NCBI RefSeq assembly: GCF_003053565.1 | Contig: NZ_QAXS01000009.1 | Location: 1 to 64,000, forward strand | DNA length: 64,000 nucleotides | From: Halanaerobium saccharolyticum | GTDB lineage: Bacteria; Bacillota; Halanaerobiia; Halanaerobiales; Halanaerobiaceae | Reading direction: 5' to 3' | In this document: piece after piece, positions 1 to 64,000 of the stretch | Numbering within the stretch: position 1 is the stretch's first letter | How the letters are laid out: each line of letters starts with the position of its first letter | Translations under genes and position numbers: made by a program | Notes under the pieces: generated by a model | Seen by the model: only the letters and a program-made list of their open reading frames with translations | Databases searched by the model: none | What the model was told of the DNA's origin: nothing

Positions 1-162
1 AAAGGATAAGGTAGTGACTGAATATTCTGTAGATAGTATATGTTCTCAATAACTTAAATTTGACAATGCTTAAATATTTTTATGCAATGCTAGTGATATC
101 ATATAATATTTATATATTGTAAATTTAATTATAGAGTTGGAATAATCTTTTCGCGAGAACTA

Positions 163-1221
163 ATGGGAGCAATGACTTTTTTAATGGAAGAAAGTGATCC
201 CTTTATTTTAAATCAGGGTAGTACATATTTAAATATTGTGCTGGCCTCAATGCTTTTTGGTCTGCCGATGATGGTAGTTAATGCTATTCTGCAGGGAATT
301 GGAGATATGAAAACTCCTCTTTTTATTATGTTTATCAGTAATGTTGTAAATGTTTTATTTAACTATCTTTTGATCTTTGGTATCGGAATTTTCCCGGCAA
401 TGGGAGTGGCAGGAGCTGCTCTGGGAAGTGGGCTGGGGCGTTTTGTCGGTTTTTTAATTGGAATAGCAATTTTAATCAAAGGTGAAAAAGGGATTAAATT
501 AGATTTAGATGTAATTGAACTTAAAGTAGATTTTGAAATAATTAAAGATATCTTAATTATCGGTATTCCAGCTGCAGTGGAACAGTTTGCCCGTCAGAGC
601 AGCCAGATCATTTACACAGCTATGGTTGCCGGCCTTGGAACAGCTACCATTGCAGCCAATGCAGTAACTATGAATGTTTCTTCACTTTCTTTTATGCCCG
701 GTTTTGGTTTTGGAATGGCCGCAACTACTCTTGTCGGTCAGAGCCTGGGAGCAAAAAAGAAAAAGCTGGCTGAAAATTATTCCAAACAGTCGACTTATTT
801 AACTTTAGTCTTAATGGTGGCTGCTTCGATTTTGATGTACATTTTTGTAGAACCAATTGTAAATTTATATACTGATGACCCGGCAGTTGTCAATATGGCA
901 GTCTCTGCTCTAAAAATATTTATCCTCTTCCAGCCGCTTTTAGGACTCTTTATGGTTCTGGCCGGTGCTTTAAAAGGTGCTGGAGATACAAAGTGGGTTA
1001 TGTATTTTACCATAGCTGGTAACTGGGGTGTCCGCCTGGTTTTAAGTTATATCTTAGGTTTAAGAATGGGAATTGGTTTAAATGGTTTCTGGATTGCAAT
1101 GGGAATTGACATCACCTTTAGATCGATGCTCATAATCTGGCGTTTCTTATCCGGTAAATGGAAGGATTTAGATGTAGTAAATGTCAGAGAAAAAAGGATC
1201 GACCGGATTGTAGAAGAATAA
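163..1221 (+). CDS. MATE family efflux transporter, N-terminally truncated (probable pseudogene)
   Basis: Part of a multidrug and toxin extrusion transporter of the cytoplasmic membrane, which exports cationic drugs in exchange for Na+ or H+. The two lobe-repeat motifs of the family are visible as LQGIGDMKTPLF in the first half and LKGAGDTKWVMYF in the second. At 352 aa it is about 100 residues shorter than usual. By eye its start aligns with residue ~118 of the intact MATE at 17614-19008, so membrane helices 1-3 are missing. The frame stays open upstream to base 97 and looks MATE-like (VGIIFSREL) from about base 136. The ATG at 163 has no ribosome binding site, and bases 1-135 are AT-rich with no gene I recognise. 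I read this as a 5' deletion or rearrangement. Family call is sure; loss of function is inferred. Confidence 0.8.
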   Translation: MGAMTFLMEESDPFILNQGSTYLNIVLASMLFGLPMMVVNAILQGIGDMKTPLFIMFISNVVNVLFNYLLIFGIGIFPAMGVAGAALGSGLGRFVGFLIGIAILIKGEKGIKLDLDVIELKVDFEIIKDILIIGIPAAVEQFARQSSQIIYTAMVAGLGTATIAANAVTMNVSSLSFMPGFGFGMAATTLVGQSLGAKKKKLAENYSKQSTYLTLVLMVAASILMYIFVEPIVNLYTDDPAVVNMAVSALKIFILFQPLLGLFMVLAGALKGAGDTKWVMYFTIAGNWGVRLVLSYILGLRMGIGLNGFWIAMGIDITFRSMLIIWRFLSGKWKDLDVVNVREKRIDRIVEE

Positions 1222-1233
1222 GCTATTAATCGC

Positions 1234-1274
1234 AAAGTCCCCCATCATGATTGATATGATGCGGGACTTTTTCT
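1234..1274 (+). terminator. Rho-independent terminator after the MATE fragment
   Basis: Stem AAAGTCCC / GGGACTTT (1234-1241 with 1263-1270), with an inner CATCAT/ATGATG stem, followed by a T run on the plus strand. It lies between two convergent genes. Confidence 0.8.
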
Positions 1275-2221
1275 TAACTATTATATAATTTTTCGAAGCT
1301 TGTATTTAAAAGCTCAAGTTTTGCCAGCTCATTTACCCACTGCTCAGGGATCTGATCAAAACCATAATAGGCACCTGCAAGCTGTCCGGTTACTGCTGCT
1401 ACTGTATCTGCATCATCTCCCAGGTTTGCTGCCAGCAGTACTGCTTCTTTGAATGAATTACTATTTAAAAAAGCCCAGAGGCTGGCTTCCAGAGTATTGA
1501 TCACAAAACCATCAGATTTAATTTCACTTCTTTCTCTTTTAAAAGCACCATTGACTGCCATAATTACCCGCTCATCTAAATCAAGGTCCACAGCAGTATC
1601 CTTAAGCACTTTCTTTTTAAAAGCATCCATCTCAATCCGAGCATTGATAAACTGCTGCAGCAAACCGCCAAAATAGCGGCAGCTGTCAACTGCCATCTGG
1701 TTATTGTGGGTTGTGAGTGAGCTCTCACCGGAATATTTAACAGCTTTTTGAAAATCATCCCTAAAATAAATAGGAACTGGTGCCAGCCGCATTAGAGAAC
1801 CATTACCTGCTGCCCTATCTTTTTCCGGCGGCAGCTCTCTGTTTTCTTCAAAATACTCAAGAGAACGGGCTGTATTGGCTCCAATATCAAAACAGCGGCC
1901 TGTAGAACTCAAATAACCATTTCGGTACCAGTCTAAATATCTTAGAAGCTGGTCTTTAGGGTCATAACCCTTCTCACTTAAACTTTCAGCAAGACAGAGA
2001 GCCATTGAGCTGTCATCAGTCCAGTATCCTGCCTCTAGACCATGCGGACCTCCGCCCCTCATCTCTGTAACTTCTTTGAATGTATCCCGCTTTTTAAATT
2101 CTACTGCAGCTCCCAGAGCATCTCCAACCAGAAGTCCAATAAAAGCTCCAGCAGCCTTGTCTTTTCTCTTTATTTCAATTTCTCGCATCAATCTTTGATT
2201 ATCAGATGGGGTTTGAGCCAT
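1274..2221 (-). CDS. ADP-ribosylglycohydrolase family protein
   Basis: Member of the DraG/ARH fold, Mg2+-dependent hydrolases that remove ADP-ribose from proteins or small molecules in the cytoplasm. The metal-site motifs are present: GDALGAAVEF near the N-terminus, WTDDSSMAL, GNGSLMRLAPVPI in the middle and LGDDADTVAAVTGQLAG near the C-terminus. Length (315 aa) is normal. I place the start at the ATG at 2221, because GAGAGGGTG lies 5-8 bases upstream; a GTG nine bases earlier is in frame but sits on the ribosome binding site. It follows the PRPP synthetase gene, separated by a strong terminator, so it is probably transcribed on its own. No ADP-ribosyltransferase or nitrogenase gene is nearby, so the substrate is unknown. 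Confidence 0.85.
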   Translation of the reverse strand: MAQTPSDNQRLMREIEIKRKDKAAGAFIGLLVGDALGAAVEFKKRDTFKEVTEMRGGGPHGLEAGYWTDDSSMALCLAESLSEKGYDPKDQLLRYLDWYRNGYLSSTGRCFDIGANTARSLEYFEENRELPPEKDRAAGNGSLMRLAPVPIYFRDDFQKAVKYSGESSLTTHNNQMAVDSCRYFGGLLQQFINARIEMDAFKKKVLKDTAVDLDLDERVIMAVNGAFKRERSEIKSDGFVINTLEASLWAFLNSNSFKEAVLLAANLGDDADTVAAVTGQLAGAYYGFDQIPEQWVNELAKLELLNTSFEKLYNS

Positions 2222-2253
2222 AATCTTCACCCTCTCATAAATTTTATACCCTT

Positions 2254-2288
2254 AAAAAAAGAGAATAATCAGCTGATTATTCTCTTTA
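2254..2288 (-). terminator. Rho-independent terminator of the PRPP synthetase gene
   Basis: Perfect inverted repeat AGAGAATAATCAG / CTGATTATTCTCT (2260-2285) followed on the minus strand by seven T residues. It begins five bases after the stop codon of the gene at 2293. Confidence 0.9.
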
Positions 2289-2292
2289 AAAA

Positions 2293-3444
2293 CTATTTAC
2301 CCAAAATCTTTTTAATTTTATTTGTAGCATCTAAAAGTGGACTGACCGAATCATCATAGTTGACAGTATCAATCAGCAGTGAAATTAATTTAGACATATC
2401 TACCTCTTCAAACCACTCAGCATCTTTAAATTTCTGTGGAATATAGGTCATATTGGTTGAGAATAATTTTGTGATATATCCCTTTTCATAGTACTCATTC
2501 ATCTTTTCAATACCATTGGTAAAGAAAGTAAAAGAAACTGCAACATAGACATTACGGGCATTTTTCTTTTTAAGTTCTCTGGCAATATCAAAAACTGAAC
2601 CACCTGAGGCAATCATATCATCAACAATTAAAATATCTTTACCTGCTACTTCTGCTCCCATATACTCATGCTGAATAATTGGATTTCTGCCGTCTACAAT
2701 TTTTTTGTAGTCTCTGCGTTTATAAAATAGCCCCACATCAAGGCCTAAAACACTGGCATAATAGATTGCTCTATCCATTGCCCCTGTGTCAGGAGAAATA
2801 ACCATCATCGCATCCTTATCAAAGCAGATCTGATCATCAACTCTGTGCATTGCTTTAATGATCTGATAGGTAGAATGTAAACTTTCAAAACCGGTCTGTG
2901 GAATAGCGTTCTGCACTCTTGTCTCGTGAGCATCAAAGGTAAAGATGTTTTCCACACCCATATTCTCCAGTTCCTGCAGGGCCATTGCACAGTCTAAAGA
3001 TTCTCTACTGTTTCTTTTATCCTGACGGCTCTCATATAAAAGCGGCATAATCACATGAATTCTTCTCGCTTTACCCGCAATCGCAGAAATTAAGCGCTTA
3101 ACATCCTGAAAATGATCATCAGGACTCATCCTATTTTCATGTCCGAACATATTATAAGTTACATTATAATTGCCAATATCGGCTAAAATATAAATATCTT
3201 TTCCTCTAATTGACTCTTTAAGCTGACCCTTTGCTTCCCCATTAGCAAAGCGAACTATCTCACTGTCAATAATGTATGAATCTTTAATTTCATCTACATG
3301 ATATTCACTGCAGCTGCTGGCAAATTCTTCTCTTCTGCGCTTAACAATATAGTCATCTACTTTTTTACCAAGCTCTTTACAGCTGTCATGTACAATAATT
3401 CCCAGTTGCCCAAATGGTATCTTAGTGATCTTTTGTTCTTCCAC
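2293..3444 (-). CDS. prs: Ribose-phosphate pyrophosphokinase, long divergent form
   Basis: Makes PRPP from ribose 5-phosphate and ATP, feeding purine, pyrimidine, histidine and tryptophan synthesis. Class I landmarks are present: NGEAKGQLKESIRGKD, RQDKRNSRESL (nucleotide binding), TFDAHE, VISPDTGAMDRA, a KRRDYKK flexible-loop segment, and the PRPP loop DILIVDDMIASGGS. It is 383 aa against ~315 for the usual enzyme, with extra sequence at the N-terminus (before VRFANGE), after the first domain, and at the C-terminus. The start is a GTG with GAGGTG upstream. It is a single-gene unit. The divergence suggests a second PRPP synthetase rather than the canonical one, which is usually linked to glmU; that is an inference. 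Confidence 0.85.
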   Translation of the reverse strand: MEEQKITKIPFGQLGIIVHDSCKELGKKVDDYIVKRRREEFASSCSEYHVDEIKDSYIIDSEIVRFANGEAKGQLKESIRGKDIYILADIGNYNVTYNMFGHENRMSPDDHFQDVKRLISAIAGKARRIHVIMPLLYESRQDKRNSRESLDCAMALQELENMGVENIFTFDAHETRVQNAIPQTGFESLHSTYQIIKAMHRVDDQICFDKDAMMVISPDTGAMDRAIYYASVLGLDVGLFYKRRDYKKIVDGRNPIIQHEYMGAEVAGKDILIVDDMIASGGSVFDIARELKKKNARNVYVAVSFTFFTNGIEKMNEYYEKGYITKLFSTNMTYIPQKFKDAEWFEEVDMSKLISLLIDTVNYDDSVSPLLDATNKIKKILGK

Positions 3445-3602
3445 TTTTGTTTTAGCACCTCATTTATATATTATTTTCTTATCTCCTAATATTATTTCAA
3501 GATTTAAGATAAATATCCTCTTTTACGACAGTAATTAATGAAAGTTTATATATTATCTATATTCACACATTGATATATTCTGCCAATTAATAAAATAACT
3601 GC

Positions 3603-4952
3603 TTAAATTAAATAAACCAAAAAACTTCTGGCCAGTCCCAGAAAAACGAAAAATCCGAAGACATCAGTTACTGTAGTTAAAAATATAGCTGAAGCCAGTG
3701 CAGGATCAATCCCCAGTGACTGCAGTGAAAGTGGAATTAAAAATCCAAACATACCAGCTATTAAGAGGTTTAAAATCATTGCCAGAAAGATAATAAGTCC
3801 TAGATAATAATTACCGTACATTAAATAGAGAATAAAACCGGTAACCAGTCCGGTGGCTGCACCATTAATTATTCCAACAGCTGCTTCCTTAAACAAAAGT
3901 TTCCAGTTATCTTTAAAATCAATTTCTCCCAGGGCGATTCCTCTAATAACTATAGAAAGAGTCTGAGTACCTGCATTTCCACCCATTCCAGCTACTATCG
4001 GCATTGCCGCAGCTAGAGCAGCAACCTGAGCAATCACATCTTCAAACATGGCAACCGTAAAAGTGGCCAGAAAAGCTGTCGCCAGATTTATAAACATCCA
4101 GGGCATCCTGCTTTTAATCGACTGCAGTAAGCTTGTATCTGAACTTTCTTCTTCATCCACCCCGTGCATCTTATATAAATCCTCGGTGTTTTCTGCTTCA
4201 ATAACGTCAATAATATCATCAACTGTAATAATCCCAATTAAAATTCCACTTTTATTAATTACTGGAATTACTGTCAGGTCATACTTAGCAACCTGCTGGG
4301 CAACAATTTCCTGGTCTACATCAGCGGTTACTTTAATAATGTTGTCATCCATTAACTCTTCTAACTTTTTATCATCATCTGAACTCAAAATATCCCTCAA
4401 GTCAACACTGCCCACCAGTTTTTTGCTTTCATCAGAAACAAAAATTGTATCAATGATTTCTGTATCAGGAGCGATATTCTTTAATTTCTGCAGGGCCTCT
4501 GTAGTTTTTAAATTTTTATTTAATAAAAGATATTCGGTGGTCATAATACCACCGGCAGATTCTCTGTCATATCCCAGCAGATTTTTTACTACCAGTGCAT
4601 CATCCTGCTTCATATGACGCAGCAGTTCTTTTCTTTTTTGAATTGGCAGTAAACCCAGGATATCAGTAATATCATCAGCTGCCATATGAGAGAAAATCTC
4701 AATTATTTCTTCGGAACTTTTGCACTTTAAAATGTCAATCTGCAGCTCTTTTTCTGATTCTTCAAAGATGTCTGCCAGGTCTTCAGTTTCCAGCAATTTG
4801 GTAAAGTTATTTATTTCTGAAGCATCAAGTTCAGAAAGAGCTTCTGCAATATCAACTGGATGATTATCTTCTATCCATTCTTCTTTAATGTTTTTTTCTT
4901 CAGTTAAATATTTATTAATATCATTTTTAATGTTATCAATTTTTTCTTCCAT
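3603..4952 (-). CDS. mgtE: Magnesium transporter MgtE
   Basis: Mg2+ channel of the cytoplasmic membrane, gated by intracellular Mg2+. Three parts are visible in order: the cytosolic superhelical N domain (about residues 20-130, with the HMAADDITDILGLLP segment), two CBS domains (about 135-255, ending VDDIIDVIEAE), and five membrane helices (about 285-449) carrying the conserved VAGMGGNAGTQTLS segment. Length (449 aa) is normal. The start ATG has GGGGTGATT just upstream. Only 88 bases separate it from the next upstream gene, with no room for an M-box riboswitch, so control probably rests on the protein's own Mg2+ sensing. It appears to be transcribed alone. Confidence 0.95.
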   Translation of the reverse strand: MEEKIDNIKNDINKYLTEEKNIKEEWIEDNHPVDIAEALSELDASEINNFTKLLETEDLADIFEESEKELQIDILKCKSSEEIIEIFSHMAADDITDILGLLPIQKRKELLRHMKQDDALVVKNLLGYDRESAGGIMTTEYLLLNKNLKTTEALQKLKNIAPDTEIIDTIFVSDESKKLVGSVDLRDILSSDDDKKLEELMDDNIIKVTADVDQEIVAQQVAKYDLTVIPVINKSGILIGIITVDDIIDVIEAENTEDLYKMHGVDEEESSDTSLLQSIKSRMPWMFINLATAFLATFTVAMFEDVIAQVAALAAAMPIVAGMGGNAGTQTLSIVIRGIALGEIDFKDNWKLLFKEAAVGIINGAATGLVTGFILYLMYGNYYLGLIIFLAMILNLLIAGMFGFLIPLSLQSLGIDPALASAIFLTTVTDVFGFFVFLGLARSFLVYLI

Positions 4953-5040
4953 CTAATCACCCCACTAATAAAATTAAGCTTAAATTCTACTCCTCATTAT
5001 AACAATAAATAGAGTCAGTTAAAAGTGATTGAAAATAAAA

Positions 5041-7680
5041 TTAATTGTTCAGGTGAGCAATTAATTGCTGAGCACTGCTCAATTCAAAACGGCCCGAATC
5101 GAGCTTCCAGTACTGAGCAGAATCTGTTAGCCTGCTGATGAATGAAATTAAATGTGGATGACAGCTTAAAATAAATATCTGATGGCTCCCGGCAAGTTCA
5201 GCAAGCAGCTCGGCTGTGTTATAAAGGTGGCTTCGATCAAAATTAACCAGCGAATCATCCAGAACAAGCGGCAGTGGAGGATTAATCTCTTTTATTCTGC
5301 TTAATCTAACTGCCAGAAACAGCTGTTCTAAGCTCCCCTGACTCAGCTCCTTAGTCTGTTTTTCTTCTTTATTTTTTGCTGTAATTATTCTAAAATCTCT
5401 CTGTTCAAGATCAGAAGCTGTTTTGAGCTGGCTGTAATGACCGCTGCTGATTCTCTTCATGATTTTGGAAGCCGGTTTTAGTAATTCCTCTTCTGCTTTT
5501 TCAATCATCTTTGCGCGCAGTTTTTTTAAAATAAAACTAACACTTTGATTCAGAGCGTAGTCCTGAGCCTTTTTTTCCAGTTTTGTCTGTGCCAGATCAA
5601 TTTTCTGCTGAGCTTTTTCGATTCTAGTAGAAGTAGATAATTCATTAATTCTATTTTTTAAAGTTGTGATATTTTCTTCCAGCTTTCCCTTTTCAGCTTT
5701 TAAATTACTCAACTCTAGAGAAAGCGACTCTTTTTCTGCTTCTACTGCTGCAGCTGTGGGAAATTGCTGATAAAAATTAATAAATATCTGATAATAACTC
5801 TGTTCTTGATTAATTTCAGTGAGTGCATTTTTTATTTTCTCAGAAGCTTTAAGAGTGTGTTTAAGTTGATTTTTTTTAGTAAGATATTGATCAGTCAGTG
5901 CCTTTAAATCTTTAATTAATTCAAAATCTCCAAAGAGATCCTGCTGATTTTTGATTAAATCAACTTCTGCGGCAGCACTAAACTCCAAATCACAGTTTTG
6001 TGCTGTATTTTTAATTATTGTTTTTAATTCCTGCAGAGTTTTAAGCAGCTCTGCTTTATTTGAGAAGTGAACTTTTTCCTCATTTTTAAGTTCCTGATAC
6101 CTTCTCTGCTTATCTCTAATTTCTCTGTAGTAGGAAGCCAAAAATGACCGATATTCATCTTCCTTTATTCCTAATATTTGAGCATAACTGCCCAATTCTT
6201 TTTCAAGCTCCTCTAAAAGCTCTGTTTTTTTAGCTAAATTCTGCTCCAGTTGAGCAAGTTCACGCTGCTTAAGCTCTTTTTCTTTTTTTAATTTATCAGC
6301 TTTTTCTTTTTCTAACTGGGATGTCTTATAACTGGAGCTGTAGTAGAAAAATGCAGCCAGAGCTATAATCAGCGATAAATATCGCAGCTGATTGAGATTA
6401 ATTAAAAATGAAGAGCCTAAAGTTAAAATTGAAACAGCTAAAATTAAATAGCTCTGTTTCAAAACAGTTCCAGGTTTTCTAAATTCAACTGCTTCCAGCT
6501 CCTGGCTGAGATCCCGCTCATCATTTTTAAGCCTCTTTATTTGTGATTCGATTTTTTCAAGATCTGAATTTAAATTTTCATAATCTTTGAGTTTAAGATT
6601 TAATTTCTGCTCTTTTATCAGGTCAAGTTCAATATTATTGAGCTGCTGCAGACCTCCCTCCCAGCTGGAATTTAAACTTTCCAGTTCCAAAAGCAGCTGC
6701 TGTCTTACACCAGCTAATTTTTCTTTTTGTAATTGATAATTTTTAATTCTCTCTTTTAATGCTTCTTCTTTCTGCTTAAATTTGTTAATTAATTTATTTT
6801 GTTCAAAAAAACTTATCAGTTCATTTAATTTTTTCTGCTGATTAAGATTTTCCGTCTTAGTTTCTGCTTGATCTGGCTCCACAGATCTGCTGGAAGAAAT
6901 ACCAGAGACGGCTCTTTTCAACTTCTGCTCAACCGCTTCTATTTCCTGAAGTTCAGAATAGTTATTTTTTAAGAGGTCAATTAAGATGTATTCATTTTCA
7001 ACAGACTCAATTTTTTCGTTAAGCTTCTGCAGGCTGCTCTGTTTTTTTAATAACTCTTCTCTCTTATTAGAAAACTCTTTAACCTCTAAAAGTGCCTCGT
7101 CCCGGTCATCTTCAGCCTCTCTTATCTGATTATAGTAAGGTTTAAAATCTGCCACAGAGGGGTCACCGCGCTTACCACCCGTATCTACAGCTCTATTATA
7201 ATATTTATCTGCAAGTTCCGGCACTCTGACCAGCTCTGAAAAACCAGCCCCAAGCAGTATTGAATAAAGCCGTTTTTCTTTCTTTTTACCGCCGGCAATT
7301 TTAGATAAATGCTGCAGTTCATCCAGACTGATACTAAATAAGTGCTGATAAGTTAACTGGTCCAGCTGATTAAAAAGTTCAACTGCAGAATGTTCTCTCT
7401 GTTTTTCATCTAAGACCCGGGGCTTAGAAAAACCTTCCAAAGAAAGATTATAACTGGTATTTTCTTTTTCCAGCTCAGCTTCTATATAATAATTGCTGGC
7501 AGCAGGTGGAATAGAGTTATCCTGCGGCAGGCCGTAGGGTAAGTAGCGGAGAAGCTTTAAAAAACTGCTTTTGCCGGCTCTATTTTTACCGCCAATAACC
7601 ACCAGCTTATTTGAAATATCATCTAAATTCTGATTGTTGAAAATTCCAAAATCACGAATGTATATTTTCTTATAATGCAT
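5041..7680 (-). CDS. SbcC/Rad50-like ATPase with membrane hairpin (YhaN type)
   Basis: SMC-like DNA repair ATPase, predicted partner of the nuclease encoded just upstream. Walker A is GGKNRAGKSS near residue 30. A signature-like ELSQGSLEQLFLAVRL and Walker B PLPLVLDDSLVNFD lie near the C-terminus. Between them are long coiled coils rich in E, K, L and Q. The coil is broken at about residues 405-455 by two hydrophobic segments (SYLILAVSILTLGSSFLI and LSLIIALAAFFYY), as in Bacillus YhaN, so the protein is probably tethered to the membrane. No CxxC zinc hook of Rad50 is present. The start abuts the stop of the nuclease gene (7680/7681), indicating translational coupling. A second soluble paralogue is at 44000-46429. 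Confidence 0.85.
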   Translation of the reverse strand: MHYKKIYIRDFGIFNNQNLDDISNKLVVIGGKNRAGKSSFLKLLRYLPYGLPQDNSIPPAASNYYIEAELEKENTSYNLSLEGFSKPRVLDEKQREHSAVELFNQLDQLTYQHLFSISLDELQHLSKIAGGKKKEKRLYSILLGAGFSELVRVPELADKYYNRAVDTGGKRGDPSVADFKPYYNQIREAEDDRDEALLEVKEFSNKREELLKKQSSLQKLNEKIESVENEYILIDLLKNNYSELQEIEAVEQKLKRAVSGISSSRSVEPDQAETKTENLNQQKKLNELISFFEQNKLINKFKQKEEALKERIKNYQLQKEKLAGVRQQLLLELESLNSSWEGGLQQLNNIELDLIKEQKLNLKLKDYENLNSDLEKIESQIKRLKNDERDLSQELEAVEFRKPGTVLKQSYLILAVSILTLGSSFLINLNQLRYLSLIIALAAFFYYSSSYKTSQLEKEKADKLKKEKELKQRELAQLEQNLAKKTELLEELEKELGSYAQILGIKEDEYRSFLASYYREIRDKQRRYQELKNEEKVHFSNKAELLKTLQELKTIIKNTAQNCDLEFSAAAEVDLIKNQQDLFGDFELIKDLKALTDQYLTKKNQLKHTLKASEKIKNALTEINQEQSYYQIFINFYQQFPTAAAVEAEKESLSLELSNLKAEKGKLEENITTLKNRINELSTSTRIEKAQQKIDLAQTKLEKKAQDYALNQSVSFILKKLRAKMIEKAEEELLKPASKIMKRISSGHYSQLKTASDLEQRDFRIITAKNKEEKQTKELSQGSLEQLFLAVRLSRIKEINPPLPLVLDDSLVNFDRSHLYNTAELLAELAGSHQIFILSCHPHLISFISRLTDSAQYWKLDSGRFELSSAQQLIAHLNN

Positions 7681-8997
7681 TTAATCTCCATCCTCAATTA
7701 ATTCAGAAATTATAATTCTTTTTGCTTCTGCCATAATTTCCTGCTGCAGCTTTTGATCAGGATAAAATTTGTGGTTCTCTCTATCCTCTGGATCCTGAGT
7801 TCCCTGCCAGATCTCTCCCCATTCTGCCAGCAGCTCCTGATTTAATTCTTCCTCAGCTAAAATATCACTAATTAAAGCTTCTAGATTCTTATATAGTGGG
7901 TTGCTATTTCTCAATTCAGCCAGTTCTGGTAGGGATTTTGCTGTTCTAAAAATAATTGAATGCAGCCAGCAGCCTGGACTTTGATTAAAATTAGATCGGC
8001 GAAATTCTGCCAGCAGAGTCTCTTCCAGTTCTTCGCTGTTGTTTTCAACATGCCGGTGCAGTTCAGTTCTACCTTTGAGCAGCAGGCGAATTATTACCGC
8101 TTCAGCCGCAAACTCCTGTTTTTTATTCTGTCTGTTTATTTTATCTCTCAGCTCTTCAATTCTCTGCTGAAGCAAACTCTGCAGTTGACTAATATTATTT
8201 AAATCTTCTGCTGTCAAATCAATTTCTAACTGCCGGTAGATAACTGGAGCCAGCGGAATAAATTCTTCAATGCTCTTTAAATTGCTGTCAACCTCAACCA
8301 GAATTGCTCCTTTCTGCCCCTCTTCACTAATGTTATGGGCCTGCAGGGTTCCAGAAAAATAAACAGCTGGCTTTTTATTGAGCTGTTCAAACTGATGGAT
8401 ATGCCCGAGTGCCCAGTAATCAATTTCTTTTTTGCTCAGGAGCTCTCCTTTGTTAACCGGAACATAGCGGCTATTATCTTTAGTCAGAGCTGTGTGGAGC
8501 AGACCAATATTAAAAACAGAATTATCAGCTGCAGTGTAATAATTATACATGGTTCGTGATTCAAATTTCTGTCTGTAGGACTGCCCGATAATTCTGGCTG
8601 CAAGCCTGCCTGCTTTCTGATACTCAAAAGTTTCGACCTCTTCACTGGAAAAGTAATGGACATTTGCCGGGAGTTCAAAAATCTCATTTTCAACTCCCGC
8701 GGGATCATGGTTGCCGGAGATCAAAAATAGATCAATATCTTTTTCCTGCAGCTCTTCTGCCTTTTCTAAAAAAAAGCGGCTGGCCTTAACTGATCTTGCT
8801 TCCCGATCATAAAGGTCACCGGCAATTAAGATAAAATCAACTTCTCTGCTGACAGCAAGTTTAACTAAGTTTTCAAAGGCTCTTTTACCTGCAGTTCTAA
8901 ACAAATTTTCATTTTCCGAATGATTTAGACCATTAACACTTAATTCTCTGCCGAGGTGAATATCTGCTGTATGAATAAATTTAATTGGCTTCGACAT
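7681..8997 (-). CDS. SbcD/Mre11-like DNA repair exonuclease (YhaO type)
   Basis: Metallophosphoesterase nuclease, expected to act on DNA ends with the ATPase encoded directly downstream. The Mn2+-site motifs are in order: HTADIHLG (about residues 9-16), LIAGDLYDRE (about 57-66), LISGNHDPAG (about 92-101), LLHTAL, and YWALGHIHQF. The C-terminal half is a helical capping/ATPase-binding region without strong motifs. 438 aa is normal. The start ATG has GGAGG eight bases upstream. It sits in an operon: membrane protein (9013-9480), this gene 15 bases later, then the ATPase with no gap. Confidence 0.88.
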   Translation of the reverse strand: MSKPIKFIHTADIHLGRELSVNGLNHSENENLFRTAGKRAFENLVKLAVSREVDFILIAGDLYDREARSVKASRFFLEKAEELQEKDIDLFLISGNHDPAGVENEIFELPANVHYFSSEEVETFEYQKAGRLAARIIGQSYRQKFESRTMYNYYTAADNSVFNIGLLHTALTKDNSRYVPVNKGELLSKKEIDYWALGHIHQFEQLNKKPAVYFSGTLQAHNISEEGQKGAILVEVDSNLKSIEEFIPLAPVIYRQLEIDLTAEDLNNISQLQSLLQQRIEELRDKINRQNKKQEFAAEAVIIRLLLKGRTELHRHVENNSEELEETLLAEFRRSNFNQSPGCWLHSIIFRTAKSLPELAELRNSNPLYKNLEALISDILAEEELNQELLAEWGEIWQGTQDPEDRENHKFYPDQKLQQEIMAEAKRIIISELIEDGD

Positions 8998-9012
8998 TAA
9001 TTTCCTCCAGTC

Positions 9013-9480
9013 TTAGCTGTAATCTCTCTCAGTTCTATTTTCCCACTTTACAAAAAACCAGCTGAAAACAAAAATTTGGACAGTAACTTCCGGGATTCCT
9101 ATCAGATGCTCAGCCAGAGACATCTTAGTATAGATAATTCCTTCAATTGAGCCAGGAATTGGTGCTACAGATCCAATCAGCGAAAATCCCCAGATCAAAA
9201 AAAACATTTTTACCCAGGCATAATCACTTTTAATCAGAGTATTATAGAAAGGATATAAAATAAAGGCGAAAAAAGCTCCCCTAAAAATTTGAAAAACTGG
9301 AGCCATCCTGACAATAGTGGAATCCAGTGAACGAAAATTAGCAAATGCATCCATGGTGACAAAGGCACTGGCATAGTTCTGCAGGTTCATAAAAACTACA
9401 CCGATAAAAATATAAGTTATAACATGGACCAGGATAAAACGAATTGTAAAATAGACAAATCTTTTAGACGGTTTTAGCAT
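9013..9480 (-). CDS. Hypothetical four-helix membrane protein
   Basis: 155-aa protein I cannot assign to a family. Four hydrophobic segments are visible: FTIRFILVHVITYIFIGVVF, FQIFRGAFFAFILYPF, MFFLIWGFSLIGSVAPIPG and TVQIFVFSWFFVKW. The ends are charged and there is no cleavable signal peptide. The ribosome binding site AAAGGGG precedes the ATG. It is first in an operon with the SbcD- and SbcC-like genes (15-base gap). As the ATPase in that operon also carries a membrane hairpin, a membrane-linked role with the complex is possible, but this is only positional inference. Confidence 0.65.
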   Translation of the reverse strand: MLKPSKRFVYFTIRFILVHVITYIFIGVVFMNLQNYASAFVTMDAFANFRSLDSTIVRMAPVFQIFRGAFFAFILYPFYNTLIKSDYAWVKMFFLIWGFSLIGSVAPIPGSIEGIIYTKMSLAEHLIGIPEVTVQIFVFSWFFVKWENRTERDYS

Positions 9481-9595
9481 CTTATTCCCCTTTTTCTACT
9501 AGTTTTAGTTTGATAGTAATTTTAACCTCTTAATAATATTTCTATATTAAAGAATTAAATCCTGTAAATTAGTTTTAAATTTTGCATAAAATCCA

Positions 9596-9624
9596 TTGAC
9601 TAATATTAATAGTAGGAATATAAT
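9596..9624 (+). promoter_or_regulatory. SigA-type promoter of a short intergenic transcript
   Basis: TTGACT (9596-9601), a 17-base spacer, and TATAAT (9619-9624). A near-consensus promoter facing a terminator only ~35 bases past the predicted start, with no protein gene in between. Confidence 0.6.
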
Positions 9625-9630
9625 TATTTA

Positions 9631-9691
9631 TGTAAAGGAGTATCCAAAAAGCAAAGCAGCCTGTAGAGTTTTAATTCTACAGGCTTTTTTT
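9631..9691 (+). ncRNA. Candidate ~60-nt small RNA
   Basis: The promoter at 9596-9624 predicts a start near 9631. The transcript would carry AAAGGAG (a ribosome-binding-site-like element), a short A-rich stretch, and a strong terminator hairpin (stem AGCCTGTAGA / TCTACAGGCT, 9658-9667 with 9676-9685) ending in seven T residues. No ATG follows the AAAGGAG. Alternatives are the relic of a deleted leader or gene, or a hairpin that serves mainly as terminator for the DUF4870 gene on the other strand. Confidence 0.4.
9658..9691 (+). terminator. Rho-independent terminator
   Basis: Ten-base perfect stem AGCCTGTAGA/TCTACAGGCT with an 8-base loop and a T7 tail on the plus strand. On the minus strand the tail is weaker, but it could also end transcription of the gene at 9727-10086. 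Confidence 0.85.
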
Positions 9692-9726
9692 AATTAATAG
9701 TTAATTATTTAAAATTATAATCGAGC

Positions 9727-10086
9727 TTACTTATCATTTTCTTCAAAACTCTCTCCAAAAGTTAGTTCCTCAGCCAGATCGCCGACATAAGGCAGTTTAA
9801 ACAGCTCACCATTATAAGCCTTATACATTAATAAAAACCAGAGAACTGTTCCCACAAAGGTAATTAAAGAAGAAAGCAGGATTCCAAAGACCGGAATCAC
9901 AAGCACTAAAGACGAAGCAATAAATAAAGAAAAAAAGGTGATCAGTGACTGCATCGCATGAAAGCGAACATGATTATTGTCTTTTTCTATAAAAAGAAAA
10001 ATCAAACCTGTAATCCAGATGCCTGCATAAGCCAGAATGGCTTCCACATTTTCATCCAGGCCGAGACTGGTTTTTTTATGATACAT
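9727..10086 (-). CDS. DUF4870 (Tic20-like) membrane protein
   Basis: 119-aa cytoplasmic-membrane protein of the DUF4870 family, whose function is unknown. The typical pattern is present: an N-terminal segment with ILAYAGIWITGLIFLFIEKDNNHVRFHAMQSLI (the charged loop between helix 1 and helix 2 is the family hallmark), two further hydrophobic segments (FIASSLVLVIPVFGILLSSLI and FVGTVLWFLLMYKAYNG), and an acidic tail. It appears to be a single-gene unit; I see no strong ribosome binding site. Confidence 0.75.
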   Translation of the reverse strand: MYHKKTSLGLDENVEAILAYAGIWITGLIFLFIEKDNNHVRFHAMQSLITFFSLFIASSLVLVIPVFGILLSSLITFVGTVLWFLLMYKAYNGELFKLPYVGDLAEELTFGESFEENDK

Positions 10087-10235
10087 AATATTTGAGATAA
10101 TTATCTTTTAACTCAACTGCTAGATAATATCTCTCTCCCCCCTTTTTTCTATAGTTTTATTGTCAGAAAATTGATTGATTTCTTATATCTTTATTTTAAC
10201 ATAAAATCTCAAAATTAAAAAGTACTTTAAATAGA

Positions 10236-10271
10236 GAAAAAAACCGGCTCTGGCTAAATTTTAGAGGCGGT
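10236..10271 (-). terminator. Rho-independent terminator after pyruvate carboxylase
   Basis: ACCG-C-CTCT pairs with AGAG-C-CGGT around one mismatch (10243-10251 with 10263-10271). On the minus strand it is followed by a run of T residues. Confidence 0.75.
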
Positions 10272-10296
10272 CTGTATTCTGATATTAAATTTAGAG

Positions 10297-13200
10297 CTAT
10301 TCTAATTCTAAAATTAGTTCTCCTGATTCGAGCTGCTGTCCGGCTGCAGCATGAATTGCAGCTACAGTACCATCAGCAGGAGCAGTAATATTGGTCTCCA
10401 TCTTCATGGCTTCCATAATTACCAGGCTCTGATTTTCTTTAACTTCTTCTCCTTCTTCGACCAGGATTTCAACAATATTCCCCGGCAGGCTGGCTCCAAT
10501 TTCCATTTCATTTTTCGGATCAGCCATCTGTTTGGAGGCAGAATCAGAAGCAGCTGTACTTGCTTCATCATATATTTTTATCTCTCTTCTAAAACCGTTA
10601 ACTTCAAAGGCTAATCTGCGGTACCCCTGATCATCAACCTTACCGATTTCTAAGAGTTTAACCACCAGAGTTTTACCTTCTTCAACTTTGATTTCACTGG
10701 TTTCTCCCTCACGCAGAGCGTGGAAGTAAACATCACTACCCATATGGCTTAAGTCTCCGTGTTCTTCCAGATAATCAAGATAATCTGTATAAACCTTAGG
10801 GTAAAGGGCATAAGCTAAGAGATCCTTTTGAGTCGGTTCAAAATCAAATTCCGCTTTTAACTCAGCTTCAGCTTTTTCAAAATCATAATCTTCCAGCAGA
10901 GTTCCAGGTCTAACAGTTATTGGCTCCTCGCCTTTTAAGACCAGCTGCTGCAGCTCTTTAGGAAAACCTCCAGGAGGCTGACCGAGCATACCTTTAAAGT
11001 AGGCTTCTACTGAATCCGGGAAGGCCATATTTTTGGCTTCTTCACAGATATTATCAGGTGTCAGGTCATTTTTCACCATAAAGATTGCCAGATCTCCTAC
11101 CACTTTAGAAGATGGTGTAACCTTAGGAATATCACCGAGCATAAAGTTAACTTTGCGGTACATTTCCTTAAACTCCTTAAAGCGGTGGCCGAGACCAACA
11201 CTTTCTACCTGTGGTTTTAAGTTAGAATACTGACCTCCAGGAATTTCATATTTATAGATTTCTGCTGTTCCAGATTTAAGTTCAGATTCAAACTGAGAAT
11301 AAACAGGCCTTACTGCTCCCCAGTAGTTTGAGATCTTCTGAATATTTTCAATATCCATCTCTGGATCACGATAGGTATTTGTCAGCGCTGCAACAATTGA
11401 GTTTAGAGGTGGCTGACTTGTCAGGCCTGCCATTGTATTAAAGGCAGTATCCACAATATCAACACCTGCCTCAGCAGCCATCAGTAAAGTGGCCGCACCA
11501 TTTCCGCTTGTATCGTGAGTATGAAGATGAATTGGAATTGAGATTTCTGCCTTTAAGGCTTTAATCAATTCATAGGCTGCATAAGGTTTTAAAAGACCTG
11601 CCATATCCTTAATTCCTAAGATATGAGCCCCCATTTCTTCAATTCCCTTTGCTAATTCCAGATAATAGTCCAAGTCATATTTATCTCTTTCATCATCTAA
11701 GATATCACCTGTATAGCACATTGATACCTCAGCTATTTTACCCTGTTTAACAACCTCATCCACTGAAACTTCCATTCCCGGCAGCCAGTTTAGTGAGTCA
11801 AAGATTCTGAAGACATCAATTCCAGCTTCAGCTGCTTCGACTACCAGACTGCGGATTACATTGTCAGGATAGTTTTTATATCCTACTCCATTTGAACCTC
11901 TTAATAGCATCTGGAATAAAATATTGGGTATTCTATCACGCAGGCGCTCAATTCTTTCCCAGGGTGATTCCTTTAAGAATCTGTAGGAAACATCAAAAGT
12001 CGCTCCTCCCCACATTTCAAGTGAGAATAAATCTTTAGCCAGATGAGAAGTTGCTTCAGCTATTTTTTCCATATCCACAGTTCTCATTCTGGTTGCCATC
12101 AGTGACTGATGGGCATCTCTATAAGTTGTATCTGTTAAAAGAATTTCTTCCTTATCCTTTATCCACTTAACTACAGCTTCCGGTCCACCCTGATCTAAAA
12201 TTTGTTTTGTACCTTCCAGGCTGTCGATTTTTTCAAATTCAGGAACCTTGGGTACATCAAAATCAGGCTTATTACCACGGGTTTCATTGACAATTTTTTC
12301 TCCGAGATAACTTAAAATTTTCTGCTCCTGATCAGAACCGGGCACAATATCCAGCAATTCAGGATTATTGGCAATAAAGCCAGTGTCACAGGTTCCATTT
12401 TTAAAGTCTTCATGGTTTAAAACATTGATTAAAAATGAGGCATTAGTTTTAACTCCACGGACCTTCATTTCTTCAACTGAGCGCATTACTTTCCTAATTG
12501 CATCAGGAAAACTTCTCGACCAGGAAATAGTCTTAACCAGCAGACTGTCATAATAGGGATTGATAATTGCCCCTGTATAACCATTTCCACCATCAAGTCT
12601 GATACCATAACCGGAGCCAGTCCGATAATGATCAAGACGGCCGGTGTCAGGAATAAAGTTGTTGGAAGGATCCTCAGTTGTAACCCGACACTGAATGGAA
12701 TAACCATTCATTTTAATTGACTCCTGTGAAGGAATATTAATTTCTTCTGAATCAAGTTGGTAGCCTTCAGCCACCAGAACCTGACTCTGAACAATATCAA
12801 TTCCAGTTACCATTTCACTGACTGTATGTTCAACCTGAATTCTCGGATTAACCTCGATAAAATAATGATTATTATATTTATCAACTAAAAATTCTACTGT
12901 ACCTGCATTTTTATAACCTGCACCACGGCAGAGTTTTAAAGCATCATCCAAAATTGCCTGTCTCTTTTCATCACTTAAGGCAACAGCGGGTGTAAACTCA
13001 ACTATTTTCTGATGGCGGCGCTGGATTGAGCAGTCACGTTCAAATAAATGAACAAGATTGCCGTGTTCATCACCTAAAATTTGAACCTCAATATGTTTCG
13101 GATTCTCCAGATATCTTTCTACAAAAATATCGTCAACCCCAAAAGCCTTACGGGCTTCTTCTTTGGCATCTCTATATTGAGCAATTAATTCGTCATCAGA

Positions 13201-13728
13201 ACGAACAATTCTCATTCCACGGCCACCACCACCGGCAGCTGCTTTAAGCATCAGAGGATAACCATGTTTTTCAGCGAATTTTTTGATCTCATCTTCTTTT
13301 TTAATCGGTTTTTCTAAACCAGGGATAGTAGGCACATCAAATTCCTGAGCCAGAATCTTGGACTTAATCTTATCTCCTAATTTCTCCATTACTTCTGCAT
13401 TAGGTCCAATAAACTTAATCCCGGCTTCCTCACACTGACGGACAAATTCCGGATTTTCTGATAAAAATCCATAACCAGGATGAATTGCATCTACATCCTT
13501 TTTAAGTGCTAAGTCAATAATTTCGTCGATAGCCAGATAAGCCTCAATTGGTCCTTTGTTATTTCCAATTTGATAGGCCTCATCTGCTTTAGTTCTGAAA
13601 AGAGCGGTTCTGTCCTCCTCAGAATAAATTGCTACAGTTCTAATGCCCAACTCCTTACAGGCTCTAATTACTCGAATTGCTATTTCTCCACGATTGGCCA
13701 CTAAAACTCTCTTAAACTTTTTCGGCAT
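10297..13728 (-). CDS. pyc: Pyruvate carboxylase
   Basis: Biotin enzyme that carboxylates pyruvate to oxaloacetate with ATP and bicarbonate. All three parts are on one chain (1143 aa): biotin carboxylase (about residues 1-450, with the ATP-grasp glycine loop AAAGGGGRGMR and FIEVNPRIQVEHTVSE), carboxyltransferase (about 530-1000, with LLTDTTYRDAHQSL and MWGGATFDVSYRFL), and a C-terminal biotinyl domain with the target lysine in MEAMKMETN. Length is normal. The start ATG has AAGGGAGA upstream. It is a single-gene unit bounded by terminators. With the citrate synthase at 23403-24758 it can supply oxaloacetate and citrate for glutamate-family synthesis, plus aspartate-family precursors via homoserine dehydrogenase. 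Confidence 0.97.
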   Translation of the reverse strand: MPKKFKRVLVANRGEIAIRVIRACKELGIRTVAIYSEEDRTALFRTKADEAYQIGNNKGPIEAYLAIDEIIDLALKKDVDAIHPGYGFLSENPEFVRQCEEAGIKFIGPNAEVMEKLGDKIKSKILAQEFDVPTIPGLEKPIKKEDEIKKFAEKHGYPLMLKAAAGGGGRGMRIVRSDDELIAQYRDAKEEARKAFGVDDIFVERYLENPKHIEVQILGDEHGNLVHLFERDCSIQRRHQKIVEFTPAVALSDEKRQAILDDALKLCRGAGYKNAGTVEFLVDKYNNHYFIEVNPRIQVEHTVSEMVTGIDIVQSQVLVAEGYQLDSEEINIPSQESIKMNGYSIQCRVTTEDPSNNFIPDTGRLDHYRTGSGYGIRLDGGNGYTGAIINPYYDSLLVKTISWSRSFPDAIRKVMRSVEEMKVRGVKTNASFLINVLNHEDFKNGTCDTGFIANNPELLDIVPGSDQEQKILSYLGEKIVNETRGNKPDFDVPKVPEFEKIDSLEGTKQILDQGGPEAVVKWIKDKEEILLTDTTYRDAHQSLMATRMRTVDMEKIAEATSHLAKDLFSLEMWGGATFDVSYRFLKESPWERIERLRDRIPNILFQMLLRGSNGVGYKNYPDNVIRSLVVEAAEAGIDVFRIFDSLNWLPGMEVSVDEVVKQGKIAEVSMCYTGDILDDERDKYDLDYYLELAKGIEEMGAHILGIKDMAGLLKPYAAYELIKALKAEISIPIHLHTHDTSGNGAATLLMAAEAGVDIVDTAFNTMAGLTSQPPLNSIVAALTNTYRDPEMDIENIQKISNYWGAVRPVYSQFESELKSGTAEIYKYEIPGGQYSNLKPQVESVGLGHRFKEFKEMYRKVNFMLGDIPKVTPSSKVVGDLAIFMVKNDLTPDNICEEAKNMAFPDSVEAYFKGMLGQPPGGFPKELQQLVLKGEEPITVRPGTLLEDYDFEKAEAELKAEFDFEPTQKDLLAYALYPKVYTDYLDYLEEHGDLSHMGSDVYFHALREGETSEIKVEEGKTLVVKLLEIGKVDDQGYRRLAFEVNGFRREIKIYDEASTAASDSASKQMADPKNEMEIGASLPGNIVEILVEEGEEVKENQSLVIMEAMKMETNITAPADGTVAAIHAAAGQQLESGELILELE

Positions 13729-13779
13729 ACTCTAAATCTCCCTTCTTTAACTCTTTAATAGTGTAAAGTATTTATATTT

Positions 13780-13811
13780 AATAAAATTCTACCCGAAAAA
13801 TCAGGTAGAAG
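13780..13811 (-). terminator. Probable terminator between the LiaI/LiaF-like gene and pyc
   Basis: Seven-base stem TTCTACC/GGTAGAA (13787-13793 with 13804-13810) followed by TTTTATT on the minus strand. It would separate the gene at 13953-14441 from pyc. Confidence 0.5.
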
Positions 13812-13952
13812 TTATTAATAAAGTATTATCAGCGGCAAAAACAAATGCGCAAAAACTGTTTAAACTCTCATATTTATTTATATTCCTCTTCAGTATACCA
13901 TAATTAATGAATAATATCTAATCAGAGACTGTATTAAAAATTTTTTGAATAA

Positions 13953-14441
13953 TTATTTATTTTGCCTGTTCTGATAGAGGAAAAATCCACCCAGCCCGAT
14001 TAATACTACAGGTGTAATATAATTTAAGTATTCAAGATTTTGTATAAAATCATTATTATCCACGAATATCACAAATAATCCAAAAAGAATTAGGGCAGCA
14101 GCAGGATATATCGGCCAGTCCCATTTTTTAAAAGCACTGGTGTGAATTAAAATAGCTAAAAAAGCCAGCCCCAGCATGATAAAGAAAAATCCCCCACCAA
14201 GACTTTCAATAAAATCTATTCTCTCCAGGTCTGAAAATAGGGCAATGGCCAGCAAAATAGCACCAGGGATCAAAAAACCAATATTTCTGTAATGTTTTCT
14301 GGCTCCCAAAATAAAATAAGTAAAAATAAAGCCGCCACTTAAAAGATAAAGGAAAATATCATCACTGATTAAATTTAAGGTGTTTAGTAAAATAAAGATA
14401 CCAATTGTAATTAATAAAATTCCAAGCTTCTTTTTATCCAT
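13953..14441 (-). CDS. LiaI/LiaF-like (DUF5668-type) membrane protein
   Basis: 162-aa membrane protein with regularly spaced hydrophobic segments: LGILLITIGIFILLNTLNLI, FLYLLSGGFIFTYFILGA, IGFLIPGAILLAIALFS, GGGFFFIMLGLAFLAILIH, IYPAAALILFGLFVIFV and TPVVLIGLGGFFLYQNRQ. The K-KK-G-LLI-IG-ILLN start and repeated G-L-LI-G pattern resemble the LiaI-LiaF-like transmembrane region, often found with cell-envelope stress regulators. No such regulator is next to it. GGAGG precedes the ATG. Specific function unknown. Confidence 0.6.
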   Translation of the reverse strand: MDKKKLGILLITIGIFILLNTLNLISDDIFLYLLSGGFIFTYFILGARKHYRNIGFLIPGAILLAIALFSDLERIDFIESLGGGFFFIMLGLAFLAILIHTSAFKKWDWPIYPAAALILFGLFVIFVDNNDFIQNLEYLNYITPVVLIGLGGFFLYQNRQNK

Positions 14442-14604
14442 TCTAAAACCTCCATTTGTATATTTTATAACTTAATTATAACAGAAATATTTTAGACAGC
14501 AAATTTTTCAACTCACTTTTATTTTAATTAAGTGAAGGAGATTTTTTTAATTTAAAGAATATAATATATAAGAGATAAATAAAAATTCATAAGAGGTGGC
14601 GAAA

Positions 14605-15879
14605 ATGAAAAAGAGAGAGAATCTTTTAAATGACTTTAAGACGCTGATCTCTTTTGATCTGATAGTCTTATTTATAAAAAGAGTCTATCAGAAAGCTAAA
14701 GAAAATGATATTTTCATTCATGCGATGGGTATGGTTTATATAACCACCCTTTCGATTGTCCCCTTTTTAATCTTTTCTTTTTATATTATGACTCTTTTTA
14801 ATTTTTTTGGTAAGATTGATACCATTGTCGACGAAATCAAAGCCCTAATTTTAAATAATCTCGCTGCCGGCACCGGTGAAAATTTGATTGAATATCTGGA
14901 AGTATATATTGTGAATGTTGACATTGAGCAGCTGGGAATAATCAGTTTTATATCTTTGATTTTCATTATTGTTTTTATGCTGGCCCGCGTCGAAATGACC
15001 TTTAATAAGATCTGGAATGTTAAGGAACACCGCGACTTATTTAAAAGATTTGTTTCTTTTTGGACCTTTATTACTCTTGGGACTTTTACAATAACACTTC
15101 TTTTGACCCTAAGCCTCTTATTTGCCGAAAGATATCTTGGTTTGTGGTTGAGTGGAGATCAAATTAGTGAGAGCAGTATTTTCAGCTATATTCTATTTTC
15201 TTTTAATTTTCTAATCTTTATCACCGCTTATTATTTTGTGCCCAACACAGAAGTAAAACCAGCAGCTGCACTTTTTGCCGGACTGTTTAGTGGTGTTCTG
15301 TTTATTTTTTCTAAAAATATTTACAGTATCTATACAGCCAATATCATTACTTACAATCAGATTTATGGACCATTATCAATCATCCCAATCTTTTTGCTCT
15401 GGCTCTATTTAATCTGGCTAATTGCTCTTTTAGGTGCAGTGATTTCTTATGTTTTCCAGCACCGCTCAAGCCTTAAATATATGCTCAACAGAAAAAAGAT
15501 TAATCAGGGTTTAAGAGATTTAATTCCAACTGCTATTTTGTTAGCGCTTTACAAAAATTTTAAAGCCGAAAATAAGCACCCTCTTTCCTTTGCAGAGCTA
15601 ATTGGAAAAATTAATCTTCCGGCTGAAGATATCGAAGCTGAACTGGAAAACTTAAAAGAAAAAAATATCATTGCCGAAACTGAAGATGGTAAATATCTGC
15701 CGCTGGATGAAGCCAGTAAATTATCTATCTGGGAAAGTTATCAAACTAATTTTCTTGATGAAAAATTTGAAATCAAAAATATTTTTAAAGATGAGGAAAT
15801 GCAGTCTCTGTATAAAAGGATTAAAGAACTGGAAAAGGACAGTTTTGAAAGCATGAAATTTGTCGATTTTTTGAATTAA
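14605..15879 (+). CDS. YihY/UPF0761 (BrkB-type) membrane protein
   Basis: Inner-membrane protein of the YihY family (once annotated as ribonuclease BN); biochemical role unknown. Six hydrophobic segments lie in the first ~290 residues, with family motifs MGMVYITTLSIVPFLIFSFY near the start, VWNVKEHR-like FNKIWNVKEHRDLFKRF, and IYGPLSIIPIFLLWLYLIWLIALLGAVISY. A soluble C-terminal winged-helix-like region follows. The start is the ATG at 14605, five bases after AAGAGGTGG; an in-frame GTG at 14596 lies inside that ribosome binding site. The sigma-factor gene follows after 83 bases in the same direction, with its own probable promoter region. Confidence 0.85.
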   Translation: MKKRENLLNDFKTLISFDLIVLFIKRVYQKAKENDIFIHAMGMVYITTLSIVPFLIFSFYIMTLFNFFGKIDTIVDEIKALILNNLAAGTGENLIEYLEVYIVNVDIEQLGIISFISLIFIIVFMLARVEMTFNKIWNVKEHRDLFKRFVSFWTFITLGTFTITLLLTLSLLFAERYLGLWLSGDQISESSIFSYILFSFNFLIFITAYYFVPNTEVKPAAALFAGLFSGVLFIFSKNIYSIYTANIITYNQIYGPLSIIPIFLLWLYLIWLIALLGAVISYVFQHRSSLKYMLNRKKINQGLRDLIPTAILLALYKNFKAENKHPLSFAELIGKINLPAEDIEAELENLKEKNIIAETEDGKYLPLDEASKLSIWESYQTNFLDEKFEIKNIFKDEEMQSLYKRIKELEKDSFESMKFVDFLN

Positions 15880-15962
15880 TTCTGCTGAAAGCTTTAAATT
15901 TAGTCTAATTTGTGCTACAATTAATGATTGTGTCAGGCATTATGCATTGAGGAGGAATTTAA

Positions 15963-16895
15963 ATGGTTAAAAAAGCTAATAATGAAAATAATGATAACCA
16001 GAATGACAGTACTGAAGAAGAAGAAAATGATCTCGATCTTTCCATACCTGATGGAGCCGGTATTGATGATTCCGTACGTGTTTATTTGAAAGAAATGGGA
16101 AAAGTTGATCTGCTTGACAAGGAAGAAGAAGTGGAACTTGCAAAAAGAATTGAACAGGGTGATCAGGAAGCGCGCGAAAAGCTGACTGAAGCCAACTTAA
16201 GACTTGTTGTCAGTATTGCCAAAAAATATATAGGACAGGGTATGTCATTTCTGGATTTAATTCAGGAAGGTAATAAAGGTTTAATGAAAGCAGTGGAAAA
16301 ATTTGATTACACTAAGGGGTACAAATTCAGCACCTATGCTACCTGGTGGATCAGACAGTCTATTACCAGAGCACTTGCTGACCAGGCAAGAACAATTAGG
16401 ATTCCAGTGCATATGGTAGAGACTATGAACAAATTAAGAAGAATTGAAAAAAGACTTAAAAAAGATTTAGAAAGAGAACCCACTTTAGAGGAAATCGGTG
16501 AAGAAATGAATATGGAGCCGGAAAAGGTATTAGAAATTCAGAAACTGGCTATGAATCAGCAGCCAACTTCTTTAGATACTCCTATCGGTGAAGAAAAAGA
16601 CAGCCATTTAAAGGACTTTATTGAAGATCAGGATGCACCAGCACCTGAAATGCTTGCCTCTTCTGAACTTTTAAAGGATCAGTTAGAAACAGTACTCGAT
16701 ACTTTAACAGACAGAGAAAAAAGAATTATTAAATTAAGATTTGGGCTCGAAGACGGACGTCAGAGAACTTTAAAAGAAGTAGGAAGTCAGTTTGGAGTTA
16801 CCAGAGAAAGAATCAGACAGATTCAGGCAAAAGCTTTAAGAAAACTAAGACATCCCACCAGAAGTAAAGAATTAAGAGGATATTTAAATAATTAA
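15963..16895 (+). CDS. rpoD: RNA polymerase sigma-70 factor, primary type without region 1.1
   Basis: Sigma subunit that directs RNA polymerase to -35/-10 promoters. Regions are clear: 1.2 ([17 protein letters not shown], about residue 35), region 2 with [19 protein letters not shown], region 3 with [18 protein letters not shown], and region 4 with the helix-turn-helix [29 protein letters not shown]. The acidic first ~30 residues replace a full region 1.1; at 310 aa it is shorter than typical SigA (~370). It is not next to dnaG. It could therefore be the housekeeping sigma or a second primary-like (group 2) sigma. An AGGAGG site precedes the ATG and a strong terminator follows. Confidence 0.9.
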
Positions 16896-16924
16896 ATTGA
16901 GCATATGAGGCATAAATAATTAAA

Positions 16925-16967
16925 GGCTGATCCACTCTCAAACGGGAGTAGGTCAGCCCTTTTTTTA
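16925..16967 (+). terminator. Rho-independent terminator of the sigma-factor gene
   Basis: Stem GGCTGA...TCAGCC (16925-16930 with 16953-16958) with an inner CCACTC/GGAGTAGG pairing, followed by eight T residues on the plus strand. Confidence 0.9.
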
Positions 16968-17567
16968 TTTTAATATTTTCTTTTCAAAGTAGGAATTAAG
17001 CAGATCATAGAGAAAATCAATGTTCTGCTCCTCTTCTTCAAAATTCTGGTGCAGCAGCGGAATATTTGTCTGCAGCACAGCAAAAAGTCGGTACAAATCC
17101 TGATTATCCTTTTCTAATTTGATTTCAAATTCTTTCTCCAGAATCATAATAAAAAGTTCATATATTTGATTAATTACCACTCTTGGAAATCTGATTCTTT
17201 TAAATTTTTCTTTCTGCTCTGCCTCATCCATTTCAAGATCATTCATAATATATCGATAAAGCTCTCTCACAATTGATTTTTTCTTCTTCATTTCAGAATA
17301 AAGTACTTCTATATAGTTTTTTAAATAATCTGCTTCATTTTTTTTGCAGTTCATTTTTAAAATCTGATATGTTTCTTTCCAGCTTTCCTCAAAAACTCCA
17401 ATATATAATTTCCATTTATTTGGATAATAGTTGTAGAGAGTCCCGACGGCTATTCCGACTTCTGAGGCAATTTTTCGCATACTTACATTCTGATAGGGAT
17501 TTTCTTTGAACAATTTTAAAGAGGTTTTTGCGATCTCTTCTTCCAGATTTTCAATTATTTTAGGCAT
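16965..17567 (-). CDS. TetR/AcrR family transcriptional repressor
   Basis: DNA-binding regulator of 200 aa. The N-terminal helix-turn-helix is MRKIASEVGIAVGTLYNYYPNKWKLY (about residues 25-50), canonical for TetR. The C-terminal ligand/dimer domain is charged and unassigned. AAAGGAG precedes the ATG. It lies 46 bases downstream of the MATE gene in the same direction, so the two form an operon. Three similar palindromes (ATGAA-N5-TTCAT) around that operon's promoter are the likely binding sites, giving an autoregulated efflux module: ligand releases the repressor and both genes rise. Confidence 0.9.
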   Translation of the reverse strand: MPKIIENLEEEIAKTSLKLFKENPYQNVSMRKIASEVGIAVGTLYNYYPNKWKLYIGVFEESWKETYQILKMNCKKNEADYLKNYIEVLYSEMKKKKSIVRELYRYIMNDLEMDEAEQKEKFKRIRFPRVVINQIYELFIMILEKEFEIKLEKDNQDLYRLFAVLQTNIPLLHQNFEEEEQNIDFLYDLLNSYFEKKILK

Positions 17568-17613
17568 ATTATACTCCTTTAACTAAAATACTACAAAATA
17601 CAGTGATAATAAT

Positions 17614-19008
17614 TTAAGCACTCTCTTTATTATATTCTAGATTAGGATTTCGGATTCCTGCCTCTCCTTCCAGCTCCTTAATCTCTCTGTAAACAAAGGT
17701 AAATAAAATCACTGTCAGCAGAAAGGTAAGTCCATCAGCAACCGGTTGAGCCATAAATAAACCCTGGATTCCAAATGACCTGGAGAGCATGATGATTGCC
17801 GGGATAAAGAAAAACCCCTGTCTCGATAGTGATAAAATGGTTGCCGGTACCCCGTGTCCTAATGCCTGGAATAAGGTATTAATTGTAATCGCAAAACCTA
17901 GCAGTGGTAAAACAAGGGCATAGAGTTTTAAACCAGTCGAAGCTATTTGAATGACTTCCGGGTCCTGACTGAAAAAGCTGATCACCTGCTGATTAAAGAA
18001 GAAAAATACCACAAATAAAGCAACCCCAAAAAATGTTGTCCTTTTGATTGTCACCTTAATTGAATCTTTAAGCCTCTCAATCTGACGGGCACCAAAATTA
18101 AAACCAGCAACCGGCTGAAAACCCTGAGTAAAACCGGCAATTACAAAAAAGCCAAAGGAAAATACCCGGTTAATTATTCCGACTGAGGCCACTACCGAAG
18201 CACCATAAACTGCTGCCATATTGTTTAAAACTGTCATCGCTACACTGCTTAAAAGCTGTCTGATTAGTGTTGGTACACCTATTTTCATAATTTCAGTATA
18301 TATTGAAAGTGAGGGGCTGAATTCTCGCAGTTTAAAATCAAGTACACTCTTCTCAGATTTATAAAAAGCGATCAGCATTACTGTAGAAACGGCCTGAGCA
18401 ATTACAGTTGCTGTTGAAGCACCGGCAATTCCCATGCCAAAAGTAAAGATTAAAATCGGATCTAAGATAATATTTAAAAGAGCACCTGTGCTTAAAGCAA
18501 TCATACTCATTTTAGCACTGCCCTCTGCTCTAACCATATTATTCATATTCATGTTACTCATTGTAAAAATAGATCCAATAATTATAATCGCGGTATAATT
18601 AACCGCATAAGGCATAATCACATCTGTAGCTCCAAATAGTCTGAGCAAGGGTCTAAGATAATATAGTCCCCCAGCAGCCATTATAATTCCTAAAATAAAA
18701 GTTGTGATAATTGAAGTTGTGGAAACACGATTGGCCATTTCTTTATTATTTTCTCCCAGCAGCCTGGAAATAAAAGAAGCAGAACCAATACCAAAAGTTA
18801 AACCAATAGCCGAAATCACCATAAACAAAGGAAAAGCAATAGTTACCGCCCCAATTGCTTCAGTCCCAATTCTTCCCACAAAAATTGTATCCACAATATT
18901 ATAAACAGCAGTTACCAGCATCCCAATTATTGCAGGAATAGACATTTCTGTCAATAATTTAGGAATCGGCATTTCTGCCAGTTTTCTAGTCTTTTCATCT
19001 TTATACAT
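17614..19008 (-). CDS. MATE family efflux transporter
   Basis: Complete multidrug and toxin extrusion transporter (464 aa) of the cytoplasmic membrane. Twelve hydrophobic segments can be traced. The N-lobe signature AVYNIVDTIFVGRIGTEAIGAV and C-lobe features INRVFSFGFFVIAGFTQGFQPVAGFNFGAR are typical of the MepA-like/DinF-type branch. I start it at the ATG at 19008, seven bases after GGAGG; the frame is open further upstream, but that stretch contains two of the operators and the transcription start. It is cotranscribed with the TetR gene 46 bases downstream. Confidence 0.93.
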   Translation of the reverse strand: MYKDEKTRKLAEMPIPKLLTEMSIPAIIGMLVTAVYNIVDTIFVGRIGTEAIGAVTIAFPLFMVISAIGLTFGIGSASFISRLLGENNKEMANRVSTTSIITTFILGIIMAAGGLYYLRPLLRLFGATDVIMPYAVNYTAIIIIGSIFTMSNMNMNNMVRAEGSAKMSMIALSTGALLNIILDPILIFTFGMGIAGASTATVIAQAVSTVMLIAFYKSEKSVLDFKLREFSPSLSIYTEIMKIGVPTLIRQLLSSVAMTVLNNMAAVYGASVVASVGIINRVFSFGFFVIAGFTQGFQPVAGFNFGARQIERLKDSIKVTIKRTTFFGVALFVVFFFFNQQVISFFSQDPEVIQIASTGLKLYALVLPLLGFAITINTLFQALGHGVPATILSLSRQGFFFIPAIIMLSRSFGIQGLFMAQPVADGLTFLLTVILFTFVYREIKELEGEAGIRNPNLEYNKESA

Positions 19009-19029
19009 TTTTCTACCTCCATTTTTTAT

Positions 19030-19117
19030 ATGAATTATGTTCATTAAACCATAAAAAAAGACTTTATGAATCATGTTCACTATAATAAATTATAATGAAT
19101 GTTGTTCATAAAGTCAA
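19030..19117 (-). promoter_or_regulatory. TetR-type operators and promoter of the MATE-TetR operon
   Basis: Minus-strand promoter TTGACT (19112-19117), 17-base spacer, TATAAT (19089-19094). Three 15-base palindromes of form ATGAA-N5-TTCAT/C lie at 19030-19044, 19066-19080 and 19095-19109. The last one fills the promoter spacer and the other two lie at or after the transcription start. The outer two ends also form the longer repeat GACTTTATGAA...TTCATAAAGTC. Bound repressor would block RNA polymerase directly. Confidence 0.8.
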
Positions 19118-19154
19118 GGTATTTTTAAATTGTTTTATTTATAATTCATAAATA

Positions 19155-20471
19155 TTAAGAATTAATCTTTTCCTGAATAAATTTTTTACCGGTGGTAGAG
19201 CTGAAAAATATGATGTTAAAACTTAAAAATACAGCAGCACCAATAAAAATAACATATTTTACATCGATCAGTTTGATTGTAAAAGAAGAAATCAAAAGTG
19301 AAATCGGTACAATTATTTTAATAATGCTCATTTTAACACTCAAAACTCTACCCAGTAGCTTTTGAGGAACAATTTTTTGAATAATCACATTTGCCGGCAC
19401 ATCTATCCAGGCAACTGAAATCCCGCTCAAAAACATCAGCAAACTGTAATAAGTTAAAATGAAATTTGAAGCTGGAGTATTCTGAAATATAAAGATCGGT
19501 AAGGCAAATGCTGCTGCCCCCACTGCAGAAATAAATGTAATATTTTTGATTAAAATATTATAGCTGATTTTATTCATAATCTTTTCAGTTAATAAGGCAC
19601 CGGTTATCATCCCAACCGGAAACGCTGCCTGAATAATTCCATATTTACCCGGATCAATTTTCCAGATTGTATTTAATAGATAGGGCAGCGGTACAATTAA
19701 AGTGAAATTGAAAAAGAAATTTAAGGCAGCAAAGATATAGACCAGAGCTTTTAAACTTTTTGAACTGAAAATATAATGAAACCCTTCTTTTAATCTAAAA
19801 ATAAAAGTATCTAATTCGCTGCTGCTCCCTCTTCCCTCTGCTAACTGCTGATTATACTGATAATCGATAAAATACTCTATCAGTGCCGAAATCATAAAAG
19901 AAAAAGCATTAATTAAGATAAAACCTTCCAGATTAATAAATCCATAAATTACTCCCCCCATTAGCGGGCCTAAAATATGGGATAAAGATTCAATTACCCT
20001 GGCCTGAGAATTAATTTTTACCAGAGCTGATTTCCTGACCAGAGCTGGTTTGGCTGATTCTAGAGCAATATCAAAAAACACTGTTAAGCTTGTCATTACA
20101 AAGGTGCTGAAATATAGAATATAAACATTAAAGGTAAAATTAGTTATAAAAAGATAGATCAGAAAAAGAAAGATACCATTAATCAGATCAGCACCAACCA
20201 CTAGAATCTTTTTGTTGAATTTATCCGCTATTACACCGGCAATTGGATTAAATAAAACAACAGGTAAAGTATATAAAGCAAGATTAAGGGCAAAAGAAAG
20301 TGCAGAAGAAGTTGACCTCAATAGATAAAGTCCAACCACAAAAGCATAGATTGCAGAGCCAAATAAAGAAATAGTTTTACCTGATAAAAATAAGAGCAGA
20401 TTTAAATTTTCTCTTCGATCACTTTTATGCTCCAGTTTATTTTCAATTTTTTCTTCCTGATAATTTAACAT
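19155..20471 (-). CDS. MFS transporter (MefA/MFS_3-like efflux permease)
   Basis: Major facilitator of 438 aa with about twelve membrane segments. The A-motif-like loop GVIADKFNKKILVVGADLING (about residues 80-100) and the start FLSGKTISLFGSAIYAFVVGLYLL place it with macrolide-efflux-type MFS proteins. GAGGAGG precedes the ATG. The promoter upstream has the long 19-base spacer typical of MerR-activated genes, and a MerR-type regulator gene lies just upstream on the same strand, so a drug-induced efflux pump is the likely role. Substrate unknown. Confidence 0.85.
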   Translation of the reverse strand: MLNYQEEKIENKLEHKSDRRENLNLLLFLSGKTISLFGSAIYAFVVGLYLLRSTSSALSFALNLALYTLPVVLFNPIAGVIADKFNKKILVVGADLINGIFLFLIYLFITNFTFNVYILYFSTFVMTSLTVFFDIALESAKPALVRKSALVKINSQARVIESLSHILGPLMGGVIYGFINLEGFILINAFSFMISALIEYFIDYQYNQQLAEGRGSSSELDTFIFRLKEGFHYIFSSKSLKALVYIFAALNFFFNFTLIVPLPYLLNTIWKIDPGKYGIIQAAFPVGMITGALLTEKIMNKISYNILIKNITFISAVGAAAFALPIFIFQNTPASNFILTYYSLLMFLSGISVAWIDVPANVIIQKIVPQKLLGRVLSVKMSIIKIIVPISLLISSFTIKLIDVKYVIFIGAAVFLSFNIIFFSSTTGKKFIQEKINS

Positions 20472-20501
20472 TTTTAATTACCTCCTCTTCTTTCTAATTT
20501 A

Positions 20502-20532
20502 ATTATAAAGAGTGGAGGTAGGACTACTGCAA
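20502..20532 (-). promoter_or_regulatory. MerR-type promoter of the MFS gene
   Basis: TTGCAG (20527-20532), a 19-base spacer, and TATAAT (20502-20507) on the minus strand. The over-long spacer is the hallmark of promoters that MerR-family activators untwist. It lies between the MerR-methyltransferase gene and the MFS gene. Confidence 0.6.
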
Positions 20533-20589
20533 GAGGCTCAAAAAATTTTTTTTAGCCTATTTTTTAAAAAACTGGAGTTAACTCTACTT

Positions 20590-21831
20590 TTATTTTCTGG
20601 CCTGCAGCTGATAGGAATAGATTTGATCACCAATCTGAGCAAATTCTTCGTATTTGCCGAAAGAATTTTCAATTTTTTTAAGTTCTGACTTATCTTCTTC
20701 TAAAAACTCAAAACCCATCTCCTGTAGTTTTAATCTGATATTTGAATAGATAAAGTAGTCACGATATTTTCTGGCAACTATGTTTTTCTCCCCAAACTTA
20801 TGATAGATTATAAAAACTGCAGTTAAAATAAAATTCTCTTTAAAATATTGAAGCAGCAGCTCCGGTAAAAAGCCCTGATTATGAAAAGAAAAGTTAGAAA
20901 TTCCAGAAAAATCAAGTAAGTAATCAAGTGACTTTTCTTTAAGAGGTAGGGTAGGTAGTTCTGCAGTTAGAAAAATAATTTCAGGACCGGCAGGTGATAA
21001 TTCAAGTAATGACTTGAGATATCTATTAAGTTCAGGATTATGTTCTACACAAATATAAGTGATGTCTGAGGACAGCTGATCATAGATATTTCTTAATAAA
21101 AGTCCGTAACCGGAACCGGGTTCTAAAATCACTTTATTCTTTAAATTACTGAAATTAATTTTATTCTTCAGCCACTCAAGACTCTGATAGGAATGATCCA
21201 TAAATTCAGAATCAGTCTGCTTAATATAGTCAGTTACATGAAAAAGCGGATCTGTTTCGAATACCTCCGCCTGAGTCTCCTGATTGTAAATTTCTTTTGT
21301 ATAGAGGATTCCATCCTTAATTAAAATCTTTTCTCCACAGCTGCAGTTGAGGCTGCCCTGATGAATTCTATTATTTTCAATTTTTTCTGCAGATAAGCTT
21401 AAGTCTGAGCCGCAGGCCGGACAGGCAAAGAGATCTAAAAGATTTAAATTTAAGCTGAGGTCATTCTGCTTTTCATTACTTTCTTCTTTTAGTTTTTTTA
21501 GGTGGCTTTTTAAACCATCTTTGGCCTTTTTCAGCTCAGTTATTCTCTTATTTAAGCTTTTTAATTTATTTTGATAAAGATTCTGATAATAGCTGTTCCG
21601 CTGGTAGTTGCTCAGTCTGCCTATTCTTTTAAAATTTAAGATTTCTTTTATTTCATCCAGGGAAAACTCCATTTCTTTTAGTTTTAAGATCTCTTCCATA
21701 TCATTCTGGTCTTCCTGATCAAATTCGTAATGTCCTCCCACTTTCTGCGGGTTAATCAGTTTCAATTTCATGTAATAACGAATGGTATCATAGCTTAAAT
21801 TAAATTTATTTGAAAATTCTCTAATTTTCAT
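20590..21831 (-). CDS. MerR-family regulator fused to zinc ribbon and SAM methyltransferase
   Basis: 413-aa protein with an unusual domain order. Residues 1-70 are a MerR helix-turn-helix and wing (IREFSNKFNLSYDTIRYYMKLKLI). Residues 75-125 form the usual coiled coil. Residues 131-180 are a Trm112-like zinc ribbon with C137, C140, C163 and C165. From about 230 comes a class I methyltransferase with motif I VILEPGSGYGLLL and a motif IV-like LDYLLDFSGI. The C-terminal part may sense a ligand in place of the usual drug-binding domain, or act as an enzyme. It lies directly upstream of an MFS pump whose promoter has a 19-base spacer, so it probably controls that pump. The methylation substrate is unknown. 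Confidence 0.8.
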   Translation of the reverse strand: MKIREFSNKFNLSYDTIRYYMKLKLINPQKVGGHYEFDQEDQNDMEEILKLKEMEFSLDEIKEILNFKRIGRLSNYQRNSYYQNLYQNKLKSLNKRITELKKAKDGLKSHLKKLKEESNEKQNDLSLNLNLLDLFACPACGSDLSLSAEKIENNRIHQGSLNCSCGEKILIKDGILYTKEIYNQETQAEVFETDPLFHVTDYIKQTDSEFMDHSYQSLEWLKNKINFSNLKNKVILEPGSGYGLLLRNIYDQLSSDITYICVEHNPELNRYLKSLLELSPAGPEIIFLTAELPTLPLKEKSLDYLLDFSGISNFSFHNQGFLPELLLQYFKENFILTAVFIIYHKFGEKNIVARKYRDYFIYSNIRLKLQEMGFEFLEEDKSELKKIENSFGKYEEFAQIGDQIYSYQLQARK

Positions 21832-21892
21832 TTAAACTCATCCCTTTATCTTTTATTTCCAGGCCGACTAATAATTATCCTTGATTTAACTT

Positions 21893-21935
21893 AAAAAAGC
21901 TTAGGCTGCTGCAGATATTTACAGCAGCCTGAACT
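21893..21935 (-). terminator. Rho-independent terminator of pepC
   Basis: Nine-base stem AGGCTGCTG/CAGCAGCCT (21903-21911 with 21922-21930), followed on the minus strand by AAGC and a run of six T residues. Confidence 0.85.
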
Positions 21936-21950
21936 TTAAGTTATATAATT

Positions 21951-23297
21951 TTATTTTGCTGCCAGAGATCCCATTGGATCCCATGGTTTTAAGACAACCG
22001 GATCTTTTTGATATGATTTCAGATCGGCTTCAGCTAAATATTTTTTATTAATAACTACCTCATAGTTAAATTCCTTAAACCAGTCATTACTCATAATGAA
22101 AAATCCATCTTCTCCAACTTTTTCTCCCCAGCTGTTCTGAACCTTCCAGCTTAAAGGCTCTTCGTCTTTTAAGTTGACACCGGTAAAGGCCATAGCATGA
22201 GTTAAAATACTTTCACCATACTGCAGGCGCTGCCCCTTATCCAGAGAAAATTTTGTATCCAGCACATCGCCATAGTTAAATAATTCAGTATCCATAATTC
22301 CTAGCTCGCGATCAGACCACTGACCAACATCACAGCCAAACCAGACAGGTTCACCATCTTTTAGCTGCTCTTTTGTATAAGCAATCAGCTTCTCAATCGG
22401 CAGATTTAAGTAATGAATCTGCTGACCTTCTTTGACATTACCTAAAAATTCGACTGTATAGGTTTGATCAAAAGGTTTATCATCAGTTGGAGCATTGATA
22501 ATACTTACATAATCTGTCATCTTGACTTTAGAATATTTATTATAAAATTCCTGAGGAGTCAGCTCACTATCTCGATAGAACTCCCCATCTTTATTTCTGT
22601 ATTCAAAATCGAAGTTCTGAGGCGGCTCACCCAGAAAATAAGCAAGAATTGAATAAATTTCAGCCAGCATATCTTCTTTTTCTTCTCTTAAGCTTTCTTT
22701 ATCTGCTCCCAGTTTAAAATCTTCCCGTAAAGTTTGGGCCAGATCTCTTAATTTTAAACTTAAAATCTTATTCAGATAGCGGGAATTGCTGCTGTGATAG
22801 CTCTCAGGCATCACATATTTAGGTACAATCCCGTACTTCTCAATTAGGGCAGTAAACATATCCCACTGACCACCATCATTTGTCGGCTCATTTAAAAGCC
22901 ACATTACCCGGCGGCTGTCTAAGTCCAGTTCAACAGTGGAAATAATATTTTCCAGAAAATAATTTGCTTTTTCCAGCTTATCCCAGAACATCGTGTAGGC
23001 CTGAGATAACTCAAAATCGTGATCTTTGATATTTAAATCTTTCGAAATACTGTAGCGGATATTATTTAAAGCAGCAAACATCCAGCAGCGGCCGCTTTTT
23101 ACCTGATTGGTTACCTTTCCTACATCAATCTCTTCGGAAAAATCATAGTGCATCTTTTTGACCGACTCATTATTTAAGGCAGTATCATTGATTCCATTTT
23201 TAATAACTGCATTGGCAATGATCTCACTATTTTCTCTGGCCTTAAACTTCTTTTTGAATTTATCCAACTTGGGCTGATCGATTATTTGTCTGTTCAT
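21951..23297 (-). CDS. pepC: Aminopeptidase C (bleomycin hydrolase family, C1B)
   Basis: Cytoplasmic papain-fold cysteine aminopeptidase that trims peptides and can hydrolyse bleomycin-like amides. The catalytic cysteine is C71 in VKSGRCWMFAALN, the histidine is in ESILTHAMAFTGV, and the asparagine is in KVQNSWGEKVG. Length (448 aa) is normal. The C-terminus is long enough to reach back into the active site, as in hexameric family members. GGGAGG precedes the ATG. It is a single-gene unit with its own terminator. Confidence 0.95.
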   Translation of the reverse strand: MNRQIIDQPKLDKFKKKFKARENSEIIANAVIKNGINDTALNNESVKKMHYDFSEEIDVGKVTNQVKSGRCWMFAALNNIRYSISKDLNIKDHDFELSQAYTMFWDKLEKANYFLENIISTVELDLDSRRVMWLLNEPTNDGGQWDMFTALIEKYGIVPKYVMPESYHSSNSRYLNKILSLKLRDLAQTLREDFKLGADKESLREEKEDMLAEIYSILAYFLGEPPQNFDFEYRNKDGEFYRDSELTPQEFYNKYSKVKMTDYVSIINAPTDDKPFDQTYTVEFLGNVKEGQQIHYLNLPIEKLIAYTKEQLKDGEPVWFGCDVGQWSDRELGIMDTELFNYGDVLDTKFSLDKGQRLQYGESILTHAMAFTGVNLKDEEPLSWKVQNSWGEKVGEDGFFIMSNDWFKEFNYEVVINKKYLAEADLKSYQKDPVVLKPWDPMGSLAAK

Positions 23298-23402
23298 TTT
23301 GTAAATCCTCCCTTTTTAATCTAAAACTTAATATTTATAGTAAAAGCTTAATTTTATCTTAATCTTAAACAGTTATGTTTTTATTGTCAGACTATTACCC
23401 TG

Positions 23403-24758
23403 TTACCTAATTGTACACTTTTCTTCATTTTTAAGTGCCTTGTAGGCGGGACGAATAATTTTGTGGTCACTAACCAGCTGCTCAATTCTGTGAGCACACC
23501 AGCTGGCAACTCTGGCTGTAGCAAATAATGGGGTAAATAACTCTTCCGGAATATTTAACAGCTGATAGACAAAACCGGAGTATAAATCCACATTAGCACA
23601 GATTTCTACATCCTCTCCCCGCTCTTCTTTAAATATTTCTTTGGTCAGACTTTCAATATTATCATAGAGCTCAAATTCTTTGAGTCTGTCTTTGGCTGCT
23701 GCCAGCTCTTTTGACTTTTTCTTTAAAATTACAGCCCGGGGATCACTTTTGGTATAAACAGCATGCCCCATTCCATAAATTAGGCCCTTTTGATCAAAGA
23801 CTTCCCCTTTTAAAATCTGCTTCAGATATTTCTTCAGCTCTGCTCTATCAGAATAGTCAGCAAGGTTTTCTTTGATATCATCGACCATTGCTTTAACTCT
23901 TAAGTTAGCTCCCCCGTGCTTGGGTCCCTTAAGACTTCCGACAGCTGCTCCCACGGCAGAATAAGTATCTGTTCCACTGGATGAAACCACATGGGTTGTA
24001 AAAGCCGAGTTATTACCTCCACCATGTTCAGCGTGCAGGATCAGTAATAAATCAAGCGTATCTTTTTCCAGCTGAGTATAATCATTATTGGCTCTGATCA
24101 TATGTAAAATATTTGCCGCTGTCCCCAGACCTTCTTTCGGGTTATGAAGATAAAGGCTCTGATCGTCAAAATAATGAGCTTTAGCCTGAAAACCATAGGA
24201 AATAATGGTAGGAAATCTGGCAATTAATTTTAAACTCTGGACTAAAATCCGGTCAATAGCAAGTGAATCCGGTTTTTCATCATAAGAGTAAAGCACCAGA
24301 ATCGCCCGCTGCAGCTTATTCATTACATCGCGACTTGGACTTTTCAAAATTGTATTTTCAGTAAAATGAGTTGGCAGTTTTCTAAAGCCATCTAAAATTG
24401 CATTAAATTTTCTTAACTCTTCCTCTCCCGGCAGCTCCCCAAATAATAAGAGGTAGACAATACTTTCAAAACCAAATTCACCAGTATTTTTTACCAGCTC
24501 ATCAATTTCTATATCTCTATAGAATAATTTACCTTCAATCGGAGTTTTAACTCCATCACAGTAGGTATAACCATGCACAGAACCAATCTTAGTAAAACCA
24601 ACTACTACACCAGTACCATCAGAATTTCTCAAACCCTGCTTAATATCATACTGTCTGTAATATTCTTTATCAATCTTATTAACCCGTTCCACCTTTGCGG
24701 CTCTGTCTTCAAGCCAGTTATCTTTTAAATCCCTAATCAACCAGTCTTTTGTTTCCAC
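23403..24758 (-). CDS. Citrate/2-methylcitrate synthase
   Basis: Condenses acetyl-CoA with oxaloacetate to citrate. The catalytic triad motifs are present: first histidine in LLLILHAEHGGGNNSAF, second in GSLKGPKHGGAN, and the aspartate in CANVDLYSG. At about 451 aa it is the long form found in clostridia. The best start is the GTG at 24758, seven bases after GAGGAG; an in-frame TTG at 24785 has no good ribosome binding site. No aconitase or isocitrate dehydrogenase is adjacent, so citrate flow toward glutamate is assumed. A 2-methylcitrate role is less likely without prp genes nearby. Confidence 0.9.
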   Translation of the reverse strand: METKDWLIRDLKDNWLEDRAAKVERVNKIDKEYYRQYDIKQGLRNSDGTGVVVGFTKIGSVHGYTYCDGVKTPIEGKLFYRDIEIDELVKNTGEFGFESIVYLLLFGELPGEEELRKFNAILDGFRKLPTHFTENTILKSPSRDVMNKLQRAILVLYSYDEKPDSLAIDRILVQSLKLIARFPTIISYGFQAKAHYFDDQSLYLHNPKEGLGTAANILHMIRANNDYTQLEKDTLDLLLILHAEHGGGNNSAFTTHVVSSSGTDTYSAVGAAVGSLKGPKHGGANLRVKAMVDDIKENLADYSDRAELKKYLKQILKGEVFDQKGLIYGMGHAVYTKSDPRAVILKKKSKELAAAKDRLKEFELYDNIESLTKEIFKEERGEDVEICANVDLYSGFVYQLLNIPEELFTPLFATARVASWCAHRIEQLVSDHKIIRPAYKALKNEEKCTIR

Positions 24759-24885
24759 ATTCTCACTCCTCAATTCTCTGCTCAAATAGTTAATGATATT
24801 TAAAAAAATAAATTAAATTTTAGTTCTTATATTATTATAACAAAATATTGAGCATTTATACAATTGATTTAATCTTCAGAAAAAA

Positions 24886-25305
24886 TCAGGTGATAGAATT
24901 CCCCAGTTTAATTACCGCATTTAATAATTCAATAAAAATTTCTGAAGGCCGGTTTAAAGCCGCTGGTGGAAATGAATTGCTGCCAACAGTTTTAATTATC
25001 TTATCTTGATGAACAATATATAAATGCCAGTTTGAGCCTTCATAGAATCTAAGACCTCTATAGTTATATTCACTATCCCAGTCCCAGACATTTAATTGGT
25101 CTAAAGACTGCCAGAATTCCACCCAGTCTATTTCTGCCGGCCTTCCTATTTTGAAATGGCTGTCACTATCAAATATATTTTTAAAAAGATTACAGTTGTT
25201 AAAGTAATAAATATTTGGCTCTATCCATTTTAAATAAATTATAGGATTTAATCTGTTGAAGCTGAAGTCTAATTTTTGGGGAAGATAAAGTTTATTATTT
25301 TTCAT
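24886..25305 (-). CDS. Hypothetical protein, 139 aa
   Basis: I do not recognise a characterised family. The protein is soluble, with no signal peptide, and rich in W, Y, F and N. The stretch YRGLRFYEGSNWHLYIVHQDKIIKTVGSNSFPP recalls small Firmicutes proteins with a G-x-x-W-x-L...K...GSN-x-(Y/F)P core, some of which occur near toxin-immunity loci. No toxin gene is nearby. GAGGTG precedes the ATG. Codon use and base composition resemble its neighbours. Confidence 0.6.
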   Translation of the reverse strand: MKNNKLYLPQKLDFSFNRLNPIIYLKWIEPNIYYFNNCNLFKNIFDSDSHFKIGRPAEIDWVEFWQSLDQLNVWDWDSEYNYRGLRFYEGSNWHLYIVHQDKIIKTVGSNSFPPAALNRPSEIFIELLNAVIKLGNSIT

Positions 25306-25345
25306 ATTAGTTCACCTCTAATTTAACAATAACACAATAAGATAT

Positions 25346-25380
25346 AAAAAGACTCTAAAAGTATTTAAACTATTAGAGTC
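25346..25380 (-). terminator. Rho-independent terminator of the S41-like gene
   Basis: Eight-base stem GACTCTAA/TTAGAGTC (25351-25358 with 25373-25380), followed by five T residues on the minus strand, just after the stop codon at 25389. Confidence 0.85.
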
Positions 25381-25388
25381 CTATCTAT

Positions 25389-26642
25389 TCAGTCAATATT
25401 TTTTATCATCTCTAAAATTGTATCCCTGCCGTTTAAAAAATCTTCAAATCTTGTTTCAACAGTAATCTCTGGATAAAGTGAATCGGGATCACTATCTTCA
25501 AGCAGAGTAAAATATTTAGTAGAATAGCTTACTCGCAAACCAGAATTTGGAAGGTTAAAGGTTCTTACCTCACCATAGTGATTCGGTTTACCCATAGTAG
25601 GAGTACCAATCAAATACCCATTCAACTCTTCTTTAAAATCAAGGGCATTTATAATTGCTGATGAGAAGGTATCAGGACCTATAATAACATAGGTTTCAAA
25701 TTGATCTTTATACTCTCTTAATTCCTCTGCAAAGTTGGTCCCCTGGCTTGAATCACCTCCGGAATTGAAGCGCAGGTCAATTACAAGTTTATTTATTTCT
25801 TCATTTTTTATTAAATCTAATATTTCCAACTTTTCTGCTGCAAAGGAAGGCAGTTCCGGATTAGGCTGGCCGTGTTTATCAGCCAGTTCCCTGCTCCAGC
25901 AGCTGTTATACTGAAAATATAAAATTTTTTCAGCAGCAATATAATCTGACCAGAAAAGTTGATTGGCATTTTCCAGCACATAACCAGGCTGATAATTCAG
26001 GGACACAAAATTATTTCTGTCTGCTGCCATGTTTTCAATTTTTAAAGGCTCAAAACTAATGCTAATCTCCTCTTCATTTTGTTCAAAAATAAATTGATTC
26101 TCAGATTCAGCTATCTCCAAATAGCTGAGAAGTTCATTTAGTTTAAGAAATGAGCTCAGCCGGTAATCAAGGGATACCTGATTATCAGCTGTAATAATGC
26201 GGCTGAATTTATTTTTTAATTCTTCCACTGAATAACCATTAATTGAAATCAGTTCTGCCCCCAGAATCTCTTTATGCTGCTCAGTAGTTGTCATTACTCG
26301 ATAACCATCTTCAAATCTGCGCAGAAATAGTGGGTAATATTCACTTAAAAAGCGGGTATTGTCAATAGCAGTGTGGGTGTCACCAATTTCAGCAAAGATT
26401 TCTGCCATCCTTAGACTGATTTCGAGATCAGAAAGTTCAGGCAGATCACTTTTTAGTTGACTCATTTCCTGCTTAAATTCTTCCTCTTCCAGCTGAAAAA
26501 ACAAATTTTTATGCCGGGCAGGCAGCTCTTTTTCTAAATAATTTAGATCTTGCCGCCATTCCATTTCCGTGATTTCTGCTGCTGTCCCAGTGTTAATAAA
26601 GATGAATAAAAAAATTAAGCTGAGCAAAAATATTTTTTTCAT
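25389..26642 (-). CDS. Secreted S41-like (tail-specific protease fold) protein
   Basis: Exported protein of 417 aa. The signal peptide is KKIFLLSLIFLFIFINTGTAA. The C-terminal half has the S41/ClpP-crotonase core: KLVIDLRFNSGGDSSQGTNFAEEL, then YVIIGPDTFSSAIINALDF, where a serine sits at the S41 nucleophile position, then GTPTMGKPNHYGEVRTFNLPNSGLRVSYST. I see no clear PDZ domain. The N-terminal third is a helical domain with EIGDTHTAI. Probably a peptidase of the cell exterior or periplasm, substrate unknown. The start at 26642 has GGAGGG upstream; the GTG at 26660 lies on that site. Confidence 0.75.
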   Translation of the reverse strand: MKKIFLLSLIFLFIFINTGTAAEITEMEWRQDLNYLEKELPARHKNLFFQLEEEEFKQEMSQLKSDLPELSDLEISLRMAEIFAEIGDTHTAIDNTRFLSEYYPLFLRRFEDGYRVMTTTEQHKEILGAELISINGYSVEELKNKFSRIITADNQVSLDYRLSSFLKLNELLSYLEIAESENQFIFEQNEEEISISFEPLKIENMAADRNNFVSLNYQPGYVLENANQLFWSDYIAAEKILYFQYNSCWSRELADKHGQPNPELPSFAAEKLEILDLIKNEEINKLVIDLRFNSGGDSSQGTNFAEELREYKDQFETYVIIGPDTFSSAIINALDFKEELNGYLIGTPTMGKPNHYGEVRTFNLPNSGLRVSYSTKYFTLLEDSDPDSLYPEITVETRFEDFLNGRDTILEMIKNID

Positions 26643-26714
26643 AAATGATATTCCCTCCACAATAATTAAAGTATTTAAAATTTACATGATAAATATATCA
26701 CAATAAGTGTAAAA

Positions 26715-26742
26715 GATAAAACCCGCTTTTACAAACGGGATC
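26715..26742 (-). terminator. Rho-independent terminator of hom
   Basis: CCCG/CGGG stem with a TTT/AAA extension around a one-base bulge (26722-26739), followed by TTTT on the minus strand. Confidence 0.65.
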
Positions 26743-26757
26743 TATCCTGATTTTAAA

Positions 26758-28041
26758 TTAAATATTACTTTCAACTCTAATCACACTTTTAACCTCTATC
26801 ACATCATCAAGTTCTTTAATTTGAGCCAGAGATTTATTTAAATCTTTTTCCCTAACTGAGTGAGTGATAAATACCAGTGGTACAACCGGATTGTCCTTCT
26901 GCTTCTGCAGTACTGAAGCCAGACTGACATTATTATCCCCAAATATTTTGGCGATATGGGCCATCACGCCCGGCTCATCCTTAACTTCAAAGCGCAGATA
27001 AAAGCTGTTCTCAATTTCATCAATTTTAATTACATTACTTTCTAAAAAGGAGTCCATCCGCTGTACTTCCCGCTGATTGTGGTTAATATCTTTAGCCACC
27101 TGGATGATATCTGCAGTTACAGCACTACCAGTAGGCATCTGTCCTGCTCCCCGGGCTGTAGACATCACCTGACCAACAGCATCACCATGCAGGTAAACAC
27201 AGTTATAGGTGCCATTAATCATAGCCAGCGGGTGATCTTCAGGCACAAAGGCTGGATGAACTCTGACATCAAGTCCTTCAGGTGAGTTTTTGGCTATTGC
27301 TAAAAGCTTAATTACATAACCCATTTCGTGGGCCAGCTCAATATCTTCAATAGCAACATCTTTAATTCCTTCTACATAAACCTCTCTAACATCAACAAAG
27401 CGCTCAAAAGCCAGTGAGGAAAGAATAGTGATTTTATAGGCTGCATCATCACCTTCAATATCTGAAGAAGGATCTGCCTCAGCAAAGCCCAGCTCCTGAG
27501 CATTTTTTAGAGATTCAGCAAAATCTTTTTTCTCCTTGCTCATATCAGTTAAAATATAATTGGTGGTTCCATTTAAAATACCATATATTTTTTCAATTCT
27601 ATTGGCGGCCAGAGAATTCTGCAGCGGTCTGATTATCGGCAGACCACCGGCAACACTTCCCTCATAACAGACCTGAACATCATTTTCATCTGCTTTTCTA
27701 AAGATCCGCTTTCCATATTTTGCAATCACCAGTTTATTGGCAGTAACAATACTCTTCCCATTTTCAATAGCCCTAATTATGTAGTCATAGGCCGGCTGCT
27801 CTCCCCCAATTAATTCGACAACAATATCTATATCCGGATTATTAATGATATCTTCAACCTGATCAGTTAATAATTCCCGGTTAATTTCAATATCTCTTTC
27901 CTTTTCCAGGCTGTTGACCAGGATTTTTTCTATTCTAACCTCAGTTCCAACCTTATTTTTAATATTTTCAGCATTCTTCTCCAAAATCTTAACTACTCCA
28001 CTACCAACTGTACCAAGTCCTAAAATTCCTATCTTAAGCAA
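26758..28041 (-). CDS. hom: Homoserine dehydrogenase
   Basis: Reduces aspartate semialdehyde to homoserine with NAD(P)H, the branch point to threonine, methionine and isoleucine. The nucleotide fold starts with IGILGLGTVGSGVVKIL. The catalytic region contains SVAGGLPIIRPL, GILNGTTNYIL and GFAEADPSSDIEGDDAAYK. A C-terminal ACT domain (about residues 350-427, FEVKDEPGVMAHIAKIFGDNNVSL) suggests feedback control by threonine. Length is normal. The start is a TTG eight bases after GGAGG. It is a single-gene unit; thrB, thrC and aspartokinase are not adjacent. Confidence 0.96.
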   Translation of the reverse strand: MLKIGILGLGTVGSGVVKILEKNAENIKNKVGTEVRIEKILVNSLEKERDIEINRELLTDQVEDIINNPDIDIVVELIGGEQPAYDYIIRAIENGKSIVTANKLVIAKYGKRIFRKADENDVQVCYEGSVAGGLPIIRPLQNSLAANRIEKIYGILNGTTNYILTDMSKEKKDFAESLKNAQELGFAEADPSSDIEGDDAAYKITILSSLAFERFVDVREVYVEGIKDVAIEDIELAHEMGYVIKLLAIAKNSPEGLDVRVHPAFVPEDHPLAMINGTYNCVYLHGDAVGQVMSTARGAGQMPTGSAVTADIIQVAKDINHNQREVQRMDSFLESNVIKIDEIENSFYLRFEVKDEPGVMAHIAKIFGDNNVSLASVLQKQKDNPVVPLVFITHSVREKDLNKSLAQIKELDDVIEVKSVIRVESNI

Positions 28042-28097
28042 AATTATAACCTCCTGTAATCTTATATTGCTTGCTTCTAACTTCTCTATTATTAAAT

Positions 28098-28126
28098 ATT
28101 ATATCAAGGAGTTATTAACTTGTCGA
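28098..28126 (-). promoter_or_regulatory. SigA-type promoter of hom
   Basis: TCGACA (28121-28126), 17-base spacer, TATAAT (28098-28103) on the minus strand, about 55 bases before the hom start codon. I see no T-box or other riboswitch in the short leader. Confidence 0.6.
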
Positions 28127-28180
28127 CTTTCTGAGAAAATTTATGCTTTAAATTTAAGAATTATTAATAATTTCAACAAA

Positions 28181-29440
28181 TCATCTTTCCTTCATGGCTG
28201 CAGTTGGCTCTAATTTCGCTGCCCTGCGAGCCGGTAAAATACAGCTTAAGGTCACTACAACTGCCCCAATTAAAAAGGCAAAAACCGAGTTGAAGATCGA
28301 AGACTGAGTATAGATAATTGAACTGATCATGATCTCAGAATCAAAACCAGATAAAGCAGCTGTAAAATCAATTCCATTCACAGCAAAATAATTATTGATA
28401 ATTGAACCAATAATTGAGCCAAAAAAACTGCCGATAATTCCCATTACCGCCCCTTCTAAAATAAAAAGCTTTAAAATACCTCCGCTTTTCATTCCCAGAG
28501 CAGACATCATGCCAATTTCTCTGGTTCTTTCTTTAATAATCATAATCATTGTATTAATCACAACAATTGAAGATAAGAGAACAATAAATATATAGACCTG
28601 ATTATATATTAATTGTGCAATTTCCATGTAGGGCAGAAGATCACTTGTTTCCTGATAACTGAGCGCCAGATATTTATTTCCACCCGCTTGAGAATTAAGA
28701 TATTCTTTGACCCGTGGCAGAACCTCAGCTGTCATTTCTCTCTCTGGAGTAACTAATAAAATTTCACTCTGCTGATCTTCCATATACAGTAAAGGCTGCA
28801 CGGCTGCCAGCGGTATAAAAAATGCCTGTTCATTTAAAGCTTTTAAACTGCTGTTGATTCGTCCAACCACTGTTACCGTAAAACCGGTTACAGAATTAAA
28901 AGATGTATTAGCTACTATAGTTAAACTATCTCCCACCTTTTTATCCAGCTTTCTTAAAAGTTCAGTTCCCATCACCACTTCTAATTTGCCGTTTTCGATC
29001 ATTCTGCCTTCGACCAGCTGATCTTCTATATTTGTAAACTCTATTTCATTTTCTTTTTCAACTCCCCAGCCCATCATATTAATCAGTTCATTACCGGTGC
29101 TGACAACTGCACCAAACTTTAAACGCGAAATTAAAAGCTCTACTCCGTCCAGATTCTGCAGTTCAGATTTCATCTGAGCTAAAGATTTGTCCTCAAAACC
29201 ATCAACATTATAATTTAAAGGCATTACTCTCTCCTGATCGTAGTATTCCCGGTCAATTATCTTTATGTGGCCTGAATTATACTGAATGTGATCGGCAAAA
29301 GATAAATTAATCAATCCTGTTATATAACCGCGGGCAAAAACAACTACTGCTACAGCAAAGGCAACAGCAAGAATAGATACAAAAGTTCTTAATTTGTGTC
29401 TAAATAAGTTTTTAAGGGCTAAATTAAGATAAAAAAGCAT
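28181..29440 (-). CDS. ABC transporter permease, FtsX/MacB (LolC/E) type
   Basis: Membrane subunit of 419 aa with the FtsX/MacB layout: one N-terminal helix (LRTFVSILAVAFAVAVVVFARG), a large extracytoplasmic domain (about residues 45-265), and three C-terminal helices beginning IVVINTMIMIIKERTREIGMMSALGMKSGGIL, the conserved coupling segment. Such permeases act as mechanotransmitters for lipoprotein release, export or peptide efflux. It is downstream of a sister permease (11-base gap), so the pair forms a heterodimer. No ATP-binding subunit is encoded next to them. Confidence 0.88.
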   Translation of the reverse strand: MLFYLNLALKNLFRHKLRTFVSILAVAFAVAVVVFARGYITGLINLSFADHIQYNSGHIKIIDREYYDQERVMPLNYNVDGFEDKSLAQMKSELQNLDGVELLISRLKFGAVVSTGNELINMMGWGVEKENEIEFTNIEDQLVEGRMIENGKLEVVMGTELLRKLDKKVGDSLTIVANTSFNSVTGFTVTVVGRINSSLKALNEQAFFIPLAAVQPLLYMEDQQSEILLVTPEREMTAEVLPRVKEYLNSQAGGNKYLALSYQETSDLLPYMEIAQLIYNQVYIFIVLLSSIVVINTMIMIIKERTREIGMMSALGMKSGGILKLFILEGAVMGIIGSFFGSIIGSIINNYFAVNGIDFTAALSGFDSEIMISSIIYTQSSIFNSVFAFLIGAVVVTLSCILPARRAAKLEPTAAMKER

Positions 29441-29451
29441 TTTTCTCCCCC

Positions 29452-30690
29452 CTATTCATAATGAAGCGCTTCTACTGGATCTTTTGCTGCTGCCCAGTAT
29501 GCTGGTAAAATACTTGCCAGAAATGAAACAGTTACTCCATAAGCAAAGACTAAAATAAATGATCTGGGGTTCCAGCTTCCATACATTTCACCAATTATAG
29601 GAACTCCAAACTTAGATAATTCTATCCCAGTAATCAGATCAAAATTGATACCAATCCTGGTCATAGCTAAAACTCCAAAAAAGCCCAAAATTAGACCAAT
29701 GAGTCCTCCTAAAATTCCAATTCCTGTTGACTCAATAATAAAAATATAGATAATCTCAGATTTTTTTAAACCAAGGGAAAGCATCATCCCGATTTCTTCC
29801 ATTCTTTCTAAAGCAGCCAAAATTACAGTATTAATAATTGCAATGGCCGCTATCAATAAAATTATCACCATCACCAGCTGAATTCCTGCCTGTTTGGCAC
29901 TGGCAACTGTAACGGCGTCCAGCTGCTGCCAGGGATAGCCTTCAAGTGTGGGATATTCCTGATTTAAACTATTTTCTAGCTGGACTGCGGTCTTCTCAGC
30001 AGTATTTTTATCATTCAGCTCAATGATTAGATTAGAAATACTGTTGTCTACATTTAAAGATTTCTGAGCTATTTGAAGGGGCAGATAGACATAATTGCTG
30101 TTTAAATTGGGATTAATTGTGTGCAGCAGACCCACTATTTCTAAATCTATAGTATTGAAAGTTTCATATTTATCTTTAACCAGCAGAGTAAAGTAATCTC
30201 CCTCCTTTAGTTTCATTAGATCAGCCAGCCTTTTACCCATTACTGCCTGATAGCTATTTTCAGTAAAAATAGTTCCTTCCACAAAACTATTTTTTAAGTC
30301 AAAAATACTAAGCAGCTCAGCTCCTTTAACCCCCTTGGCCACTATCGGCAGTTCATTTATCCCATTATTTAATCTGGCTGAAAAATTTAGTTCTCTTAAA
30401 TCAAGCTGATGCTGAGGGTGGTCTCGAATAATTTTAAATAGTTTATCTTCTTCGCTGATTAAATTCTCCAGCGGCAGTTCATCCTTTTCCTCCCAGTAAT
30501 TTTGATCAGCCACCTGCAGATGACCTGCCTCATAATCAATTATTGTGTCAAATGACATTTCGGTCATCCCACCAATCAAGGAATCCATAATCAGATAAAA
30601 GAAAATAGCAAAGGCGATAATAACAGCAGTAATCAGAGTTCTATTTTTGTGGCGGACTAAATTTTTAAAAGCTAGTCTGGTTAAAAACAT
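29452..30690 (-). CDS. ABC transporter permease, FtsX/MacB (LolC/E) type
   Basis: Sister of the following permease, 412 aa. One N-terminal helix follows LAFKNLVRHKNRTLI, a MacB-PCD-like extracytoplasmic domain covers about residues 45-265, and the last three helices begin near IAIINTVILAALERMEEIGMMLSLGLKKSEII. GAAGGTG precedes the ATG. The two share the FKNL-RHK-RT start and the TGI-L--F/-GHL/I pattern, indicating an old duplication. It is first in a two-gene operon. In a diderm Halanaerobiales cell, lipoprotein transport (Lol-like) or envelope export are both possible; the ATPase must come from another locus. Confidence 0.88.
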   Translation of the reverse strand: MFLTRLAFKNLVRHKNRTLITAVIIAFAIFFYLIMDSLIGGMTEMSFDTIIDYEAGHLQVADQNYWEEKDELPLENLISEEDKLFKIIRDHPQHQLDLRELNFSARLNNGINELPIVAKGVKGAELLSIFDLKNSFVEGTIFTENSYQAVMGKRLADLMKLKEGDYFTLLVKDKYETFNTIDLEIVGLLHTINPNLNSNYVYLPLQIAQKSLNVDNSISNLIIELNDKNTAEKTAVQLENSLNQEYPTLEGYPWQQLDAVTVASAKQAGIQLVMVIILLIAAIAIINTVILAALERMEEIGMMLSLGLKKSEIIYIFIIESTGIGILGGLIGLILGFFGVLAMTRIGINFDLITGIELSKFGVPIIGEMYGSWNPRSFILVFAYGVTVSFLASILPAYWAAAKDPVEALHYE

Positions 30691-30813
30691 AAATTCACCT
30701 TCTTTATTATAATTATTTATACTATATAGTTCTCTATCCAGTTTATTTAACCTTCATTTTTTAAGTTAATTTGTTGCCTCTGATACACTTTTAAAAATTA
30801 ATAATAATTACTA

Positions 30814-30842
30814 TTGACAAAGATAAAAAGTGGTGGTATATT
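30814..30842 (+). promoter_or_regulatory. SigA-type promoter of the fasciclin gene
   Basis: TTGACA (30814-30819), 17-base spacer, TATATT (30837-30842). One mismatch from the ideal promoter, about 50 bases before the start codon, so expression is likely strong. Confidence 0.75.
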
Positions 30843-30891
30843 ATATTTAACAAAATTGAATTGTACACAACTAATCAAGGAGGAAATAAAA

Positions 30892-31410
30892 ATGAAAAAA
30901 GCTTTAAGTAATTCAAAAACAATGATGGTGTCTTTAGTTCTGGTTCTGGCTTTAATGTTTTCTCTGAATGCAGCGGTTCTGGCGGATGGACATTTCAAAA
31001 GTGGACCTGATGTGCTGGATGTAGCTCTGGAAGCTGATGATTTTAATACTCTTGTAACTGCAGTTATTGAAGCAGATCTTGTTGGAGCATTAAAAGGTGA
31101 TGGACCATTTACAGTTTTTGCACCGACAGATGCAGCCTTTGCAGCTCTACCAGAAGGTACTCTAGACAGCTTACTGGCTGATCAAGAACAGCTGGCAAAT
31201 ATTCTCCTCTATCATGTAGTTTCCGGTAAAGTAATGGCTGAAGATGTTGTAACAATGGATGGAGCGATGGTAGAAACTCTATTCGGTGAGGAAATTGAAA
31301 TCTCAATTAAAGATGGTATGGTTTATATCAATGATGCCCAGGTTACTACAACAGATATTGAAGCCAGCAATGGTGTCATTCATGTAATCGATACTGTTTT
31401 AGTCCCTTAA
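30892..31410 (+). CDS. Secreted fasciclin (FAS1) domain protein
   Basis: Exported adhesion-type protein of 172 aa. A signal peptide ([20 protein letters not shown]) ends near residue 32. It is followed by a single FAS1 domain with both conserved boxes: [21 protein letters not shown] (H1) and [12 protein letters not shown] (H2), with the YHVVSG motif between them. The mature protein is acidic, fitting a halophile. The start is the ATG at 30892 after AAGGAGG; the open frame extends further upstream through the promoter and is not used. Single-gene unit. Confidence 0.93.
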
Positions 31411-31439
31411 TTAATAACCATAAATCTAAATAAATATAA

Positions 31440-31508
31440 ATTTATCAAAAAATTTGATAAATAAAAAGCTCTTCCTACACAGCAACAGCAGTGATAAGAA
31501 GAGCTTTT
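31440..31508. terminator. Bidirectional terminator between fasciclin and TraB genes
   Basis: Stem AAAAGCTCTTC/GAAGAGCTTTT (31464-31474 with 31498-31508) with T runs on both strands, preceded by a small AT-rich hairpin TTTATCAAA/TTTGATAAA at 31441-31461. Confidence 0.85.
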
Positions 31509-31530
31509 TTTGCTAATATATTATTTTAAT

Positions 31531-32700
31531 CTAAAAACTGAAAAACTCCAGAAAAGTCCTGATTACACTGGCTCCACCAACAGCAGTTCCAATTACACTG
31601 CCCAAATTAGCAAGAATAACTATTAAAAGGATATGAGTCACCTTATTTGTGTAAATTTCCTTAATCGAAATTCCTTCCGAAAGTTTCTGGAAATCCTTAA
31701 CCTGTGGTTTTTTGAGATAGGCTTCAGCCAGGCCAGCAAACCATCCTGCTGCTAGAGTTGGATTCAGTGAGCTTAAGGGTGCTACAACAAATGCAGTCAG
31801 CACAGTTAAAATATGACCTCTGCCTAAAACAACCCCCAGAGCTGAAAGTGATCCATTCCAGATAAACCAGGCCTTAGTAACCTCGATTCCTGTACTGATA
31901 TTATTGATAAAACTTGAAATAATAATTATTAAAATTACTGCCGGAATTCCCCAGGAAAATAGCTTTCCCCATTTGGGTTTAGGAGGCAGTTTGGTAATTG
32001 CACTCAAATTCTGTTCTTTATAAATTTCCTTTTTAACTCCCGGAACATGGGCAGCACCTAAAACTGCTACAATCTTATCCCCAGGAGCATTTTTTATCTT
32101 ATTGGCCAGATACTGATCTCGCTCGTCAAGCAGATGCTTTTTAATCCCGGGAAAAGATTTACCCATCTCCTCCAGCATCATATTTAAGGCATCACCACTC
32201 TTAAGTTGATCCATCTCCTCTTCGGTAATTTCTTCATCTACAAAAAGCATAGAAATGATCTGAAAAATAAGCTTCATTTTTTCCCAGAGGCCGAGCCCAC
32301 GCCAGACTCTTTTAAAGGTAATCTGAATATTGCGGTCAGCAAGAACCAGTTCTGCTCCAATTTCCTCAGCAGATTTAATTCCCTGCCTCATTTCCTCTCC
32401 AGCGTTGATCCCTAACTTTTCTGCCATCCGGCTCTGAAAAGAACTGATGATTAAATTAACCAGCAGCAACAGTGATTTTTTCTGCTTAATCACCTGAAAA
32501 ATATTCATTTCACTCCACTTATCTTCATCATTAATTGAGCTGTATCTTTCCTCATCCAGCTCTACACAAACACTGTCAGGTTCTTCAGTTTCAATTACTT
32601 CTTTAACCTGTTCTGCACTCTTTTTGGAAATATGAGCAGTTGGAATTAATATTATTTCTTTACCATCATACTCAAGTCTTTGAATATTGTCTTCGTCCAT
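31531..32700 (-). CDS. TraB family protein
   Basis: 389-aa member of the TraB/PrgY branch (pheromone shutdown-type and archaeal homologues). The N-terminal soluble domain has the two conserved histidine motifs LIPTAHISKKSAEQV (about residue 20) and KIVAVLGAAHVPGVKKEI (about residue 205), with VCVELDEERY between them, a layout shared with EreA/ChaN/Tiki putative metal hydrolases. The C-terminal ~150 residues carry four to five membrane segments. GGAGC precedes the ATG. Substrate unknown. Single-gene unit. Confidence 0.87.
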   Translation of the reverse strand: MDEDNIQRLEYDGKEIILIPTAHISKKSAEQVKEVIETEEPDSVCVELDEERYSSINDEDKWSEMNIFQVIKQKKSLLLLVNLIISSFQSRMAEKLGINAGEEMRQGIKSAEEIGAELVLADRNIQITFKRVWRGLGLWEKMKLIFQIISMLFVDEEITEEEMDQLKSGDALNMMLEEMGKSFPGIKKHLLDERDQYLANKIKNAPGDKIVAVLGAAHVPGVKKEIYKEQNLSAITKLPPKPKWGKLFSWGIPAVILIIIISSFINNISTGIEVTKAWFIWNGSLSALGVVLGRGHILTVLTAFVVAPLSSLNPTLAAGWFAGLAEAYLKKPQVKDFQKLSEGISIKEIYTNKVTHILLIVILANLGSVIGTAVGGASVIRTFLEFFSF

Positions 32701-32760
32701 AAAAACAGCTCCTTCTTAAAATTCTCTCACTTATCTATTATATCACTTATGAAAGAATTA

Positions 32761-33585
32761 TCAAAAAAATTTATTGGTAAAAAAGTCATAAAGACTGTCC
32801 GGCAGCAGCCAGCGGAAAAATAATATTAGTTTCGCATGAGCTGGAACTGCATATCTAGCTTTTGGCTTATCAGTTTCTGCAGCCTTAAAGATTGCTTCAG
32901 CCACAACTTCTGGTGAAGCTGCCATACCACCTTCTCCATACATCTGCTTATATTTATTAGCCTTCCGCTCAGCCTGTTTTTGATAAATGCCTTCACCAGA
33001 GCTTTCTAATAAGTTGTCTCCCGCAGTCTCGGCCCAGTTGGTTTCAATTGCTCCTGGCTCAATTAAAATTACATCTATTCCAAATTGCCGCAGTTCGTTG
33101 CGCAGGCAGTCACTTAAGCCTTCTAAGGCAAATTTACTGGCATGATACCAGCCGCCAAGTGGGGTCCAGATTTTGCCGGCAATTGATGAAATATTAATAA
33201 TTCGGCCGCTGCCCTTTTCCCTCATCCCAGGAATTACAAGTTTAGTTAGTTCAGACAGGCCAAATAAATTGACTTCAAACTGCTTTTTAGCATCTTGAAG
33301 CGGCACCTCCTCCACTGCTCCATAGGCTCCATAACCAGCATTATTCACCAGAATATCAAGTCCGGCTTCATTTTTCAGTATCTGATTCACACAATTTTTT
33401 CTCATTTCTGCCTCAGTAATATCCATTAAAATGTAATGGCCATTTGGATAATCACTTAAGTATTCAAGATCTGCCTCAGTTCTGGCAGCACCATAAACGG
33501 TGTAATCCTGCTTCAGAAATCTTACTGCGGCTGCCTTCCCAATTCCACTTGAGGCACCAGTAATTAGAACTACTTTTCCACTCAT
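32761..33585 (-). CDS. SDR family oxidoreductase
   Basis: Classical short-chain dehydrogenase/reductase of 274 aa using NAD(P)H. The cofactor loop is VLITGASSGIGKAAA (residues 5-19), with NNAGYGAYG, ISSIAG, and the catalytic YHASK followed by LRNELRQFGIDVILIEPGAIET. The C-terminal extension (YAVPAHAKLILFFRWLLPDSLYDFF) is amphipathic and typical of the 17-beta-hydroxysteroid-dehydrogenase-like subgroup. The true substrate cannot be read from the sequence. Confidence 0.9.
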   Translation of the reverse strand: MSGKVVLITGASSGIGKAAAVRFLKQDYTVYGAARTEADLEYLSDYPNGHYILMDITEAEMRKNCVNQILKNEAGLDILVNNAGYGAYGAVEEVPLQDAKKQFEVNLFGLSELTKLVIPGMREKGSGRIINISSIAGKIWTPLGGWYHASKFALEGLSDCLRNELRQFGIDVILIEPGAIETNWAETAGDNLLESSGEGIYQKQAERKANKYKQMYGEGGMAASPEVVAEAIFKAAETDKPKARYAVPAHAKLILFFRWLLPDSLYDFFTNKFF

Positions 33586-33718
33586 CTTTTATTCTGCCTC
33601 CTATTTTTTTAAAAAAATCAAATTTTAATAATAGTAGTTTTCATTTTTAGATATTTTTTCTAGTTCTGTGTAATATAATAAATATATCAAAAAAGTCTTT
33701 AAAAAGGGGGTAATATTA

Positions 33719-33907
33719 ATGTCAGGAAAATTTGAAGTCTATCAGGATAAAAAAGGTGCCTACAGATTCAGACTTAAAGCTTCAAACGGACAGATAATTG
33801 CTACCGGTCAGTCTTACAAAACTAAAGAAAGCTGTCTCCATGGAATTGAATCAGTCAAAAAAAATGCAGCAGATTCAAAAATAGAAGAAGTTGAAGTTGA
33901 ACATTAA
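33719..33907 (+). CDS. YegP family (DUF1508) protein
   Basis: 62-aa single-repeat YegP protein: FEVYQDKKGAYRFRLKASNGQIIATGQSYKTKESCLHGIESVKKNA matches the whole domain (E. coli YegP has two copies). The family is a small beta-rich fold of unknown biochemical role, often linked to stress. AAAGGGGG precedes the ATG, and it is transcribed alone between its own promoter region and a terminator. Confidence 0.92.
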   Translation: MSGKFEVYQDKKGAYRFRLKASNGQIIATGQSYKTKESCLHGIESVKKNAADSKIEEVEVEH

Positions 33908-33926
33908 AAATTTTGAAAAGCATTTT

Positions 33927-33952
33927 AAAAAGCAGGTATTAACCTGCTTTTT
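33927..33952. terminator. Bidirectional terminator between YegP and pirin genes
   Basis: Stem AGCAGGT/ACCTGCT with a four-base loop, flanked by five A and five T residues. Confidence 0.85.
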
Positions 33953-33954
33953 CT

Positions 33955-34842
33955 TTAATCTTCCTGATAAAATTTATTAATCTGACTGACATTTTTCTCT
34001 TTTTTATTTTTAATAAAGGTACCATTATCCAGTTCCCGGGAAGCCAGTGCCAGTTCTTCGCGACTGTTCATTACAATCGGACCACCCCAGGCAATCGGTT
34101 CTTCTAATTTTTTGCCTGCCAGAAATAAGAAACGGGCTTCATTTTCAGCTGTATTAATCTTAATCTTACTGCCGCTCTGGTAGAGAACTCCCTGTGGATA
34201 TTTCCTTAAATCCTCTTTTTCCGGTTCAAAATTGGCCTCACCTCTGATTAAAAAAGCATAAGCATTAAAATCTGCCGGCAGCTCAAAAATAAATTCACTT
34301 TCAGACTCTAACTCCACATCAAAAAAAGTAGGTCTGGTATCAGCTCTCTGAATTTCACCACTCAGGCCCTCATATTCTCCAGCAATAATGTGTACCTTTT
34401 TCTCGTCATCCTCGTAAAGAGGGATCATCTCTTCAGTAATATCACCATACTGCGGCTCAGTCATCTTATTATCAGCGGCCAGATTCAGCCAGACCTGAAC
34501 TCCCAGCATTTCTGCTGAAGGCTGGGGTAATTCCTGGTGCAGGATCCCAGAACCTGCTGTCATCCACTGACACTGACCATCTCTAATTACTCCACTATTA
34601 CCGATACTGTCCCCGTGCTCAATTTCTCCCTTAATCAAATAGGTCACTGTTTCAATCCCGCGGTGGGGATGCCAGGGAAATCCGCGGTTGTAATCTGAGG
34701 GATCAGTTGAATCAAAAAAGTCCATCATCAAAAAAGGATCAAAATCTGGAATCTGATGATAACCAAAACAGCGTCTGAGTTTAACTCCTGCTCCATCCTG
34801 AGTTTCTCTTCCTTCAAAATATGTTTTTACTTTTCTATACAT
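33955..34842 (-). CDS. Pirin family protein
   Basis: Bicupin protein of 295 aa. The N-terminal cupin holds the metal-site residues H58, H60, H102 and E104 (FPWHPHRGIET and SGILHQE), the arrangement that binds Fe2+ in pirins and lets some act as quercetin 2,3-dioxygenase. The RCFGYHQIPDFDPFLMMDFF start is also typical. The C-terminal cupin is degenerate, as in relatives. GAGAGGTAA precedes the ATG. Physiological substrate unknown; pirins are often redox or stress linked. The SAS-like gene lies 20 bases upstream, so the two may be cotranscribed. Confidence 0.93.
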   Translation of the reverse strand: MYRKVKTYFEGRETQDGAGVKLRRCFGYHQIPDFDPFLMMDFFDSTDPSDYNRGFPWHPHRGIETVTYLIKGEIEHGDSIGNSGVIRDGQCQWMTAGSGILHQELPQPSAEMLGVQVWLNLAADNKMTEPQYGDITEEMIPLYEDDEKKVHIIAGEYEGLSGEIQRADTRPTFFDVELESESEFIFELPADFNAYAFLIRGEANFEPEKEDLRKYPQGVLYQSGSKIKINTAENEARFLFLAGKKLEEPIAWGGPIVMNSREELALASRELDNGTFIKNKKEKNVSQINKFYQED

Positions 34843-34861
34843 TTTATATTACCTCTCTTTT

Positions 34862-35497
34862 TTAATTATTTTGTTGTCGATACTTTTCTACCTCTTCCGA
34901 CAGTGTATTAAATTCTCTGTCTGCAATTTCGAGCATCCCGGCCAGAGCATAAAAGCGGCGCTGTAAATTCTTTGGAAGCTCACCCTTAAATTTATAATTG
35001 CGGTCATGCTCAATTTCAGCCCAGGCGTGCTGCAGAATACTTCTAATCTGGATTTCAAATTTAAGGCCGGCAAAACTTTCAAGTTCTGTCCTGGCGATTT
35101 TATCAGCACTCAATTCAGCAATATAATGAATTGATTTATAACCCATCTTATCAGCTGCCAGTAGATCGGACTTATCTTCACTCCGCCTGTAGTCAATTTC
35201 AAATAATTCTTTAATAATATCACTGATCTGATGGATTTCCTTTTCGAAAAGTGTAATAACTCGAATTCCACATAAATCTGTTATTTCCTCTACTGGTTTA
35301 CTGTATTTTTCCCGGCTCGCTTTTTCGCGAAAGCTTTCTACTGACTTAACTCTGCTTTCTATGCTGTGAAATATTATCTCGTTTTCATTTAAAGCTTCTC
35401 TTAAAATCACTTCCACTTCAGCTCTTAAATCTCTGAATTTATTTCTCTGACTTTCATACCATAAAACTGCCTGATTAACTTTTTTTCTACTGGCCAT
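34862..35497 (-). CDS. RelA/SpoT synthetase-domain protein (small alarmone synthetase-like)
   Basis: 211-aa single-domain protein with the (p)ppGpp synthetase fold: SIESRVKSVESFREKA (ATP-side basic segment), DLCGIRVITLF, MGYKSIHYIAEL, FEIQIRSILQHAWAEIEHDRNYK. These cover the GTP-binding and catalytic blocks of RelQ/RelP-like enzymes, so it probably makes (p)ppGpp or a related alarmone in the cytoplasm. No hydrolase, TGS or ACT domain is present. The start is the ATG at 35497 eight bases after GGAGG. The pirin gene follows after 19 bases. A separate HD-type alarmone hydrolase-like gene lies at 38909-39466. Confidence 0.87.
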   Translation of the reverse strand: MASRKKVNQAVLWYESQRNKFRDLRAEVEVILREALNENEIIFHSIESRVKSVESFREKASREKYSKPVEEITDLCGIRVITLFEKEIHQISDIIKELFEIDYRRSEDKSDLLAADKMGYKSIHYIAELSADKIARTELESFAGLKFEIQIRSILQHAWAEIEHDRNYKFKGELPKNLQRRFYALAGMLEIADREFNTLSEEVEKYRQQNN

Positions 35498-35585
35498 AAT
35501 AATATCCTCCAATTGACTGCAAAATATAATTTATATATAAATTAAAAATTGAAATCTTAATGGTTAAAAAAGTATTTAATAAAAT

Positions 35586-36257
35586 TTAAGCTCGGGCTTT
35601 AACTCTCTGATAAAGTTCAGCATTAACTGCGTCATAGTATGGCTGGACAAATAAGATTCCGATTCCAAAAAATAATGCTCCCAGAAAAAACCAGCCCAGA
35701 AAAGAAAGATCAAGAATGAAAATATCCATTTTCTGGCCTGCTGTCATTTCCCGGCTTAAATTAAGAGCACGATTATGATCTAAATCCGGCTTTTCTGCCA
35801 TAATATAGGGAACAAAGCGGTATTCATACATTTTTATTATTCCTGGAATGATTAAAAGCAGTGACCAGAGAAAAATATAGATTCCCCTAAATAAAAGTGC
35901 AGTAATAATATTTTTATAATATCTTTTGTCAAAAAACTTAAGCAGATAGGAAATCTCCGATTCACCTCTGCTCAACTGAATAAAATACTTTCTGCCGCCA
36001 ACTTCCAGAATATAGCCCAGAAATATTCTCAGGGCTAAAAAAACTAAGACTCCCACCACTGCGATCAGGGCTATCTCCAGAGCAAATTCACTGCCACCTC
36101 CATTAGCTGTACCGGTACTGCTGCCGGAGCTGCCGAGGTCAAGACGGTTGTGGCTGCCCCCTGTAATTACCAAAATTAAACTGACTAAAAACGCCTGCCA
36201 GTAAAAACCTTTTAATTTCCCTTTTGCATTCTCTTTAAGTTCACTTCTTGTCCACAC
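35586..36257 (-). CDS. DUF975 family membrane protein
   Basis: 223-aa integral membrane protein. The family start RSELKENAKGKLKGFYWQAFLVSLI is clear, as is the conserved GIIKMYEYRFVPYIMAEKPDLDHNRALNLSREMTAGQKMDIFILDLSFLGWF segment with helices on both sides. Five to six hydrophobic segments are seen. A low-complexity G/S/T loop (about residues 40-55) is probably extracytoplasmic. The start is a GTG with GGGGAG upstream. Function of the family is unknown. Confidence 0.87.
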   Translation of the reverse strand: MWTRSELKENAKGKLKGFYWQAFLVSLILVITGGSHNRLDLGSSGSSTGTANGGGSEFALEIALIAVVGVLVFLALRIFLGYILEVGGRKYFIQLSRGESEISYLLKFFDKRYYKNIITALLFRGIYIFLWSLLLIIPGIIKMYEYRFVPYIMAEKPDLDHNRALNLSREMTAGQKMDIFILDLSFLGWFFLGALFFGIGILFVQPYYDAVNAELYQRVKARA

Positions 36258-36367
36258 TTTAAATTCTCCCCTTTTATTGGTTTTATAAGCTCAAAACTTA
36301 ATTAAATATTTAAATTAGTTCTTTAAATATAATTCAGCATTCGGGGGAAAAATCCTTTTTAAATAGA

Positions 36368-36403
36368 AAAATCCTCGCTTTCAGTTAAGAAAACGAGGCT
36401 TAA
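36368..36403 (-). terminator. Rho-independent terminator of the NADH-oxidase-like gene
   Basis: Stem CCTCG/CGAGG (36373-36377 with 36394-36398), extended by CTTTC/GAAAA pairing, with a short T run on the minus strand. Confidence 0.75.
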
Positions 36404-36450
36404 AATCAAATCTATTATGCTATATTTATTCGCTACTGTTAGCCATTTTA

Positions 36451-37773
36451 TTAATTATCCAAAATTTTTACCGCATTTTCTGCCGCTTTGACCAGCAGAT
36501 TGTGGGCAGGATAAAAGGACTGATATGGCTGAGAAGAATAATTAAAGTCTAACAGCTGGTCCACATTCAGACCATACTGAACTGCCATAGTTATTTTGTC
36601 CACTTTATCTGTAACAGGCTCTCCACTTATTATCTGACCACCTAAAACTTTTCGGTCAGCCTGATTAACAATCAATTTAAGTCTTACATCTTTAGCAAAA
36701 GGCATAATTGGAAAAGCAGTTGTAAACTCAGCCTCAGCAGTTATAATATCGTAGTTTTCAGCTGCAATTTTTTCTGTCAGACCGGTACCGCCGACAAAAT
36801 AATCACCAACCTTGGTTGCCGCTCCATTATAAAAACCAGTATATTTCCTCTCACTGCCGAGCAGATTTGCTGCCAGAACTCTTCCCATTGCAACAGCATT
36901 TGTAGCCAGCTTACCTGAAATAACCTCACCAGTTATTCCACTTTCAAACTGAACACAGTCTCCCGCTGCATATACAGCTTCCAGATTTGTCTCCATTTTT
37001 TCATTTACCAGAATACCATCTCTGCCAATTTCTAAAGCAGTATCTCTTAGAAATTCAACATTGGGCTGCATTCCCACAGCAAAAATAACCAGATCACTTT
37101 CAATCTCCTGCTGACTGTCAAGCACAATTGAGCTTAAACTTGAGTCACCATCTAATTTTACAACTCTCTGATCTAAATATAAATTGATGCCCAGTTCTTT
37201 CAGCTCCTCTTCAGCCTGCTTTGAAATATCAGTATCAAGCATATTTGGTAAGATTGAAGGCATCATATCAATTAAATTTGTATTGATTCCTTTTTCATTT
37301 AAAGCCTGAGCCAGCTCTATTCCTATCGCCCCGGCTCCAACAACCGAAACATTTTTCACCCCGTCGTCAAGAGTAGACAGGATTTGCTTTAAGTCATTTT
37401 CACTTTTAAAAGTCATTACTCCATCAAGGTCTCGGCCCTCAATTGGAGGTAAAATAGGATCAGCTCCGGTAGCAATAATTAATTCATTGTACTGATACTC
37501 TTCATTTTTTTCAGTTTTAACTACTTTATTTTCAAAATCAATTTCTAGAGCCCGATCTCTAATTAAATCTGCCCCTGTCTCAGTAACAATCGCATCAGTT
37601 TTTAAAGTTTTCTCATAAGGAAGCAGATCTTCTATAACATAAGGCATCGCACAGTAGATCATCGAATGATCTTCCGGTCTCATAATTCCAATTTCTCTTT
37701 TATTTTTTATATTCTTTGTCAGCGTAATTCCAGCAGGTCCTCCACCAATAATTAAAATATCATATTTCTGCAA
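36451..37773 (-). CDS. FAD-dependent NADH oxidase / CoA-disulfide reductase-like oxidoreductase
   Basis: 440-aa flavoprotein of the pyridine nucleotide-disulfide reductase family. FAD binding: DILIIGGGPAGITLT at the N-terminus and AVYAAGDCVQF near residue 280. NAD(P)H binding: VSVVGAGAIGIELAQAL near residue 150. The redox cysteine is C41 in MIYCAMPYVIEDLLP, the position used by NADH oxidases and CoA-disulfide reductases. The dimer domain is C-terminal. In an anaerobe it would reduce O2, peroxide or low-molecular-weight disulfides. The start is a TTG after GGAGGG. A strong promoter and a Fur-like box lie upstream. Confidence 0.87.
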   Translation of the reverse strand: MQKYDILIIGGGPAGITLTKNIKNKREIGIMRPEDHSMIYCAMPYVIEDLLPYEKTLKTDAIVTETGADLIRDRALEIDFENKVVKTEKNEEYQYNELIIATGADPILPPIEGRDLDGVMTFKSENDLKQILSTLDDGVKNVSVVGAGAIGIELAQALNEKGINTNLIDMMPSILPNMLDTDISKQAEEELKELGINLYLDQRVVKLDGDSSLSSIVLDSQQEIESDLVIFAVGMQPNVEFLRDTALEIGRDGILVNEKMETNLEAVYAAGDCVQFESGITGEVISGKLATNAVAMGRVLAANLLGSERKYTGFYNGAATKVGDYFVGGTGLTEKIAAENYDIITAEAEFTTAFPIMPFAKDVRLKLIVNQADRKVLGGQIISGEPVTDKVDKITMAVQYGLNVDQLLDFNYSSQPYQSFYPAHNLLVKAAENAVKILDN

Positions 37774-37815
37774 AAATATCCCTCCAGCTAATTATATTTA
37801 GTAATTGCGATATAA

Positions 37816-37844
37816 ATTATAATATAATATTGAACATATGTCAA
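37816..37844 (-). promoter_or_regulatory. SigA-type promoter of the NADH-oxidase-like gene
   Basis: TTGACA (37839-37844), 17-base spacer, TATAAT (37816-37821) on the minus strand: a perfect consensus. The -35 lies inside GTTGACATATGTTCA (37831-37845), which is repeated exactly at the nhaC promoter (59621-59635). The promoter is flanked by an inverted repeat GCGAT (37807-37811) / ATCGC (37851-37855). Confidence 0.75.
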
Positions 37845-37862
37845 CAATAAATCGCATTTAAT

Positions 37863-37877
37863 TGATAATCATTTTCA
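37863..37877. promoter_or_regulatory. Fur/PerR-like box
   Basis: TGATAAT-C-ATTTTCA matches 14 of 15 positions of the 7-1-7 Fur consensus TGATAATnATTATCA. It lies 18 bases upstream of the -35 element of the NADH-oxidase-like gene, and just past the terminator of the 31-aa gene. Confidence 0.5.
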
Positions 37878-37885
37878 TTCGAGCT

Positions 37886-37915
37886 CAAAAATTAACCTGA
37901 CAGAACTCTGCCAGG
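37886..37915 (-). terminator. Terminator of the 31-aa gene
   Basis: Eight-base stem CCTGGCAG/CTGTCAGG with one G-T pair and a four-base loop (37896-37915), followed by TTAATTTTT on the minus strand, 17 bases after the stop codon. Confidence 0.6.
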
Positions 37916-37932
37916 CCAAATATAAGATTCAA

Positions 37933-38028
37933 TTAAGTCCACATATGGAGTAAAAAAGCACTGTAAGCTGTAACAGCTCCTACTGCAACTCCAGCTTCGG
38001 CAGTTTTTTTCATTATTTCTTTCATCAT
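37933..38028 (-). CDS. Hidden small protein, 31 aa
   Basis: A short gene with full expression signals. It starts MMKEIMKKTAEAGVAV and continues with a small-residue-rich stretch GAVTAYSAFLL, ending HMWT. AAGGG lies six bases before the ATG at 38028. Upstream on the minus strand are TTGACT and TATAAT with a 16-base spacer, and a hairpin with a T-rich tail follows the stop codon. The basic, amphipathic N-terminus and hydrophobic C-terminal half suggest one membrane-associated helix. I know no family with this sequence. The next gene downstream has its own promoter, so this is an independent unit in a 450-base stretch that otherwise looks empty. Confidence 0.6.
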   Translation of the reverse strand: MMKEIMKKTAEAGVAVGAVTAYSAFLLHMWT

Positions 38029-38083
38029 AATCATCCCTTCTTATTTGCTTATATAATTTTTAGGTTTTTTAAAACGCATATTT

Positions 38084-38111
38084 ATTATATATCCTCAACA
38101 GTCAAAGTCAA
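38084..38111 (-). promoter_or_regulatory. SigA-type promoter of the 31-aa gene
   Basis: TTGACT (38106-38111), 16-base spacer, TATAAT (38084-38089) on the minus strand. A second TTGACT (38100-38105) directly repeats the first but is too close to the -10 to serve. Confidence 0.6.
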
Positions 38112-38223
38112 GTATAGCATTTTACAGATCCAGAAAAAAATAATTTAAAAAAAGCAGGAATAATAGTTTTAATGACAAATTATATAAACAAAGCTATTAC
38201 AATTTAGAAAGGGGTTTATAATT

Positions 38224-38568
38224 ATGAAAAGAGTTCTCTTTTTTACCATTGCTCTGGTTCTCAGTCTAACTCTCAGCGTTTATGCACATCCCCCCGGAGA
38301 TATAGAGATGTCTTTCAATACTGAAAATAAGATGCTTGAAGTGACAATCCCTCACAACTCAAATGATAATAGTGACCACTTTATCAATAATGTAAAAGTT
38401 TATTTAAATGATAGTCTGCACATCGAGCAAAATTTTATAATGCAGACTGATAATGAAGTTCAGTATTTGCACTATATGATTCCAGGAGCAAAGGCTGGCG
38501 ATACAATTCGTCTGAATGCAGAATGCAACAAGTTTGGCAGCAGAGAAATTGAATTAACTGTAGAATAA
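38224..38568 (+). CDS. Secreted superoxide-reductase-like beta-sandwich protein
   Basis: 114-aa exported protein; the signal peptide ends at VYAHPP (about residue 21). The mature part (MLEVTIPHNSNDNSDHFINNVKVYLND ... IRLNAECNKFGS) follows the desulfoferrodoxin/superoxide reductase pattern of H-x-x-H-I-x-x-(I/V)-x-V-Y and C-N-x-H-G. However, the final histidine next to C101 is phenylalanine, and the spacing of H44 and H52 is stretched. It may be an SOR-fold protein with a changed or lost iron site. AAAGGGG precedes the ATG. A two-helix membrane protein gene follows 58 bases later, probably in the same operon. Confidence 0.6.
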   Translation: MKRVLFFTIALVLSLTLSVYAHPPGDIEMSFNTENKMLEVTIPHNSNDNSDHFINNVKVYLNDSLHIEQNFIMQTDNEVQYLHYMIPGAKAGDTIRLNAECNKFGSREIELTVE

Positions 38569-38626
38569 TAGTCTTTAGAGTAATTTATTATTAATAAGGA
38601 GTCTGTAGTTTGCAGAGGAGGTCAAT

Positions 38627-38824
38627 ATGGGGCAGTGGATTATTCCAATGGGTATTAGTGCTCTGACATCACTTTTAATTACTTTTTTACTGGGAATCAG
38701 ATTTTTTAGAAAGGTCTTTAATCTCAATCCCCGCTTAAATTTAAAACTGCATAAAATATTTGCTTATATTACTCTTATTTTAGCTGCAGGCCACGGTCTG
38801 CTTGTCTACATTGTTTATTTGTAA
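38627..38824 (+). CDS. Small two-helix membrane protein with helix histidines
   Basis: 65-aa protein with two hydrophobic helices (IPMGISALTSLLITFLLGI and KIFAYITLILAAGHGLLVYIVYL). The second carries a histidine at its start (KLHK) and another inside the helix (AAGHG), a spacing resembling half of a cytochrome b or ferric-reductase heme helix pair. GAGGAGG precedes the ATG. It lies behind the superoxide-reductase-like gene and ends at a strong terminator, suggesting a shared redox or iron-related job. The family is not recognised with certainty. Confidence 0.6.
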   Translation: MGQWIIPMGISALTSLLITFLLGIRFFRKVFNLNPRLNLKLHKIFAYITLILAAGHGLLVYIVYL

Positions 38825-38835
38825 AGTTTAATTAT

Positions 38836-38887
38836 AAAACCCGGCAGAAACTCACTATTTTAAAAAGGAGTTTCTAAACCGGGTTTT
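38836..38887. terminator. Bidirectional terminator
   Basis: Outer stem AAAACCCGG/CCGGGTTTT, inner stem AGAAACTC/GAGTTTCT, between two convergent genes. Confidence 0.9.
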
Positions 38888-38908
38888 AATTATTTTAGCT
38901 TTATTATC

Positions 38909-39466
38909 TTATTTGAAAATCTCAGCTACAACTTCTTTAAATTCAGCATACATTTTTAGACCCTCAAGTTCTTTAAGACTCTCCACCAGAGATTGATAAT
39001 ACCACTTCTGTTTGCTTTTAGGAGCACTAAAGCGCTGCCAGAAATCTTCTGGCTCAGCTTCTAAATCTCTTAAGATACTGCGGGCATTGCTCAACTTATC
39101 AGCACAGGCCACTGCCTTATTAATAAAAGCAGCCTCCTCTTTTAAATATTTAATGGTCTGGTTTTTCCTTTTATCCCAGCTTCTTTCATCTCTTCCTTCC
39201 AGTTTTTCGGAAGCCGCCAGCACCAGTTCCAGAATTTCTACTCCAAATTCTCTTTTTAAATCTTCTCTTCCAACTTCAGTATCTTCAAGCAGGTCGTGCA
39301 GGAGTCCGGCGGCCACAATTTTATCTGCAAAAGCATTTTCTTTTAAGATCATTGCCACTTCAAAGGGATGAACAATATAGGGAACCTCTCCCCCTTTACG
39401 GGTATCACCCTGATGTGCCTGGGCGGCATATTCCATTGCTCTTGCGATTAGTTTATTGGCAAACAT
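38909..39466 (-). CDS. HD domain protein (MESH1/SpoT-hydrolase-like)
   Basis: 185-aa HD-family metal hydrolase. The motifs AMEYAAQAHQGDTRKGGEVPYIVHPFEVAMIL, AAGLLHDLLEDTE and ACADKLSNARSILRDL match the hydrolase half of SpoT/Rel and stand-alone MESH1 enzymes, which remove pyrophosphate from (p)ppGpp using Mn2+. No synthetase domain is attached. GAGGTG precedes the ATG. With the synthetase-like gene at 34862-35497 it could form a separate make-and-break alarmone pair, though the two are 3.4 kb apart. Confidence 0.87.
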   Translation of the reverse strand: MFANKLIARAMEYAAQAHQGDTRKGGEVPYIVHPFEVAMILKENAFADKIVAAGLLHDLLEDTEVGREDLKREFGVEILELVLAASEKLEGRDERSWDKRKNQTIKYLKEEAAFINKAVACADKLSNARSILRDLEAEPEDFWQRFSAPKSKQKWYYQSLVESLKELEGLKMYAEFKEVVAEIFK

Positions 39467-39544
39467 TAGATTTCACCTCTATTTATAATTCTTATTTATT
39501 CAATCCAGTGCTGATAAACATAATATAAGCTTTTAAAACAAAAA

Positions 39545-40237
39545 TTATTTTAAAGCGAGTTTAACAGCTTTTTTAGCATGCAGCTCAGTGGTATTAAAAA
39601 CCGGCAGACTGCTGTCCTCTTTTTTAATCAGTAATGGTATTTCTGTACAGCCCAGGATAATTCCCTCTGCTCCCTGATTTTTTAAACCAGCAATAACTCT
39701 CTGAAACTTTTCTCTAGTTTGATCTTTTAAGACTCCGTTAACCAGTTCCTGATAAATAGCCTGATGGATATAATCCCGCTCTTCAGCCTCAGGAATTAGA
39801 ACCTCAATTTGATAATTTTCTTCTATTCTTTTTCTGTAAAAATCGCCTTCCATCGTATACTTTGTTCCCAGAAGACCAACTTTTTTTAAGCCTTCAGCCT
39901 TAATTTTTTCAGCTGCCGCATCTGCAATGTGGAGCAGTGGAATCCCAAGTTCTGCCTGAACTTTTGGTGCCATCTGGTGCATCGTATTGGCACAGATTAA
40001 AATCATATCTGCTCCAGCTCTCTCCAGTTTATCGGCTATTTCTATCATCTTTTCACTTAGCTGATCCCACTCACCTGCCGCCTGCAGTCTCTCTATCTCT
40101 GCAAAATCGACTGAGTACATAATGATTTCTGCTGAATGGGGACTACCCAGCTTCTTTTTTACTTCTCTATTTATAATTTTATAATAATCAACTGTAGATT
40201 CCCAGCTCATACCACCGATCAATCCTATTGTTTTCAT
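39545..40237 (-). CDS. Aspartate/glutamate racemase family protein
   Basis: 230-aa cofactor-independent racemase fold. The two active-site cysteines are C82 in ILICANTMHQMAP and a second in GIILGCTEIPLL near residue 197. The start KTIGLIGGMSWESTVDYYKIIN is typical of the YgeA/RacD aspartate racemase group. It would supply D-aspartate or D-glutamate for the wall or for catabolism. GAGGCAC precedes the ATG. It lies 27 bases after rtcB on the same strand, so cotranscription is possible. Confidence 0.92.
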   Translation of the reverse strand: MKTIGLIGGMSWESTVDYYKIINREVKKKLGSPHSAEIIMYSVDFAEIERLQAAGEWDQLSEKMIEIADKLERAGADMILICANTMHQMAPKVQAELGIPLLHIADAAAEKIKAEGLKKVGLLGTKYTMEGDFYRKRIEENYQIEVLIPEAEERDYIHQAIYQELVNGVLKDQTREKFQRVIAGLKNQGAEGIILGCTEIPLLIKKEDSSLPVFNTTELHAKKAVKLALK

Positions 40238-40264
40238 CTTAGTGCCTCCTCATAATTATCTTCT

Positions 40265-41428
40265 TTAACTTGCTTTAAAATTGTATAAAGGTTTTAATAC
40301 TTCAATTACTTCAATGCTTTTCTTAACCGCCAGCAGAATTTCCTCCGCCGATTTATAGGCAGAAGGAGCTTCGTCAATTGTACTTTTTTTGACTGAACTT
40401 GAATAGACATCTCGCATTGACTTTTTAAACTCTTTAAAGCTGATTTCCTTTTTAGCCTGGGTCCTTGATAAAAGTCTGCCCGCTCCGTGGGGAGCAGAAT
40501 AATTCCACTCTGGATTTCCCAGCCCCCTGGCTAAGATGCTACCGTCCCTCATATTTAAAGGAATCAGTATTTTTTCATCCTGGTGAGCAGAAACAGCCCC
40601 CTTGCGGATAATATGATCTTCAAAATTAATGTAATTGTGTCTGGTCTGAAAACTAGCGAGAGCCTCAAGTTCCAGAAACTCAAGAATTCGCTCAGCCATT
40701 ATTTTTCGATTTAAGTCAGCATATTTTTGGGCTACTTTCATATCCTGGTAGTATTCAGCTGCCAGTTTCCCCTCCAGAAAAGAGTTAGACTTATTTAAAT
40801 CATACTCTACTTTCAATTCTAAATCAGCAGCCTTTTTATACTGCTGGCGGCAGTACTGATAGGCCTGTTTTTGATGATAATTGCAGATCTGCAGGCCAAA
40901 GTTGCGGGAGCCGCTGTGAATTACCAGATATTTATCTCCATTTTCTGCCTGATTGATTTCAATAAAATGATTGCCGCCTCCCAGGCTGCCGATTCCTTTC
41001 AGCTGATTATCAGCACCAAGGCCCAGCTTTTTAGATACTCGGACTATCTCTTCTTTAATGTCTGAGGGAATCCTGGGGCTAATCTTCTGATTATGCTTAA
41101 AACCATGGGGAATACTGCTGCGGATAAACTGATCCAGCAGCCTGAAATTAATCTCAACTTTCCCCAATCTGCTGCAGTGCATACCGCAGTTGATATCAAC
41201 TCCGACTGTATTGGGAATAATTCTATTTTCGAGAGTGGCTGTAAATCCAATCACACTACCCAGTCCGGGGTGATAATCCGGCATGATCCTAATCTGAGAA
41301 TTTTTATAGGCTGCATTACTGCAGATAGCAGCAATCTGCTCCACAGCAGTCTCATCTCTTTTTTGCGAAAAGACTCTTGCGGTATTGTATTTTCCCTCAA
41401 CTAAAAAATAATTATTTTGAGCAGTCAC
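40265..41428 (-). CDS. rtcB: RtcB family RNA ligase
   Basis: 387-aa RtcB protein, which joins RNA 2',3'-cyclic phosphate or 3'-phosphate ends to 5'-OH ends using GTP and Mn2+. Key blocks are present: GVDINCGMHC (metal cysteine), IGSLGGGNHFIEI, VIHSGSRNFGLQI, RHNYINFED, and NYSAPHGAGRLLSRTQAKK, which holds the histidine that is guanylylated. It is shorter than E. coli RtcB (~408 aa) but keeps all metal ligands I can place. The start is a GTG after GGGAGG. No archease or RtcR gene is adjacent. The racemase gene follows closely. Confidence 0.93.
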   Translation of the reverse strand: MTAQNNYFLVEGKYNTARVFSQKRDETAVEQIAAICSNAAYKNSQIRIMPDYHPGLGSVIGFTATLENRIIPNTVGVDINCGMHCSRLGKVEINFRLLDQFIRSSIPHGFKHNQKISPRIPSDIKEEIVRVSKKLGLGADNQLKGIGSLGGGNHFIEINQAENGDKYLVIHSGSRNFGLQICNYHQKQAYQYCRQQYKKAADLELKVEYDLNKSNSFLEGKLAAEYYQDMKVAQKYADLNRKIMAERILEFLELEALASFQTRHNYINFEDHIIRKGAVSAHQDEKILIPLNMRDGSILARGLGNPEWNYSAPHGAGRLLSRTQAKKEISFKEFKKSMRDVYSSSVKKSTIDEAPSAYKSAEEILLAVKKSIEVIEVLKPLYNFKAS

Positions 41429-41452
41429 CTTAATCTGCCTCCCTGCTTATAG

Positions 41453-42520
41453 TTAAAATTGCTCAATTCTTGCCTGACTTAGATTTTTTATAATCTCCTC
41501 TGCCCAGCTGAGAGTATTTTGATAATCCTCCAGGGAAGAAATTCCATAGTGGGTGTGGGCATAGCGGACGGGAACTCCAATTACAATAGTAGGTACAGCA
41601 TTATTACTTAAAGTTATTTTGGCGCCATCATTACCGCCCCCAGTTCGAACCGCATCCTGAAAGGGAATATTCTTTGCTAGAGCACAATCTCTGGCAAAGC
41701 GGACAAAACGAGGGTTGGAAATTATCGAAACATCACAGTGTCTAATCTGCCCACCTTTATTTAAAGCAGATTGAGCATCAAATTCATCTCTAAAATTATC
41801 ATCTGCTGGAGTCCCTTCAAAAGCAACTGCCAGGTCCGGTTTAATTTTTCTGGCTGTCACTTCAGCTCCGCGGGTACCAACTTCTTCTTGAGCAGAGAGA
41901 CTGCCGACAAGGTTAAAATCTAACTCCTGCTCAGAAAATTTTAAGAGCAGTTCAACAACAAGTGCTGTTCCCAGGCGGTTGTCAAAAGCCTTACCCATCA
42001 TAATTTGATTGGCCTCGTCATATTCAAATTCAACATCAGGAATAATCGGTGCCCCCACCTCTATTTTATAATTTTCTACTGCCTCTCTTTTAGAAGCTGC
42101 TCCGATATCAATGATCATCTCACTGACTTTAACCAGCTTATCTTTCTCGTCTGCCTCCATAAAATGCGGCGGCTTAGAAGCAACAATCCCCTTGATATAT
42201 TTACCCTCCCGGTTTTTTATTCTAACCTTGTGAGCGGGAATATTCTGAGGAGACCAGCCTCCAACTGTAATAAACTTGAGGCTGCCGTTTTTATTAATTG
42301 ATTTGACCATAAATCCAACTTCATCAGAATGACTGTCAAGCATTAAGACAGGTTTTTGGGGATCATAATTTTGGGGATAAAGATAGAGGTTGCGCATCGA
42401 ATCCTCTTCAATTTTTAAGTTTTTCTCGGCCCGAGCTCTAACTACAGCTAAAACTTCATCTTCAAAACCTGAAATCCCATTTGCATTTGATAAATCTTCA
42501 ATTAGTTTAACTGAATTCAT
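41453..42520 (-). CDS. M42 family metallopeptidase (glutamyl aminopeptidase type)
   Basis: 355-aa cytoplasmic tetrahedral (TET/FrvX-like) aminopeptidase. Metal and catalytic motifs: VLMLDSHSDEVGFMVK (first histidine and aspartate), GKAFDNRLGTALVVELL (bridging aspartate), VGSLSAQEEVGTRGA (catalytic and metal glutamates), AFEGTPADD, and VPVRYAHTHYGISSLED (last histidine). Length is normal. The start is the ATG at 42520 with AGGAGA upstream; an in-frame TTG at 42541 is upstream of that site and unlikely. It probably precedes rtcB and the racemase gene in one transcript (24-base gap to rtcB). Confidence 0.94.
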   Translation of the reverse strand: MNSVKLIEDLSNANGISGFEDEVLAVVRARAEKNLKIEEDSMRNLYLYPQNYDPQKPVLMLDSHSDEVGFMVKSINKNGSLKFITVGGWSPQNIPAHKVRIKNREGKYIKGIVASKPPHFMEADEKDKLVKVSEMIIDIGAASKREAVENYKIEVGAPIIPDVEFEYDEANQIMMGKAFDNRLGTALVVELLLKFSEQELDFNLVGSLSAQEEVGTRGAEVTARKIKPDLAVAFEGTPADDNFRDEFDAQSALNKGGQIRHCDVSIISNPRFVRFARDCALAKNIPFQDAVRTGGGNDGAKITLSNNAVPTIVIGVPVRYAHTHYGISSLEDYQNTLSWAEEIIKNLSQARIEQF

Positions 42521-42740
42521 TTTTATTCTCCTCACTGACAATTAATTATCTATCTGGCTTAATTTAAATAATACAGGTAGTGCTGCTGATTATCAAGTAT
42601 TTTATTATTCCGCAGCCGATCCAGTTCTCAAAAAGATATTTTAATTTAGTTTAAATTCTGAAAAATGATGCTAGCTTAAGAATTTGTTTAAAAATGGAAT
42701 ATATTAAACGATATTTTGCTTTAATCGACATTATTCGACC

Positions 42741-42769
42741 TTGCGTTTTTAAGGGTAGAGGTCTATAAT
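42741..42769 (+). promoter_or_regulatory. SigA-type promoter of the structured RNA
   Basis: TTGCGT (42741-42746), 17-base spacer, TATAAT (42764-42769). The predicted start (about 42776) coincides with the first base of the RNA's terminal helix. Confidence 0.6.
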
Positions 42770-42775
42770 GTAGTT

Positions 42776-43098
42776 ACAAGGTTCTGAGGAAGTCCTAAGA
42801 TTGAATGTTTACAAGTAGTATTTTGAAATTCTTATTCAAGTAAGATTATTTGAGATTTAGAAGTGAGATTGTTGATTGAAATTGATCAAGGTTAATTAAG
42901 ATCAATTCCGAAGAAGTTACTATTAATGGTAAGCAAAAAGAAATTATTAAGGGATAGCCTTCTTTAATAATAGTCTTTGAGCAAATCAAAGATAGTAATG
43001 GAGGACTAAATCGAAAATAAAACGAAAGAATAAGAAAAGTAAAAAAACAAACTGTAAACAGGAAATCGAAGAAGATTCGTCAGAACCTTGATTTTTTT
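42776..43098 (+). ncRNA. Candidate structured non-coding RNA, ~320 nt
   Basis: In a 617-base stretch without a protein gene, the sequence folds as follows. Closing helix CAAGGTTCTGA (42777-42787) with TCAGAACCTTG (43080-43090), 11 base pairs. Inner helix AGTCCT (42791-42796) with AGGACT (43002-43007). Hairpin AATTGATC/GATCAATT (42880-42887, 42900-42907). A three-way junction closed by TTACTAT/ATAGTAA (42917-42923, 42992-42998) holds hairpins ATTATTAA/TTAATAAT (42943-42950, 42964-42971) and TCTTTGA/TCAAAGA (42974-42980, 42986-42992). An A-rich single strand covers about 43009-43050, and seven T residues follow the closing helix. A promoter sits in exactly the right place. I cannot match it to tmRNA, RNase P, SRP or 6S RNA. 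Confidence 0.6.
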
Positions 43099-43129
43099 AT
43101 GCCTATTTTTATTGAATTCCTGTTTACAG
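43052..43129 (-). terminator. Long-loop terminator of the PAS-GGDEF gene, antisense to the RNA 3' end
   Basis: Perfect 13-base inverted repeat CTGTAAACAGGAA (43052-43064) / TTCCTGTTTACAG (43117-43129). On the minus strand it is followed by TTTGTTTTTTT. The 52-base loop contains the 3' strand of the structured RNA's closing helix on the other strand. Confidence 0.5.
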
Positions 43130-43138
43130 CAGTTTTAA

Positions 43139-43975
43139 TTAACGCCTTCCCTTATTTTTATACATATTTTTATCAGCCTGATTGTAGATATCAGTTAATT
43201 TTTTGCCGCTTCTGCTTGCTGTCGCACAGCCCAGTGAAATTTTAAAATCAACTGGAAAATTATTTTCAGAGTTTTGAGCTTCAAATTTTTTGATTATCCG
43301 CTCACAGATCTGAATACAATCTTTTTTATCTGTCTTTGAAAGCAGCACTGCATATTCATCCCCACCTATTCGGGCTACAACATCTTCCGCCCGCAGCAGC
43401 TCTTTTAAAATATCGGCTGCTTTGCGCAGATATTCATCACCCAGCAGATGACCATAATTATCATTAACAGTTTTTAAATTATCCAGGTCTCCAATTATAA
43501 TACTGATTGGATAACGCCGAGAATCATCCAGGCGCTTCATCTCTTCTTCAAAATAGCGGCGGTTATATAAATCTGTCAGTTCATCATGATAGGATAAATA
43601 TTTTATTTCTTTTTCCCGCTCTATTCTTCTGCTGACATCAACCAGGTTTACAAGCAGATAATCCTCACCAATTGGATTGACTCTAAATTCTACAAATTTA
43701 TTTTTACCCGACTTGGTTTTTATCTCAGAAACCCTGTTGTAGTGTTCCCTCTCTGCCAGTTTTTCTTTAAATGCTGAATGAATTTTTTCTCTTTGAACAG
43801 GATCAGGAAAAGCAAATTTAAACCACTGCTCAAGATTTTTAATTTCACTGATTGAGTAACCGGTTATTTTAGTAGTCAAATCATTGATATAGATAAAATC
43901 TCTATTTTCATCCAAAATTGCTATACCCATTGTTAAATTATTGAGTACTGTTTCGATACTTAAATCTTTTAACAT
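43139..43975 (-). CDS. PAS-GGDEF diguanylate cyclase
   Basis: 278-aa cytoplasmic signalling enzyme making c-di-GMP. An N-terminal PAS domain (about residues 5-115: MGIAILDENRDFIYINDLTTKITGYSISEI) is followed by a GGDEF domain (about 125-278: SYHDELTDLYNRRYFEEE, DNYGHLLGDEYL, RIGGDEYAVLL). The signature is GGDEY, a tolerated variant. The inhibitory RxxD site (RAED) lies five residues before it, so product feedback is likely. The ATG at 43975 follows AGGTG. It is the last gene of a likely operon with the second SbcD/SbcC-like pair (24-base gap). Confidence 0.9.
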   Translation of the reverse strand: MLKDLSIETVLNNLTMGIAILDENRDFIYINDLTTKITGYSISEIKNLEQWFKFAFPDPVQREKIHSAFKEKLAEREHYNRVSEIKTKSGKNKFVEFRVNPIGEDYLLVNLVDVSRRIEREKEIKYLSYHDELTDLYNRRYFEEEMKRLDDSRRYPISIIIGDLDNLKTVNDNYGHLLGDEYLRKAADILKELLRAEDVVARIGGDEYAVLLSKTDKKDCIQICERIIKKFEAQNSENNFPVDFKISLGCATASRSGKKLTDIYNQADKNMYKNKGRR

Positions 43976-43999
43976 CAAATCACCTTTTATATTTAATTG

Positions 44000-46429
44000 T
44001 TATACTTTTATGATATTAGCCTCAAACTCAGCCGCACGCTCTGGATCACAGGTTGTATAAATTATCTGGTATTTTTTCTGATATTCCTGAATCAGCCTGA
44101 CTGCATTTTTTCTGCGCTCCGGGTCAAAATTAACCAGACAGTCATCAAGAATAATAAAACCTCCGTAGTCCTGAAAGAGGTTGTCAAAAATCGCAAACCT
44201 CAGAGCAAGTGCAGCTGCATCATAGGTCCCATAAGAAAGCAGTTCAAATTTTCCGGGCAGTTCTCTACTTTCAGCTGACTTAATTTTAATTGAAAAATCG
44301 CTGTCAATCATTCCCGCCTGATATTTACCTGCAGTTAAAACTTCTAAATTCCTGCTGAAACTATCGACTAACGGCTGAAATGAATTCTGATCCATCTCTT
44401 CTAATTTTTCTTCGAAAACTTCTTTAATCTGCAGCAAATTTTGAGCCTGCTTTTTAAGCTTGGCTAATTTCTGCTCCAGCTCCTTAAATTCAGCTTCCAT
44501 CTCTCTCGTCGAAGCTTCCGGCAGTGAATTTTCTAACTGCTGCTGCTTAGCTGTCTTCTCCCTTAAGTTCTGATTAATTTCTTCTCGCTTTTCTCTTTTA
44601 GCCTTTAGATCACTGATAAACTCAGCTGTAGTATCATATTCTTCTGGAAGAGAAGCAAGTTCTTCCAGTCTCTGCTGCAGAGTTTCTATCTTCTTTTCTT
44701 TTTGCTGCAGCTCATCTTTGAGAGCTTCTAAAGACTGATAATCCGCTTTAAATTCCTCAATTTTAGTTTCTTTAAGTTTGATTTCTGTATTCAGCTCTGC
44801 CAGCTCGGAAGTCAGAGAATCAATTTCTTTTCTGACCAGCTCAGTCTCCCGCGCCGATTCTAATCCTGTTAATTCAGACAAATCAGCTTCCAGAGCTTCT
44901 ATTTTTTCGCCTGCCAGCAGTTCCTTAATCTTATCTCTATTGGCTTCAATTTTTCGCTTCAGTTCAGCCAGCTCCTGCAGCTTCTTCCTTGCCTGAGCGA
45001 GGTCTTTAACTTTCATTACTGTTTTCAATTCTTCAAATTTCTGTTGATTTTCTTCAAATTCCTTTTTTAAACTCTTAAAATCTATTTCTGCTGATTCAAT
45101 TTCAATATCCAGCTCTTCAGTTTTAATTCTTAAATAACCATCAGCCTCAATAATTTCACCCTCAGCAACAGTTTTTTCACCCTCAACCCCGGCTGAAATT
45201 TTAATCGATTCTGCTGCAGAAAAATTGAGTTTTGCTTTTAACTTTGCAGCTTTAAGGCTTGCTTTTGCTGCTGCTATTTTATTTTTATATGCTTCGAGCT
45301 TTTCCACCTGCTCCGGTGTGGCAGAAATCTCAGCCTTTAATTCTTTCAGTTCGGCAAGCTTTTTTTCTGCTGTTCTAATCTCAGCAAGCCTACTTTTTAT
45401 TTCCTGCTCTTTTTTCAACTTTTCAGCCCGCTCAATTTCAGCCTTTAATTCTGCAAGCTTTGCTGACTTTGTCTCCTGCTTCTGCTCTAATTTTTGCAGT
45501 TCTGCCTTGAGTTTTGGCCACTTTTGAGCAACCTGCTTCATTTTTTTGGTTTTTTCAGCCAGACTGTCTATTTCCAGTTCAACTGCTGCCCGCTGATTTA
45601 TTTCCGACTCTATTTCAGAAAGCTCCTTAATCTCAGCAATAATTTGAGCTTCCTTTTGCTTTAACTTTTTAATTTCCAGTCCAAGTTCTTCATATTGACG
45701 CTCATTTACCTCTGCCTGCTTAATCCTGGCTCTAAGCTGTTCCCTGTCAATATAGGCATCATAAATTTCTCCGGTTCCAACCTTATAGGGATTATTAACT
45801 CCGCGGCTGCTGTTGCTGACTGCATCTGCCTTAAGATTCCACTTTTTTGTCAGTTCCTCCAGCTGATTATCAATTTTACTGCGGAATTTATCAATGGAAA
45901 TCCCGTCCAGTTCCATTACCGCCCTGCGCAAAAATGAATTAATAGTATCGATCAATTCCGGATTTTCCTCAGCACTAATTCTTTTTAAAGTCGTCTTTAT
46001 ATCCTGCTGACTGCTGAAAACTATGTTATTATAGGTGCTTTTACCATAGGGAAAGATCTGATTTTTATATTCTTTAATTTTACCTGACTTTTCAATTCTG
46101 CGGCCGTCAGGGAGCTCTAAGAAGCCCTGGTAATTGCTGTTGCTCCACTTTTTATAAAATTTATAAGTCTCAGTTTCGGCTTCAAATTCGAGCTCTGCCT
46201 CGGCAAAATCTCCATCCGGATAGGGCAGAAATCTTGCTTTAAACTCCTTCCCCTCAGTGGTATTTAGTTTCAGCTGCGGGCTGATAAATAAAGAGGCATA
46301 AATAGCATTGATCACTGTACTCTTGCCGGCCTCATTATCTCCTAATAGAATATTTAAACCATCCTCAAATTGATATTCTCTGTTATTGATTCCTGCAAAA
46401 ATTTCGGTACTGAAATTTTTTATTTTCAC
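44000..46429 (-). CDS. SbcC/Rad50-like ATPase, soluble paralogue
   Basis: 809-aa SMC-like ATPase, partner of the nuclease gene that overlaps its start by four bases. Walker A is LLGDNEAGKSTVINAIY (about residues 29-45). A signature-like LLSYGTYDAAALALRFAIF is near residue 730 and Walker B FIILDDCLVNFDP near 760. Between them are long coiled coils rich in A, E, K and L. Unlike the paralogue at 5041-7680 it has no membrane hairpin, and it too lacks a CxxC zinc hook. It probably handles DNA ends or hairpins with its SbcD partner in the cytoplasm. A PAS-GGDEF gene follows 24 bases downstream. Confidence 0.85.
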   Translation of the reverse strand: MKIKNFSTEIFAGINNREYQFEDGLNILLGDNEAGKSTVINAIYASLFISPQLKLNTTEGKEFKARFLPYPDGDFAEAELEFEAETETYKFYKKWSNSNYQGFLELPDGRRIEKSGKIKEYKNQIFPYGKSTYNNIVFSSQQDIKTTLKRISAEENPELIDTINSFLRRAVMELDGISIDKFRSKIDNQLEELTKKWNLKADAVSNSSRGVNNPYKVGTGEIYDAYIDREQLRARIKQAEVNERQYEELGLEIKKLKQKEAQIIAEIKELSEIESEINQRAAVELEIDSLAEKTKKMKQVAQKWPKLKAELQKLEQKQETKSAKLAELKAEIERAEKLKKEQEIKSRLAEIRTAEKKLAELKELKAEISATPEQVEKLEAYKNKIAAAKASLKAAKLKAKLNFSAAESIKISAGVEGEKTVAEGEIIEADGYLRIKTEELDIEIESAEIDFKSLKKEFEENQQKFEELKTVMKVKDLAQARKKLQELAELKRKIEANRDKIKELLAGEKIEALEADLSELTGLESARETELVRKEIDSLTSELAELNTEIKLKETKIEEFKADYQSLEALKDELQQKEKKIETLQQRLEELASLPEEYDTTAEFISDLKAKREKREEINQNLREKTAKQQQLENSLPEASTREMEAEFKELEQKLAKLKKQAQNLLQIKEVFEEKLEEMDQNSFQPLVDSFSRNLEVLTAGKYQAGMIDSDFSIKIKSAESRELPGKFELLSYGTYDAAALALRFAIFDNLFQDYGGFIILDDCLVNFDPERRKNAVRLIQEYQKKYQIIYTTCDPERAAEFEANIIKV

Positions 46430-47535
46430 TCCTGTACCTCCTTCAGCATCTTATAGGCCAGATGTTGGGCCTGGTGATCAGCTTCCAGTTCTTTTAATAA
46501 TTGATAGGGAAAAGAATTTTCGGCAAATTCTTCAGCTATTAGATCCTGATCAATTCTGATAGTTAAATCATTCTGATCTATCTTTACATAAAAACATTTA
46601 TCCCTCAGGCGGGCAAACTCATTATCTTTTTCAGCAAATTCCTCCCGCGGCAGCTCTCCCTTAAGCTGCAGGCGCAAAATTTTAGTCTCAGCTTCAGAAG
46701 CTAAAATATCACTAATTAAATTTTCCAGCTCAGATAAAGAGTTTAGCTCTGCCTGCAGATCAGCGAAATGATAATTACCCGTTTTTATTTGTTCTGCCTC
46801 AACTTCCTTATTTTCATTTAATTCTACATACCAGGCCGTGCCGTGATGGCTGCAGTCCATACCATCAGGTTCTGGAGTTCCATTGTTAAAAATTTTATGG
46901 CCGCTCACACTTTCCTTTTTGGGATAGGGAAGATGGGAATGGCCTAAAAGATAGAGGTCCATTTCTAAATTTAAAAGTTCTGTTTCTGTCATTTTAAAAT
47001 AATCGTCATTTAAATCAGGTGAAAAACCTGCCAGGGCTCCATGAGCCAGAACAAGATGATAATCAGCATCCGGCTTCTCATCTAAATTCTTAATCCAGCC
47101 CAATTTATTTTGACTCGAAAGTTTCCTGTCACAGGGAGCCGGGTAAACAGCTGCATTTAAACCAAATTCATTGAGCAGGTAGGCTTTTTCCTGGTCCAAA
47201 ATCAGCATTCTTCCCTTAATTTCTTTTTTAAATTGAGACCAGAGGCTGCTGACTCCATCACTGTAGTCGTGATTTCCAGGCAGAATTAAAATTGCCTCGC
47301 CCGCAAATTTATTTAAAATTTCAACTGCTTTTTTGATCTTAACATTTTTAATACTGGCTCGATCAAAGAGATCACCTGCAATAACCAGCAGATTAGCTCC
47401 TCTCTGATTAGCTTCGACAACTACATTTTCCAGCGCCTGATAGCGGGCATTTTCCAGTTCGGAGCTGATATTTGGGTACTGATTAAATTTCATCCCCAGG
47501 TGCAGATCTCCTGTATGCATAATTTTTAAGCTCAT
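46426..47535 (-). CDS. SbcD/Mre11-like DNA repair nuclease, second copy
   Basis: 369-aa metallophosphoesterase nuclease. Metal motifs in order: IMHTGDLHLGMKF, LLVIAGDLFDRASI, ILILPGNHDYSDG, LVLAHGALAG, LYLLGHSHLPYPKK. The ~100-residue C-terminus is the ATPase-binding part. The start is the ATG at 47535 just after GAGGAGG. Its stop overlaps the ATPase start (ATGA), showing coupled translation. A perfect 42-bp palindrome lies 32 bases upstream of the start codon, and the GGDEF-HD-GYP gene ends six bases before that palindrome. Confidence 0.87.
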   Translation of the reverse strand: MSLKIMHTGDLHLGMKFNQYPNISSELENARYQALENVVVEANQRGANLLVIAGDLFDRASIKNVKIKKAVEILNKFAGEAILILPGNHDYSDGVSSLWSQFKKEIKGRMLILDQEKAYLLNEFGLNAAVYPAPCDRKLSSQNKLGWIKNLDEKPDADYHLVLAHGALAGFSPDLNDDYFKMTETELLNLEMDLYLLGHSHLPYPKKESVSGHKIFNNGTPEPDGMDCSHHGTAWYVELNENKEVEAEQIKTGNYHFADLQAELNSLSELENLISDILASEAETKILRLQLKGELPREEFAEKDNEFARLRDKCFYVKIDQNDLTIRIDQDLIAEEFAENSFPYQLLKELEADHQAQHLAYKMLKEVQE

Positions 47536-47567
47536 TATTAACCTCCTCAACTTTGTGAATCAATTCT

Positions 47568-47609
47568 TTTGAACCAGGTCCAAATCGTACGATTTGGACC
47601 TGGTTCAAA
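47568..47609. repeat. Perfect 42-bp palindrome upstream of the SbcD/SbcC-like genes
   Basis: Each half (starting TTTGAACCAGGTCC) is the exact reverse complement of the other, with no central spacer; the centre is CGTACG at 47586-47591. No T run follows on either strand, so it is not an ordinary terminator. It can form a cruciform in DNA or a ~19-bp hairpin in the mRNA between the GGDEF-HD-GYP gene and sbcD. Confidence 0.95.
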
Positions 47610-47615
47610 TGGGCA

Positions 47616-49727
47616 TCACTGCAGCATTTCAATAAATTTAGCTGCCAGCTCAGGATCAAACTGAGTTCCCGAACATTTTTTGATTTCTTTAATAGCCTCT
47701 TCTTTAGACATTGCCTTACTGTATGGCCGCTCGTGGGTCATTACATCATAAGCATCAACCAGAGAGATAATTCTCGCTAGATATGGAATCTCTTTTTGCT
47801 GCAGTTGACGGGGATAACCACTGCCATCCCAGTTTTCATGATGGGAAAATATTTCTTCAGCTACAGAAGCAAATTCCTCCGAGGAGGAGGCAATTTTATA
47901 ACCCTGCTCTGTATGTTTTTTCATGACTTCCCATTCCTGATCTGTCAATTTATCTACTTTATTTAAAATACTTTCGCTGATGTTAATTTTACCAATATCG
48001 TGCAGGGTTGCCAGCAGAGAAAGTCGGTTCTGATCTGATTCTGTCAGCCCAAGTTTTTCTCCAAAATCAAAGGCAAGTTTGGTCATTCTCAGTGCGTGTT
48101 CTTTGGTTTCACTGCTTTTAGTATCAAGTACATTAATTAAGCCCTGAACAATATTGCTCTTGCTGCTTCGGCTTTCAGAAAGTTTGTTCTCATACATCTG
48201 ATTATCCGCCGCTTTGATAACCTCTCCTATATCCTCTTCCGGACTAAATTTAGTTGCCTGACCGACTGCAATCGAAAGCGGCAGCTCCAGTCCATCTATT
48301 TTACCTGTTTTCTCTTTAATCCGCTGAATAATCTCCGCACTTGTTTTTTGATCGGTCTGGGGCAGGAGGATAATAAATTCATCTCCACCCTGACGGGCCA
48401 AAATATCCTCTTCTCTTAATGAACTTTTTAAAATTTCAGCAGCTTTTTTAAGCATCTGATCTCCCATTTTATGGCCGTAGCTGTCATTGATAATCTTTAA
48501 GCCATTTAAGTCAGCCATCAGAATTGAAATAGGAAGCTGCCTTTTACTGTCCAGTCTTTCTAATTCAACCTCAAAAAATCTGCGGTTATAAAGTCCTGTC
48601 AGACTGTCATAATAGCTCAATTCTCTAATTTTTAAATTATCTAGATGTTTGGAAATTGCTGTTGTAATCACATCGGTAAAAATCTTAAGCTGATTAAGTA
48701 CCGGCTGACTGAAGTTAAGTTCAGAATCAACAAGATCAAATCCAAAAAAACCATAAAGATCTTCACCAATTAAAATTGGCATTACAACTAAAGAACTTAC
48801 ATCCTGTTCTCTGAGAATTTCTTTTTCAGGAGCTGCTTCAGCTTCCAACTCCTCAACACTTTCAATAACTATGGTCTCTCTGTTATTCAATCTTTCAAAC
48901 CACCAGTTGAATTTTTCAGTGCTCAGGTTCTGGAGGCGGTCCTTCTGAGATTTAATCCCAGGAGCAGTCCATTCAAATTTATTGGACATTGTCTTTTTAT
49001 CTTCAGAAATTTTAAAGATATAACTGCGGTCTATCCCAAAAAATTCTCCCAAAACCTTTAGGGACTCATTAATTTTAAAGTTAAAGTTATCAAGCCCCAG
49101 ATTAACCAGTCTGGAAGAAACATCTGCCAGGGTTTTTTGAAATTGATACTGTTCTCTTAATTCTTCAACATTTTTTGCGATCCTGCTCTGTGACTGTTCG
49201 ATACTGTAGCTGACATAAAAGCTGAGTGCCGTTATCATAAGATAGGAGCTGAAATAAAGTGGGACAATAATCTGGCCCGAATCAGAAAAATAAAGGCTGA
49301 AAATCATCACCAAAACTAAAAGCAGATCACTCATAAATTTAAGCAGATTTAAGTTGAAAATCAGATTAAAAACTGCCGTGACAAAAATAATTAAAATTGC
49401 CAGTTCTACCGTAAAATTCTGAAAGTAGGTATAATAAAAAAGCTGAAAAATAGCAAGCAGTGAAAGAAAAAAAGTAAAGCCTTCAATATTTTTTCTAAGC
49501 CATTCAGATTTATACGAAAGGGCGAATGTTGAGAGAAAAACCAGAGTTGAAATCAGCCTCTCTGCTGAAGACATGGGATCACTAACTCCAGCTGTAAATT
49601 TATAAACAACAGCAAAAATAAGATAGGCTGCTGCGGTCAATATTAATATTTTTCGATAAAAGTTCAAGTTTTCTTCTAATTTTTTCATACCAGCTTTAAA
49701 AAAACTTCCTTTCCATTTTTTGATCAA
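47616..49727 (-). CDS. Membrane GAF-GGDEF-HD-GYP c-di-GMP signalling protein
   Basis: 703-aa hybrid that may both make and break c-di-GMP. About six hydrophobic helices (residues 25-180) are followed by a short coiled coil, a GAF domain (about 200-345), GGDEF (about 350-510; SYYDSLTGLYNRRFFEVE, ARQGGDEFIILLP with the I-site REED), and HD-GYP (about 520-703; HALRMTKLAFDFGEKLG, LLATLHDIGKINI, HTEQGYKIASS, FSHHENWDGSGYP). Both catalytic signatures are intact. The start is uncertain: a TTG at 49727 or the ATG at 49688, neither with a strong ribosome binding site. It lies directly upstream of the palindrome and the SbcD-like gene. Confidence 0.9.
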   Translation of the reverse strand: MIKKWKGSFFKAGMKKLEENLNFYRKILILTAAAYLIFAVVYKFTAGVSDPMSSAERLISTLVFLSTFALSYKSEWLRKNIEGFTFFLSLLAIFQLFYYTYFQNFTVELAILIIFVTAVFNLIFNLNLLKFMSDLLLVLVMIFSLYFSDSGQIIVPLYFSSYLMITALSFYVSYSIEQSQSRIAKNVEELREQYQFQKTLADVSSRLVNLGLDNFNFKINESLKVLGEFFGIDRSYIFKISEDKKTMSNKFEWTAPGIKSQKDRLQNLSTEKFNWWFERLNNRETIVIESVEELEAEAAPEKEILREQDVSSLVVMPILIGEDLYGFFGFDLVDSELNFSQPVLNQLKIFTDVITTAISKHLDNLKIRELSYYDSLTGLYNRRFFEVELERLDSKRQLPISILMADLNGLKIINDSYGHKMGDQMLKKAAEILKSSLREEDILARQGGDEFIILLPQTDQKTSAEIIQRIKEKTGKIDGLELPLSIAVGQATKFSPEEDIGEVIKAADNQMYENKLSESRSSKSNIVQGLINVLDTKSSETKEHALRMTKLAFDFGEKLGLTESDQNRLSLLATLHDIGKINISESILNKVDKLTDQEWEVMKKHTEQGYKIASSSEEFASVAEEIFSHHENWDGSGYPRQLQQKEIPYLARIISLVDAYDVMTHERPYSKAMSKEEAIKEIKKCSGTQFDPELAAKFIEMLQ

Positions 49728-49781
49728 ATTTATCTATCAAGATGTCCTTTTATTATAGCATTTTTTAGCAATTTTTAAAAG

Positions 49782-50930
49782 TTAATCAAATTTAATTTCC
49801 TGATCAAATTTTTGGCAGTCCAGATTAGTACAGCGGGCAGAATCAACTTTATAGACGGCATATTTGCTTGAATACTTCAGTTCATAATCAAGCTTTTGGC
49901 CACAGCTTTCACATTTTATTTTTTCTCTCATTTGATTTAAGTAATCAAGATGGATAATTAAGTTACTAAGATAGTCAGAAAGTGTTTTAAAAGAGGATTC
50001 AGAAAATAAGTTTAAAGCTTCAAAGTCGACTGCAATTGAATAATGATCAAATATTTCAAGGAGAGAATATTCCGTGATTTTAAGGTCAGGCTGCAGGCTT
50101 AAATCCTTTCTTTCAGAATCAGCGTGGGGAATAATCGGCCTTAAATTTAATTTTTTATTTTCTTCTAGCGCCATTTTTGTCAGTTCATCTATCAACTGGT
50201 AGTGAAACTTTTCAAAGAGATTATTAATACTTTCCTGGCTTTCACCTGCTGCTTCGCTGATAAAATTTAGGAGAATGGTATTAACAATTCTATTAACTGC
50301 TGTTTTAAGATAAACTGAACAATTTTCATAACTGATTTTGCCTGATTCAACCTCTTCCTTTATTTTAGATCTGACTGCTGCAGGAATATCAAACCAGAAA
50401 TCAGCAGTTTCTTGGTCAATTGTATCCAGCTTACTGTCAGCAAACTGCATTAGCTTTTTATAATAATCATTATCCGGATAGTTCTGAACTGCATCTAAAT
50501 CCCAGTATTTTAATATCAGTTCTGCTGTTAAATCCTGATCTATGGTGTCGTTCTCCCAGAAAACGGCCGCAGAAAAAATATCATCTTTCAGCATCTGAAT
50601 TATTTCGCGGTCAATTTCGCGGTCATTGGCTTTAAATGTAATTAATGAATCAATAAAATCAGTTAAACTCGATAAATCATAGGCATAATCAAAATTTGAA
50701 ATAAACATTTTTTTACTGCTTAACTGCCAGCTATCTTCTCCCGCTAAAAAATCCAGCTCGAGCTTTTGACCGACCTGAGAGCTAATCAGCTGCTGGACAG
50801 CTGGATCACTATCTTCATACTGATAATCAACTTTAAGCCCCTCAGTCTCTGGCTCAATTTTATTTTTTATGATTAAAATAATTTTCTCCTCTTGTTTTCT
50901 CTTTACCCTACAGAGCATTGCTTTATTCAT
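49782..50930 (-). CDS. Hypothetical protein with C-terminal zinc finger, 382 aa
   Basis: I do not recognise the family. It is a soluble, acidic and mostly helical protein with no signal peptide or membrane segment. The only clear motif is a C-terminal zinc-finger-like pair, IKCESCGQKLDY (CxxC) and ARCTNLDCQKFDQ (CxxxxC), about 20 residues apart. GGAGG precedes the ATG by six bases. It is followed after 54 bases by the GGDEF-HD-GYP gene on the same strand. A nucleic-acid or protein adaptor role would fit the zinc site but is a guess. Confidence 0.65.
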   Translation of the reverse strand: MNKAMLCRVKRKQEEKIILIIKNKIEPETEGLKVDYQYEDSDPAVQQLISSQVGQKLELDFLAGEDSWQLSSKKMFISNFDYAYDLSSLTDFIDSLITFKANDREIDREIIQMLKDDIFSAAVFWENDTIDQDLTAELILKYWDLDAVQNYPDNDYYKKLMQFADSKLDTIDQETADFWFDIPAAVRSKIKEEVESGKISYENCSVYLKTAVNRIVNTILLNFISEAAGESQESINNLFEKFHYQLIDELTKMALEENKKLNLRPIIPHADSERKDLSLQPDLKITEYSLLEIFDHYSIAVDFEALNLFSESSFKTLSDYLSNLIIHLDYLNQMREKIKCESCGQKLDYELKYSSKYAVYKVDSARCTNLDCQKFDQEIKFD

Positions 50931-51008
50931 AAAATCCTCCTAAGTTGTAATTTTATAATCTTTGTCCTCTGTTAATTAAATCTTCCAGTCGGTGGACTGC
51001 TTTAATTT

Positions 51009-51545
51009 CTAATGTAAATTTCCTTCACGGTGGACTACATCATAAGCAAATAAGGCGTAGCCGATTTCTGCAGTTGTAAATTCTCCATCTGCAGCCATCT
51101 CCCGCACAATTTTTATTATTTTAAGGTAGTCGTCTGGCTTAAAACTTTCTTTTTCCTTTTCAAAATAACCTAGATTATAGAGGCTGGCCCAGACCCTGGT
51201 GTCAATTACACAGTGCTTTTCAGGGTTTAGAGAAGTTAAAATTGCTGAAGCGGTTGGAGTACCAATTCCCATTAAACTTGTATAAAGGGCCAGACGGCAG
51301 AAATCATCATAGAGCTGATAGGCTGCCTCAGTAACTTTTTCCACCCGATTGGCAGGATTCTTTTTTACATGGTAGGAACTGCGGGTGGAATTCAAATGAG
51401 CCAGCTGGTATAATTCCTCTTTAGTTAAGTATTCTTTTTGATGATATTTCTCCCCAATCTGCATTAACTCTTCTGGATAAAGTCCTGTTGTCTCTTCATA
51501 TTCTTTTAAATATTTTTCAAAATCAATTAGCTTAATTTTAATCAC
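51009..51545 (-). CDS. HhH-GPD-like (DNA glycosylase fold) hypothetical protein
   Basis: 178-aa protein. The segment LMGIGTPTASAILTSLNPEKHCVIDTRVWASLYNLGYF resembles the helix-hairpin-helix plus following block of OGG/Nth-type DNA glycosylases (G-I/V-G-x-x-T-A, then P...-V-I-D-T-R-V). The catalytic aspartate position of the family (D in VIDTRV) is kept; no Fe-S cysteines are present. The N-terminal half is helical. It starts with a GTG lacking a strong ribosome binding site. A base-excision or DNA-end sensing role is possible in this repair-gene neighbourhood, but unproven. Confidence 0.55.
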   Translation of the reverse strand: MIKIKLIDFEKYLKEYEETTGLYPEELMQIGEKYHQKEYLTKEELYQLAHLNSTRSSYHVKKNPANRVEKVTEAAYQLYDDFCRLALYTSLMGIGTPTASAILTSLNPEKHCVIDTRVWASLYNLGYFEKEKESFKPDDYLKIIKIVREMAADGEFTTAEIGYALFAYDVVHREGNLH

Positions 51546-51574
51546 CCCAAATTATATCTGCTGCGCTTTTTAAT

Positions 51575-51895
51575 CTATTCATATTTTCTGGCCACTGCTA
51601 CAATAATCACTCCGTAAATAATACCAGCAAAAAATGAAATCCGATCAGTCATACCTGTGGAAAGATAGAAAGCAAGAGAAACCATTAAGCCCAGATTTCC
51701 ACCTTTAATTAGCCCTTCAAGTCCGGGTTTCATTTTAGTTAGACCAATTAAAATACCCATAATTAACCTGTTATACCAGAGGGCAAATAGATAAAGCTCA
51801 TTGCCGCTGAAGCCCATTCTAATTCCTCCACCGATAATGCAGATCACTCCCAGCAGTGCACCAGAAACAATTGATACTTTTAATTTTTTATTCAT
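51575..51895 (-). CDS. Small hypothetical membrane protein, 106 aa
   Basis: Three hydrophobic segments (VSIVSGALLGVICIIGGGI, LYLFALWYNRLIMGILIGL, and FFAGIIYGVIIVAVARKY), plus LGLMVSLAFYLSTG, suggest four short helices. The glycine-rich pattern recalls small Firmicutes/Halanaerobiales proteins of unknown role. AGGAGG precedes the ATG. The HhH-like gene follows 29 bases downstream. No function can be assigned. Confidence 0.6.
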   Translation of the reverse strand: MNKKLKVSIVSGALLGVICIIGGGIRMGFSGNELYLFALWYNRLIMGILIGLTKMKPGLEGLIKGGNLGLMVSLAFYLSTGMTDRISFFAGIIYGVIIVAVARKYE

Positions 51896-52120
51896 CTTTA
51901 TGATCCTCCTCTTTCTTCTCTTTGCTGATTTAAAATAAAGTTAATTTAAACTTACTATTACTATATTTGATTTTAAGAATAAATATTCCTGCTTAAAAAG
52001 ACGGTCTTCTATTTTAATTTTAAAGGAAAGCTGAAAACTGAAAATGCTTTAAATCAGGAATTAAATCTGATAAACTTGATTAAAGAACTAATAATTATCA
52101 CAATTTAAGGAGCTGATATT

Positions 52121-52495
52121 ATGAGTCTAATTGAAAAGACTATGAAGATGAAAAATTGGGCAGTGGTTGGTGCCACCACAAAGAAAAATAGATACGGCCA
52201 CAAAATTGTTAAAAAACTGAATAAAAATGATTATAATGTCTTCCCAGTTAACCCTAAGTTTGAAGAAGTTGACGGTCTAAAATGTTATCCTGACCTGAGC
52301 TCGATAGAAACTCAAATTGATGTTGTTGATATGGTTGTCAATCCAAAACTTGGGATTAAAGTTATCAAAGAAATTAATAAACTGGGAATTAAATATGTCT
52401 GGCTGCAGCCGGGAACCAGGAGCCAGGAAATTAGAGATTATGCAGCCGAAAATGAGATAGAAATAGTTGAGGACTGCATATATGCCCGCTTATAA
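52121..52495 (+). CDS. CoA-binding domain protein (YccU type)
   Basis: 124-aa single Rossmann-like CoA-binding domain: NWAVVGATTKKNRYGHKIVKKLNKNDYNVFPVNPKFEEVDGLKCYPDL, then VDMVVNPKLGIKVIKEINKLGIKYVWLQPGTRSQEI and a C-terminal VEDCIYARL, where the family has the V-x-x-x-C pattern. It probably binds CoA thioesters or senses CoA status in the cytoplasm. AAGGAGC precedes the ATG. Its stop codon overlaps that of a degraded SDR gene on the other strand. Confidence 0.92.
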   Translation: MSLIEKTMKMKNWAVVGATTKKNRYGHKIVKKLNKNDYNVFPVNPKFEEVDGLKCYPDLSSIETQIDVVDMVVNPKLGIKVIKEINKLGIKYVWLQPGTRSQEIRDYAAENEIEIVEDCIYARL

Positions 52496-52588
52496 GTTTG
52501 AGCTGCCTGCTCCTCCGTCAACAACTATAGAACTTCCATTAATATAATCAGACTTTGGTGAGGATAAAAAGGCTATTAAACTGGAGAG
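52490..52588 (-). pseudogene. 3' remnant of an SDR oxidoreductase gene
   Basis: On the minus strand, one frame reads LSSLIAFLSSPKSDYINGSS and continues IVVDGG to a stop codon. This is the classic C-terminus of short-chain dehydrogenases (A-x-x-x-x-F-L-x-S-x-x-x-x-Y-I-x-G-x-x-x-x-V-D-G-G). Only 32 codons remain, with a TAG directly upstream in frame. The rest of the gene has been replaced by the QueG-like gene, whose stop codon lies inside the remnant in another frame. Confidence 0.8.
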
Positions 52589-53334
52589 CTAAAAGAACAG
52601 GGTAAAGCAACCGAACATTTACCGCAGACATCAGTCAGAACTGACTCAGGATGAATTTCATCATTTTCTGAAAGCAGTTCATAACATAAATGGCGGTCAA
52701 ATGAATCAGCCTGCAGTGAGCCATTGACACAGCGGTCAACACATTGACTGCAGTTAAAACCAGCCTTATTGAGGCATCTTTCCTCTTCTCTCCGCTCTGA
52801 GGCTGCAAGTTTCAAATCAGTAACTATAGTTCCTATTCGACCTGCACAGCCCTTTTCGGTGATCAACATGTTATTCAGTCCAAAAGTTCCAAGTCCTGCT
52901 ACATAAGCGGCATGCCGGTGAGACCAGTCACTGATTAACCTTTCCTTATCAAAATTATTGGTGGCTGCGATGAGACTTGCCTGATAGCCCTTTTCTGACA
53001 GCTCGTCTTTTAAATGCTGATTTAATTCTGCGATCAGCTGATTTGTTTCTATATATGCTTTTGCCCACTGATGTGAGCTGTATTTTCCTTCAATATTTGA
53101 GTTAGCAATTTCTTCAGCGAAAGGAATAAAATACGCGATCACTGTTCTGGCATCAGTCATTATATCTTCAGGCATTAAGTGATCCTCTGAAACAACCTTT
53201 TTTAGTTGATTAAACATTGGATCAGCCGCAGCTGCATATTTAATTACCGGCTCTTTCCAACTGCTCTCTATATCATCTTTCTGCTGATAGTTAGCTATAA
53301 AGTTTTGAATTGAATTTTCAATTTCCTGCTTCAA
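52576..53334 (-). CDS. Double [4Fe-4S] protein, epoxyqueuosine-reductase-like
   Basis: 252-aa soluble protein with a QueG-like layout: an N-terminal DUF1730-like domain (ADPMFNQLKKVV, DARTVIAYFIPF, SHRHAAYVAGLGTFGLNNMLITEKGCAGRIGTIVTDL) and a C-terminal ferredoxin-like part with cysteines in CLNKAGFNCSQCVDRCVNGSL and DVCGKCSVALPCSF. It lacks the HEAT-like C-terminus of true QueG, so it belongs to the shorter sister family of unassigned Fe-S reductases. The best start is a TTG at 53334, six bases after GGAAGG. The divergent gene at 53511 also encodes a two-cluster Fe-S protein. Confidence 0.8.
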   Translation of the reverse strand: MKQEIENSIQNFIANYQQKDDIESSWKEPVIKYAAAADPMFNQLKKVVSEDHLMPEDIMTDARTVIAYFIPFAEEIANSNIEGKYSSHQWAKAYIETNQLIAELNQHLKDELSEKGYQASLIAATNNFDKERLISDWSHRHAAYVAGLGTFGLNNMLITEKGCAGRIGTIVTDLKLAASERREEERCLNKAGFNCSQCVDRCVNGSLQADSFDRHLCYELLSENDEIHPESVLTDVCGKCSVALPCSFSSPV

Positions 53335-53510
53335 ATTATCCCTTCCTTTCTCTTTCAAATATTAATTCCTGGGTGCTTTAACAATTAAGTAAGCTCTGAT
53401 TTGAATTATATCACAATAACAGTCAATTTAAAATTTAAAGCAATTTCAAATAAATAAAGGGAAATCTTTCACCATTGTTTAATTATATATTAAGAAAGCA
53501 GGTGAATATT

Positions 53511-54761
53511 TTGTCACATAAAACAGCAAAATCAGCCTATAAAAATCTTGAAGAACGATTAAATCAATTTCCTCAGGGAGCACCACCATCTAAAACTTTA
53601 TACAAAATTTTATCAATACTTTTCAGTGAAAAAGAGGCAGAAATAGTAGCCCAGCTGCCGGTAAAACCCTTTACTGTTGAAAAAGCAGCTAAAATTTTAA
53701 AGATGGATCAGGTAAAAACAGAAAATATTCTGGATGAACTGGCAGGGAGGGCAATCCTGCTTGATTCTAAAGATCAGGGTGTTAAAAAATATATTCTGCC
53801 GCCACCAATGGCTGGTTTTTTCGAATTTTCAATGATGAGAACCAGACAGGATATTAATCAAAAACTGCTGGCAGAATTATATCATCAATATTTAAATGTG
53901 GAAGAAGATTTTATTAAAGACCTATTTTTAGCCAGTGAAACCAAACTGGGCCGGGTCTATGTTAATGAAGAAGTATTATTAAAAGATAATATGGTCCATA
54001 TTCTGGATTTTGAAAAGGCAAGCCACATTATAGAAAGTGCTGAAGATATAGGTATTAGTACCTGTTACTGCCGGCATAAAATGCACCACCTTGATCAGGC
54101 CTGTGATGCTCCACTTGATATCTGCATGACTTTTAATAATACTGCTGATTCTTTAATCAGACATGATCATGCACGTCGTGTTGACAGTTCTGAGTGTCTG
54201 GAGCTCCTCCATCAGGCTTATGAGCACGGGCTCGTTCAGTGTGGAGAAAATGTGCGTGAGAGCCCTACTTTTATCTGCAACTGCTGCGGCTGCTGCTGTG
54301 AGGCTCTCCTGGCAGCTAAAAAGTTCGGAAATTTACACCCTGTGCAGACAACTCATTATCTGCCTCAGATTAATTATCAAAGCTGTCTTGACTGCGGCAA
54401 ATGTATTGAGGCCTGTCCAATCGATGCAATCTCCAGAGAAGGTGAAAAAATTGTGATTGATAATGACATCTGTCTGGGCTGTGGTGTCTGTGTTAGATCC
54501 TGTCCCAACAGCTCCTTAAGTCTGCAGCGGCGTGAGGAAGAAATTATAACTCCTGTAAATTCAGTCCACAGAACTGTTATGATGGCAATTGAAAGAGGAA
54601 AACTTGCCAATCTAATTTTTGATAATCAGGCTTTCGGCAGCCACCGGGCAATGGCAGCTGTAGTCTCAGCTATCTTAAAACTGCCTCCAATTAAACAGGC
54701 AATGGCCAGCCGACAGCTTAAGTCACGCTATTTAGAAAAGATAATTAAGAAATTAGCTTAA
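53511..54761 (+). CDS. 4Fe-4S dicluster protein with N-terminal winged-helix region
   Basis: 416-aa cytoplasmic Fe-S protein. The first ~90 residues look like a winged helix (LPVKPFTVEKAAKILKMDQVKTENILDELAGRAILLDS). The middle has cysteine-rich ISTCYCRHKMHHLDQACDAP and FICNCCGCCCEALLAAKKF. Then comes a bacterial ferredoxin domain with two full cluster motifs, CLDCGKCIEACPIDAI and CLGCGVCVRSCPNSSLSL. Such proteins transfer electrons to unknown partners. I start it at the TTG at 53511, five bases after AGGTGA; the frame is open to 53475. It is divergent from the QueG-like gene and followed by a terminator. Confidence 0.82.
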   Translation: MSHKTAKSAYKNLEERLNQFPQGAPPSKTLYKILSILFSEKEAEIVAQLPVKPFTVEKAAKILKMDQVKTENILDELAGRAILLDSKDQGVKKYILPPPMAGFFEFSMMRTRQDINQKLLAELYHQYLNVEEDFIKDLFLASETKLGRVYVNEEVLLKDNMVHILDFEKASHIIESAEDIGISTCYCRHKMHHLDQACDAPLDICMTFNNTADSLIRHDHARRVDSSECLELLHQAYEHGLVQCGENVRESPTFICNCCGCCCEALLAAKKFGNLHPVQTTHYLPQINYQSCLDCGKCIEACPIDAISREGEKIVIDNDICLGCGVCVRSCPNSSLSLQRREEEIITPVNSVHRTVMMAIERGKLANLIFDNQAFGSHRAMAAVVSAILKLPPIKQAMASRQLKSRYLEKIIKKLA

Positions 54762-54804
54762 ATTATTAGTTTAAATTTAATCTTCAATAAAATAACATCA
54801 GAAA

Positions 54805-54835
54805 AAAAGAGGCTGCATATTTAGCAGCCTCTTTT
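54805..54835. terminator. Bidirectional terminator
   Basis: Twelve-base stem AAAAGAGGCTGC/GCAGCCTCTTTT with a short loop, after the Fe-S protein gene. Confidence 0.88.
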
Positions 54836-54897
54836 AATAGTTAATTTTTTAGTTCATGTTAATTTCTATATACAAAATAAATTCTAAATATATCGAA

Positions 54898-55260
54898 TCA
54901 GAAATTTAAGCTATCGGTTAGTTCTTCTAAAGAATCATAATTTCTTATAGCTGATTTAATTTCTTTTAGTTTATCATAATCATCTATTTTTTTTATATCC
55001 TGTACAATTTTTTTAGTGGATAATCCAAATTTCAACTCAAGTGCAAACTCAATCATCTCATGCATACTTTCTATTTTTCCTTCTTCTCTTCCTTCTTCTT
55101 TTCCATCATGATAAATTTTCTCTGCTATAGTCATAATTACAGCACTCCCTTCAGCTGAAATCTTTTTGGACTTTTGATCCAACTCGTTTAAAGAAATTTC
55201 TTCTCCAATATTTAAAATATACTTCACAACAGTTTCAATATATTGATTAGAGAGTTTGCA
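54898..55260 (-). pseudogene. C-terminal remnant of an Rpn-family nuclease / putative transposase
   Basis: The frame reads KLSNQYIETVVKYILNIGEE and on through ISLNELDQKSKKIS, AVIMTIAEKIYHDGKEEGREEGKIES and a helical tail. This is the C-terminal third of Rpn/YhgA-like (PD-(D/E)XK) proteins, where VMTIAE-x-x-x-x-x-G-x-E-x-G is a hallmark. The nuclease core is missing: an in-frame stop shared with the esterase stop codon lies immediately upstream at 55261. A GTG at 55227 could in principle start a 109-aa protein, but no ribosome binding site is seen. I regard it as a decayed mobile-type gene. Confidence 0.75.
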
Positions 55261-56304
55261 TTATTTTTTCACTATTTTAATTTTTTTACGAGCTCTGTAA
55301 CCAAAAAATTTGAACTCCACTTCTGCTCTGCCAGTTTTTCTGGGAGTTAGAACTCCATTTCCATTAATTTTTAAGACCTCTGGCTTGAGTGATTTAAATT
55401 CTCCCTCCAGGGCTGTCATCTTAAAACTGCTGTCAAAAGTTACAATTGGGTTGATTCTTTTTTTAGCGCCCTTAAGAGTTATCTTTTTACTGCCAATCAG
55501 TTCAATTTTTTTAATTTCTCCAATATCTCCGTAAAAATAGAGTAAGGGGCAGTGGACCCTGGCCGCCCAGGCTTTTTCGCTGTGTTTAGCTCCAGGCACC
55601 TGATAGTAGATTAAATCGAGATTTAAATCGGTTTTTAAATGTTTTAGTTCAGAAATTACCTTCTCAGTAAAAGACATAAACCTTCCTTCTGCCTCACCTG
55701 TATCCAGCCAGATTTTAGAATTAAGGTTCTGATATTTATAGGAGTTAATCTTTTCAATAGGAGAAGTTTTTCCCCACCAGAAAGATGGTGACATAACGGC
55801 GAGCTTTGAAAAGAGATCAGTTCTTCTTAAACCGATATTGAAAGTAACGAGACCTCCCATTGAAGATCCCATTAAAGCTGTGTTTTCTGGCCCCTCTTTA
55901 ATCCTATAATGTTCAGCAATAAAAGGCATCAATTCCCTAACTAAAAATTTCTCATAATCAAAACCGTGAGCTTTAACTTTTTTTCCCTGATAAAAGCCGT
56001 CCTGATGAGCGTATTCACTCAGCCTCTCTTCACCCATATTATCGACAGCCACAATGATTATTTCTTCTATTAAATTTTCCTTAATTAACTTTTCAGCAGT
56101 CTGATGGAGCAGCCAGGAATCACCAGAAAAAGATTCTTTGCCGTGAAAAACATTCTGGCCGTCGTGAACATATAAGACCGGGTAATCTTTATTTTTCTGC
56201 GTCGAGTAAGAGGGCGGTAAATAAATTCTTATCTTTCTCTCATTAGCCAGCACCTCAGAATAAAAATCTTCAATTATTTTTATATCTATCTTTTCTTTTA
56301 GCAT
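55261..56304 (-). CDS. Esterase (alpha/beta hydrolase, EsD/Fes-like) with C-terminal beta domain
   Basis: 347-aa hydrolase. The start ANERKIRIYLPPSYSTQKNKDYPVLYVHDGQNVF is typical of the putative-esterase family. The nucleophile is S148 in ALMGSSMGGLVTFNIG, and the histidine is in GAKHSEKAWAARV near residue 237. About residues 255-347 form a beta-rich Ig-like extension ending in a basic tail, not found in the core family. No signal peptide is seen. The start is the ATG at 56304 seven bases after GAGGAG. It is the last gene of a three-gene cluster with another esterase and an ATP-grasp ligase. Confidence 0.85.
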   Translation of the reverse strand: MLKEKIDIKIIEDFYSEVLANERKIRIYLPPSYSTQKNKDYPVLYVHDGQNVFHGKESFSGDSWLLHQTAEKLIKENLIEEIIIVAVDNMGEERLSEYAHQDGFYQGKKVKAHGFDYEKFLVRELMPFIAEHYRIKEGPENTALMGSSMGGLVTFNIGLRRTDLFSKLAVMSPSFWWGKTSPIEKINSYKYQNLNSKIWLDTGEAEGRFMSFTEKVISELKHLKTDLNLDLIYYQVPGAKHSEKAWAARVHCPLLYFYGDIGEIKKIELIGSKKITLKGAKKRINPIVTFDSSFKMTALEGEFKSLKPEVLKINGNGVLTPRKTGRAEVEFKFFGYRARKKIKIVKK

Positions 56305-56380
56305 GCACAAACTCCTCTGCCAGCAATTATTATCAATTCTTTGGTTTTCATAATCCAATATTCATTTAAATTATTGACAA

Positions 56381-57133
56381 TTAAATAATTCCTTCCTCTT
56401 TAAGTTTCCCCAAAAAGTAAGGCATCTGCTCTCTCCATCCTGTCCAGTCATGATCTACATCATAACCCCAGTAATCAAACCAGGCAGGAATATCTTTTTC
56501 AGCCAGAATTGTATCTAAAAGTCTGGTGTCCCTTAAAGTATCTTCCTCCCACCTGCCCTGACCGGCACAGACAATTAACTTATTTTTCCGATAGTGGTTG
56601 AGATACCAGTCATCTTCAAGTTCTCTTAGATAATCAACCGGGGAATTTAAATAAACCTCAGTATCCATATAACCACCGGTAAAAAATCTGGCATCATAAA
56701 TTCCGCTTAAGGCAACAGCAGTGTCAAAGGCATCAGGGTGCTTAAAGTAAAAATTAACTGCATGATAGGCTCCCATACTGCAGCCGGTGGTAATTACCCC
56801 TCCCTGCCAGTTGGAGTGGTATTTAATCAGAGGCAGCAGTTCATCCACAATATACTGATCATAGCTGTTGTGGATTACTGCCTTATCATGGGAGTGCATT
56901 CCATAATTAAGCCAGGAATCAGAATCAACACTGCTGGCTGCATAAACTGTTATTTCACCATTTTCAATAAAAGGCCAGATGGCATCAATCATGCCAAAAT
57001 CTTCATATTCATGAAAACTGCCGCCGGATGAAGGAAAAACAAGCATCGGTTTTCCTCCGTGACCGTAGATTTTAAATGGCATCTCTCTATTTAAATTTGA
57101 ACTGTAAAAACTTCTGTATTCTATCTTCATCAT
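56381..57133 (-). CDS. Esterase-family alpha/beta hydrolase
   Basis: 250-aa hydrolase of the same broad esterase family: MPFKIYGHGGKPMLVFPSSGGSFHEYEDFGMI at the start, the nucleophile S119 in VITTGCSMGAYHAVNFYFKHP, and a histidine in YDVDHDWTGWREQMPYF at the C-terminus. It has no signal peptide and no extra domain. It lies between the ATP-grasp gene (27 bases upstream) and the second esterase gene (76 bases downstream), all on the minus strand. Substrate unknown. Confidence 0.85.
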   Translation of the reverse strand: MMKIEYRSFYSSNLNREMPFKIYGHGGKPMLVFPSSGGSFHEYEDFGMIDAIWPFIENGEITVYAASSVDSDSWLNYGMHSHDKAVIHNSYDQYIVDELLPLIKYHSNWQGGVITTGCSMGAYHAVNFYFKHPDAFDTAVALSGIYDARFFTGGYMDTEVYLNSPVDYLRELEDDWYLNHYRKNKLIVCAGQGRWEEDTLRDTRLLDTILAEKDIPAWFDYWGYDVDHDWTGWREQMPYFLGKLKEEGII

Positions 57134-57160
57134 AGTCCCTACTTTCTCTGCAAAAAATCA

Positions 57161-58321
57161 TTAATACTTATCTACTGCATATTTAACTACTTTTTTACCC
57201 TGCTCTAAATCTTTAGTTCTCAAGATGATTCCGTAATCTCCAATAGCCGGAGCTAAAATGGGAGAAATTGGCTCATGCAGAACTATATAATCTCCATAAT
57301 TGTTTAAAATATCTTCTAAAGAATGTTTGTAATTGATAAAATTCTTGCGGCCGATATAAAAGCAGTTATATTTTCGACTGATATCTTCATTAAAACTTCC
57401 CTGAACGACAAGCTCCGCATAGGCTTTATAAATATTGATATCATTAGCATAATTAAACATATCAAGGGTCAGGCCACCCGGAGGACGCATATTAACCTCG
57501 AGAGCAACAATTTTACCGTCAGCAAGCTTAAAATATTCAAAGTGAAAAAACCTTTCCTTAATTTTAAAAGCCTGAGCTGTTTTCATACCTGCCTCCACTA
57601 TATCTTCAGGCAGCTCACGCGGTATATAATAATACATATCAAGCCCCTCATTAACAGTTTCCATAATTCCACCCTTATAAACCATCGACGAGGAAAACAC
57701 AATCTCTCCATTTTGATCTGTCAGACCATCAAAGGTGTGGATTTTACCTTCGATATATTCTTCCATAATATAATCAAGATCCAGTTTATTATTGAAAAAA
57801 TTCAGCAGCTCATCGTGATTGTTAATTTTAAAAGTTTCGGATGCTCCTACACCACTGTCAGGTTTAACAACCACCGGGTAGTCAACCTCAGCAATAAATT
57901 CTTCTGCTTCCTGCAGACTATTAACAACCCTACCCCTAGCGGTATTTAGCCCTGCCTGATTAAAGACCTCTTTCATTTTTGATTTGTACTTCATCGCTTC
58001 AATCTCATCAATTTTTAAACCCTGAACATTAAAATCAGTTCTCAAACGGGCATCTTTCTCCAGCCAGTGCTCATTATTTGACTCAATCCGATCAATTTTT
58101 CCATACTTATGGGTAAAATATCCGCAGGCTTTAAGCAGCTGCGAATAGTCCTCCATATTATCAACTCTATAATATTCTGTCAGAGAATCTCTCAGCTCAC
58201 TTCTCATTTCTGAATAGGCCATGTCGCCAATTCCGAGCACATTGACCCCGGCATTTTTTAGCTCCACACAGAAATTATAAAAATTGTTTGGAAAATATGG
58301 TGATATAAATACAAAATTCAT
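57161..58321 (-). CDS. ATP-grasp ligase (carboxylate-amine/thiol ligase type)
   Basis: 386-aa cytoplasmic ATP-grasp enzyme. The N-terminal preATP-grasp domain (MNFVFISPYFPNNFYNFCVELKNAGVNVLGIGD) is followed by the ATP-grasp core: DYPVVVKPDSGVGASETFKI (ATP-binding lysine and glycine loop), LDYIMEEYIEGKIHTFDGL, and VALEVNMRPPGGLTLDMFNYAND, whose E and N bind Mg2+. It would activate a carboxylate as acyl-phosphate and join it to an amine or similar group. AAAGGAATGATCAT precedes the ATG. It is first in a cluster with two esterase-fold genes. The product is unknown. Confidence 0.88.
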   Translation of the reverse strand: MNFVFISPYFPNNFYNFCVELKNAGVNVLGIGDMAYSEMRSELRDSLTEYYRVDNMEDYSQLLKACGYFTHKYGKIDRIESNNEHWLEKDARLRTDFNVQGLKIDEIEAMKYKSKMKEVFNQAGLNTARGRVVNSLQEAEEFIAEVDYPVVVKPDSGVGASETFKINNHDELLNFFNNKLDLDYIMEEYIEGKIHTFDGLTDQNGEIVFSSSMVYKGGIMETVNEGLDMYYYIPRELPEDIVEAGMKTAQAFKIKERFFHFEYFKLADGKIVALEVNMRPPGGLTLDMFNYANDINIYKAYAELVVQGSFNEDISRKYNCFYIGRKNFINYKHSLEDILNNYGDYIVLHEPISPILAPAIGDYGIILRTKDLEQGKKVVKYAVDKY

Positions 58322-58431
58322 ATGATCATTCCTTTCTCTACTCTACTTCTCTAATTCTCATTAGCTAAATTCATAATTATTCTTAATAAGTTAATTTATT
58401 GTACCATTAAAATCAGCAGTTGTAAACCTAC

Positions 58432-59124
58432 TTACTCCTTATTCTGATAACCATCCTGAAAGTTAGTGTGCAGATGATTGCAGTCACAAAATGGTTTATT
58501 TTTCGATTCTCCACAGCGGCAGAGGGCGACAGAATTTCTTGGCTCATAAATTTCTCCAGCAGCCGACTCGATTTCTATGCCGCCTTTTACAATAATTGCT
58601 GAACTGACCTTTTTTTCTGGATCCTGAAGCACCCAGATTTCAGGTTCTAAATCTGCTTCTAAAACTTCTCCCTCTTTACTGACAGCTGTCAACCTCCCTG
58701 CCAGACATTCTCCAGCAGATTTAATCACAAGTTCACGCTCTTCTTTTTTGTCTGATTCCTCTAACAATTCCCAGGTGCTTCCCTTTTCGGTATGGCAGAA
58801 GCGTAAAAAAGCACAGCGGTCATCATCCATTAAATCGATCTCTTTTCCCGGCAGCAGTTCTGCCCGCTCATCATATTTTTCCTTAGATGCAGTTTCCTGA
58901 CCATCAAAGTCAATCTCTTTATGTCTGCCATCACAAAAGGGATGGTCTTTACTTTTACCGCAGCGGCAGAGACTGTAGGTTTCTTTTTGAGGTAGTTTGC
59001 GTCCTTCTCGATATTCATAGTGCTTACCAACAGGAGTTATAATTTTTTCTTTCAGCTGCACCGACGCAAAAACACAGTAGGGACCATCTTTAATAATTTT
59101 AATTCTCATTTTTTTATCTGTCAT
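58432..59124 (-). CDS. Double CDGSH iron-sulfur protein
   Basis: 230-aa protein with two CDGSH [2Fe-2S] motifs. The first, YSLCRCGKSKDHPFCDGRHKEIDF (about residues 53-76), is canonical. The second, VALCRCGESKNKPFCDCNHLHTNF (near the C-terminus), has Cys in place of the conserved Gly after CD. Between them is a DUF1271-like region (MDDDRCAFLRFCHTEKGSTWELLEESD ... ECLAGRLTA). Such proteins are soluble redox or cluster-transfer factors. The start is the ATG at 59124 after AAGGTG. Single-gene unit. Confidence 0.9.
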   Translation of the reverse strand: MTDKKMRIKIIKDGPYCVFASVQLKEKIITPVGKHYEYREGRKLPQKETYSLCRCGKSKDHPFCDGRHKEIDFDGQETASKEKYDERAELLPGKEIDLMDDDRCAFLRFCHTEKGSTWELLEESDKKEERELVIKSAGECLAGRLTAVSKEGEVLEADLEPEIWVLQDPEKKVSSAIIVKGGIEIESAAGEIYEPRNSVALCRCGESKNKPFCDCNHLHTNFQDGYQNKE

Positions 59125-59160
59125 TAGTATCACCTTATTTTTATATTTATATATTTGCTA

Positions 59161-59571
59161 CTAAACTTTCTGCTCAATTTCTTTAACACACTCGTTTTTT
59201 ATCTCAGCTACCAGAGACTGCAGGGCATCAATAACATGGGGCCTGATATCTCCTCCAATCAGCACATACATAATATCATCTCCGACTTCAAGCTGGCCCT
59301 GATTAAGCCAGACTCTGACGTGAAAGATCCCTTCCATCTTCTTCGCTTCAGCTACTGCCTGCTCAACCTTTTTTTGATCATAATCAAATTCCATCCCCTT
59401 AACCTGAGAACCATCATCTATTCCTTCTCTAACCTTTTTTCTCGGAGTCTGGCGCACAGTACCATTATGAACTAAATACATTCCCTCTTCTAATGCTTCT
59501 GGATCAGCTTTTGCTTCTTTAAGCCACTGATCAATAGACGGTGATTTTTTCTTTTTTTGATTTACAGTCAT
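59161..59571 (-). CDS. moaE: MoaE-like molybdopterin synthase large subunit
   Basis: 136-aa protein matching the catalytic subunit of molybdopterin synthase: SIDQWLKEAKADPEALEEGMYLVHNGTVRQTPR, then GMEFDYDQKKVEQAVAEAKKMEGIFHVRVWLNQGQLEVGDDIMYVLIGGDIRPHVIDALQSLVAEIK. The normal partner MoaD, and other moa/moe genes, are not in the window. It stands alone with GGGAGTG before its ATG. Either the other genes lie elsewhere, or this is a stand-alone relative with another role. The family match is good but not perfect at the N-terminus. Confidence 0.72.
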   Translation of the reverse strand: MTVNQKKKKSPSIDQWLKEAKADPEALEEGMYLVHNGTVRQTPRKKVREGIDDGSQVKGMEFDYDQKKVEQAVAEAKKMEGIFHVRVWLNQGQLEVGDDIMYVLIGGDIRPHVIDALQSLVAEIKNECVKEIEQKV

Positions 59572-59620
59572 TTTTAAAACACTCCCTATTAGATTATTTT
59601 TATTTTATTATACATTAAAG

Positions 59621-59646
59621 GTTGACATATGTTCAGAATTAATTAT
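59621..59646 (+). promoter_or_regulatory. Probable nhaC promoter sharing a 15-mer with the NADH-oxidase-like gene
   Basis: GTTGACATATGTTCA (59621-59635) includes a consensus TTGACA -35, with TATATA about 16 bases on as -10. The identical 15-mer forms the -35 region at 37831-37845 (minus strand). The ACATATGT core with TGA/TCA arms resembles ArsR-type operators. Confidence 0.45.
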
Positions 59647-59698
59647 ATAGTGTTATTGACTTCTTGATTTTAAATAGACAAACTTTGGGGGAATCAAA

Positions 59699-61048
59699 AT
59701 GTTAAGCTTTAAACAGGCAGTTATACCTGTGGTCACAATGGCTGTCTTAATACTACTATCGGTTTTATTCTGGGAGGCACCAATCCAGATTGCTCTATTT
59801 TTTGAAATAATGATTATTATTGCCTTAGCTTTGAGCTGGGGTTATAAGTGGCAGGAAATTGAAGAAATGCTTTTTTCCAGCTTTAAAAATATCGGTAATG
59901 TTATCTTAATCTTATTTTTACTGGGAATGATGATTGGTCTCTGGATTGCTGTTGGAACTGTTCCGACAATGATCTACTACGGTTTACAGACAATCAGTCC
60001 TAAATACTTTTTTATTTTATCATTTATCTCGACTTCGCTGGTTTCCATGGCAGTTGGAACCGCTGTGGGGACTGCAAGTACAATTGGACTGGCTCTTATC
60101 AGCATTGCTCAGACAATGGGACTTAATCTGCCCTTAGCTGCAGGAGCAATTATCTCCGGCTCCTATGTTGGTGATAGAATGTCTCCAGTTTCATCGATTG
60201 CGATTATCACAGCTCACAGCTCTGAAGCCAATCTAATGGACATGATTTACCATATGCTTAAAACAGCTGTCTTACCATATTTATTTACTGCTGCAGCCTT
60301 TCTTTTTATTGGCTTGAGCAATTTCTCCAGCCTTAAAGATGCTGCTGATTTAGATTCATTAAGTCAAATGCTGAGCGGCCATTTTCAGGTTTCTTTCTGG
60401 CTCCTGCTGCCGCCAATTTTAATAATTATGCTGGCAGTTCTCAAACTGCCTACTATAATAAATATTGCTTTAAACATTCTCTTTTCTCTATTAATGGGCT
60501 CCTACTTAACTGAAAGAAGCTGGTCAGAACTTTTAAATATTATGTTTAGGGGATTTAATGAGAGAACTGGAACAGTATTTATTGATAATATCCTGGCCCG
60601 TGGTGGTTTAACAAGCATGCTGGAACTGATTTCCTTAATTATTTTTGCTGTACTTTTAGGTGGACTTTTAGAAAAAATGGGAGTTTTAAACAGCCTTTTA
60701 AAACCATTTCTGCACCTGATCAAGGAAAAAATACATCTTATTGCTGTCACTATTTTTTCCGGGATAGTTTCTGCTACCTTAGGCTGCAATCAATTTCTGG
60801 CTGTTTTTTTACCAGCTAAAATGCTTGCTAAAAATTATGACCAGATGAATTTAGAGAGAAAAGATCTGGCCAGGGCCCTGGGCGATTCCGGACTCGTTTT
60901 TTCACCTTTAATCCCCTGGAATGTTAATGCCCTAATGATGACAGCAGTCTTAGGAGTCAGTACAATAGAATATTTTCCCTATGCCTTTTTCCCGCTGCTG
61001 ATGCCGCTATCCAATCTCTTAGTTACTTATTTAGAGGAGAAAAATTAG
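59699..61048 (+). CDS. nhaC: Na+/H+ antiporter, NhaC family
   Basis: 449-aa antiporter of the cytoplasmic membrane with about eleven hydrophobic helices. Family landmarks: GMMIGLWIAVGTVPTMIYYGLQ, SMAVGTAVGTASTIGLALISIAQ, GAIISGSYVGDRMSPVSSIAIITAHSS, and the C-terminal ALGDSGLVFSPLIPWNVNALMMTAVLGVS. Sodium extrusion with proton entry would be central for pH and salt balance in a halophile. The ribosome binding site is GGGGG before the ATG. Its last four bases overlap the end of the convergent gene at 61045. Confidence 0.93.
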   Translation: MLSFKQAVIPVVTMAVLILLSVLFWEAPIQIALFFEIMIIIALALSWGYKWQEIEEMLFSSFKNIGNVILILFLLGMMIGLWIAVGTVPTMIYYGLQTISPKYFFILSFISTSLVSMAVGTAVGTASTIGLALISIAQTMGLNLPLAAGAIISGSYVGDRMSPVSSIAIITAHSSEANLMDMIYHMLKTAVLPYLFTAAAFLFIGLSNFSSLKDAADLDSLSQMLSGHFQVSFWLLLPPILIIMLAVLKLPTIINIALNILFSLLMGSYLTERSWSELLNIMFRGFNERTGTVFIDNILARGGLTSMLELISLIIFAVLLGGLLEKMGVLNSLLKPFLHLIKEKIHLIAVTIFSGIVSATLGCNQFLAVFLPAKMLAKNYDQMNLERKDLARALGDSGLVFSPLIPWNVNALMMTAVLGVSTIEYFPYAFFPLLMPLSNLLVTYLEEKN

Positions 61049-61437
61049 CTTTTTTCATTTCTGGCAGAAAAGATTTTTAAAACAACATAGGCAATTAAAG
61101 TAAAGATAAAAAAGATAAGTAAGACTGTAGCAATGCTCTGCAGAGAGCCTATCAAAGTTCTGTAAATTTCTAAGGTCCAGCGCTCAGCTGTCAGCTCAAC
61201 GATTTCTCTATTATCATATCTAGAAGTAATATATTTTTCTAAGTCCCAGACTCTAACACCTCCGGAAATACCGACAACATAGATTGCAAACTTAATATAT
61301 TTAAGCCAGGCCTGATTGATAGCCTCCGGCACAATTAAGTTTAAGATTTTGTAAATCGAATCATTGAACAATCTGCTGACAATATAGCAGACCAAAAGGG
61401 CCACCAGAAATGTAACTATTAATAATAAGTAAAACAT
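61045..61437 (-). CDS. Hypothetical membrane protein, ~130 aa
   Basis: Two or three hydrophobic segments: FYLLLIVTFLVALLVCYIVSRL at the N-terminus, a weaker KYIKFAIYVVGISGGVRVWDL in the middle, and LQSIATVLLIFFIFTLIAYVVLKIF at the C-terminus, with a charged loop carrying TAERWTLEIYRTLIGS. I know no named family. The best start is the ATG at 61437, with GAGTGAT upstream; a GTG at 61446 is in frame. It overlaps nhaC by four bases tail-to-tail. The SDR gene lies 26 bases upstream on the same strand. Confidence 0.6.
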   Translation of the reverse strand: MFYLLLIVTFLVALLVCYIVSRLFNDSIYKILNLIVPEAINQAWLKYIKFAIYVVGISGGVRVWDLEKYITSRYDNREIVELTAERWTLEIYRTLIGSLQSIATVLLIFFIFTLIAYVVLKIFSARNEKS

Positions 61438-61462
61438 ATCTATCACTCTTTTCTTTTTAAGT

Positions 61463-62296
61463 TTATACTTCTAAAAAGTGATCAGGAATCTTATTTAATA
61501 TTTCCTGATACTTGATCATCTCAATACTTTTATTCCAGAGCTGATCCTGCAGTTCCTGCCTTAAAGCAGCTGATGTGGGCTTCTTTTTTCTTTTTTTTAC
61601 ATAATAGCTGCCGCTTTCTCTTCTAACTTCATCTGATAAAGCAAGATAGACTGGAGTTTCTGCTCCTTTTTCTACAGAAGAACCTCCTGCTCCCCAGCCC
61701 TGCCGCAGCAGCTTGGTGTTAATCACTCCCGGATGAAGACAGTTAACAGTTATATTATCTAATATTTTATCCAATTTAAAAGTAAATAAAATCATTGCCA
61801 GCTTAGAATCCGAATAAGCCTGGCTGCCGTTAAAGTTAATTGGATCCCAGATATTATCAACATTTAAATTGTGAGCATGAACCATGGAAGAAAAATTAAT
61901 TATTCTTGGATCTGTTGACTCTTCTAAAAGCGGAATCAGCAGCAGAGTTAAAATAAAGTGGGAATGATAGTTAACAGCGATAGTTTTTTCTATCTGATCT
62001 TCGCTAAATTCAAGTGAATTTTGATAAATCCCTGCATTATTGATCAAAACATCAATTTTAGCTTCCTCGTCTTTCAACTGATTACTTAAATCTATAACCT
62101 GCTGCTGAGAATTAAGATCAGCAATAACAATTTTGTGCTCTGCTTCAGGATTAATTGAATCCAGCTCTTCTTTAACCTCTTGAGCCTTATTCTGACTGCG
62201 GCCGTGGATAATAATTCTCTGGCCTTTATCAGCCAGCTCTTTTGCAGTTTCTCTGCCAATGCCATCAGTTGAACCGGTGATTAAAATAGTTTTCAT
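61463..62296 (-). CDS. SDR family oxidoreductase (retinol-dehydrogenase-like)
   Basis: 277-aa NAD(P)-dependent short-chain dehydrogenase. The cofactor loop is ILITGSTDGIGRETAKELA, with IIHGRSQNKA (Arg suggesting NADP preference), NNAGIYQNSLE, NFSSMVHAHN, and the catalytic YSDSK in QAYSDSKLAMILFTF, then VNCLHPGVINTKLL. The layout matches the retinol dehydrogenase/WW-oxidoreductase-like subgroup. GGAGGTG precedes the ATG. Substrate cannot be read from sequence. Confidence 0.9.
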   Translation of the reverse strand: MKTILITGSTDGIGRETAKELADKGQRIIIHGRSQNKAQEVKEELDSINPEAEHKIVIADLNSQQQVIDLSNQLKDEEAKIDVLINNAGIYQNSLEFSEDQIEKTIAVNYHSHFILTLLLIPLLEESTDPRIINFSSMVHAHNLNVDNIWDPINFNGSQAYSDSKLAMILFTFKLDKILDNITVNCLHPGVINTKLLRQGWGAGGSSVEKGAETPVYLALSDEVRRESGSYYVKKRKKKPTSAALRQELQDQLWNKSIEMIKYQEILNKIPDHFLEV

Positions 62297-62331
62297 CAGA
62301 AAACACCTCCAGTTGTCTACCCAAAATCATA

Positions 62332-62706
62332 TTAGAAAATTAGAGTAAATAGATTTAAAAGCAGATAGAAAATTATTATTATTTTTGCGATCTGAGCCAG
62401 ATAAAAAGAAAAACTTTTAGTCTGATCACTGCTCTTTATTTCTTCTGTCTCCTGTTCTATTTCTGTACTTTCAGCTTCAGCATCTAAATTTAAATCTTTT
62501 AGGAGTTCTCTGGCCTGCTCATAATCTTTTTCTGCAACATAAAGCTCAATGTTATAGGCAGAATAACCCATATAGATCATGCTATAGCCGCCAAATTCAT
62601 CATGACGAACAATGACTTCTATATTATTATCATTAAGCAGAGCTTCTATCATCTCTGCTTCTCTGGCACCAGTTGTAATTAAATGCTGCAGTTTAAAATC
62701 AGTCAT
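62332..62706 (-). CDS. DUF2007-type signal transducing protein with C-terminal helix
   Basis: 124 aa. Residues ~5-65 (REAEMIEALLNDNNIEVIVRHDEFGGYSMIYMGYSAYNIELYVAEKDYEQARELLKDL) are a DUF2007 domain, a PII-like small fold of unknown role. An acidic linker (EAESTEIEQETEEIKSSDQ) and one C-terminal membrane helix (IAKIIIIFYLLLNLFTLIF) follow, so the domain is held at the cytoplasmic face of the membrane. AAGGAGC precedes the ATG. The SDR gene lies 35 bases downstream. Confidence 0.82.
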   Translation of the reverse strand: MTDFKLQHLITTGAREAEMIEALLNDNNIEVIVRHDEFGGYSMIYMGYSAYNIELYVAEKDYEQARELLKDLNLDAEAESTEIEQETEEIKSSDQTKSFSFYLAQIAKIIIIFYLLLNLFTLIF

Positions 62707-62812
62707 TTTTCTGCTCCTTATTGATAGCCATTTATTTCAAACTAAATTTTAAAGACTAAGATTTTTCTTCAGTTTCAGGAGGAAAATAATATATCCAGCC
62801 TACTGCAGGTAA

Positions 62813-63115
62813 TTATTTTTCATAATCAACTAAAACTATTTTAGCTGCTACTTCTCCTATAAAAGTTTTAACCTTTTCGTGTTCCGGGTGAATTTGATAC
62901 TGATCAAGATCAGCAGGACTTTCAAATTCAGTAATTAAAACCAGCTCATAAGCTGCCTCACTCTGATTGATATTCTTACCTACTTCTAAAAACTTAATCT
63001 GCTCAACTAAATCTTTAAGTGAGCGCAGCTTCTCTGCTGCTAATTCAATATTCTCTTCTTTACTATTTCCTGCAGCCTGATCCTTGAATTCCCACATCAC
63101 AACATGTTTAATCAT
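62813..63115 (-). CDS. Dabb (stress-responsive A/B barrel) protein
   Basis: 100-aa dimeric alpha/beta-barrel domain: MIKHVVMWEFKDQA at the start, LRSLKDLVEQIKFLEVGKNIN, YELVLITEFESPADLDQYQIHPEHEKVKTFI and a final VLVDYE. All family blocks are present. Members are stress-induced or small enzymes; no catalytic assignment can be made. GGAGGTAA precedes the ATG. Single-gene unit. Confidence 0.93.
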   Translation of the reverse strand: MIKHVVMWEFKDQAAGNSKEENIELAAEKLRSLKDLVEQIKFLEVGKNINQSEAAYELVLITEFESPADLDQYQIHPEHEKVKTFIGEVAAKIVLVDYEK

Positions 63116-63198
63116 TTTTAATTACCTCCATTGTATTTTATAATCTTTTAATAAAAAAATTAAGTAAAATATAAAAAATCTAATAAAGCTCTAAATTT

Positions 63199-63630
63199 TT
63201 AAGCTAAATCTGCCTCTGTTAAAACCTCAATCCCATTTTTTATTAATAACTCTGCTGTTAGACCATTACCTTTAATTAAATTACCGCTAAATGTACCATC
63301 ATAGATCTTCCCAGCGCCGCAGGATGGGCTTCTCTGCTGCAGTATTACTTTTTTGGCTCCCACAATTTTTGCTATTTCTAAAGTTTTTTCTGCTCCCAGC
63401 TTAAATTCTGCTGTCACATCTTTACCCTGCTCAGTCACAACTTTTTTATTGCCCTCATCATCAAGAATAATTTCAGAGGGATCTCTCGGAGTAGCCAGGC
63501 CTCCCAAAACTTCAGGACAGACCAAAATCGCCTTTCCAGCTTTGACTAACTCAGCAACTTTTTCATCTAAATTATTATTTCCGTCATAACGGCAGTTGAT
63601 ACCTGCCAGACATGAACTTACAAGATACAT
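63199..63630 (-). CDS. DUF523 family protein
   Basis: 143-aa cytoplasmic protein of the DUF523 (YbbK-like) family with several conserved cysteines: VSSCLAGINCRYDG near the start, AILVCPEVLGGLATPRDPSEI, and VILQQRSPSCGAGKIYDGTFSG. These probably bind a metal or an Fe-S cluster; related domains occur in thiouridine-desulfidase proteins. The start is the ATG at 63630 with GGAAGGTG upstream; the TTG at 63645 lies before that site. Confidence 0.9.
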   Translation of the reverse strand: MYLVSSCLAGINCRYDGNNNLDEKVAELVKAGKAILVCPEVLGGLATPRDPSEIILDDEGNKKVVTEQGKDVTAEFKLGAEKTLEIAKIVGAKKVILQQRSPSCGAGKIYDGTFSGNLIKGNGLTAELLIKNGIEVLTEADLA

Positions 63631-63668
63631 TCGATCACCTTCCAAAATTAAAATAATTGCAACAAATT

Positions 63669-64000
63669 TTAACGTTTAAAACCACCTTCAGAATTTATAA
63701 TTTCTCCGGTAATCCATTCAGCTTCTTTTGATGCCAGAAAACTAACCAGCCTTGCTGTGTCTTCAGGCTTACCAATTCTCCCCTGTGGAAACTTTTTTAG
63801 CAATTCACCTTTCAACTTCTGGGCCATCCAGCCGGTATCTGTTGGACCCGGATTAACTGCATTAACCGTTATTCCTTTAGGAGCTAATTCAGCCGCCAAC
63901 GAGATAGTTAAGGCATCCACTGCTCCTTTAGTAGCTGCATAGGCTATCTCATTTTCCATCGGGCCTTTAAACTGACCTGAGCTGAGATTAATTATCCGGC
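63669..64000 (-). CDS. SDR family oxidoreductase, partial (runs off the window)
   Basis: C-terminal part of a classical short-chain dehydrogenase. The frame is open to the window end and reads [20 protein letters not shown] before the catalytic ATK (Y-x-x-x-K), then [68 protein letters not shown]. The serine in NLSS and the Y/K pair are intact. The cofactor loop lies beyond base 64000. A 3-oxoacyl-ACP-reductase-like role is common for this pattern, but the substrate is unknown. Confidence 0.88.

Follow-up and report, generated by a model that had tools for sequence, protein, structure and literature searches.

Does a gene-free stretch of the Halanaerobium saccharolyticum genome encode a structured RNA of its own and, if so, what does that RNA work with? 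The initial annotation of this locus proposed a candidate undescribed RNA of about 320 nt, bounded by a long-range helix, preceded by a promoter and lacking the signature sequences of 6S, tmRNA and RNase P. We examined the locus within a window of 64,000 nucleotides (NCBI RefSeq assembly GCF_003053565.1, contig NZ_QAXS01000009.1, positions 1 to 64,000 of the forward strand) and then followed the element across the phylum Bacillota. That proposal is supported. What the single sequence could not reveal is that the RNA belongs to a phylum-wide, sometimes multi-copy family tied to a pair of genes, which we call kin and hpt2.

An independently promoted, rod-like element

The element lies on the plus strand at 42777–43098 and measures about 315–322 nt including the T tail. 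It is preceded by a sigma-A type promoter at 42741–42769, composed of TTGCGT (42741–42746), a 17-nt spacer, and TATAAT (42764–42769). The -35 box is weak in this copy, with three of six positions, and is missed by a generic promoter scan, but homologs carry TTGACT/TTGACA-N17-TATAAT at the same place. No ORF of 60 aa or more covers the element on either strand, and an apparent short reading frame in the A-rich 3' strand is broken in other copies by 1- and 2-nt indels. The predicted fold has a minimum free energy of -89.8 kcal/mol against -52.2 +/- 4.4 kcal/mol for dinucleotide shuffles (z = -8.5). Because the element is an almost continuous imperfect palindrome, its reverse complement folds almost as well, and the strand is fixed not by folding but by the promoter, the T-run and their conservation.

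The rod is closed by P1, an 11-bp helix formed by CAAGGUUCUGA (42777–42787) and UCAGAACCUUG (43080–43090), the latter followed by seven T residues at 43092–43098. A G-G mismatch and the three-base P1b helix come next, with the mismatch G and GAA at 42788–42791 facing UUC and the mismatch G at 43076–43079. P1b leads into a conserved internal loop, whose 5' strand is GUCCUAA (42792–42798; family consensus nYCCUAA or ACAAGA-like) and whose 3' strand is GAAGAAGA (43068–43075; family consensus GAURAAG); we infer that this loop is a likely recognition site. Beyond it, P2 pairs GAUU (42799–42802) with AAUC (43064–43067), and P3 pairs UGUUUA (42806–42811) with UAAACA (43055–43060). The distal rod and apical hairpin occupy 42916–42999, where GUUACUAUU pairs with GAUAGUAAU ahead of the GGU...AUC arm. 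The hairpin and three-way junction described in the initial annotation fall partly in a 40–50-nt insertion around 42862–42910 that is lineage-specific and absent from the short Halanaerobium copies, whereas the long rod is the conserved structure. A perfect inverted repeat, CTGTAAACAGG (43051–43062) and CCTGTTTACAG (43117–43129), spans the 3' end of the RNA in this genome and its near twin (genome G003), and could compete with the RNA's own 3' pairing or serve the convergent downstream gene, a GGDEF (diguanylate cyclase-like) gene at 43139–43978 on the minus strand that is not part of the RNA. GGDEF or HD-GYP genes lie within about 0.25–0.6 kb of the RNA in three unrelated lineages (families f1, f101 and f22; loci L025, L029, L030, L031, L142–L144 and L169–L171, besides the window), and a c-di-GMP-II riboswitch sits near it in locus L141 (501–584), but most lineages lack this neighborhood, and we rejected it as the defining partner.

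A covarying RNA family absent from Rfam

Homologs occur in most but not all Halanaerobium species (named homologs are in H. saccharolyticum, H. congolense, H. kushneri and H. polyolivorans), with three copies in genomes G007 and G010. Most genomes outside this genus are unnamed in the collection used, and we refer to genomes, loci and families by handles beginning with G, L and f, respectively. Full-length copies have the -10 box a few bases before the first helix base and a T-run after the last. In an alignment of 15 sequences, comprising the genus plus one copy each from G013 and G014, the consensus structure has 84 pairs; 97.7% of cells pair, and 24 pairs show two-sided compensatory changes, against 8.7 +/- 2.1 in shuffles, none of 500 of which reached this value. 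Sliding the partner strand drops pairing to 40–51%.

A covariance model built on these sequences found divergent full-length copies in other families of the order (twice in G032, and in G018, G021, G024 and G027) and, in a sample of 398 genomes of the phylum, 345-nt copies in a distant family (f22). Reading the loci of the partner gene, together with a second model and an end-motif scan, extended the set to families f21, f26, f42, f44, f57, f63, f77, f87, f101 and f129, for a total of 15 families and lengths of about 143–414 nt. The constant features are a P1 ending in CC(A/G)AG or CUGAG paired with UUGG or UCAG, a mismatch (usually G-G), P1b, and an internal loop with 5' YCCUAA(G) or ACAAGA-like and 3' GAURAAG-like strands. 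A MAFFT-only alignment of all lineages misaligns the middle of the RNA, and cross-family covariation was therefore counted only on the closing helix: on 34 aligned ends from the 15 families, the 14 closing pairs are standard in 92.6% of cells, 11 pairs have two-sided changes, and 101 cells changed on both sides against 32.7 +/- 7.4 in shuffles. P1b covaries between families, exchanging G-C with A-U and A-U with G-C. Weak covariance-model hits in G349 (L117), G061 (L186, inside a gene), G009, G028 and G029 were rejected on inspection, and pattern hits in named genomes outside Halanaerobium lacked the RNA's other motifs.

No Rfam 15 family matches the element, and no member examined reaches an Rfam threshold; searches at permissive E-values gave only hits that look like chance, mostly eukaryotic snoRNA or miRNA-like. 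The element is not 6S or RNase P, because candidates for both are found elsewhere in the same genome, on contig C5: a clear 6S RNA (RF00013) at 5939–6112 (98.7 bits) and an RNase P RNA candidate (RF00011) at 28006–28354 (58 bits, below cutoff). ARAGORN found no tmRNA in the window. Full-text searches of an open library, which did not cover most subscription journals or bioRxiv preprints, found no description of an RNA linked to these genes.

The kin-hpt2 operon

In 13 of the 15 families (f2, f6, f21, f22, f26, f42, f44, f57, f63, f77, f87, f101 and f129) the RNA lies beside the same two genes. The first, kin (about 310–340 aa), encodes a Cytidylate_kin2 P-loop kinase-like domain (PF13189, E down to 1e-34) followed by a C-terminal domain with sub-threshold similarity to Phage_endo_I (PF05367). 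A profile of 21 kin proteins matches the putative kinases 3fdi and 3hdt and the endonuclease I structures 3cae, 2pfj and 1m0d. The PD-(D/E)XK motif reads PDFYL...(I/V)ELT, with threonine in place of the usual lysine, and both enzymatic readings of kin are uncertain. The second gene, hpt2, encodes an additional protein that scores over the HPRT cutoff (TIGR01203) and is the next gene in the intact kin loci read. All 38 Halanaerobiales genomes carry an HPRT over the family cutoff; 37 of them score 217 bits or more, while G030 (62% complete) shows only its kin-linked copy, and the second HPRT (155–184 bits) occurs only beside kin. Its catalytic-loop Asp (EDIVDTG), which probably serves as the general base in HPRTs, is intact in f21, f42, f44, f57, f63, f77 and f129, but is Gly in f22, f26 and f101 and Arg, Asn or Lys in Halanaerobiales, so in part of the family HPRT2 is probably a binding protein rather than an enzyme. 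In Thermomicrobium roseum (NC_011961.1; L213:3953–4954), a kin-type endonuclease-I-like domain is fused directly to an HPRT, without the kinase domain.

The RNA adopts at least four arrangements relative to the operon: divergent upstream of kin (f22, f87), convergent at the hpt2 stop (f6, f101, f77), on the same strand after hpt2 (f2, f42), and between kin and hpt2 (f42). Two RNA copies lie beside one operon at L159, L161, L151, L155 and L158, with one copy between the two genes in L159 and L161. In Halanaerobium and G032, by contrast, the RNA is unlinked from the operon, which in the window's genome lies on contig C23 (kin at 51929–52903, hpt2 at 51425–51916), and G396 holds four dispersed copies. 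This combination argues against a cis element and for a trans-acting partner.

Co-occurrence across genomes supports the same association. Of 38 Halanaerobiales genomes, 17 have kin and all 17 have the RNA, while RNA without kin is seen only in G002, a 75%-complete genome whose RNA lies at a contig end (Fisher p = 6e-10). Both are absent from G008, G011 and G012, and the RNA is thus dispensable at the genus level. In the 398-genome sample, kin is present in 38 genomes, or about 10% of the sampled Bacillota species, and the 15 genomes with strong RNA hits (models R1 and R2) are all among them (hypergeometric p = 3e-17). These p values are not corrected for phylogenetic dependence, and R2 was built from kin-adjacent loci; the informative part is that about 360 kin-negative genomes gave no believable RNA. 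Counting loci read one by one, 29 of the 38 kin-positive genomes have the RNA; the rest were not read (G201, G417), truncated (G130), or searched near kin with these models without a hit (G243, G314, G335, G336, G358, G418), so the proteins may work without the RNA, or the RNA has diverged.

A proposed kin-HPRT2 ribonucleoprotein

We consider it likely, though without transcript, binding or phenotype data, that the element is a gene for a trans-encoded, rod-shaped noncoding RNA that serves as a subunit or dedicated regulator of a conserved accessory module containing kin and HPRT2. While the conservation, covariation, promoter, T-run and association with kin-hpt2 are read from the genomes, it is by inference that the proteins bind the RNA, probably through the P1/P1b helix and the adjoining purine-rich loop (YCCUAA/GAURAAG), and that the complex couples a purine-nucleotide signal, sensed by the HPRT fold, to the kinase or nuclease-like protein. 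The sensing step is an analogy only to PyrR, a phosphoribosyltransferase that appears to bind RNA and sense nucleotides; PyrR, however, binds mRNA leaders in cis, whereas here the RNA is a separate gene and the PRTase is HPRT-like. More tentatively, the module may represent a new class of bacterial RNP in which the RNA assembles with a kinase/T7-endonuclease-I-like fusion protein and a repurposed HPRT, so that purine or alarmone levels control an RNA-dependent kinase or nucleic-acid-processing activity.

The closest conceptual relative is OLE RNA (ornate large extremophilic RNA, RF01071), also a large conserved ncRNA of anaerobic or extremophilic Bacillota with dedicated protein partners and an unknown biochemical role (PMC11332333, PMC9723947). 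OLE is ~600 nt, its family does not match here, and its partner proteins differ. Few large bacterial ncRNAs of unknown role come with named partners, and the kin-hpt2 pair gives this one a concrete protein context that links structured RNA to purine-salvage enzymes.

Alternative explanations

The main rival, which we regard as unlikely, is a type III-like (ToxIN-like) toxin-antitoxin or defense module in which the RNA neutralizes the kin nuclease/kinase or the HPRT pair and is released under stress or phage attack. The patchy distribution, the RNA never being clearly without the protein, the RNA copies flanking the operon, the nuclease-like fold and weak PD-(D/E)XK hits in PADLOC are compatible with this view. 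However, the gene neighborhoods seen are not defense islands, the RNA is a single-unit rod in variable positions rather than a tandem-repeat array preceding the toxin gene, the protein folds differ from those of ToxIN-like systems, the unlinked RNA in Halanaerobium is unlike toxin-antitoxin pairs, and the nuclease motif lacks the usual lysine. Moreover, searches of viral, phage and plasmid collections returned no true RNA copy, and no full-length kin was found in the phage or plasmid collections.

A free-standing regulatory RNA that happens to travel with kin-hpt2, either a 6S-like RNA polymerase decoy or a CsrA/RsmA sponge, is more doubtful still. The rod shape, paired ends and own promoter recall 6S RNA, and one divergent copy gives a weak, below-cutoff RsmY hit rich in GGA. 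Yet size, motifs and partner genes differ from those of 6S, which the genome encodes elsewhere, no 6S or Csr family reaches threshold, the GGA count is low in the window copy, and the strict co-occurrence with kin is left unexplained.

A cis element (a terminator, attenuator or DNA hairpin of the neighboring genes) is very improbable: although in several families the T-run end overlaps or abuts the hpt2 stop codon convergently, the element has its own promoter, is found upstream, downstream, between the genes and unlinked, on either strand, and has conserved internal loops that go beyond terminator needs. Equally improbable is a small non-autonomous, MITE-like mobile element spread as near-palindromic DNA, since, despite three to four copies in some genomes, the gene neighborhood is shared in most Halanaerobium species, the promoter and T-run are conserved, the pairs show compensatory changes, and the RNA shows genomic dependence on kin.
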